A DNA stretch of 32,004 nt from a virus, in the IMG/VR virus record IMGVR_UViG_3300009130_000088, positions 1 to 32,004 of that record. One strand, given 5' to 3'. Below are positions 1 through 32,004 of this stretch, one piece after another (within the stretch, counting starts at the first letter, position 1; each line of letters opens with the position of its first letter). The notes beneath the pieces were generated by a model. The model ran no database searches. It saw nothing but the letters and a program-made list of their open reading frames with translations, and had not been told where the DNA came from. The translations under genes were made by a program, and so were the position numbers.

Positions 1-645
1 ATTAAAGGTTATAATAGACCTTTTAACTTTAATGACTTCTGTAGTGCTGATATTTATCATTTAATGTTTAGAATTCATGAATTAACTTTTCCAAATAAGG
101 AAAATAAGTTAATGGCTAAATTGAAATGTAAATCGACTTCGTGTGGACATATTAATAGAATTCATACAACAAGTCAAAACCTAAAAGGATTTGAAATACC
201 TGAAGATTTGTTTTCATGGTACGATCCTCAGCAAAGATGTTTCTATATTGAACATGAAAAATTAGGAGATCCGGTAAGAATATATTTACCTACTAATGGA
301 GTAGTAAATGAACTTAGAAAATATAAAAAGAAAGAAGCTCAATCAGGAAGAAAGATCGACGAATCTTTTTATATGATTGCTCCTTATATGATTAAGGACT
401 GGAGAGACTTAGATGAAAGAAGCATCTTAAGTATTAAGAGTTCATACGATGGTTGGAGTAACGATAGATATACTGGAGTTTATAAATTCGTAGACGCTCT
501 TAAAAAGAATTCATTGAATAAAGTTCTGGGAGTATGTGAAAAATGTAAAAGTAGATTGGAGGACCATATTTTTTTGGGAGGAAGCTTCACTACAAAAGAT
601 ATTTTCATTGTTTCAGGTGGATTTAATGAATTTATTGGAGCTTAA
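1..645 (+). CDS. Baseplate hub subunit, T4 gp26-like (5' partial)
   Basis: The frame is open from the first base, so the gene begins left of the window; an in-frame ATG lies at 64, but residues before it look coding. The visible ~214 residues start with an acidic-aromatic stretch, then a Cys-x5-Cys pair (near KCKSTSCGH) and, about 120 residues later, a CEKC pair, suggesting a four-Cys zinc site. A D..Y.M.R segment followed by cysteines is reminiscent of the T4 gp26 baseplate-hub family (about 210-250 residues). It heads a run of same-strand structural-type genes. The call rests on this weak pattern and on position; another baseplate protein is possible. Its 3' end overlaps the next ORF by 20 bases. 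Confidence 0.45.
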   Translation: MKGYNRPFNFNDFCSADIYHLMFRIHELTFPNKENKLMAKLKCKSTSCGHINRIHTTSQNLKGFEIPEDLFSWYDPQQRCFYIEHEKLGDPVRIYLPTNGVVNELRKYKKKEAQSGRKIDESFYMIAPYMIKDWRDLDERSILSIKSSYDGWSNDRYTGVYKFVDALKKNSLNKVLGVCEKCKSRLEDHIFLGGSFTTKDIFIVSGGFNEFIGA

Positions 646-850
646 TGCTCGATTTGCGGTGAAGCTGCACCAAGACCTTAATACTGTATTAGATATGGAA
701 TGGTTAGATTTCTCTCTTACTTTAAATATTATTAATGACGATATAACTAAAAGTAATGAGTCAAGTCAATCAAATGTTTTAGATGTTAAACAAGTTCCTA
801 AACAAGGATCGTTTGCTGTTAATCTACCTTCTAATTTAAAACTTAAATAA
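626..850 (+). CDS. Small tail/baseplate assembly-chaperone-like protein
   Basis: This 74-residue ORF starts at ATG 626, inside the end of the hub gene. That start is chosen because AGGTGG lies about 7 bases upstream and because the longer frame (from 536) would lie almost wholly on top of the hub gene. The product has a short central segment MEWLDFSLTLNIIND, then a polar C-terminus. Small genes overlapping the end of tail genes, with an aromatic 'W-L' helix of this kind, are often tail assembly chaperones; this is inference from size and position only. A +1 or -2 frameshift would be needed to fuse it to the hub protein, and no convincing slippery site for that was found. Confidence 0.45.
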   Translation: MNLLELNARFAVKLHQDLNTVLDMEWLDFSLTLNIINDDITKSNESSQSNVLDVKQVPKQGSFAVNLPSNLKLK

Positions 851-860
851 ATAATAAAAA
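844..860 (+). promoter_or_regulatory. Late-promoter-like motif
   Basis: TAAATAAATAATAAAAA lies 12 bases before the GTG start at 873 and overlaps the previous stop codon. It is one of about 16 copies in this window; it resembles the T4 late promoter (TATAAATA). Confidence 0.6.
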
Positions 861-872
861 GATCTATTATAA

Positions 873-1901
873 GTGGAAGATTTAGAAGGTATAAATCCAA
901 TTAACGATTCTGATTCATTAGGAGAAGATTCTACATTTAGTCCTATCAATGATTCAGATTTTTCTGAACCTCAGGAGAATATATCTAGCGTAATAAATCC
1001 AGATAATTCTGAGAAAGTAGAGAGTTCAGATTCTTCTACTGTATCTTCTAATGTAGTTGGATTAGAGGAAGAATTAGTGTCTGATCAAGTATTAAATGGC
1101 CAAGACTCTACTCAATCTGACTCAATAGTAAATAATGATACTACTAATGTAAGTGAAAACGTATCAACTAGCAACATCACAAATCTTAATATCTTTGATA
1201 GTTCGGTAGTAGATAATTCAAGCTCAGCTATAAACGATTTAACATCTTCAATTAATAACTTAGTATCTAGTAACAATATTACAAATGAACTAATTCAAGA
1301 AGGAGGTTCTGTTTCTACTATAAATGACACTGTTGTGAATAATTCTAATGCAACTACATTAATAGATAATAACACAGTTAACTCTGAAGATATTGACAAT
1401 AACGTTACAGTAAACGAAGGAAGTTCTATTGAATCTGTTTTAAATATAATAAACGATAAAACTGATTCTATTGTAAATACTACTTCAGACGTATCTAACT
1501 CTCTTGATGTAATCAACAATACTATTTCTAGCCAGTCATTAGATAATACTTTTGTTGAGAATACTTCTCAAGATGTATCTAATGCTAATTCAACATCAGT
1601 ATCTAAGAGCAATCTTAACGTTAGTAAAGAAGTATTTCCTATTAACGCAGAAACTAACAATGTTACCGTTAATAATGTTAACGATAAAGAAGATTCTAAA
1701 AATGATTCTGATTCACAGGTTAGCAACAATACATCAAATACTAATACAACTACTATAATTAATAATAACTCACCTCAAGATGACCAAAAGAAGCCTGAGG
1801 AACAAATAAATGTAAATGTTGATATGGCTTCAGTAGTTGCTGCTATATCGAGATTAGAACGATTATTAACTAGCACTTTAGACGTGCGTATTAAACAATA
1901 A
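873..1901 (+). CDS. Asn/Ser/Thr/Asp-rich low-complexity phage protein
   Basis: A 342-residue protein with a GTG start just downstream of a late-promoter-like motif. Residues 1-300 are almost entirely Asn, Ser, Thr, Asp and Val in irregular near-repeats (INDS, NNTI, SNIT types) without Cys or Trp, and probably lack a compact fold. The last ~30 residues change character to a short amphipathic helix ending LERLLTSTLDVRIKQ, a style of ending seen at the C-termini of some tape-measure and hub proteins. Two bases separate it from the next gene, so they are co-transcribed. I do not recognise a family. It could be a tail or baseplate component with an elastic region, or a decoy adhesin. Confidence 0.7.
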   Translation: MEDLEGINPINDSDSLGEDSTFSPINDSDFSEPQENISSVINPDNSEKVESSDSSTVSSNVVGLEEELVSDQVLNGQDSTQSDSIVNNDTTNVSENVSTSNITNLNIFDSSVVDNSSSAINDLTSSINNLVSSNNITNELIQEGGSVSTINDTVVNNSNATTLIDNNTVNSEDIDNNVTVNEGSSIESVLNIINDKTDSIVNTTSDVSNSLDVINNTISSQSLDNTFVENTSQDVSNANSTSVSKSNLNVSKEVFPINAETNNVTVNNVNDKEDSKNDSDSQVSNNTSNTNTTTIINNNSPQDDQKKPEEQINVNVDMASVVAAISRLERLLTSTLDVRIKQ

Positions 1902-1902
1902 T

Positions 1903-2148
1903 ATGGAAAAATACGATTACTCAAAACACAAGAAAGATTTAACTAATCTTGCTAATGAATATTTAAAAGCTGATCATTACTTAGGTCAGATAGAAAAAGA
2001 ATTAGCTAGACTTAGAAACTTAAAAGATCAGGCTTCTCATAATATAGTTAGCCTTAAATCACAAGAAAACGAACTTATAAATAAAATAGAAGAAGAATCT
2101 GGTGAAAAAGTAACTCCGGATATTCTAATGAGTATCATAAAAGATTAA
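1903..2148 (+). CDS. Small coiled-coil protein
   Basis: An 81-residue, highly charged, mostly helical protein. Heptad-like spacing of Leu/Ile runs through residues 10-65 (LGQIEKELARLRNLKDQ), predicting one coiled coil with a short C-terminal helix. No signal peptide or membrane segment. It sits 2 bases after the low-complexity gene and 3 bases before the next ORF, in a tight structural-type operon. It may be an assembly factor or minor baseplate component; no family recognised. Confidence 0.7.
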   Translation: MEKYDYSKHKKDLTNLANEYLKADHYLGQIEKELARLRNLKDQASHNIVSLKSQENELINKIEEESGEKVTPDILMSIIKD

Positions 2149-2151
2149 AAT

Positions 2152-2931
2152 ATGAAAAGAGCAAAGGAAATATTAATTGTTGTATTGATTCTATTACTAA
2201 TTGGTGCGCATTTTAAAAATCAATTTGATAGAAATAAGCTTAGAGGTCAAATTGACGAGGCTAATAAGCACGTCTTAGCTTTAGATAAAACTAAAAAAGA
2301 GGCAGAAGGTCAATATGCTAAATTAGTAGATAATTATCAAACTGAAAAAGATTTAAATAAGGCAGTATCAGAGTCTAATAAAGAATTATATAAGACAATT
2401 AAGGATAAAGATGAAAGAATCTTAAGCTTAAAAAAAGCTATTATAAGTTTACAAGAAGCTGAATCTGAAGGTAGTGTTACTGTAAATGAAAAAGATTCGT
2501 CTATTTTAGAATTAACTCTTAGATACCCTGATCCAGATAGCTCGTTTATTAATTGGGATGGATCAATATCTATGTTAGATTATAAATACAGCGGAAAATG
2601 GTCATTTGGAAGCCTTCCTTTACAAATAGTTTTAACTGAAACTGAAAGAGGAATGTGGAACTCTAGATTAATTGGACCTAATTGGCTTAAAGTAGATTCA
2701 ATGGAAATCAAGAGTTTACCTAAAGAAGAAATAGCAGACGTTAAAAAGTTTAGATTTGGATTAATTGCCGGAGGCGGAATTAGCTCAAGTTTAGACGTTA
2801 ATCAAGGTTACGCAATAAGAGCAGGAGGAGGCTTCTACTTTAACAATGAAATGTTAATATTTAATGCGTCGACTAGAAATATAATAGGTTTAGAATATTA
2901 CCATAGATTCGGAAGCTACAAAAATAAATAG
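2152..2931 (+). CDS. Membrane-anchored coiled-coil protein with C-terminal beta domain
   Basis: The 259-residue product begins with a short basic segment and one membrane helix (residues 6-22, ILIVVLILLLIGAHF), followed by a coiled coil (about 30-105) and a mixed domain with aromatic and Gly-rich strands. The end (about 200-259) reads like beta hairpins: FGLIAGGGISSS, YAIRAGGGFYF, GLEYYHRFG. The architecture (N-terminal anchor, periplasmic coiled coil, globular end) would suit an inner-membrane spanin or a periplasm-spanning protein. The Gly-rich end resembles small outer-membrane-barrel hairpins. Its place among structural genes leaves a virion role open. Function is not established. Confidence 0.65.
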   Translation: MKRAKEILIVVLILLLIGAHFKNQFDRNKLRGQIDEANKHVLALDKTKKEAEGQYAKLVDNYQTEKDLNKAVSESNKELYKTIKDKDERILSLKKAIISLQEAESEGSVTVNEKDSSILELTLRYPDPDSSFINWDGSISMLDYKYSGKWSFGSLPLQIVLTETERGMWNSRLIGPNWLKVDSMEIKSLPKEEIADVKKFRFGLIAGGGISSSLDVNQGYAIRAGGGFYFNNEMLIFNASTRNIIGLEYYHRFGSYKNK

Positions 2932-2936
2932 TATTA

Positions 2937-4916
2937 ATGGCACAGAGTAGATTTATTAGTTTAAGTTCTTATTGTTTAGTAGAATACATAGCAGAGCCTC
3001 TAGGTTCTCCTAATTTCTTAAATGAGGATATTACCTTACTTACTAACAGTGAGACAGGAATCAACCAGATTTATAATAACGACGGTTCGTATTCTATAAC
3101 TAGAAATATAAAGGATTTAACCGTAACTGGAATAGGAGGAAATAAGTTAGCTTACTTAGATTCAGAAAAGAGTCCTAATTATGTAGATTTCGATGGCAAC
3201 TTAACTGAGACTGCTCTTAACGGATATAATGCCGTTTACGATAAAGTAAGATTTCACTTTATCTCAGGTTTCGATTTTGAAGGATTTGAAGCTTTAATAT
3301 TAAGCATTAGAAATACTCAGAATAACGGTATCACTAATATATTCGCAAACGTATTAGTTGCACCTGAAACTATTGATGAGTTAATCACGTTTAACACTAA
3401 GCCTATTTTCTTATCTGATTCTCTTTACGACAGATATATTGATATTAAAGTTCCTTCAGTTAAGAATATAAACGAGGAGTTTAGATTATCTCCTTCTCCT
3501 GAAAATACTATAGCTGCATTAATATCGCCAACTGATGCTGGATACAGTGGATTCATCTACAATAATCCAATAGATATTAGTTTATCTGAGTGTGGAAAGA
3601 GAGAAAAATTAGATACTAACACTAATACTAAATTTGATGTATTTGAAGTTACTGAAAATTACGACTCTTCAGTATCTCAAACTAATGAATTTGACGAAGT
3701 AGGAGCAGAAGTTCAAGAATCTACGAACGGAGACTTCATTGAATATTATCTAACATATAACGCAGGATTCCCTGAAGAGTTAATCTCTATTTTAAATAGA
3801 AGAAATCCTCAAGACGATTGGATTATAATTCACCAATTAAGCGTATTTGAGCAAGTTGGAAGTGCGTTCATAAATACTTCTAGACAGGTAATATTCCAAG
3901 AAGACAGTTTTGACGAACCTCTAGTTTATAGACCAGTTCTTAAGAACGCAGGGAGTGCAATCAGTATGTCAATAGATTTATTATGTAGACTTACAAATAA
4001 AAGAACTGGAGAACAAATAATAAGAGAAGCATCTTTTTCTTTACTTTCTCCTAAGAAATACGGAAAGAGTTTAGTTAATATTCCTTTAACTGACGAACCT
4101 CAATCTCAAAGAATATACAATAAGATAATTAAGAAGAACTTTGAATCTACAAAGCTTTTCATTGAGCCTACTTTTGCTCCTGGTTTTGACGGAGAAACTG
4201 TTAGCGAGCTTGAATTAACAAAATCAGTAGAATATGTTCCAGTGTTCTTTAGCAACAATAACATATCGATCTCTAACAACAGTGGAATCCTTAAAGATTC
4301 GGACATATCGGATTCTGTTGTTTTCGGACCAGGAAAGCTTAGATTTATTATGTCCCCATTTGATAACTCTCTTAAGTTTAAATTGTTCAATGTAATAAAT
4401 TCTAAACTTGTTCCTTTAGATCTTAACTTAAACGCTTCTAAATATAGACTTGTTTTTGACACTGACGGTGGAAAGGTTTCTATAGATAATATGACAAGTG
4501 ATAGTGATGAAAATCTATCTATTGGAGAAATATCTTTTAAAGTATCTAAAAAACAAAGTGAATCTATTGTAACTTCTCTTAAAAAGACTATGTATTTAAC
4601 ATCAGTTGCTCAAGAAGGTACTGAAACTTTAATGTACTCTGGAGAATGGAGATTATCTGAGAATCAAAGTGATGTAGATTCTGCGATAGCTCAAGCTAGA
4701 GAAGAGTCTGAAGATAGACAATCTAAAGAAGATCAGATTACTGAATTAGAGAATAAAGTAGCAGAGTTAGAAAATAGCGATACTGAAAAACTAGACGCCA
4801 GCAATTTAAGTCCAGTTAAGAAAGTAGCACCTGCTTCGGTAGTTAATAAAATAGGAATGAAAAATCCTAAAAAGATTAGAACTAACATATCAAACGCCGG
4901 TAGAAAATCTAAGTAA
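2937..4916 (+). CDS. Large phage structural protein (unassigned)
   Basis: A 659-residue protein without signal peptide or membrane helix, mostly beta-type sequence with many FxxY and Gly/Asn turns. A coiled coil (about 591-615, QITELENKVAELENS) is followed by a Lys/Arg-rich, probably disordered tail to residue 659. Size, beta content and location after hub-type genes suggest a baseplate, tail or neck component. It ends 45 bases before the next gene, which has its own late-promoter-like motif. No family recognised. Confidence 0.7.
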   Translation: MAQSRFISLSSYCLVEYIAEPLGSPNFLNEDITLLTNSETGINQIYNNDGSYSITRNIKDLTVTGIGGNKLAYLDSEKSPNYVDFDGNLTETALNGYNAVYDKVRFHFISGFDFEGFEALILSIRNTQNNGITNIFANVLVAPETIDELITFNTKPIFLSDSLYDRYIDIKVPSVKNINEEFRLSPSPENTIAALISPTDAGYSGFIYNNPIDISLSECGKREKLDTNTNTKFDVFEVTENYDSSVSQTNEFDEVGAEVQESTNGDFIEYYLTYNAGFPEELISILNRRNPQDDWIIIHQLSVFEQVGSAFINTSRQVIFQEDSFDEPLVYRPVLKNAGSAISMSIDLLCRLTNKRTGEQIIREASFSLLSPKKYGKSLVNIPLTDEPQSQRIYNKIIKKNFESTKLFIEPTFAPGFDGETVSELELTKSVEYVPVFFSNNNISISNNSGILKDSDISDSVVFGPGKLRFIMSPFDNSLKFKLFNVINSKLVPLDLNLNASKYRLVFDTDGGKVSIDNMTSDSDENLSIGEISFKVSKKQSESIVTSLKKTMYLTSVAQEGTETLMYSGEWRLSENQSDVDSAIAQAREESEDRQSKEDQITELENKVAELENSDTEKLDASNLSPVKKVAPASVVNKIGMKNPKKIRTNISNAGRKSK

Positions 4917-4941
4917 ATTGGTTGAAATATCCAATTTTTTA

Positions 4942-4960
4942 AAGATAAATAAAATAAAAT
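4942..4960 (+). promoter_or_regulatory. Late-promoter-like motif
   Basis: AAGATAAATAAAATAAAAT ends 1 base before the ATG at 4962. This is the GATAAATAAAATAAAA variant, also seen before 31198 and on the minus strand at 12869-12888. Confidence 0.6.
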
Positions 4961-4961
4961 A

Positions 4962-6557
4962 ATGTTAACAGCTATGAAGGATTTTATCCAAAAAGTATTA
5001 ACTGAACTTAACGAGAACGAAAAAATTAACGCTAACTCTTTAGTTAAGATGGTAGTTGAGTCAGCTAACAAGTCTATTTCTAACAAAGAGAACGTTGAAT
5101 CGATTTATAAACAACTTAAAGGTGACTTATCAAAAATTAACGAACATTTAAACGACCAAACTATTGGTATTTTATTAGGTCAATTTGATAAGAACGAAGA
5201 AACTACAGATGCAGTCATCGGAAGAATGGCTAAGATGGGAGATTTAAAATCTGAAATCGCATCTATTAAAGAATCTAACGCATGCTCTAACCCAGTTATT
5301 GCAGCGTCAGTAGAAAGATTTGAATCAATGTTAGAATCTACAGTTGAATTCAAGTTATACCCTTCATTCATTCAGGAATTTTCAAAATATTCTACAGAAT
5401 CAGCTGTTAAAGAATCAGTAGAAAACATTTCTAGATTATTAGAAGCTAACGCTGAAGATTTCGAAGTATTATTTAATATTTACGAAATGTCTGGAATTCA
5501 CTCAGCTTTATATGCAGGAGTAATTGAAGAATTAAAAGAGATGTTAGTTAACGAAGCTTATTCAGCTGATGTTATTGATTTAAAATTCGGAAAGACTAAC
5601 TTACCAATGGTTAAATCTTTAGTTAACAATCTTAAAGTTTTAGAATCTAAAAGAAGTGGAGAATTTACTTTAGGAAATGGAGATGCTAATAACTCGATTG
5701 AAGATGTTATTGCTCCAACTCTTAGCTTAGAAGAAGGAACTATTATTTCTTACATTGATGATAGATTCATGAAAGTTGAAGAATCTACTGAAGAATTAGA
5801 AGGAGATAATATCCATATTAACGAGTCAGGTTTTGCTATTTCAACAGTTAATCCTGCAGAAGTTAAAGAAGCTCATTCAGATTTCTACGCATTATGTGAA
5901 GCATTTGCAACATTAGGATTCAAACAAGAAGGTAACATTGTTTCTTCAAGCGCTGTTAGAAACTTCAAAATTGGATTCGCATTTAACGAGTCTAAAGAAT
6001 TAGAAACTTACATCAACGATACTAAAGTAGATAAAGCTGAAAATATTAATTTAACTGAAGCTTTAGCAATGGAATCTGATGAAGTTAAGAAGTTTGTTAA
6101 TACAATCTTTGAAAACGCAGCTAGTATTCTTAATCTTAAGTTTATTAAGAACGTATCTAACGTTGCTACTTTAGCTGAAAGTACTATTTTCGAATTAAAC
6201 GGAAACTTCTTCTTATGTAAGAAGGTTGATTCAGCAAATAGAGAATGGTCTAAAGTTGATGAACACGAAATGTTTACATACTTTAAAGAAAACTACAACT
6301 ACGATATTAGCGCTATCTATAGTAATGCTATTAACGAAGCTGAAGAAAGATTAAAAGCAATCGAATTAAGAAAAGCAACTATTACTGAGAATATTTCTAA
6401 ATTAGAAGGATCAGTAGTTGAATTAGATGAAGCTTTACAATCTAAGAACTTAAAGAAAGAAGCTATTCCTCAATTAGAGAAATTAAAAGAAGGAATTGCT
6501 AAGAACATTGCAACTTTAAAAGAAGAATTTATTGAATTAGAATTATCTAAGAAGTAA
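4962..6557 (+). CDS. Probable abundant virion protein
   Basis: A 531-residue acidic, mainly helical protein with no membrane segment and a C-terminal coiled coil (about 450-531). Codon choice is notably uniform (Asn AAC, Leu TTA, Glu GAA), as in highly expressed phage genes, and it has its own late-type promoter and a strong terminator after it. The N-terminus (MLTAMKDFIQKVLTELNE) faintly resembles the capsid-targeting-like motif seen in other genes here, with a possible second start at Met5 (4974). It may be a head or core component, but no family is recognised and a tail role is not excluded. Confidence 0.7.
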   Translation: MLTAMKDFIQKVLTELNENEKINANSLVKMVVESANKSISNKENVESIYKQLKGDLSKINEHLNDQTIGILLGQFDKNEETTDAVIGRMAKMGDLKSEIASIKESNACSNPVIAASVERFESMLESTVEFKLYPSFIQEFSKYSTESAVKESVENISRLLEANAEDFEVLFNIYEMSGIHSALYAGVIEELKEMLVNEAYSADVIDLKFGKTNLPMVKSLVNNLKVLESKRSGEFTLGNGDANNSIEDVIAPTLSLEEGTIISYIDDRFMKVEESTEELEGDNIHINESGFAISTVNPAEVKEAHSDFYALCEAFATLGFKQEGNIVSSSAVRNFKIGFAFNESKELETYINDTKVDKAENINLTEALAMESDEVKKFVNTIFENAASILNLKFIKNVSNVATLAESTIFELNGNFFLCKKVDSANREWSKVDEHEMFTYFKENYNYDISAIYSNAINEAEERLKAIELRKATITENISKLEGSVVELDEALQSKNLKKEAIPQLEKLKEGIAKNIATLKEEFIELELSKK

Positions 6558-6613
6558 TGAGAAACAATATTCTATTATCAGTCCTATTATCAGTCGCATT
6601 TTTATTGATGTAG
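6557..6613 (+). CDS. Possible 18-residue hydrophobic peptide
   Basis: An ATG overlapping the preceding stop (TAATG) opens an 18-codon frame, MRNNILLSVLLSVAFLLM, that looks like an isolated signal peptide or tiny membrane peptide. It lies before the terminator. With only 18 codons, chance cannot be excluded; coupling to the upstream stop is the only support. Confidence 0.2.
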   Translation: MRNNILLSVLLSVAFLLM

Positions 6614-6647
6614 GGCCAGGATATTGAATAAACTAAAATAACATTAG

Positions 6648-6675
6648 AATCCCTGGTTTTTACCAGGGATTTTTG
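6648..6675 (+). terminator. Rho-independent terminator
   Basis: ATCCCTGG and CCAGGGAT form an 8-bp stem around a TTTTTA loop, followed by TTTTG. It closes the structural operon. Confidence 0.8.
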
Positions 6676-6696
6676 TATATAAAAACACCAGTTAAA

Positions 6697-6867
6697 ATGG
6701 ACGAGATTACGATCAGAACAATAATGGAGTGGGATCGACAGGGAATTATCGATTACATTATTACTAATACTGAAACTAATGTTGAGGATTCTGATAAACT
6801 TTTGAGTATTATTAAGTATAATATGAAAAAGAATTACGATGGAGAAATCGATATTAGAAAAAGCTAA
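6697..6867 (+). CDS. Small hypothetical protein
   Basis: A 56-residue protein beginning MDEITIRTIMEWDRQG. The ATG at 6697 is preferred over a TTG at 6673, which falls in the terminator tract. Helical and charged, with no cysteines. It overlaps the following DUF6378 gene by 29 bases, so the two may be translationally coupled. No family recognised. Confidence 0.55.
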   Translation: MDEITIRTIMEWDRQGIIDYIITNTETNVEDSDKLLSIIKYNMKKNYDGEIDIRKS

Positions 6868-7108
6868 TCAAATAGTAAACAATAGATCTGAAGAAGCAGA
6901 TAGACAGTATGGACCGTTCTCAGAAGGAATGGATAGAGCTGCTATGATCTTTAATGGAATGACTGGTTTAAACGTAACTGGAAAAGAGATGTACAAAGCA
7001 TTGATCGCTTTAAAGTTCTCTAGAGAGTCCTACAATCACAAAGAAGATAATTTATTAGACGCTGCTGCGTATATTCAAGGATTAGATAACTACGAAAACG
7101 GAAAATAA
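6839..7108 (+). CDS. DUF6378-like phage protein
   Basis: An 89-residue all-helical protein. The pattern ILEKANQIV...DRQYGP...RAAMIFNGMTGLNVTG...ALIALKFSRES..HKEDNLLDAAAY matches what I know of DUF6378, a family common in phages, with the DR.YG and K.DN..DAAAY blocks at residues ~21-25 and ~66-77. All-alpha folds with acidic motifs of this sort occur in MazG-like nucleotide pyrophosphohydrolases, but that activity is speculative here. It overlaps the upstream small gene and lies 1 base before the glycosyltransferase-like gene. Confidence 0.7.
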   Translation: MEKSILEKANQIVNNRSEEADRQYGPFSEGMDRAAMIFNGMTGLNVTGKEMYKALIALKFSRESYNHKEDNLLDAAAYIQGLDNYENGK

Positions 7109-7109
7109 G

Positions 7110-8135
7110 ATGGAAGCTAAAATTGCAATCACTTCAGTACTAGCAAACTTAACTTATAACGATAAAAACCACAGAGGTTTAGAGGCAATGTTCTTTAAAA
7201 AGATGATGGAAGATCGTGGAGGAGAAGTTCAAGTTGTAGGTAAAAAGAATAGAAATACTAAAGATTTAGATTTTTATATTGACTATACTGAGACTGATTT
7301 TTCAGAATTTGATGTAGTAGTAATTCAATTAAGTACTCCTAACTTCTTTGGAGGACAGATGGGAGAACATTGCGAGAAAATCTGTAATGATTTAGCTAAA
7401 TTCAAAGGTAAGATCTTCATGTTAGTTAATGATCCAAGAATACCTCCTTTAAATTATGCAGAGATCATTTCAAAAAGATTTGATTTATGTACAGAATCAG
7501 TAGATGCATGGAATGATATTATTGAGAATGCGACTTACTTATTCTCAGGATCTAAGATTGAAAAATTCTTAGGATGGGAGCCAAAGAATTGGAAACATGT
7601 TGACTGGTTCACTTATATCTTTAAGCATAGATTTACATCAGACTCTAAGTTTGACATCTATAGTGAAGCCCAGGATATTGAAAAAGAATGGGATTTAGTT
7701 TACTTTGGAGATAAAAGAGGATCCTTTAGAGAGAAGCAACTTAGAAAATATTTTCCAGAAGATACAAATAACCTTAAAATCGGATATAAATCTGATAAAG
7801 TACCAGGAACCTTTATTAAGAAACTTAAACATGACGAGCTAATGGCAACGTTAGATAAAGTTAAAGTTTCATTCATTACTGGAGATGAGGAACATTTAGA
7901 TAACGTTACTACTTATAGATTCTATGAGACGTTAGCATCTAATTGTTTAGCCGCTATTCAAATAGAATACGATCCAGAAAAGAAATTAATTCAAGATCCA
8001 GTATTAAGAGATCTTTTATATGTTGAATCTCAAGAGGATATTAAGAAGCTTATAGCTGCATATTCTCCCGATTTAATCAATAGGCAAAAGGCAGAGCTTA
8101 GAAGATTATTTAAGCTTGATAAAGTTACTGCATAA
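7110..8135 (+). CDS. Glycosyltransferase-like protein (GT-B type, possible DNA or surface modification)
   Basis: A 341-residue cytosolic protein. The N-terminal half has alternating strands and helices (FDVVVIQLSTPNFFGG, GKIFMLVNDPRIPP). The C-terminal half includes DLVYFGDKRGSFREKQL and, near residues 265-284, VTTYRFYETLASNC. A Tyr/Arg-x-x-E-x-L-x-x-x-C run there resembles the sugar-nucleotide-binding end of GT-B glycosyltransferases. Length is close to T4 alpha- and beta-glucosyltransferases (351-400 residues), so glucosylation of modified phage DNA is one possibility, but no hydroxymethylase gene is visible here and no catalytic residue can be assigned with confidence. Confidence 0.5.
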   Translation: MEAKIAITSVLANLTYNDKNHRGLEAMFFKKMMEDRGGEVQVVGKKNRNTKDLDFYIDYTETDFSEFDVVVIQLSTPNFFGGQMGEHCEKICNDLAKFKGKIFMLVNDPRIPPLNYAEIISKRFDLCTESVDAWNDIIENATYLFSGSKIEKFLGWEPKNWKHVDWFTYIFKHRFTSDSKFDIYSEAQDIEKEWDLVYFGDKRGSFREKQLRKYFPEDTNNLKIGYKSDKVPGTFIKKLKHDELMATLDKVKVSFITGDEEHLDNVTTYRFYETLASNCLAAIQIEYDPEKKLIQDPVLRDLLYVESQEDIKKLIAAYSPDLINRQKAELRRLFKLDKVTA

Positions 8136-8149
8136 AATAATTTAACACT

Positions 8150-8227
8150 ATGATGCCAGCATTAGGAATAGGAGCATGGTGGTTAGTTTTAACCGTTACT
8201 CTAATAGTAGTAAAAAAACCTAAATAA
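8150..8227 (+). CDS. 25-residue membrane peptide
   Basis: MMPALGIGAWWLVLTVTLIV followed by VKKPK is one membrane helix with a basic tail. It fills the gap between two genes exactly: it starts 15 bases after one stop and ends 1 base before the next ATG, which favours a real gene. Topology is probably N-out/C-in by the positive-inside rule. Function unknown. Confidence 0.5.
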   Translation: MMPALGIGAWWLVLTVTLIVVKKPK

Positions 8228-8228
8228 T

Positions 8229-8468
8229 ATGGAGCACGTAAAAGTAGAATCACTTAGAGGACAGTCATATGGATTAACTGAAGACCAGTTAATGTCTATA
8301 GAAGAAGTTATTAATTATCATGATAGTACTTGTGAGATTTTATCTAGAGACTTGTTTGAAGATGAAATTGGAAAGAAGTTAACTAAGAATGGACCTTTCA
8401 TTTCATGGACTTCTACTAATAGTGAAAAGTATATATATCCTCATTGTAAGAAGAACCGCTGGTTCTAA
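8229..8468 (+). CDS. Small hypothetical protein
   Basis: A 79-residue soluble protein, acidic in the first half and more basic near the end (IYPHCKKNRWF). It has two cysteines but no recognisable zinc knuckle. It follows the 25-residue membrane peptide by 1 base, so they are likely co-translated. No family recognised. Confidence 0.55.
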   Translation: MEHVKVESLRGQSYGLTEDQLMSIEEVINYHDSTCEILSRDLFEDEIGKKLTKNGPFISWTSTNSEKYIYPHCKKNRWF

Positions 8469-8486
8469 TTAAAACAAACTATAGGT

Positions 8487-8504
8487 CAAATAAATAATAA
8501 AAAA
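8487..8504 (+). promoter_or_regulatory. Late-promoter-like motif
   Basis: CAAATAAATAATAAAAAA lies 9 bases upstream of the ATG at 8514. Confidence 0.6.
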
Positions 8505-8513
8505 CTATAGTTT

Positions 8514-10229
8514 ATGCAACATATATCTCCATACACAGGGTCTAATTCATTTAACCCTACCGTAGAAGATATCATTGGACGTATACCAGAGCACGTTAAA
8601 TTTCAGTATGAATTAAATCTTATTTTATCTGAAGGTGCCAGGTCTATTAGAGACTGTTATACTAAGTTAGCTGAAAGCTTTGATGATATATCTGAGAATT
8701 TATCAGATGCTTTATTATCTTCATCAGATATTGAAGAATTAAAGAAAGGATGTGTTCAATTGAAAGAACATCTTGAGTCCTCTAGAGTGAATCTAAATGA
8801 ACAAGAGGCAATTACAAACGCTATTAAGTTACCTAACTCTAACGTAGCAGTTGATTTATCTAAAGATGCAGATTTAAAATCGCTTAATCCTCAAGAAGAA
8901 GTTGGTTTTTTAGATCTATTAGATCGTTTAGTAGATTCTTTAACTGAAGGTAAATCTCCTATTGGATTCTTACATCTTGCTTTAGACATAATCAGTATAG
9001 TTGGAGATATTCCTGCAATAGGTCCAGTTGGTCTTATCGCGGATATCGTAAACGGATTAGTTTATATGATGAGAGAAAAATGGCTATTAGCTTTATTATC
9101 TTTTGTCGGAGCAGCAATTCCTTTCGCAGGTCCTGCATTAAAGAGAATCTTAACAGTAAGTAAAACTGGTAGAGAAGTTGGAGAATTTACAAGTAAGTAT
9201 TTCTCAAAGGCTTCTGTAGGCTCTACTAAAATATCAGATGACGCAGTTGAATTAGCAGCAGCGGCTTCTCCTGAATCCATTAAAGCATTAGAGAATATAG
9301 TTGAACATACACCTAAAGCATTAGACGTAGTTAGAAATACTATTGATACGTTCTTTAGTGGATTCCTAGCTAAAATTGCTTCTGTTATACCTTTCATTGG
9401 AAAGCCTCTTTCTAATATGTTTAAGAATATTGGATCTAAATTTGCTACATTCAGTAAGAAAGCTAGTAAATTAGCGGATGATATGCCAAAAATAATAGAA
9501 CGAGCAGATCTTAAGAACTTAGATGAATTTTTTAAAGAATCGGCAAACCTTACTGGCAAGAAAATAATTAAGAAAGGGGATGATCTTGTAGTAATTAATA
9601 ACTCAGGAGTAATTAAAGCAAGAGTTCCCGCTAAAATTCTCAAAAGCGGAGATGTTCTTAAGAAAAAATATGGTGGGAAAATTCTTAAAGAGATAGATCC
9701 AGCAGATCTTGAAAAAGCAACAGTGAAATTCTACAATAGTTTACAATCAATGTTGTCGAGTTCTAGAAAATATCAAGCTATGAGAATAGCAGGAAAACCT
9801 TTTATTCTTAAAAGTAAGGTTGCAATATTAATAGGTAAGGAAATTTACAAACTAGTTCATGGATTTGCTCCAGATACATTTGCTCCTGATATGGCAACTG
9901 ACGTAGATTTTGAAGCAGTAGGTATTGCACACATTACTAGAGAGCTTCAAAAGAAAATGAGAGAAGATGTAAAGAAGAATAAAGGATCAGTTTATTCAGT
10001 TCCTATTGTAGACGCTATTAAAGACGAAGATGCATATAAGACATTAAACGGTCATTTAGAATCTACTGCTAAAATGTTAAATCTTCCTGGCGGATTCCCT
10101 AGGCATTTAAATTCTCATTTAGCTAAGCGATATGAAGAAGAGAAAGATATGCAAGAGTACTTAACTACTTTTGGATACGGAGCTTTTGAATCTGTTAAAG
10201 AAATGAAACACATCAAAAGATACGAATAA
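8514..10229 (+). CDS. Large protein with toxin-like hydrophobic helical module
   Basis: A 571-residue protein. Residues 1-110 are helical and charged. Residues 151-212 are a hydrophobic, Gly/Pro-punctuated stretch (LHLALDIISIVGDIPAIG, then LLALLSFVGAAIPFAG). It resembles the pre-toxin linker modules of bacterial polymorphic toxins, where 'D..G..P..G...D..N' precedes an 'A..PF.G' turn. A second hydrophobic patch (about 280-305, SVIPFIGKPL) follows. The rest is basic and helical. It has its own late-type promoter and a bidirectional terminator. A membrane-inserting virion or ejection protein is a reasonable guess; a toxin is less likely without a recognisable catalytic C-terminus. Confidence 0.65.
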   Translation: MQHISPYTGSNSFNPTVEDIIGRIPEHVKFQYELNLILSEGARSIRDCYTKLAESFDDISENLSDALLSSSDIEELKKGCVQLKEHLESSRVNLNEQEAITNAIKLPNSNVAVDLSKDADLKSLNPQEEVGFLDLLDRLVDSLTEGKSPIGFLHLALDIISIVGDIPAIGPVGLIADIVNGLVYMMREKWLLALLSFVGAAIPFAGPALKRILTVSKTGREVGEFTSKYFSKASVGSTKISDDAVELAAAASPESIKALENIVEHTPKALDVVRNTIDTFFSGFLAKIASVIPFIGKPLSNMFKNIGSKFATFSKKASKLADDMPKIIERADLKNLDEFFKESANLTGKKIIKKGDDLVVINNSGVIKARVPAKILKSGDVLKKKYGGKILKEIDPADLEKATVKFYNSLQSMLSSSRKYQAMRIAGKPFILKSKVAILIGKEIYKLVHGFAPDTFAPDMATDVDFEAVGIAHITRELQKKMREDVKKNKGSVYSVPIVDAIKDEDAYKTLNGHLESTAKMLNLPGGFPRHLNSHLAKRYEEEKDMQEYLTTFGYGAFESVKEMKHIKRYE

Positions 10230-10251
10230 TTTTATAATCTAATTAAAAAAG

Positions 10252-10278
10252 AAAAGGTCCTCATTGAGGACCTTTTTT
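10252..10278. terminator. Bidirectional terminator between convergent genes
   Basis: AAAAGGTCCTC and GAGGACCTTTT form an 11-bp stem with a 3-base loop and T/A tracts on both sides, serving 8514-10229 (+) and 10295-11767 (-). Confidence 0.85.
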
Positions 10279-10294
10279 ATTAAGTTAAGTTTTA

Positions 10295-11767
10295 TTATTT
10301 CTTAATCTTATTGTAGATGTTATTTACTTGAGGTTCGTTACCTAAGAATCCTTTAACATATATTGAAATAAGATCTGTAACATCGCTATCAATAGATCCG
10401 AAGTAACTAGATTCATATTGTAAATCATCTAACATTGTATTATCATCTGTCGATAATTTAGCATATTCATCATTTAATTTCTTAATGTTACCTGGGCTCA
10501 AACTAGTTACAATAAGAGCCATTGATAATTCATCTCCCATTGTAGTAACTCCATCAGATAGATCATGCATTCTTTGAGCTAAGCTTGACATTTCCTCTCC
10601 TCTAATAGTATCCATAAAAGCTTCAGGATCTGCTGTTACTGTGCTATACCATCCCATGATTTCTGCAAAGTTTTCAGTGTTAGATGTACCGTTAACTTCT
10701 GCTAATTTTTTACCTGCTAAGCCAGCTAGAGCTAAATTAGGCTCTACTCCAGCTGATGTTAATATTTTATTAGCAAGTTTAGGATTTACTTCTGAAACAA
10801 ATTCACCGAAATTCTTTCTAATAGGAAGAGGATTAACCTTTCCGGATTTATCTACTAAGTTTCCAACGATTCCTTTATCGTTTATCTCTTTAATTACGTA
10901 CTTTTGAGATTTTCCAGCGTTTACGCCTTTTTTAGTTACACTAGAAACAGTATCTCCTACTTTCACGTTACTCTTAATAGCACTTAATTTCTTAGCTTTG
11001 TTAAGGCTCTTGAATCCAGGTAATCTCGATACCATTCCTTTAATACCTTTAGTTAAAGGTTTAGCTCCTTTCGCAGTTGCTTTTGCTATATTCTTACTTG
11101 CAGTACCTATAGTCTTTGCTCCTTTAAATATATGCCCTGCTCCAAGAGTTCCAATGCTTAATCCGATATCAGCAATGATATTTTCAATATCAATACCTCT
11201 CATTACACTTTCTTCAATCTCTCTTCTATAAATACTTAAAGCAACAACTTCAGCGTTTCCACTAAAATCTCCTTCAAGTGCATCTGTTAAAGTTTCTCCG
11301 TATTTACTAGTGTAGGCGTCTGCTAATTTATCAAAATATTCTGATCCGTCTAATCCATCTTCGTAAGATAGTTTAGATATAGCAGTTCCAACTGCAGCAA
11401 CTAACTCTTCGTCAGTTCCTATTCCAGATATTGCCTTATGTACAAAATAAGAAGCAGTATTGAAGTCAATATTAGAAGATGTTTTCTCTATATTCTTAAT
11501 ACTTGCTGTTACTTTAGGATCATCTTTATCAGTCTTATCGACTTCAATTTGTAGAATATCTCCTTCTTGTATAAACTTATTATCCTTCTTAGTCATTTCA
11601 GTATTATCAGAGTCTCCGTCTTTAGTTGAATTAACTAAGTCAGTTACTGCCTTTCTAATTTCGTCAACTTCTAAGTATTGAACTAATCTAGCGTCTAGAT
11701 CGTCTGATATTGTTCCTTGTTCTACTAAATAACTTCCGTAATTTTCGTATATTTTTCCAATATTCAT
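10295..11767 (-). CDS. Annexin-like-repeat protein with capsid-targeting-like N-terminus
   Basis: A 490-residue protein. Residues 7-16 (YENYGSYLVE) fit the N-terminal motif shared by several genes here. Residues ~101-180 look like one annexin-type repeat: A.YFVHKAISGIGTDEELV, then an acidic loop, YGETLTDALEGDFSG and ALSIY. This matches the annexin signature of G-x-GTDE followed about 40-50 residues later by L..D.SG. A hydrophobic segment (194-213), a basic linker and a small beta domain (VKVGDTVSSVTKK) follow. It is the second gene of a minus-strand pair, 6 bases after its partner. Calcium or membrane binding is inferred only from the repeat. Confidence 0.6.
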   Translation of the reverse strand: MNIGKIYENYGSYLVEQGTISDDLDARLVQYLEVDEIRKAVTDLVNSTKDGDSDNTEMTKKDNKFIQEGDILQIEVDKTDKDDPKVTASIKNIEKTSSNIDFNTASYFVHKAISGIGTDEELVAAVGTAISKLSYEDGLDGSEYFDKLADAYTSKYGETLTDALEGDFSGNAEVVALSIYRREIEESVMRGIDIENIIADIGLSIGTLGAGHIFKGAKTIGTASKNIAKATAKGAKPLTKGIKGMVSRLPGFKSLNKAKKLSAIKSNVKVGDTVSSVTKKGVNAGKSQKYVIKEINDKGIVGNLVDKSGKVNPLPIRKNFGEFVSEVNPKLANKILTSAGVEPNLALAGLAGKKLAEVNGTSNTENFAEIMGWYSTVTADPEAFMDTIRGEEMSSLAQRMHDLSDGVTTMGDELSMALIVTSLSPGNIKKLNDEYAKLSTDDNTMLDDLQYESSYFGSIDSDVTDLISIYVKGFLGNEPQVNNIYNKIKK

Positions 11768-11773
11768 AATATA

Positions 11774-12871
11774 TTAAGCTTTATTTTTCATAGATCTTTT
11801 AGCTGCACTAGCTCCTGCGTCTAATGCTTCTTGATATTCATCAGTATTAGCATCTTTCTCTTTTCCTGATTTAGAATTAGCAATTGCTCCTTCATAATCT
11901 CCAAAGATCAATTCACCTTTTCGGTTAAATAAGATAGCTTTAACTGTTTCAATAGTGTATTTACCATCAGTAGATGCAGCTTTATCTTTGTTAAGATATT
12001 CAGTTCTATATGCCTCGTCGTTAAACATCTTTAATAAAAACGCTTTATCATTAGAGTTAACTATTTCTATGTCCATAGATAAGTCGTTCTTATCAGTAGA
12101 CTTATTATCTTGTTTCTTATTTTCAGAATACCACATAATAGACTCTCCTTCTAAAGAAATAGAACCTGCAGATGCTCCGCTATCTTCAGGCTCCGCTTTA
12201 ATTGCTCCTTTATCGTCAAACGTCATTTTATAAGTAACTCCGTTTGTTCTCATAGTGTATCTGAAAGACTGACCTTTTAAGCTAGAAGTCTTAGAAGTAC
12301 CTTTAGCTTCTTCTTCAGTATTAAGTTCTGATTCTGGAGTATTAGCTCCTGCTGCTTCTTGTTTATTAGATGATGCAGCTGCTTCTAATTTAGAATCTAA
12401 GTTAATTCCTTTAGTCGCTTTCTTAGCGTTTTCTAATTCAGTTGTAGAAACCATTGTAACTTTAGGATCGAATCCCATTTTCTTAAGGTCTTCTACTTTT
12501 CTTTCAACTACTGTAAATGCGGTAGTAACAACTTTAGATCTTTCTCTTTTAATTGTATATACTAACATCTTAGTTGCAAAGAATCCTTTATCTAATTTAC
12601 CGATGTGTCCAATAAATCCAGCAGCACCGTTAAGGTCTGTTAAAACTATATTAGCTCCTCTATCTGTAAGTTTATGATCTTGTACAAAAATTGCCTCTGC
12701 GTTGTCGTGCTTAATTGTATACTTAAATTCTGTTTTAGATTTAACTTTATACTTTAATACTGCCCAACCTCCATCGATTTGCATCTTCTCTTTTCCTATA
12801 GCAAGATAATTATTGAATAATCCCTCGTTTAAGGAATCCCATGAATCAAATGATCTAGTCATATCAGTCAT
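11774..12871 (-). CDS. Hypothetical protein with capsid-targeting-like N-terminus
   Basis: A 365-residue protein that begins MTDMTRSFDSWDSLNEG, with the shared [FY]xx[W]..LxE motif at residues 8-16. The body has beta-type repeats (FRYTMRTNGVTYKMTFDDK, SISLEGESIMWYSE) separated by low-complexity Ala/Glu/Ser/Thr linkers (about 165-200 and at the C-terminus). No membrane helix. It is first in a minus-strand operon with the annexin-like gene and starts right after a minus-strand late-promoter-like motif. No family recognised. If the leader is cleaved after Glu16, about 349 residues remain. Confidence 0.65.
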   Translation of the reverse strand: MTDMTRSFDSWDSLNEGLFNNYLAIGKEKMQIDGGWAVLKYKVKSKTEFKYTIKHDNAEAIFVQDHKLTDRGANIVLTDLNGAAGFIGHIGKLDKGFFATKMLVYTIKRERSKVVTTAFTVVERKVEDLKKMGFDPKVTMVSTTELENAKKATKGINLDSKLEAAASSNKQEAAGANTPESELNTEEEAKGTSKTSSLKGQSFRYTMRTNGVTYKMTFDDKGAIKAEPEDSGASAGSISLEGESIMWYSENKKQDNKSTDKNDLSMDIEIVNSNDKAFLLKMFNDEAYRTEYLNKDKAASTDGKYTIETVKAILFNRKGELIFGDYEGAIANSKSGKEKDANTDEYQEALDAGASAAKRSMKNKA

Positions 12872-12888
12872 TTTATTTTATTTATCTT
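12869..12888 (-). promoter_or_regulatory. Late-promoter-like motif, minus strand
   Basis: Read on the minus strand, AAGATAAATAAAATAAAATG runs directly into the start codon of the 12871 gene. It is back to back with the plus-strand copy at 12889-12906. Confidence 0.6.
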
Positions 12889-12906
12889 AAAATAAATAAT
12901 AAAAAT
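12889..12906 (+). promoter_or_regulatory. Late-promoter-like motif, divergent partner
   Basis: AAAATAAATAATAAAAAT lies 12 bases before the GTG at 12919 and forms a divergent pair with the minus-strand motif. Confidence 0.6.
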
Positions 12907-12918
12907 GGTACCTAAATA

Positions 12919-13770
12919 GTGAAATTTAAGAATTTTAGTGAATATTTAAACGAGAAAGACGGTGACATTAAGTCGTATCTAAATAAGGTAGCAATTGCCA
13001 CAAGTAGGGACGTTTGTCCTATATTTAAGAAAGTAGATTCAGATGAGGATATTGTAGAATTATCTGAAAAAATGGCAGTTATAATTTCAGATGATTTTGC
13101 ATACAGAGATTCATCAGTAAATGAGAGCAGTGTAGCATATAATAGTGCTAAATCTGACCTAACTGATCTAAGATCTAAAATGGGAGATTGTGAAAATTTA
13201 CCTAATCAAGTTAACGATATTCAAGATATAAAGAAACTTAAATTTCCTGTTATTGCAACTAACAAAGAAGGATCCGATAGATTTAAAACTATAGGAAAGC
13301 TTAAAGCTGCCGAGAAAATATACAATACTTTTAAAGAGGATATAGTTCCAAAAACAAGATTTAAAGTATTAGTTTTTAAAGATGTTATAATTGGAATCCA
13401 AGAACTTATCAATAAATTACCTTTAGATGTTGATATTAATAAATTCAAGGATTTAGGTCAATTATCTAGCATTGCAGAGAAAGTAAATGACGCATATTCT
13501 TTAGATTTCTATAACATTGAAGTTTTAGAATCAAACAAAGGAAAATTCTACATTAAATCAGTAGATCAAGATATTAATCCAAATCCTTTAGAATCAGTAT
13601 CTCTTTACGAGAAAGCATATTTAGAATATAATAAAAGACCTCTTCCAAACTGGGTTAAATCTAAACTTAAGTCGGAATACGTTAAGCCTTATTGTAAATC
13701 TAAGTATTATGATTCAATGTTAGTTAAATCTAATAATACAATGGACTATTCAAAATATCTAGATAAATGA
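12919..13770 (+). CDS. Hypothetical protein with capsid-targeting-like N-terminus
   Basis: A 283-residue protein with a GTG start; the only nearby upstream ATG (12905) stops after four codons. The N-terminus MKFKNFSEYLNEK carries the shared motif (Phe6-x-x-Tyr9-Leu10-x-Glu12). The rest is Lys/Asp-rich and helical, with three cysteines and a Tyr/Lys-rich C-terminus. No family recognised. Its stop overlaps the bS21 start (ATGA), so bS21 translation is probably coupled to it. Confidence 0.65.
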   Translation: MKFKNFSEYLNEKDGDIKSYLNKVAIATSRDVCPIFKKVDSDEDIVELSEKMAVIISDDFAYRDSSVNESSVAYNSAKSDLTDLRSKMGDCENLPNQVNDIQDIKKLKFPVIATNKEGSDRFKTIGKLKAAEKIYNTFKEDIVPKTRFKVLVFKDVIIGIQELINKLPLDVDINKFKDLGQLSSIAEKVNDAYSLDFYNIEVLESNKGKFYIKSVDQDINPNPLESVSLYEKAYLEYNKRPLPNWVKSKLKSEYVKPYCKSKYYDSMLVKSNNTMDYSKYLDK

Positions 13771-13952
13771 TTATAATAAAAGGAGACGGAAAGAGAATTG
13801 AGTACATGGTTAAAGAGTACAGACAGAAGGTCAACAAGATCGGACAGTTAAAGGAACTTAGAGACCGTAGAGAGTATAAAAAGAAAACAACTCGTAAAAG
13901 AGAGCAGCGTAAGCATGCTATTTACAAGAATAAATTAAATGGTAATAAGTAG
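13767..13952 (+). CDS. rpsU: Phage-encoded 30S ribosomal protein bS21
   Basis: A 61-residue, strongly basic protein. MIIIKGDGKRIEYMVKEYRQ, then KIGQLKELRDRREYKKKTTRK and a basic tail, follows the bS21 pattern (MIII..G..I..A...Y..K..K.G.LKELR.R..F.K....R). It is closest in style to Bacteroidota S21. The ATG at 13767 is chosen because MIII is the conserved N-terminus. It overlaps the previous stop (ATGA), and the next gene starts inside its last codons. bS21 sits near the 3' end of 16S rRNA on the small subunit and takes part in initiation. A phage copy could replace the host protein and favour phage mRNAs. Confidence 0.85.
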   Translation: MIIIKGDGKRIEYMVKEYRQKVNKIGQLKELRDRREYKKKTTRKREQRKHAIYKNKLNGNK

Positions 13953-14412
13953 TTTCAAAGACTTTGGTTCTAAATCAAAGAAAATAGAGGCAGGAGCTGG
14001 TGTTGCTATCACATTTGATGGCAAAGTTTTACTAGTACATCCAACTGGAGCAAGTTGGAAGAAAAGTGCGTTAGGAATACCAAAAGGTAAAATGGAAGAG
14101 GGAGAAGATCCTATCGAAGCAGCTATTAGAGAACTTAAAGAAGAAACTGGAATTCAATTACAACCTAGCGATTTGGCTAATAAAGAAGTTCAAACGCTTG
14201 ATAAATATAATTCTAAAGGAGATCTAATTTACGTATTAACGTATTTTGTATATCCTATTAATGATCCATCTGATATTGGAATGACCGGAACAAAGATCGA
14301 TAAGACTAATCTTCAATTAGAAGAAATCGATTGGGCTGGATTTGTAGACATAAACGATGCATATCCTTTAATCCATAGAGGTCAACTTATATTATTAGAT
14401 AGATTAAGATAA
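13939..14412 (+). CDS. Nudix hydrolase
   Basis: A 157-residue protein with a complete Nudix box at residues 50-72: G50-x5-E56-x7-R64-E65-L66-x-E68-E69-T-G-I. The core strands VAITFDGKVLLVHP and YVLTYFVYPI flank it. Nudix enzymes cleave nucleoside diphosphates linked to another group (NTPs, sugar nucleotides, ADP-ribose, capped RNA); the substrate cannot be told from sequence. The leader SSFKDFGSKSKKIEAG resembles the shared N-terminal motif in its FxxF part, but its Glu is preceded by KI rather than LxE. It overlaps the bS21 gene by 14 bases. Confidence 0.85.
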   Translation: MVISSFKDFGSKSKKIEAGAGVAITFDGKVLLVHPTGASWKKSALGIPKGKMEEGEDPIEAAIRELKEETGIQLQPSDLANKEVQTLDKYNSKGDLIYVLTYFVYPINDPSDIGMTGTKIDKTNLQLEEIDWAGFVDINDAYPLIHRGQLILLDRLR

Positions 14413-14426
14413 AAAATTGAGTAGAG

Positions 14427-15416
14427 ATGAGCAAACAATCATTTACTAACTGGCAATCATTAAACGAAAGTAAATTAAGAGATCCTAACTACGTTAAAGG
14501 AATCCAAAATCAATTAATATCTTTAGGATATGAACTTCCTAAATTTGGAGCTGATGGTAAATACGGACAGGAAACTAAATCAGCTGTTAGAGATTTACAA
14601 GCAGATTTAATATCAAAAGGATATAGTTTACCTAAATACGGAGCCGATGGATACTGGGGTAGTGAAACTGAGACGGCTCTCGCTCAATTCAAAAAGAAAG
14701 AACCAAAAGGACAATTAAAAGACTCTAACACTAAAAAGGTTGCCCCTAAGACAGTAACTATCGAAGGAGATATAAAACATACGTACACAGGAAATGCTGC
14801 AGCTAACATTGAGAAAATAGTAAAGTCTGCTAAAGACATGGGAATTACTAATCCAAATGCTATTATCGGAGTTTTATCAATCGTAGGTAAAGAAAGTGGA
14901 TTTATTCCTCAAGGAGAAGCTAGTTATGCTAATACCTCAAACGATAGAATTAGAAAGATATTCTACGCTGCTAAAAAATATAGCGACTCTGAATTAGATG
15001 ACCTTAAAAAAGATTCTGATAAGTTCTGGGAAGCAATGTATGGTAGAAAAACTAAAGTAGGAAAGAAATTAGGAAACACTAAGAAAGGAGATGGAGCTAA
15101 ATTCAAAGGTAGAGGATTCAATCAAATCACAGGTAGGGCAAACTACGAAAGAATAGGTAAAATGATCGGAGAAGATCTAATCGAGAATCCAGAACTTCTT
15201 AATAATGTTGATATAGCAGCTAAAGGTTTATTTGCTTTCCTTAAGAGTGGATTATCTAGAAGAAATATCAATATTAATTCTTTAGAAACTCCTGACGACG
15301 CTATTAAGAAGATTGCAAGAATTAATGCTGGATGGGGTAATGACTATCAAAGTAAAGTAGTCCGTTACGCAGTATCTATGGCTAATAAAATAAAATCTAA
15401 TTTCGGTATAGCGTAA
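14427..15416 (+). CDS. Endolysin: two peptidoglycan-binding repeats plus GH19-type lysozyme domain
   Basis: A 329-residue protein. Residues 5-14 (SFTNWQSLNE) carry the shared N-terminal motif. Two peptidoglycan-binding repeats follow (about 21-55 and 55-90), with paired motifs FGADGKYGQET and YGADGYWGSET. After a Lys-rich linker comes a chitinase-like GH19 lysozyme domain (about 120-329), with GKESGF (candidate catalytic Glu156), FKGRGFNQITGRANY and NAGWGND near the end. The enzyme should cut the peptidoglycan glycan backbone. There is no signal peptide, so exit would need a holin, or delivery from the virion if the leader is a capsid-targeting signal. Confidence 0.85.
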   Translation: MSKQSFTNWQSLNESKLRDPNYVKGIQNQLISLGYELPKFGADGKYGQETKSAVRDLQADLISKGYSLPKYGADGYWGSETETALAQFKKKEPKGQLKDSNTKKVAPKTVTIEGDIKHTYTGNAAANIEKIVKSAKDMGITNPNAIIGVLSIVGKESGFIPQGEASYANTSNDRIRKIFYAAKKYSDSELDDLKKDSDKFWEAMYGRKTKVGKKLGNTKKGDGAKFKGRGFNQITGRANYERIGKMIGEDLIENPELLNNVDIAAKGLFAFLKSGLSRRNININSLETPDDAIKKIARINAGWGNDYQSKVVRYAVSMANKIKSNFGIA

Positions 15417-15468
15417 GTAAAACTTGTCCTTCTAATTCAGTACAAGATGTTAAATTAAAATTTACATT

Positions 15469-15969
15469 ATGAACGAAGAATTAGAAACTCAAGAAACTAC
15501 TGCAACAGTAGAAGCTCAAGATGCTCAAGATACTACTGCATCTCAATCTAAGCCAGAACTAAAGACTCTAGAAGAAGTTAGACAGGCAAGACTAGGTAAA
15601 TTCTCTGTTGGCTTAACTGCAGCTGACGCTAAGTTCTTTAGAAATGTCTTAAACAAGGCTGAGTATAAAGGAAGTAATGAAGCATATTTATTAATTATGG
15701 CACATGCTGAATTGTCAGCAACTTCTCAATATTTAGATGAAGTAGTAAATCAGGACAAGTCTAAGAAAGAATCTAGACATAATGTTGAACTTACTTCCGC
15801 TACTATTGAAGCTCTTAACTATTTCTTAGAAAGAAAGCACGGAGCAGGAGCAGAATCAGCAAGAAGATTATTTACTTCAACTATGGTTCTTAGACCAGTT
15901 CTTAATGAGCTACAGGCATTAGATCAAAAAATGCAGGAATTTCAAAAAAAGGAAGAAGAGGCTAAATAA
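15469..15969 (+). CDS. Hypothetical acidic helical protein
   Basis: A 166-residue protein. Residues 1-35 are a disordered Glu/Thr/Gln/Ala segment (ELETQETTATVEAQDAQDTT). Residues 36-150 form a helical domain (ARLGKFSVGLTAADAKFFRN, LTSATIEALNYFLERKHGAG), and the last 15 residues are a charged helix. No membrane segment or cysteine. Its stop overlaps the late-promoter-like motif that serves the acidic core-like gene. No family recognised. Confidence 0.65.
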   Translation: MNEELETQETTATVEAQDAQDTTASQSKPELKTLEEVRQARLGKFSVGLTAADAKFFRNVLNKAEYKGSNEAYLLIMAHAELSATSQYLDEVVNQDKSKKESRHNVELTSATIEALNYFLERKHGAGAESARRLFTSTMVLRPVLNELQALDQKMQEFQKKEEEAK

Positions 15970-15980
15970 ATAATAAAAAA
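15963..15980 (+). promoter_or_regulatory. Late-promoter-like motif
   Basis: TAAATAAATAATAAAAAA overlaps the preceding stop codon and lies about 30 bases before the next start (16010 or Met2 at 16016). Confidence 0.6.
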
Positions 15981-16009
15981 TTGATTGTTTAGTCAATTAA
16001 AAAAATTTT

Positions 16010-16345
16010 TTGAAAATGAAAGTAAAAAGTTTTGAAGGATATTTTTCAGCTAAGAAAGTAAACGAGTCATACGAAGAAGGTATGGAAGTAGAAATGGGAG
16101 CTAATCCAGAAGCTGAAGAGGAAGTAAATTTAGAAGACGAATTCGAATTAGAGTCGGAAGAAGAAGGTGAAGAATCTGAAGAAGAGCAAGAAGAGGTAAC
16201 ATTAGAAGACCTTAAAGCTATGTTAGATGATTTATCAAGCAGAGTAAGCGCTTTAGAAGGAGGTACTGAAGAAGAGGAAGAAGAATTCTCTGAGGAAGGT
16301 GCTGAAGAAGAAGAAGAAGGAGCTGAGGAAGAAGAGGCTGAATAA
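16010..16345 (+). CDS. Very acidic prohead-core-like protein (gp67-like in character)
   Basis: A 111-residue protein, more than a third Glu, with runs of EEEEE. A short coiled coil (about 62-85, LEDLKAMLDDLSSRVSALEG) breaks the acidic tract. The N-terminus MKMKVKSFEGYFSAKKVNES fits the shared motif (Phe8-x-x-Tyr11...Val17-x-Glu19). T4 gp67 is a small, very acidic prohead core protein cut by the prohead protease, so this is a plausible functional counterpart; composition alone cannot prove it. It has its own promoter motif and a terminator behind it, suggesting strong expression. Confidence 0.55.
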   Translation: MKMKVKSFEGYFSAKKVNESYEEGMEVEMGANPEAEEEVNLEDEFELESEEEGEESEEEQEEVTLEDLKAMLDDLSSRVSALEGGTEEEEEEFSEEGAEEEEEGAEEEEAE

Positions 16346-16374
16346 TTCTTAACCACTCTAAATAAAATACTAGT

Positions 16375-16405
16375 AAGTGGATATTGTAAAATATCCACTT
16401 TTCTT
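16375..16405 (+). terminator. Rho-independent terminator
   Basis: AAGTGGATAT and ATATCCACTT form a 10-bp stem around TGTAAA, followed by TTCTT. It ends the acidic-core transcript. Confidence 0.75.
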
Positions 16406-16422
16406 GATTTAACTGAACTGTT

Positions 16423-16860
16423 ATGTATTACAATAAACAAGCACAATTCATACCTTTATTCGAAGGATACTGTAGACAAAATGATGTTGACGGTAAAGTA
16501 ATTAATGGAAGCATTAATGGAGTTCCTGTTAAATTAAAACTATGCACAACTCCTGAATCTATATCTAAAGGATTCATGGATGAGGAAGAGCCTTCTGATA
16601 ATAATGGTATTCTATTCGTTCATCCTCAAGATGAAGTATTAAACTATTGGATGAAGAATGTAAGTTTTCCTTTAGATATCATGTTTTTTAATTCTGATCA
16701 AGAATTAATGAAGAGACATACTATGGAAGGATATAAAGGAGAAGAAGATTCTGATCTTAAAAAATACTCTAGCGAAGTTCCTTGTCGTTTCGTAGTTGAA
16801 ATGAAAAAGGATTGGTGTAAAGACAATAATATAATTACAGGAGCTTCTTTAAAATTCTAA
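16423..16860 (+). CDS. DUF192-family protein
   Basis: A 145-residue protein. Residues ~30-140 follow DUF192 closely: VPVKLKLCTTPESISKGFMD, NNGILFVHPQDEVLNYWMKN, VSFPLDIMFF, and a C-terminal segment with a Tyr-Ser pair then RFVVEMKKDW and a Gly-Ala strand. The family is widespread, with no settled biochemical role. The protein normally carries a signal peptide in bacteria; here the N-terminus instead reads QFIPLFEGY, compatible with the capsid-targeting-like motif (Phe9..Leu12-x-Glu14|Gly). A weak TAAATAAAATA sits upstream at 16358-16371, before the terminator hairpin, so its promoter is uncertain. Confidence 0.8.
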   Translation: MYYNKQAQFIPLFEGYCRQNDVDGKVINGSINGVPVKLKLCTTPESISKGFMDEEEPSDNNGILFVHPQDEVLNYWMKNVSFPLDIMFFNSDQELMKRHTMEGYKGEEDSDLKKYSSEVPCRFVVEMKKDWCKDNNIITGASLKF

Positions 16861-16892
16861 TAAATTTAGTATTATTTAATAAACTTTATTAA

Positions 16893-18281
16893 ATGATCAA
16901 GAATATATTAGACGAGTTATCGTCAACTACTAAGACGAATCAAAAAGTAGAAATCTTAACAAAATATAAAGATAATGAACTTCTTAAGGAAGTTTTATTA
17001 AAAGCTAATTCTAGACGTGTTAAATTCTGGATCAAACAGATTCCTGAATATACGCCATTAGAAGGACAAGTTCCTGCTAGCTTAGAATGGGGATTAAATC
17101 AATTACTTGATCTTACGAATAGAGAAGTAACTGGACATGCTGCAACTGATCATCTTAAAAATATTCTTGAATCAGTTTCTCCAGACGATGCTATAGTTAT
17201 TGAAAGAATTATAGGAAAGGATCTTAAAGTCGGAGCGGCAACTAAACTTATTAATAAAGTATTTCCAAAACTTATTCCAATTACTCCCTATATGGGAGCC
17301 AAGGCATACGATAGAAAGAACTGTGATTATATCTTAGGATTAGAGAATGCAGTGTCTCAAGTTAAAATGGACGGAAGATACTGTAACGCAGTAATCGAAG
17401 GAGGAGAAGTAGAGCTTATTTCGAGACAAGGAGAAATAACTAATATTGGAAGCGCAAAGCTTATATCTGAATTAGAACTTTTAGGAGATTGTGTATTAAA
17501 CGGAGAACTTACAATTGAAGGGATCCATCGATATACTGCTAATGGTATTGTTTCATCTATTATTGATATTGAATCTAAAAGAGAAGCGCGATCTGAGAAA
17601 GAAACCAATAAACATATTGAGGAGTTTGAAAAGGAACACGGAGAATATTTCTCTATGGTAGACCGTGTTAAATACACTGTATGGGACATGGTTACTTTAG
17701 AAGAATACGAGGAATGTAAGTCAAATGTTCCATATAATATCAGATTAATGAAATTGGAAGAAATGTTATTACAAGGACTTACTTCAATTTCAATAGTAGA
17801 ATCTGAACCAGTATATTCATATAAAGAAGTAATGGCTCATTTCAGAGAAGTAGTAGAACGAGGTGATGAAGGAACTATTCTTAAATCTTTAACTGAAGGA
17901 TGGAAGAATGGAAAGCCTAAATGGCAAATGAAAGTAAAGAAGGAAGACTACTATGATTTAAAGATAGTTGGATTCAATTATGGAACAAAGGGAACAAAGA
18001 ATGAGCATGTAATATCTTCTCTTGATGTAGAAACAGAAGACGGTCTTCTTAAAACTAGTCCAGGTGGAATTACTGAAGCTGATATGAAATATATCACTGA
18101 AAATCAAGAAGCTTTAATGGGAAGGATTGTCGAGGTAAAATGCTCTGGATTGTCTAAAGATAAAGACGGAAACAACGCCCTCCTTCACCCTGTGTTCATT
18201 AAAATTAGAGATGATAAAACTATTGCAAATACATTAGAAGAGTGTAAAGAAATAGATAAAATGATTTCTGAATTAAACTAA
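16893..18281 (+). CDS. ATP-dependent DNA ligase (T4 gp30-like)
   Basis: A 462-residue enzyme. The nucleotidyltransferase motif I KMDGR lies at residues 158-162 with the adenylated Lys158, almost exactly where T4 ligase has Lys159. Motif III-type LNGELTIEG, motif IV-type DEGTILK and motif V-type WQMKVKK with YYDLKIVGF follow, then an OB-fold domain. The helical N-terminal ~130 residues correspond to the T4-type DNA-binding domain (SLEWGLNQLLDLTNRE, IGKDLKVGAATKLINKVFP). It seals nicks in duplex DNA during replication and repair. Length is typical (T4: 487). No late-type motif lies upstream, only AT-rich DNA. Confidence 0.95.
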   Translation: MIKNILDELSSTTKTNQKVEILTKYKDNELLKEVLLKANSRRVKFWIKQIPEYTPLEGQVPASLEWGLNQLLDLTNREVTGHAATDHLKNILESVSPDDAIVIERIIGKDLKVGAATKLINKVFPKLIPITPYMGAKAYDRKNCDYILGLENAVSQVKMDGRYCNAVIEGGEVELISRQGEITNIGSAKLISELELLGDCVLNGELTIEGIHRYTANGIVSSIIDIESKREARSEKETNKHIEEFEKEHGEYFSMVDRVKYTVWDMVTLEEYEECKSNVPYNIRLMKLEEMLLQGLTSISIVESEPVYSYKEVMAHFREVVERGDEGTILKSLTEGWKNGKPKWQMKVKKEDYYDLKIVGFNYGTKGTKNEHVISSLDVETEDGLLKTSPGGITEADMKYITENQEALMGRIVEVKCSGLSKDKDGNNALLHPVFIKIRDDKTIANTLEECKEIDKMISELN

Positions 18282-18290
18282 TTAACAATT

Positions 18291-18309
18291 AGTAAGTATA
18301 ATAAGTACG
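18291..18309 (+). promoter_or_regulatory. Candidate GTATAATA-type promoter
   Basis: AGTAAGTATAATAAGTACG lies 24 bases before the DUF4494 start. A GTATAATA-like core recurs upstream of several genes that lack the late-type motif. Confidence 0.35.
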
Positions 18310-18332
18310 AATTTTAAACCAAATAATAGATT

Positions 18333-18752
18333 ATGGATCTTTTTGAATGCAAAATCAAGTACATGGCTCAAGACGAGAATGGTGCTATCTCAAACAAAAA
18401 CGAAGTTTACTTAGTAGACGCAATGTCATTTACAGAAGCTGAAGCTAGACTTCAAGGTGAATTGGAATCTGAAATTCCAGAATACACTGTTTTAGCTATG
18501 AAAAGAAGTAACGTAAATGATTTCGTTATTGATCAGGCTAAAGAAATTTTCTTTAAGTGTAGAATCGCTTATGTATCAGTTAACCCTGATAACGGAAAAG
18601 AAAAGAAAGTAAAGGAGAACTTATTAGTTCAAGCTAATGATTTCGATGACGCAGCTGATAAAGTAGCAACTAGAATGGAAGGATCTATCGCAGATTTCGA
18701 AATTGATAGTATCGCTAAAACTCCAATCGTTGATATTGTTCAAAGAGCGTAA
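18333..18752 (+). CDS. DUF4494-family protein
   Basis: A 139-residue protein matching DUF4494 as I know it, a family found mainly in Bacteroidota and their phages. The first half has FECKIKYMAQ, YLVDAMSFTEAEARLQGEL and the EYTVLAMKRSNV strand. The second half repeats the pattern with FFKCRIAYVSV, ENLLVQANDFDDAADKV and DFEIDSIAKTPIVDIV. The two halves look like an internal duplication (C[KR]I.Y, a '[VL]xA.[SD]F..A' helix, then a strand). Function unknown. It overlaps the next gene at TAATG. Confidence 0.85.
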   Translation: MDLFECKIKYMAQDENGAISNKNEVYLVDAMSFTEAEARLQGELESEIPEYTVLAMKRSNVNDFVIDQAKEIFFKCRIAYVSVNPDNGKEKKVKENLLVQANDFDDAADKVATRMEGSIADFEIDSIAKTPIVDIVQRA

Positions 18753-19183
18753 TGAATACAACTCTTAGAATACCTCAAGACAAAAGCCCTGAATTTAAAA
18801 TGGAGCTATTTACAGTGTTTTCTCAAGCATTTGAAGAAATAGCGTTCAATAATGAAAAGGCGCCTAACTCTATTCTTTTTACAGGCAAGTTAGGAAAAGA
18901 GATATTCGACTTAATAAATGAATTAAAGTGGGATTTAAATGGAATGAATCCCACTTTTAAACCTTCTAACGTTAGTAGAATAACAATAGGATATAAAGAA
19001 GCTCTTAATAAGATTGAGCATGATTCTATCATTAGAGATTCTATGGATGGTAAAATGATAGAAGGTATTCCAACTGCAGAGGCAATGAAGGGTTTAATGT
19101 CTTCATATATAAGCCCTAATTTCAAGAAAGAAAAGACAATCCGTCCAGAAAAAATCATCTATTTAGTACGTCCCGCTTCATAA
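18752..19183 (+). CDS. Hypothetical protein
   Basis: A 143-residue soluble protein coupled to DUF4494 by a TAATG overlap, so it is probably part of the same unit. It mixes strands and helices (ELFTVFSQAFEEIAFN, ILFTGKLGKEIFDLINELKW) and has a basic C-terminus. No cysteines or membrane segments. No family recognised. Confidence 0.65.
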   Translation: MNTTLRIPQDKSPEFKMELFTVFSQAFEEIAFNNEKAPNSILFTGKLGKEIFDLINELKWDLNGMNPTFKPSNVSRITIGYKEALNKIEHDSIIRDSMDGKMIEGIPTAEAMKGLMSSYISPNFKKEKTIRPEKIIYLVRPAS

Positions 19184-19198
19184 TTACTACACTTTTTC

Positions 19199-19217
19199 TT
19201 AATAAATAATAAAAAAG
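19199..19217 (+). promoter_or_regulatory. Late-promoter-like motif
   Basis: TTAATAAATAATAAAAAAG lies 8 bases before the ATG at 19226. Confidence 0.6.
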
Positions 19218-19225
19218 TTAGAATT

Positions 19226-20404
19226 ATGCAAGTACTTGGCTTTAATGAATTCAACAAATCTAACGATAGGCTATTAGAAATGGCTAGTGAACTTACTAAG
19301 TTAGGAGTTCCAAAAGATTTAATGAAGTTTATTCATAAATTATCAGGAGAATATCAAGGATTAAGAGATTACGGAGGTGATGTAAATCCTAGAACTGGTA
19401 AAAAAGATATTAAATTCCACACAAGAAAAGAACCAACTAGAGCGAAACTAGGACCATGGCCAGCAAGAGAAGACGTTCCAATGGCACATGATGTTGCGGT
19501 TCAAGGAGTTAAAAAAGGTAAAAATCAAATATACCATTACTTAACTAAGATTGTAGATAGCAAGAGAGATACTCCTGTTAGATTAGTATTAGTTAATCCA
19601 CATTTAGACCAAACTCACTACATTACTCTTAAAACTGGTAAAATGAGCCAGCAAGAATTAGAGGACATGGGATTACCTAGAGGAGAAGAAGGTAGACGAA
19701 TGGCAAGAGAAAGAGGTATTTCTCAGAAGTTAGGTTTATATGTTAGAACTGTTACTATCGATAATGACTCAGGATTACCTGTAGCAGGATGGGAAGGTAC
19801 TATCGGTCAAATGGCTGAAGATTTAAGCGATGAGTCTGTTTTATATATCATGGAAACAGAAGATAGAGTAAGATCTAAGAGAAAAACTAGAAAGACTCAA
19901 AAAGAAGTTACTCAAGATCAATTCATCAATTATTTCGTAGAGAACTATACTAAAATTTTAGATACTCAAGGAGCTGCTAATGCTGAGAAGATGAATCAGA
20001 AATTAATTCAAAAATTATCTGGATTATCCGCTGAAGATATTACTAACGTTCTTAGACCAAGTTACCGTGAAGGTGAAGTTGAAGTAACTAGAACGTCAGG
20101 AGCCTCTGCTGAAAAATTTAGAGAGATAATCGACCTTAAGAAAGCTATGGAAGATTCTTTAGTTAGTGAAGGTAATATCCAATCTAAATTATGGAGATTC
20201 TTAGAATTAGCATTTAAAGAAGGAGAATATGAAGCTGATGATAAAGATAGAAATAAAGCATCGTTAACTGACATGGTTGCAAAACACACAATGCCAATCG
20301 TTGCTTCTATGTTTCTACAGTTCGTAGCATTAGGAAAGGTTTACAAGAAATTCTTTACTGATGATCCATTCAAAGAATTAGGATTAGAAGATTTATTAAT
20401 CTAA
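19226..20404 (+). CDS. Hypothetical protein with capsid-targeting-like N-terminus
   Basis: A 392-residue protein. Residues 6-18 (FNEFNKSNDRLLE) fit the shared leader motif, with a possible cut after Leu-Leu-Glu18. The body has a compact alpha/beta first half (RDTPVRLVLVNPHLDQTHYI, LGLYVRTVTIDNDSG, SVLYIMETEDRV), a basic linker (RSKRKTRKTQKE) and a helical second half ending in a hydrophobic patch (IVASMFLQFVALGKVYKKFF). The His/Tyr-rich first part (about 80-130) has no recognisable enzyme motif. It has its own promoter motif and terminator. Confidence 0.65.
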   Translation: MQVLGFNEFNKSNDRLLEMASELTKLGVPKDLMKFIHKLSGEYQGLRDYGGDVNPRTGKKDIKFHTRKEPTRAKLGPWPAREDVPMAHDVAVQGVKKGKNQIYHYLTKIVDSKRDTPVRLVLVNPHLDQTHYITLKTGKMSQQELEDMGLPRGEEGRRMARERGISQKLGLYVRTVTIDNDSGLPVAGWEGTIGQMAEDLSDESVLYIMETEDRVRSKRKTRKTQKEVTQDQFINYFVENYTKILDTQGAANAEKMNQKLIQKLSGLSAEDITNVLRPSYREGEVEVTRTSGASAEKFREIIDLKKAMEDSLVSEGNIQSKLWRFLELAFKEGEYEADDKDRNKASLTDMVAKHTMPIVASMFLQFVALGKVYKKFFTDDPFKELGLEDLLI

Positions 20405-20422
20405 TAAGAATAGAACTTAAAG

Positions 20423-20447
20423 AAAAGCTCCCGTTGGGAGCTTTTTT
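20423..20447. terminator. Bidirectional terminator
   Basis: AAAAGCTCCC and GGGAGCTTTT form a 10-bp stem with a GTT loop between convergent genes, with T-rich tails on both strands. Confidence 0.85.
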
Positions 20448-20459
20448 AGTTTTTAAGGA

Positions 20460-20765
20460 TTAGTACTCAGAAGGTTCTTCCTTCTTTTCTTCTGGCTTCT
20501 TTTTAAGCTTATCAATAACGTCTATAAATTTACCTCCAAATGTATATCCTGCAAATAGCATGACAACATATTGAAGAGCGTCTACGATCATCTTAAAATT
20601 ATCCATTTCTAATCCATCACGATAGCTAGGTTTTAAACCTGCAAACGTAAGTATTCCTAAGGTTAAGTAATAAACTGTAATAGAAACTAACATGTAGACT
20701 CTACTTTGTGAATATTTACCTTTCTCCTTAAGAATGTCCTTTAACATCGTACTGTTAAATTTCAT
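20460..20765 (-). CDS. Two-helix membrane protein, candidate holin
   Basis: A 101-residue protein with two predicted membrane helices: about 25-43 (MLVSITVYYLTLGILTFAG) and about 63-80 (LQYVVMLFAGYTFGGKF). A charged N-terminus precedes them, with a Lys/Glu-rich cytoplasmic tail (KKKPEEKKEEPSEY). Size, two helices and a charged C-terminus fit class II holins and related phage membrane proteins, which would pair with the endolysins in this region. It carries a minus-strand late-type motif. Holin function is inference. Confidence 0.55.
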   Translation of the reverse strand: MKFNSTMLKDILKEKGKYSQSRVYMLVSITVYYLTLGILTFAGLKPSYRDGLEMDNFKMIVDALQYVVMLFAGYTFGGKFIDVIDKLKKKPEEKKEEPSEY

Positions 20766-20774
20766 AGCTCAAGA

Positions 20775-20793
20775 TTTTTTATTATTTATTTTG
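20775..20793 (-). promoter_or_regulatory. Late-promoter-like motif, minus strand
   Basis: The minus strand reads CAAAATAAATAATAAAAAA, ending 9 bases before the start at 20765. It is divergent with the copy at 20793-20812. Confidence 0.6.
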
Positions 20794-20812
20794 GGATAAA
20801 TAATATTATAAA
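20793..20812 (+). promoter_or_regulatory. Late-promoter-like motif, plus strand
   Basis: GGGATAAATAATATTATAAA lies 13 bases before the ATG at 20826, making a divergent pair with the minus-strand motif. Confidence 0.5.
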
Positions 20813-20825
20813 ATCATCAATAGAC

Positions 20826-21083
20826 ATGTTTTGGAAAAGTAAATATTCAATTAGAACAAGATTCATTTATATGTTCTCTTCACACTTTGGAAGATTAGTA
20901 ATTGCATCCTTATTAATATTAATTGGAGGGATCCTAGGGACTGATGGATTGCTTGAGATTGAGTCTCAACAAGATTTCTGGAATGTTATCATGTATATTG
21001 GAATATTAGTTCTTCTTATATACTTTGTATATGGTATGTTTTACGCAATTAAGAACGTTATCTCTGATATTAAAGGAGAATAA
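20826..21083 (+). CDS. Small two-helix membrane protein
   Basis: An 85-residue protein with two membrane helices (about 23-40, LVIASLLILIGGILGTDG; about 53-73, VIMYIGILVLLIYFVYGMF), a basic N-terminus (MFWKSKYSIRTRF) and a charged end. It overlaps the next gene at TAATG, so the two are translationally coupled. It could be a second lysis or membrane-remodelling protein. No family recognised. Confidence 0.65.
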   Translation: MFWKSKYSIRTRFIYMFSSHFGRLVIASLLILIGGILGTDGLLEIESQQDFWNVIMYIGILVLLIYFVYGMFYAIKNVISDIKGE

Positions 21084-21658
21084 TGTACCCAATAAATCAT
21101 ATATCAATGTTTCCTTTTATACTAGTACTTTTAGTTTTATCTAGCATTACCTTATTTTCTAAGAATAGTGGTAAATACACTATTAGAAAAAGAATGAATT
21201 ATTCTGGAATATGGATACTAAAATTCTTCTTAGTTAAACAAAAGCCTTTCCATGCTAGAATTAAACTTGATAAATCATTTGAAGTTAAGACTGAAGGTGT
21301 TCAAAAGATATTTGGAATAGGAAACTTAAATCATCATAAGAATTCAGATCGATATGGTCTTATATATGACGGCGACGGCAAGTTTGGAATATATTCATAT
21401 CAATATAGAAACGGATCAAGATCTCAATGGTACAGGTTAGGAACTGTTAGAACTGATGAGACTTTCTATATTAGATTTGATAATTATATTGTAAGTAGAT
21501 ACAAAATAGGAAGATATTTATATCCTTATTTTGAACAAGATGGAGACGATGAATTAGGTGCTCCACATAATATGACTATGTCAATATACTTCAACGAAGA
21601 CTTTGAAGAACTGAAGCAGAATTTACATCTGCAACAGTTCAATCTATTAAATCTTTAA
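21083..21658 (+). CDS. Membrane-anchored beta-rich protein
   Basis: A 191-residue protein with an N-terminal membrane helix (about 8-26, SMFPFILVLLVLSSITLFS) and a soluble domain of strands (GIGNLNHHKNSDRYGLIYDG, SQWYRLGTVRTDETFYIRF) that looks like a compact beta-sandwich with conserved-looking aromatic and Gly residues. It is coupled to the preceding membrane gene. Its stop overlaps the convergent sigma-factor gene by 4 bases with no terminator between. Function unknown. Confidence 0.65.
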   Translation: MYPINHISMFPFILVLLVLSSITLFSKNSGKYTIRKRMNYSGIWILKFFLVKQKPFHARIKLDKSFEVKTEGVQKIFGIGNLNHHKNSDRYGLIYDGDGKFGIYSYQYRNGSRSQWYRLGTVRTDETFYIRFDNYIVSRYKIGRYLYPYFEQDGDDELGAPHNMTMSIYFNEDFEELKQNLHLQQFNLLNL

Positions 21659-22557
21659 TCGAAAGTAATTTCTTTAATATGGGGGCTCTTTTTTGTAATC
21701 TGCCATTTTAATCTTCTAAGAGCCTTTCTAGTCCATAGTCTAGCAGCTTCTCTAGTAACTTCATATTTGATACCTATTTCTTCTAAAGTCATAGGTCGAT
21801 TTCCGTCTAATCCAAATCTTACGATTATGACTTCTCTTTCTCTAATAGGTAAAGTATTCACGACATCTAATATTAACTGTCTAGCCGTCTCATTCATTAG
21901 GGCTTTATCTGGTGACTCAGTTCCGCTATCTAGTATATCTATCAGACCTACTTTCTCTGAATCACCTGAGAATAAGCTAGCAGTCCCTGCGTTAGTTTGT
22001 TCAAGAGTTCCTATAGAAATATTCATTTTTTCTAAGTTCTCTTTATTATGTATAGTATCGTCATTAATATACTCCTCCTTTATTTCATCTAACGAAGGAT
22101 TTCTTTCAAGAACTTGAGATAACTGCTGTTCTATCTTATCTAAATCTCTTAATAGTTTAGACTTATTCATCGGAATTCTAATAGACTTAGATTTGTCAGT
22201 AATAAACTTTAAAATGTTCTTTCTAACATACCATACTGCAAAAGAAATAAACTTAAATCCGTAATCTGTTCTAAAAAGAGAAGCAGCCTCAATTAAGCCA
22301 ATATTAGCTTCATTAATTAAATCCGCTATATAAAGTCCTCCTTTATTATACGTCTTAGCAACACTAATTGCGAATCTTAAGTTAGCTTTAACTAACTGGT
22401 GTTGTGCTTCAACATCTCCTTTTTCGGCCCTCTTAGCTATTTCCAACTCTTCATCAGGAGTTAGCATTTTAATTCTGCTTACTTCTGTTAAATACTTATC
22501 AATACCAACTTCTTTAGAATTGATTAAGTTCTCTCCAGTTAATACTAAATTCTTCAT
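21655..22557 (-). CDS. Phage RNA polymerase sigma factor, sigma70 family
   Basis: A 300-residue sigma factor. Region 1.2 starts near KYLTEVSRIKMLTPDEELEI (21-40). Region 2 spans ~50-130, with LVKANLRFAISVAKTY, DLINEANIGLIEAA, and FKFISFAVWYVRKNILKFI, the core-binding and -10-recognition helices. Region 4 (~236-290) has LPIREREVIIVRFGLDGNRP and a helix-turn-helix TLEEIGIKYEVTREAARLW. It looks like a short version of Bacteroidota primary sigma factors. It would direct host RNA polymerase to phage promoters, plausibly the late-type motif found across this window. That pairing is inference. It is convergent with 21083-21658. Confidence 0.9.
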   Translation of the reverse strand: MKNLVLTGENLINSKEVGIDKYLTEVSRIKMLTPDEELEIAKRAEKGDVEAQHQLVKANLRFAISVAKTYNKGGLYIADLINEANIGLIEAASLFRTDYGFKFISFAVWYVRKNILKFITDKSKSIRIPMNKSKLLRDLDKIEQQLSQVLERNPSLDEIKEEYINDDTIHNKENLEKMNISIGTLEQTNAGTASLFSGDSEKVGLIDILDSGTESPDKALMNETARQLILDVVNTLPIREREVIIVRFGLDGNRPMTLEEIGIKYEVTREAARLWTRKALRRLKWQITKKSPHIKEITFD

Positions 22558-22564
22558 AATACTA

Positions 22565-22580
22565 AGTTATATTATATCAA
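22565..22580 (-). promoter_or_regulatory. Candidate GTATAATA-type promoter for the sigma gene
   Basis: The minus strand reads TTGATATAATATAACT, about 7 bases before the sigma start. It closely matches the core at 26308-26321 (TGAGTATAATATAAC). A second AT-rich element (TTGTATATAATAATTTC) lies further upstream. No late-type motif precedes sigma. Confidence 0.35.
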
Positions 22581-22610
22581 TAATACTATATTAAGAAATT
22601 ATTATATACA

Positions 22611-22634
22611 AAAAATGCCACATTAGTGGCATTT
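22611..22634 (-). terminator. Rho-independent terminator, minus strand
   Basis: On the minus strand AAATGCCAC, TAAT loop, GTGGCATTT and a T run form a 9-bp stem that ends the T9SS-type gene. Confidence 0.8.
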
Positions 22635-22654
22635 AACAGTAATATGTTTAAAAC

Positions 22655-23740
22655 TTATCTTATTATTCTAATAGTTCTAGATCCAACTCTTACGAATAAT
22701 ACTCCTTTAGACGTCAAAGTAATAAGCTGAGGTCCTTTAGGAACTGTCGTATTTAATATGGATCTTCCACTTAAATCAAAAACGTTTATTTCTTGAGAGG
22801 TTTTTGAATTAATTAATAATCTATCTCCTATTATTCTAATATCAGCGTCAGCTTCTCCTAAAGATATTACTCTATGATAGTTAACAGTTCCATCAAAGTC
22901 TACTTGTTTTAATCTGGCGTATTTATAATCCGTCATTAAACTATGAACAGAATATTTCTTTTGTTCTAAAGTATTTCCAAATCCTGCTATAACTATTGCA
23001 GATTCCCAGGTTATTCCATCGTTAGAAACCATTACTTCAAAATAATGATTATTTATTTCAGCTGCAGTTGACCAATAATACTTTATATATTCACCTTCTC
23101 TAATTGCATCAAAGTAAAGAAGCTCAACTGGAAGAGGTGCTGGAGTATAACAATTAGTTCCATAGTTACTGCTAGTGAAGTAAGGATCCATATTAGCATC
23201 AGTTACTCCATTTAGAGACGCACTTTCTGTTAAATCATTAATCCAAGATCCATTTTTACAAAATTCTCCCGTACTTACCAGAGCCATATTATTATCGAAT
23301 GATCCATTAAGTACAATAGACCCATCATTAGTTAAGCTAGATATCGAGTTAGCACCTGTTCCGTGAAATATTGCAGATCCGTTATATCCCCATATTCCTC
23401 CACTCTGTACTTCTAATATCATTCCTGTTGGAACAGTTCCTGTTTGATAAGCGACTCCTCCACTTCTAACTACCACTTTAGCAGGATTATCTGTCGACAG
23501 GGCAACTATATAATTGCCATATGCTAAATACGCAGGGTTAGTTAAGGGATACCATATTGGATTTGCCCAATTATGTGAAATAGTCACAGTATCGGTACTA
23601 GTTGGAGTACAGCTACAATCAGCTCCTCCATCAGTAGTTGACCATGTTCTAACAGTACTTCTAGAGTAAAGATGCTGTTGAGCATGTGATACACTAAAAA
23701 GAAAAGTAGCTAGTATCGCTATTAAAATATTCTTCATCAT
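22655..23740 (-). CDS. Secreted protein with type IX secretion C-terminal sorting domain
   Basis: A 361-residue protein. Residues 1-20 (MMKNILIAILATFLFSVSHA) are a clear signal peptide. Residues ~25-195 are Ser/Thr/Gly-rich beta strands of beta-helix style (DGSIVLNGSF). From residue 202 comes PLPVELLYFDA, WSTAAEINNHYFEV, WESAIVIAGFGNT and YARLKQVDFDG, the module that precedes T9SS type A sorting domains in Bacteroidota. The last ~60 residues (RLLINSKTSQEINVFDLSG, GVLFVRVGSRTIRIIR) are such a sorting domain. The product should cross the host outer membrane by T9SS and be displayed or released. A late-type motif drives it. It may be a lysogenic-style 'moron', a superinfection factor or a surface modifier. 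Confidence 0.85.
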   Translation of the reverse strand: MMKNILIAILATFLFSVSHAQQHLYSRSTVRTWSTTDGGADCSCTPTSTDTVTISHNWANPIWYPLTNPAYLAYGNYIVALSTDNPAKVVVRSGGVAYQTGTVPTGMILEVQSGGIWGYNGSAIFHGTGANSISSLTNDGSIVLNGSFDNNMALVSTGEFCKNGSWINDLTESASLNGVTDANMDPYFTSSNYGTNCYTPAPLPVELLYFDAIREGEYIKYYWSTAAEINNHYFEVMVSNDGITWESAIVIAGFGNTLEQKKYSVHSLMTDYKYARLKQVDFDGTVNYHRVISLGEADADIRIIGDRLLINSKTSQEINVFDLSGRSILNTTVPKGPQLITLTSKGVLFVRVGSRTIRIIR

Positions 23741-23750
23741 TAAGATTTTT

Positions 23751-23770
23751 TCTATATACTTTATTTATCT
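23751..23770 (-). promoter_or_regulatory. Late-promoter-like motif, minus strand
   Basis: The minus strand reads AGATAAATAAAGTATATAGA, ending 10 bases before the start at 23740. Confidence 0.5.
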
Positions 23771-23808
23771 AAATTTTACTCATTGTGCAAAAACGGTTTT
23801 TATTTTTC

Positions 23809-23820
23809 TAGTATATAATA
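23809..23820 (+). promoter_or_regulatory. Candidate GTATAATA-type promoter
   Basis: TAGTATATAATA lies immediately upstream of the four-helix membrane protein gene, which lacks a late-type motif. Confidence 0.3.
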
Positions 23821-23823
23821 TTG

Positions 23824-24165
23824 ATGTACTACATTTTAGGATTTTTAATATACTCAGCTGCTCAGTTTTTAGTATGGATCCAGAGCTACGGTCCTCTAAA
23901 AATAGAGTTCATTAAAAATAATCCTTGGATTCCTTATGCAATATCGATCCCTATAACACACTTATTTATAGTTGCAACTAGATTAATTGTAAGTAATTCA
24001 GACGGACTAACCTGGGAATCAAGGTTCATTCAGTTTGCCGCAGGAATCATTACATTTGCTATAATGTCGGGTTATTACAATAGCGAGTCTATTAATTTAA
24101 AAACAGGAATTAGCATATTATTAGTTGGGATAGTTGTAGCAATACAAATATTTTGGAAAAACTAA
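23824..24165 (+). CDS. Four-helix membrane protein
   Basis: A 113-residue protein starting at ATG 23824 (a TTG one codon earlier is less likely). Four hydrophobic segments: YILGFLIYSAAQFLVWI, WIPYAISIPITHLFIVATRLI, FIQFAAGIITFAIMSGYY and ISILLVGIVVAIQIFW, with short polar loops. A small integral membrane protein without known catalytic motifs. It stands just upstream of the SleB hydrolase, which has its own promoter. It might assist lysis or superinfection exclusion; no family recognised. Confidence 0.65.
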   Translation: MYYILGFLIYSAAQFLVWIQSYGPLKIEFIKNNPWIPYAISIPITHLFIVATRLIVSNSDGLTWESRFIQFAAGIITFAIMSGYYNSESINLKTGISILLVGIVVAIQIFWKN

Positions 24166-24179
24166 TAAATAATTAAAAG
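24162..24179 (+). promoter_or_regulatory. Late-promoter-like motif
   Basis: CTAATAAATAATTAAAAG lies 9 bases before the ATG at 24189 and overlaps the previous stop. Confidence 0.55.
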
Positions 24180-24188
24180 TGTTTCACA

Positions 24189-24650
24189 ATGATTAAGGAT
24201 TACTCTAATTGGTTAGTTGAAAATAAAGCATATCTTCCAAATGTTAGTAGCGACGAAATTATAGCAGCAACTATTGTAGGAGAAGCAGGAGGAGAATCTA
24301 AAAACGGAATGATCGCTATCAAAAACGTATTAGATAACAGAGCTAAAAAGAAAGGAAGCAGTGCAGCAGGAGAAGCTATTAGACCTAAACAATTTTCAAT
24401 GTGGAATTCTGCAACTAAAGGAGTTAGTGTTAGATCTGACTTTGATCCTACCAAATTACAATCAGTTATAGATTCTTATAAAACTCATAAGAAATGGAAT
24501 GAAGCTCTTCAAATAGCAAAAGCAAGCCATTCAGATTTAACTAAAGGGGCTAATATGTATTACGCTCATAATAAGATTAAACCTCCATACTGGACTAAAG
24601 GATGGAAGCAAACAACGGTAATTGGAAATCACACTTTCGGAATAAAGTAA
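24189..24650 (+). CDS. SleB-type cell-wall hydrolase
   Basis: A 153-residue enzyme of the Hydrolase_2 (SleB) type: IIAATIVGEAGGES with candidate catalytic Glu32, IAIKNVLDNRAKK, RPKQFSMWN, the late HSDLTKGANMYYAHN and VIGNHTFGIK near the end. These enzymes cleave the peptidoglycan glycan strand. No signal peptide. The N-terminus MIKDYSNWLVEN carries the shared leader motif (Tyr5-x-x-Trp8-Leu9-x-Glu11). It is the second peptidoglycan hydrolase in this window, unlike the GH19 enzyme in fold; the two may act at different stages (entry and exit). Confidence 0.85.
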   Translation: MIKDYSNWLVENKAYLPNVSSDEIIAATIVGEAGGESKNGMIAIKNVLDNRAKKKGSSAAGEAIRPKQFSMWNSATKGVSVRSDFDPTKLQSVIDSYKTHKKWNEALQIAKASHSDLTKGANMYYAHNKIKPPYWTKGWKQTTVIGNHTFGIK

Positions 24651-24745
24651 AATCTTACTTTTCTGATGTCAATTGGGAAAAGGTCGTAACGATTATCTTA
24701 TACGGCCTAATAATCATGTATAGTTATATAAAGCTAGGAGTATAA
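24602..24745 (+). CDS. Possible 47-residue membrane protein overlapping the SleB gene
   Basis: An ORF in another frame starts at ATG 24602 inside the SleB gene and ends 95 bases after its stop. It encodes a basic-aromatic N-terminal half and one membrane helix, VVTIILYGLIIMYSYI, ending at GV. A membrane helix next to a peptidoglycan hydrolase gene is typical of lysis modules, but there is no clear ribosome-binding site and the ORF is short. Confidence 0.35.
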   Translation: MEANNGNWKSHFRNKVKSYFSDVNWEKVVTIILYGLIIMYSYIKLGV

Positions 24746-24803
24746 TTAACCTACGGGAACGCTGAAAACGTATTTAGAGTAGGCATAAATTAATACTTTT
24801 AAA

Positions 24804-25319
24804 ATGAAAAAGTTATTTTTTATCGGATTACTATCCGTACTATTTGTAGGATGTGTAGAACCTACAAAAACATCAGATTCTATCATGCAGAAGAAAACAG
24901 AAAAAGCCATGATGGAATTAGACAGACAGGTAGGTTTACCTGCTATCGTAAATTACCAAGAAAAGAAGAACTTAAAATGGATTTACGAGTTATGTGACCA
25001 AGAAGATTTCGTATGTCACGCTTACCTATATAACTCAATGAGCGGAAAAGTCGGTCAATACTTAGGAAAATGTATTGGATACGGTATTCCTTATAGCGCT
25101 CAATTTAGTAATCCAGAAAAGGCAGTTGATTTAGGAGATGTGATGGGAAGAAATATGACATATAGCCCAGGAAAAATGCCTCAACCTGAACCAAACGGAC
25201 TATTTAAACCTGAAGGACTTAGTGCAACATGGCTTATCATGATTGATCCTAAAACTAAGAAACCAAGACCAGTCTACGTTGAACCTGAAATCATTGTATC
25301 ACCTTTCAAATTAAATTAA
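24804..25319 (+). CDS. Conserved phage lipoprotein
   Basis: A 171-residue lipoprotein. The signal peptide MKKLFFIGLLSVLFVG is followed by Cys17 in a lipobox (LFVGC), so lipidation and membrane anchoring are expected. The mature domain has NYQEKKNLKWIYELCDQ, YLYNSMSGKVGQYLGKCIGY, GIPYSAQFSNPE and an aligned 'MPQPEPNGLFKPEG' block. I recall this pattern in a lipoprotein family found in many unrelated phages, often of unknown function, sometimes thought to alter the envelope. It sits 6 bases before a membrane-anchored partner gene. Confidence 0.75.
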   Translation: MKKLFFIGLLSVLFVGCVEPTKTSDSIMQKKTEKAMMELDRQVGLPAIVNYQEKKNLKWIYELCDQEDFVCHAYLYNSMSGKVGQYLGKCIGYGIPYSAQFSNPEKAVDLGDVMGRNMTYSPGKMPQPEPNGLFKPEGLSATWLIMIDPKTKKPRPVYVEPEIIVSPFKLN

Positions 25320-25325
25320 ATTAAT

Positions 25326-25652
25326 ATGAAAACATTTAAAGTTATAGCAGCGACGGTAGGAATTCTAGTTGCTTTAATCGGATTAGATTTTGCTTTCGGA
25401 TTTGTTGGAGTATTTAAAACTAAAACTGTTGGAAAAGCAAGAATGGACGCTGAAAGAGAAGTATTCGAAAGTTCTCAAAGCTATGTAGAAGGAAAGAGAC
25501 AAGAAGCTCTTAAATTCTATAAAGAGTATAAGTCAGCGGAACCTGAAGAAAAAGCAGCAATTGCTCAAATGGTATCACATAGCTTTGCTAATTTTGACGA
25601 AGAAAAATTGACAGAACCATTAAGATCGTTCGTATATAAATGCAAATATTAA
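25326..25652 (+). CDS. Membrane-anchored periplasmic protein, partner of the lipoprotein
   Basis: A 108-residue protein with one N-terminal helix (about 5-27, KVIAATVGILVALIGLDFAF) and a charged helical periplasmic domain (KARMDAEREVFESSQSYVEG, KRQEALKFYKEYKSA, a FDEEKLTEPLRSFV end). This pattern recurs in many phages, beginning with 'GxFKTKTVGKAR'. It follows the lipoprotein with only 6 bases between, so they probably work together at the inner face of the envelope. Role not established. Confidence 0.75.
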   Translation: MKTFKVIAATVGILVALIGLDFAFGFVGVFKTKTVGKARMDAEREVFESSQSYVEGKRQEALKFYKEYKSAEPEEKAAIAQMVSHSFANFDEEKLTEPLRSFVYKCKY

Positions 25653-25819
25653 AAAAATTTAAAAATATTTATTATATCAAAAGTTGACCCTGGTTGACTC
25701 CGAGGTCATAAAATGAAACTTTTTGAAAAATAATTTAAATTTTTTTAGAACTTTTTTAAAAAAGTAAAGTATAATAGATATAAATAAATTTACGAATTAG
25801 AAATATTAAACGAAATTCA
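25653..25819. other. AT-rich intergenic region with palindromes
   Basis: Very AT-rich. It holds a TTGACC...GGTCA inverted repeat (about 25684-25707), a perfect 16-bp palindrome ACTTTTTTAAAAAAGT (25750-25765) and a candidate promoter at 25767-25786. No ORF above a few codons. Confidence 0.5.
25767..25786 (+). promoter_or_regulatory. Candidate GTATAATA-type promoter
   Basis: AAAGTATAATAGATATAAAT precedes the 41-residue ORF and tRNA cluster. The second half (ATATAAAT) also recalls a late-type sequence. Confidence 0.4.
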
Positions 25820-25945
25820 ATGTTAAACTTAAATTACATATCACAAAATCAACCGGCTATCCAGATGGATAATCATGCCCCGAATGGCATTGATTTTAAC
25901 GTGTGGTATGCAGAGGAAAAGTCAAAAGGCATTGGATTGAGTTAA
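25820..25945 (+). CDS. 41-residue hypothetical protein
   Basis: An ATG at 25820 opens MLNLNYISQNQPAIQMDNHA, then a polar end with WYAEEK. It lies between a candidate promoter and a strong terminator, which makes this a self-contained transcription unit and supports a real small gene. No membrane helix; no family recognised. Confidence 0.45.
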   Translation: MLNLNYISQNQPAIQMDNHAPNGIDFNVWYAEEKSKGIGLS

Positions 25946-25967
25946 AGCATAAATAGAAACTATTTTG

Positions 25968-25999
25968 AAAAGCTCGATCCTCACAGATCGAGCTTTTTT
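25968..25999 (+). terminator. Rho-independent terminator
   Basis: AAAAGCTCGATC and GATCGAGCTTTTTT form a 12-bp stem with a CTCACA loop, between the small ORF and the first tRNA. Confidence 0.85.
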
Positions 26000-26013
26000 A
26001 GTTTACAACATAT

Positions 26014-26086
26014 GGATCCATTGCCAACGTGGTCAAGGCACTAGATTGAAGTCCTAGTAATGAAGGTTCGATTCCTTCTGGTTCCA
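26014..26086 (+). tRNA. tRNA-Phe (GAA)
   Basis: 73 nt. Acceptor GGATCCA/TGGTTCC with one T-T mismatch; D arm GCC/GGC; anticodon loop TTGAAGT gives GAA (last stem pair mismatched); T arm GAAGG-TTCGATT-CCTTC is perfect. CCA is not encoded. Confidence 0.75.
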
Positions 26087-26118
26087 CAATAAAGAAAGAC
26101 GTTCTTTAAAATTAATAT

Positions 26119-26194
26119 ACGTGAATAGCTCAACTGGTAGAGCACTGGATTCCAAACTCAGAGGTTGTGGGTTCGATTCCTACTTCACGTGCCA
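26119..26194 (+). tRNA. tRNA-Trp (CCA)
   Basis: 76 nt with encoded CCA. Acceptor ACGTGAA/TTCACGT, D arm GCTC/GAGC, anticodon loop TTCCAAA (CCA), T arm GTGGG-TTCGATT-CCTAC. Confidence 0.9.
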
Positions 26195-26198
26195 TTAT

Positions 26199-26268
26199 GG
26201 GCCAGATGCCGACGGCAGGCCGTCTCACTTGCACTGAGAATGATTGGGTTCGATTCCCACTGTGTCCA
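26199..26268 (+). tRNA. tRNA-Ala-like (TGC), partly degenerate
   Basis: The anticodon arm TCTCA-CTTGCAC-TGAGA is perfect and gives TGC; the T arm has a good TTCGATT loop. But the acceptor (GGGCCAG/TGTGTCC) pairs only at about five of seven positions and the D arm is irregular. It may be a decayed tRNA or use unusual pairing. Confidence 0.5.
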
Positions 26269-26273
26269 CATTT

Positions 26274-26335
26274 TTTGTAACTTATCTGTTACATATATTC
26301 AAATATTGAGTATAATATAACAGAAGAGTTACAAA
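26274..26335. repeat. Inverted repeat with 17 of 18 paired bases
   Basis: Arms 26274-26291 and 26318-26335 are complementary except for one A-A. The 26-base loop holds the GAGTATAAT element. It lies between the Ala-like tRNA and tRNA-Asn. Confidence 0.7.
26308..26321 (+). promoter_or_regulatory. Candidate GTATAATA-type promoter
   Basis: GAGTATAATATAAC nearly matches the element before the sigma gene. It could drive tRNA-Asn. Confidence 0.35.
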
Positions 26336-26436
26336 TCAAAACGATCTTTGACATCTTGGTATTCTCTTCAGGGTAGTAGTAAAACCCTTATTATATCAAC
26401 TACAGTTCTTTTCTGAACAGAATGATATTATTAAAT

Positions 26437-26508
26437 TCCTCTCTCGTATAATGGTTATTACGCTTGACTGTTAATCAAGTTATCGTGGTTCAATCCCACG
26501 GAGAGGAG
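26437..26508 (+). tRNA. tRNA-Asn (GTT)
   Basis: 72 nt. Acceptor TCCTCTC/GAGAGGA perfect; anticodon arm CTTGA-CTGTTAA-TCAAG gives GTT; T arm CGTGG-TTCAATC-CCACG; discriminator G. Confidence 0.88.
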
Positions 26509-26533
26509 CGTTGTTATAAAATGGCCACTGGTT

Positions 26534-26553
26534 CAAATAAATAAAATAAAAAG
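26534..26553 (+). promoter_or_regulatory. Late-promoter-like motif for homing endonuclease
   Basis: CAAATAAATAAAATAAAAAG lies 6 bases before the ATG at 26560. Confidence 0.55.
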
Positions 26554-26559
26554 ATTTAT

Positions 26560-27117
26560 ATGAACTGCGAAAATTGTGGAGATAATCACGACGGAAAATA
26601 TGGAAGCGGAAGATTTTGCTCTTCTAAATGTGCAAGAGGATTCAGTACTAAAAATAAGAGAAAGGATATAAAGAAGAAAATATCCGAATCGCTTAAAACG
26701 TATTATAAAGAGAACGGATCTCCTATAACCGGTAGAAAATTAAAACCTCTATCTGATGAACATAAAAAGAAGATTTCCAATTCTCTTAAAATAGACTTAA
26801 GCTCTCTTAGTGAAGCTGAACTTTTAGAATTAGATAAAAAGAAAAAAGCTGCAAATAAAGCTGGAGTATATTTGTACAGAGCAAGATTAAAAAACGCAAT
26901 TCCTGAAGATTCTGATCTTAAATTAATTAAGTTAATTTATGAGAATTGTCCGGAAGGATATCATGTAGATCATATAGTTGCATTAGCATCTGGAGGTTTA
27001 CATCATCAAGATAACTTACAATATTTGGAGAAATCTGAAAATTGTAGAAAAGGTAAAGGCTCTGAGTACGATATTACTAAAGCGATACCTTGGAAAAACA
27101 TAATAAAAAACTACTAG
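26560..27117 (+). CDS. HNH homing endonuclease
   Basis: A 185-residue protein. An N-terminal zinc finger (MNCENCGDNHDG, FCSSKCARG; four Cys within 25 residues) is followed by a NUMOD3-like DNA-binding motif (KKKISESLKTYYKENG, repeated as KKKISNSLK). The HNH nuclease (about 135-170) has YHVDHIVALASGGLHHQDNL with the metal-binding DH and a later Asn-Cys-Arg-Lys. It is free-standing between tRNA-Asn and a tRNA-like element, with its own late-type motif. Its TAG stop is the first codon of a 27-base sequence repeated after the HAD gene. Confidence 0.85.
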   Translation: MNCENCGDNHDGKYGSGRFCSSKCARGFSTKNKRKDIKKKISESLKTYYKENGSPITGRKLKPLSDEHKKKISNSLKIDLSSLSEAELLELDKKKKAANKAGVYLYRARLKNAIPEDSDLKLIKLIYENCPEGYHVDHIVALASGGLHHQDNLQYLEKSENCRKGKGSEYDITKAIPWKNIIKNY

Positions 27118-27229
27118 AAGCGGAAGAAAACAGTTACATCGTTATTGGTTAACACTTTTGTCTCAAACACAAAACTTAGCGGTTCAAATCCGTATTAAAC
27201 ACTGTTTCTAATATTCTCTAGTAATTATT
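27115..27229 (+). other. Degenerate tRNA-like element with conserved flanks (copy A)
   Basis: 5' flank 27115-27141 and 3' flank from 27191 closely match those around the permuted tRNA at 29803-29952. Flank bases 27128-27134 (AAACAGT) pair with 27201-27207 (ACTGTTT). Inside are GTTATTGGTTAAC, a hairpin TTTGT-CTCAAAC-ACAAA and a GGTTCAAAT element. Read as an ordinary tRNA it gives anticodon CAA with wrong linkers. Read as permuted like copy B, it would have TGG but lacks a T arm. It is probably a decayed copy. Confidence 0.45.
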
Positions 27230-27230
27230 T

Positions 27231-27313
27231 GGGTTAGTTGAACAATTGGTTGGTTCGCCAGACTGTAAATTTGGTCTCTTATGAGCGTGTAGGTTCGAGT
27301 CCTACCTGGCCCA
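27231..27313 (+). tRNA. tRNA-Tyr (GTA)
   Basis: 83 nt, class II. Acceptor GGGTTAG/CTGGCCC with G-T pairs, D arm GAAC/GTTC, anticodon loop CTGTAAA (GTA), long variable arm, T arm GTAGG-TTCGAGT-CCTAC. Confidence 0.9.
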
Positions 27314-27323
27314 CTCTAAAAAT

Positions 27324-27399
27324 GCTCCGTTCGACAAGTGGTTTAAGTCATCGCCCTTTCACGGCGAAGTCACGGGTTCAAATCCCGTACGGAGTACCA
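27324..27399 (+). tRNA. tRNA-Glu (TTC)
   Basis: 76 nt with encoded CCA. Acceptor GCTCCGT/ACGGAGT, anticodon arm TCGCC-CTTTCAC-GGCGA (TTC), T arm ACGGG-TTCAAAT-CCCGT. Confidence 0.92.
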
Positions 27400-27429
27400 T
27401 TATACTTATGATTTTTTAGGTTCCAGTTT

Positions 27430-27445
27430 CATAAATAAAAATAAA
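27430..27445 (+). promoter_or_regulatory. Late-promoter-like motif for homing endonuclease
   Basis: CATAAATAAAAATAAA abuts the ATG at 27446. Confidence 0.5.
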
Positions 27446-28240
27446 ATGCCTAATTGTAAATATTGTAATAAGTTTTTTGAAAACGGTAGAAAAATGGCTT
27501 CTCATCAAACATGGTGTAAGCTTAATCCTAACGTTGAAATCACTAGATCTAAAATATCTAAGTTTCATAAAAACAAAATAACTTCTCAGGAAACTAAGGA
27601 TAAGATATCTAAATCTAGAAAAAAGTATTTATCTGAAAATCCGGAAAAAGTTCCTTATAAGTTAAATCATAAACATAAAGAAACTTTCCCGGAAAAATAT
27701 TTTAGAAACATATTACGAGGATTCATAAGTCAATATAGAGTAGAAGGAACTTTATATGAAATAGACTTCGCTAATCCTAAAACTAAAATAGGAATAGAAA
27801 TAGACGGAGAACAGCATTACTTAGATCAAAATATTATAGATCATGATAAGAAAAGATATTCTATATTAGAATCTTTAGGATGGAAGTTTATTAGAATAAG
27901 ATGGTCTAAATATAAAAGTCTATCTTTAGATCAAAGAAAAGAAGTAATAGATAATATCATGTCTAATTCAATTGATGTAACTTCTAAAATAGAGAAATAT
28001 TCACATTACAATAAGAGAAATAAACAAATAGAAAAGGAATCTAAAATTAGAAATAAGAATATTTCTATTGAAAATAGAATATCTAAAATTAAATCCGTTA
28101 ATACTGATTTTTCAAAATTAGGATGGGTACGGGACGTTTCTAAAGAATTGAATATAAGCCCTCAACATATAGGACGATGGATGAAGCGATATATGCCTGA
28201 CTTCTATGAAAAATGTTATACTAGAAAAATACCCTCGTAG
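27446..28240 (+). CDS. Vsr-like (EDxHD-type) homing endonuclease
   Basis: A 264-residue protein. A C2H2-like finger (CKYCNKFFENGRKMASHQTW) leads, then a NUMOD3-like segment (KDKISKSRKKYL). The nuclease core (about 85-165) has FPEKYFRNIL, YEIDFANPKTKIGIEIDGEQ with HY, HDKKRYSILESLGWKFIRI and RW: the PD-(D/E)xK/Vsr arrangement with acidic residues and a His, as in I-Bth0305I-type enzymes. The C-terminal ~40 residues (FSKLGWVRDVSKELNISPQH, IGRWMKRYMPDFYEK) form a helix-turn-helix shared with the HNH enzyme at 28508. Its last 10 bases lie inside tRNA-Lys. Confidence 0.8.
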   Translation: MPNCKYCNKFFENGRKMASHQTWCKLNPNVEITRSKISKFHKNKITSQETKDKISKSRKKYLSENPEKVPYKLNHKHKETFPEKYFRNILRGFISQYRVEGTLYEIDFANPKTKIGIEIDGEQHYLDQNIIDHDKKRYSILESLGWKFIRIRWSKYKSLSLDQRKEVIDNIMSNSIDVTSKIEKYSHYNKRNKQIEKESKIRNKNISIENRISKIKSVNTDFSKLGWVRDVSKELNISPQHIGRWMKRYMPDFYEKCYTRKIPS

Positions 28241-28303
28241 CTCAGAAGATAGAGCACTCCGCTTTTAACGGAGGGGGCGGGATGGCAGAATTCTCCGAGG
28301 GTA
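28231..28303 (+). tRNA. tRNA-Lys (TTT)
   Basis: 73 nt. Acceptor ACCCTCG/CGAGGGT perfect, D arm GCTC/GAGC, anticodon arm CTCCG-CTTTTAA-CGGAG (TTT). The T arm lacks the usual TTC loop (region GGGATGGCAGAATTCTC), a real oddity. The endonuclease stop codon lies within its first ten bases. Confidence 0.75.
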
Positions 28304-28317
28304 CGTCACTTTCACAT

Positions 28318-28390
28318 GGTGTTAGTAGCTCAGCGGCAGAGCGTTCGGTTGTGGTCCGAAAGGTCGGGATTTCGAAATTCCTCTAACACC
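28318..28390 (+). tRNA. tRNA-His (GTG)
   Basis: Includes the extra G(-1) opposite C73 typical of His. Acceptor GTGTTAG/CTAACAC, anticodon arm TTCGG-TTGTGGT-CCGAA (GTG). The T stem around TTTCGAAA has a mismatch. Confidence 0.85.
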
Positions 28391-28396
28391 CATTAT

Positions 28397-28467
28397 TGTC
28401 CTATCGTATAATGGAAGTACATTCGGTTTTGGTCCGAAGAGTTGGGGTTCGAACCCTCATAGGACAA
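28397..28467 (+). tRNA. tRNA-Gln (TTG)
   Basis: 71 nt. Acceptor TGTCCTA/TAGGACA perfect, anticodon arm TTCGG-TTTTGGT-CCGAA (TTG), T arm TGGGG-TTCGAAC-CCTCA. Its anticodon stem is identical to that of the neighbouring tRNA-His. Confidence 0.9.
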
Positions 28468-28490
28468 CACTTATATTTTTTTGAACATAG

Positions 28491-28507
28491 TGTTGATAAA
28501 TAATAAT
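28491..28507 (+). promoter_or_regulatory. Late-promoter-like motif for homing endonuclease
   Basis: TGTTGATAAATAATAAT immediately precedes ATG 28508. This sets the start, since an upstream TTG at 28481 would place the promoter inside the gene. Confidence 0.55.
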
Positions 28508-29179
28508 ATGGAAAAGAAACTTATTAAAGATGCTATACATCAAACTTCAAGCATATCTGAAGCTGCTAAGCTACTAGGAGTTTCTAGAAGCACTTTAACG
28601 TCATATGCGAATAAGTATTGCATAGAATTAAAAAGAAATAAAGGAGGAAAAGGAGTATCTAAAAAAAGAAAGATTGGAAAGTTTAAACTGGAAGATATTT
28701 TATCAGGAAAACATCCATCTTATAAAACATACCATTTAAAAAATAGATTAATAGAAGAAGGAATTAAGTCTAATAAATGCGAAGAATGTGGGATATCTGA
28801 ATGGAATGGAAAGCCTATAAACTGTCAACTAGATCACATTAACGGAAATTCAACAGACCACTCTTTATCTAATCTTAGAATATTATGTCCAAACTGTCAT
28901 TCTCAAACTGATACTTTTTGCGGGAAAAACAAAAACACTAAACCTAAGACATTAGAAAACCTTTCCAATAAAAGAAATATTAAATTAGAAAACGACATAA
29001 AAAATAAAAAGGTAGTAGATAAAGTTTTAAATTCTAATATAGATTTTTCTAAAATAGGATGGGTTAAAGAAGCTTCTAAAGTAATTGGAATAACTCCACA
29101 GAAGGTTTCAGGCTGGATGAGAAGAAATATGTCAGATTTCTATGAAACTAAATGCTTTAAAAGAAAGTTTAGAAGATAA
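28508..29179 (+). CDS. HNH homing endonuclease with two HTH modules
   Basis: A 223-residue protein starting MEKKLIKDAIHQ. An N-terminal helix-turn-helix (ISEAAKLLGVSRSTLTSYAN, about 12-31) is followed by a classic HNH domain: CEECGISEWNGKPINCQLDH, then INGNSTDHSLSNLRILCPNC, with CxxC pairs for a structural zinc and the catalytic His in LDH. The C-terminal module (FSKIGWVKEASKVIGITPQK, SGWMRRNMSDFYETK) is nearly the same as that of the Vsr-like enzyme at 27446. It stands between tRNA-Gln and tRNA-Asp with its own promoter motif. Confidence 0.88.
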   Translation: MEKKLIKDAIHQTSSISEAAKLLGVSRSTLTSYANKYCIELKRNKGGKGVSKKRKIGKFKLEDILSGKHPSYKTYHLKNRLIEEGIKSNKCEECGISEWNGKPINCQLDHINGNSTDHSLSNLRILCPNCHSQTDTFCGKNKNTKPKTLENLSNKRNIKLENDIKNKKVVDKVLNSNIDFSKIGWVKEASKVIGITPQKVSGWMRRNMSDFYETKCFKRKFRR

Positions 29180-29187
29180 TTACATAG

Positions 29188-29258
29188 GGTAGAGGTGTTG
29201 TTGGTAACATATCGCACTGTCACTGCGAAGATTGAGGGTTCGACCCCCTTGTGCCCTG
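29188..29258 (+). tRNA. tRNA-Asp (GTC)
   Basis: 71 nt. Acceptor AGGGTAG/GTGCCCT with one mismatch, D stem TGTT/AACA, anticodon arm TCGCA-CTGTCAC-TGCGA (GTC), T arm GAGGG-TTCGACC-CCCTT, discriminator G as expected for Asp. Confidence 0.82.
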
Positions 29259-29293
29259 CTTAATAGATGAGATAAGTTGCAACCTTTATATTT

Positions 29294-29315
29294 AAGATCT
29301 CCGCAGGATCTTTTT
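29294..29315 (+). terminator. Possible weak terminator
   Basis: AAGATC and GATCTT form a 6-bp stem around TCCGCAG, followed by TTTTTG, after tRNA-Asp. Confidence 0.4.
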
Positions 29316-29331
29316 GATTAGAGCTCATCGC

Positions 29332-29398
29332 CAGCCTATAGTGTAGTGGTAGCACGGGGTTCTTTAACCTAGGCCCAGGTTCGATTCCTGGTAGGCAC
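29332..29398 (+). tRNA. tRNA-like, anticodon uncertain
   Basis: The T arm (CCAGG-TTCGATT-CCTGG) is perfect and GCCTA/TAGGC pairs as an acceptor. The D arm is fair (GTGT/GCAC). The anticodon region (CGGGGTTCTTTAACCTAGG) is 3-4 bases short and does not form a standard 5-bp stem; CTT (Lys) is the best guess. Probably decaying or atypical. Confidence 0.45.
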
Positions 29399-29415
29399 GG
29401 TAAAAAATTAAAGTT

Positions 29416-29805
29416 ATGAAGAAAGTTAGTTTCGATTTTGATTCAACGTTAAGTAGAGAGAAAATAGAATTATTCGCAAAGGAACTAGTTGACAAAGGAT
29501 TTGAAGTCTGGATAGTTACGACTAGAAAAGACGACGACCGTGCTCCTAATCCGGAATGGAATAAAGATCTATATGAGGCTGCTGATCGTTGTGGAATCGT
29601 TAACATACACTTCACTAACATGAAAGATAAATGGGAATTCCTTAAAGGAAAAGATTTTATTTTTCACATTGACGATGATTGGGTAGAATTAAAATTAATT
29701 CGCCAGCACGTAAAAGAAACTGTAGCTATTAGCTCCTTTGGGAATCCTAAATGGAAACATCGATGCATTAAGGCCCTAGGAATGAAAGTTACACAATTTA
29801 ATTAG
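29416..29805 (+). CDS. HAD-superfamily phosphatase
   Basis: A 129-residue protein with HAD motif I FDFDSTL (residues 6-12; Asp7 nucleophile, Asp9 acid/base), motif II VTTRK (about 34-38) and motif IV-type FHIDDDW (acidic pair, about 84-90). This is a minimal HAD fold without a large cap. Its place inside a tRNA cluster suggests nucleotide or RNA-end dephosphorylation, as in the phosphatase half of T4 Pnkp, but the kinase half is absent. Its TAG stop is the first codon of the copy-B flank of the permuted tRNA. Confidence 0.75.
   Translation: MKKVSFDFDSTLSREKIELFAKELVDKGFEVWIVTTRKDDDRAPNPEWNKDLYEAADRCGIVNIHFTNMKDKWEFLKGKDFIFHIDDDWVELKLIRQHVKETVAISSFGNPKWKHRCIKALGMKVTQFN

Positions 29806-32004: not shown

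Follow-up and report, generated by a model that had tools for sequence, protein, structure and literature searches.

The sigma factor gene and its surroundings

The window is a viral contig of 32,004 bases (IMGVR_UViG_3300009130_000088) from a large uncultured T4-like phage lineage whose hosts are probably Bacteroidota. Genes were called mechanically; three spurious ORFs were removed and ORF 16010 was added before counting. The window carries 10 tRNA genes and encodes a T4-type DNA ligase and, at 7110–8135 (+), a relative of the T4 beta-glucosyltransferase (PF09198) that is 77% identical to its counterpart in the related record G009, and for which a role in DNA hypermodification is possible.

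At 21655–22557 (−) lies the gene for a 300-aa RpoD-like sigma factor, here termed S1. The initial annotation described a primary-type sigma factor with clear regions 2 and 4, and profile searches agree, adding region 1.2. On the (−) strand, Pfam places region 1.2 at residues 19–49 (22411–22503; 1.8e-10), region 2 at residues 55–123 (22189–22395; 9.2e-12) and region 4 at residues 234–284 (21706–21858; 1.9e-10). Residues 20–286 match SigA/RpoD chains, and the only PHROG matches are 351 ('RNA polymerase sigma factor', 5.6e-42) and 21612. With regions 1.2, 2 and 4 all present, S1 belongs to the RpoD-like sigma-70 family; it falls outside the T4 gp55 family, being 300 aa rather than short, and no PHROG 234 match was found anywhere in the window. 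Its best matches in the genome collection are Bacteroidota primary sigma factors (40–42% identity), with Ignavibacteriota close behind. In a tree built without the near-copies G039 and G041, it clusters with five sigma factors of related phages (support 87/95), separate from host sigma factors. The other S1 sigma factors are 32–36% identical to that of the window. All six have lysine in place of the host glutamine at position 437 (as numbered in E. coli) and a replacement of W434 (W434Y and Q437K in region 2 of the window protein). The region 4 recognition helix varies among S1 sigma factors, with 40% identity in the −35 recognition helix compared with 97% among the type B sigma factors of a sister lineage (see below) and 100% among hosts. 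A middle-class-like box, TATAGTATTAT, precedes the S1 gene at 22580–22590 (−).

The protein adjoining the sigma gene, encoded at 22655–23740 (−), has a signal-like N-terminal stretch and partial relatives in G003, G010, G011 and G020. Pfam and PHROG searches returned no match to it, and its C-terminus is reminiscent of type IX secretion sorting domains. Elsewhere, the protein encoded at 10295–11767 (−) has a marginal Pfam annexin match (3.6e-6, residues 148–178) and relatives in G009 and L077.

A T4-late-like box before window genes

The motif ATAAATAA, a form of the T4 TATAAATA box relaxed at its first base, occurs at 20 sites in the window when both strands are counted. If a site counts as placed when a start on its own strand follows within 60 nt, 16 of the 20 are placed, 13 on the (+) strand and three on the (−) strand, at distances of 12–44 nt, where about one would be expected; all 16 carry the ATAAATAA core, a close variant of the T4-type 8-bp box. 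Shifting the sites against the genes gave a mean of 1.05 and reached 16 in 5 of 5000 random shifts, a set that included shifts near zero. When the 40 upstream regions were shuffled with dinucleotides preserved, the mean was 1.1 and the maximum 6, against the observed 16. The initial annotation had counted about 16 motif copies on both strands just before starts, and its count, strandedness and placement are all borne out.

For several of these sites, referred to as class L boxes, placement is joined by conservation in orthologs: 4945–4952 (+; 17 nt before start 4962), 8490–8497 (+; 24 nt before 8514), 12878–12885 (−; 14 nt before the start of 11774–12871), 12892–12899 (+; back to back with the preceding box and 27 nt before 12919), 15966–15973 (+; 44 nt before ORF 16010), 19202–19209 (+; 24 nt before 19226) and 20782–20789 (−; 24 nt before the start of 20460–20765). 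The remainder are assigned by placement: 847–854 (+; 26 nt before 873), 20796–20803 (+; 30 nt before 20826), 23761–23768 (−; 28 nt before the start of 22655–23740), 24165–24172 (+; 24 nt before a cell wall hydrolase start at 24189), 26537–26544 (+; 23 nt before the HNH-type ORF 26560), 27431–27438 (+; 15 nt before the endonuclease-like ORF 27446), 28496–28503 (+; 12 nt before the HNH ORF 28508), 30087–30094 (+; 23 nt before the HNH-type ORF 30110) and 31173–31180 (+; 25 nt before the homing endonuclease ORF 31198). Between 26014 and 31953, the 10 tRNA genes are interspersed with the five endonuclease-like ORFs just listed, each of which is preceded by its own class L box.

Exact copies of AAATAAATAATAAAA number five in the 32-kb window, compared with one in seven phage records related through the ligase, which total 1.19 Mb. 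With up to three mismatches, 28 copies are found across the whole window against 24.8 expected; this lack of enrichment is explained by the low complexity of the motif, and it is therefore placement that carries the signal. A scan with a 15-mer plus ATG pattern returned at least 118 stretches, with one match per stretch among those listed, and these were judged to be mostly chance. The −7 element of Bacteroidota primary promoters, TAnnTTTG, is present in 0 of 24 upstream regions of the window and in 2 of 46 in G009.

Conservation and promoter classes in related phages

The ligase search brought up large phage records, and the glucosyltransferase search retrieved a closer clade, represented by 19 loci. 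With the window sigma factor and the protein encoded at 19226–20404 as queries, no close relatives were found. G001 is identical to the window across 17.5 kb and G009 is collinear with it, the records compared being mostly fragments. In the orthologous upstream regions of relatives, ATAAATA occurs in 61 of 62 cases for boxed window genes versus 18 of 141 for other genes, a contrast whose formal p-value is inflated by kinship among the records, although many of the compared proteins are only 25–55% identical. The three spurious window ORFs were left out of this comparison and ORF 16010 was included.

Promoter classes were derived from 440 upstream regions in 14 records, with near-identical sites removed before sequence logos were drawn. 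Class L, ATAAATAAtAaAAA, comprises 147 sites at a median of 27 nt from the start. These clade sites share no conserved −35 element (columns −35 to −2 carry at most 0.2 bits, or 0.6 for the base adjacent to the box) and are A-rich directly after the box, the two features of a T4-type promoter. Class M, GTATAATa, comprises 36 sites, with AA[ACT]CTT upstream in 20 of them versus 11 of the 147 class L sites. Class E is bipartite, ATTTT...TATATTTAC, and its 19 sites include clusters confined to one region in G040 and likewise in G047. PHROG scans covered 50 of 57 class L and 34 of 36 class E proteins, most families having one or two members. Class L proteins (G040, G047) match tail sheath, fibre, collar and HNH families, and class E proteins match sigma factor, DnaB/primase and UvsX families. 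The class L box in relatives thus precedes tail and homing-endonuclease genes, alongside early and middle promoter classes. The T4-late-like candidate regulon of the initial annotation stands on these grounds, as a single box without −35 that is conserved at orthologous positions and precedes structural genes in relatives; the gp55 role that it suggested for the full-length sigma factor is not supported.

Sigma factors and a gp55-like protein in the clade

Besides S1, the clade encodes S2 (225–253 aa, in the class E region) and S3 (ECF-like, about 210 aa). G040 (loci L458–L464) has five sigma-like genes, namely S1, two S2, S3 and one encoding a gp55-like protein of 136 aa that matches PHROG 234 at 6.6e-18. 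The gp55-like protein is conserved in the lineage at 132–137 aa, with 60–79% identity among the five compared. A scan found 32 gp55-like loci, and in most of the loci examined the gene lies a few kb upstream of the same structural-side neighbour gene. One of these loci belongs to record 3300026097_000011, from the same sample as G047 (3300026097_000012), which by its map position may be another part of the G047 genome. PHROG 234 finds no gp55 in the 32-kb window, the gene being encoded in relatives outside the region seen here; no other clade fragment examined spans the gp55 locus of G040, so absence from those fragments is meaningless. Across 85 gp55-positive loci, in which several records are repeated, ATAAATA is present in 186 of the 714 upstream regions, compared with 17 for the reversed motif. 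The clade gp55-like proteins are without the C-terminal clamp-binding end of T4 gp55, and the T4-type clamp (PF02916) was found in none of 13 records, mostly fragments.

S3 is present in most records of the window clade and is highly conserved, its region 4 helix strictly so, and ahead of its operon stands a class M promoter that is itself conserved and includes a −35-like element. Its ETLNHIFDL-like C-terminus is nearly invariant (11/11; for instance L465:12879–13517, +) and looks, in its letters, like the clamp-binding end of T4 gp55; hhalign finds no relation between S3 and gp55. An iterated ECF profile widened to all sigma factors and was used as a list only. In three large records, G061, G066 and G068 (217–253 kb), the sigma frames are of 204–246 aa and none is of about 300 aa. 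Among the upstream regions of their examined loci, 2 of 5, 6 of 21 and 2 of 6, respectively, contain ATAAATA.

The cultured Flavobacterium phage MaF61 has a complete genome with a gp55-like ORF (ORF75; 2.1e-16) whose match to PHROG 234 is weak (0.029). In this genome, there is no RpoD-like match below E 0.1, no ECF match below 0.02 and no S3 match. The genome has 74 ATAAATA sites, of which 19 lie just before starts, against a mean of 2.5 and a maximum of 10 under the null. With genes listed as late-type or other by annotation and homology, the box is found no more than 80 nt ahead of 8 of the 14 late-type genes and of none of the 8 other named genes. Divergent gene pairs of MaF61 share the palindromic GATAAATATTTATC, one box read on both strands (L616:9691–11273, L617:6442–9832).

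Candidate readers of the class L box

The 16 window sites are probably T4-type late promoters, with a short gp55-like sigma factor as their most likely reader. Each promoter would consist of one A/T box without −35 and would melt the A/T-rich DNA just downstream. The gp55-like sigma factor would dock on the host core RNA polymerase in the manner of sigma region 2 and recognize the box. S1 would be a second phage sigma factor, related to the Bacteroidota primary sigma factor and serving earlier promoters, which is more likely because a middle-class-like box precedes its gene. From what is seen in silico (the boxes, their conservation, the gene classes and the gp55-like protein in relatives), we infer the late timing, the start sites, the pairing of sigma factor and box, and a gp55 in the window phage itself. 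Preference for a gp55-like reader over the full sigma70-like protein of the initial annotation rests on several points: the lineage keeps a gp55-like protein, the box occurs in MaF61 with no RpoD-like or ECF sigma factor detected and in G061, G066 and G068 without an RpoD-like frame of about 300 aa, and T4 architecture and the jumbo phage CBB (see below) provide precedents. Other features count against it, namely a window without gp55, clade proteins without the clamp-binding end, the lack of a PF02916 match in 13 records, the weak PHROG 234 match in MaF61 and changes in S1 of the kind expected of a −35-independent sigma factor. As for a phage-coded polymerase reading the box, PF00623 is absent from the 17 records searched; PF00940 has no match in 11 records, which is uninformative because the control matched nowhere either.

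S1, favoured by its region 4, and S3, favoured by its C-terminal motif, both rank lower as readers in view of the gp55-like protein and MaF61. S1 could read the late boxes itself if its changed region 2.4 recognized ATAAATAA and its region 4 had lost −35 reading. The substitutions at 437 and 434 in all six proteins point this way, a class L without −35 fits the degenerate −35 helix, and the middle-like boxes before the S1 gene suggest that S1 is made before the late genes. Such a role nevertheless seems unlikely, given that the box is found in MaF61 with no RpoD-like sigma factor detected and in G061, G066 and G068 with no frame of about 300 aa, and that the box is invariant, yet S1 has diverged far more than the gp55-like protein. 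Reading by S3 is likewise improbable: its conservation across most of the clade and the letters of its C-terminus would suit a late role, whereas its strictly conserved region 4 helix is at odds with boxes that have no −35, the promoter before its operon suggests class M as its target, and both MaF61 and hhalign speak against it. It is very improbable that the motif is no promoter but a translation-initiation or A-rich leader signal. Adenines at −3 and −12/−13 favour initiation in Flavobacterium (PMC6847099), and the distance from box to start is fairly constant around its median; however, the window distances spread from 12 to 44 nt, the box marks only some genes and the same ones across orthologs, boxes stand back to back between divergent genes, and two further motif classes mark other gene sets.

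A sister lineage with a different late-type box

In a sister lineage (G003, G005, G006, G011, G014, G020 and G022), TAnnTTTG promoters occur together with a late-type box, ATATTTAT, for which no −33 element was seen; the second promoter class of this lineage is ATATTTATnnnAAAA. Counts of TAnnTTTG upstream of genes range from 9 to 90 in individual sister-type records (G003 to G012, with G009 and G019 as exceptions). The RpoD-like sigma factors of the lineage are of type A, type B or both. A search of the lineage for gp55 gave only two weak matches to PHROG 234, both in G006, and none to the clade gp55 profile; a 123-base terminal repeat in G006 would fit a complete genome. G010 and G011, which are 99.97% identical over 20.7 kb, combine the sister box with type B and ECF sigma factors and have no type A sigma factor, a combination that appears to count against the gp55 reading. 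In Cellulophaga phage phi4:1, ATATTTAT is present in 0 of 68 upstream regions and no region-2 sigma match was found. An RpoD-like (Bacteroidota-derived) or ECF-like phage sigma factor might have taken over the gp55 job in the sister lineage, its late-type promoters becoming ATATTTATnnnAAAA without −33, in which case the window S1 would be a relative beside a still-working gp55; this scenario is tentative and somewhat doubtful.

Relation to known late transcription systems

In silico, the late regulon holds up as real, and it belongs to a known kind. T4 late promoters have one 8-bp TATA box with A/T-rich DNA downstream and no −35, and A at −13 occurs at some sites (PMC2988020). The clade resembles T4 in its single 8-bp box, A/T-rich downstream DNA, lack of −35, use of both strands and gp55-like protein in relatives. 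It differs in that the position at which T4 prefers T is usually A, G or T in the clade box, the gp55-like protein is shorter and without the clamp-binding end, a T4-type clamp was not detected in 13 records, and the relatives also carry RpoD-like and ECF-like sigma factors. Jumbo phage vB_PcaM_CBB has late ATAAATA at 35 sites and both sigma70-like and gp55-like proteins, with gp33 and gp45 not detected (PMC5259590). In CBB and GAP32, three promoter classes are predicted: the early class is RpoD-like, the middle class has a −35 of its own (TGAAACG), and the late class, found before structural genes, has ATAAATA followed by A/T (PMC5259590). Three promoter classes, the late ATAAATA box and the pairing of sigma70-like with gp55-like proteins are shared with the clade; unlike these phages of enterobacterial hosts, the clade has several more sigma factors per genome, and its RpoD-like one is similar to the Bacteroidota primary sigma factor. 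Phage promoters with a single box and no −35 are also found in phiEco32, where the phage sigma factor gp36 reads them, and among the late promoters of Kayvirus, where reading is ascribed to a phage sigma factor (PMC8948821, PMC7698491), but these boxes are tAATGTAtA and TGTTATATTA, respectively, and the hosts differ. Among titles and abstract openings of the open-licence literature, none was seen to link a promoter class to a sigma factor in such Bacteroidota phages.

If the gp55 reading is right, T4-type late transcription, with a short gp55-like sigma factor and a lone ATAAATA, reaches large phages of Bacteroidota, a group with primary promoters unlike the E. coli ones. The analysis yields a sequence-predicted map of three promoter classes, with the predicted late class present in a cultured phage, MaF61. 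It also illustrates that a promoter motif need not belong to the sigma gene found in the same window.

The same reading would have a gp55-type late system coexist with host-derived RpoD-like and ECF-like phage sigma factors. Phages with both RpoD-like and minimal sigma factors are already described: Group 2 jumbo phages (Iyer et al.), including Lak and Tenacibaculum phages, have both types, although the available part of that account ties no promoter motif to either (PMC7824862). Both the window sigma factor and the gp55-like protein have matches in the uncultured phage LR756500, and the gp55-like protein also has matches in Lak phages.
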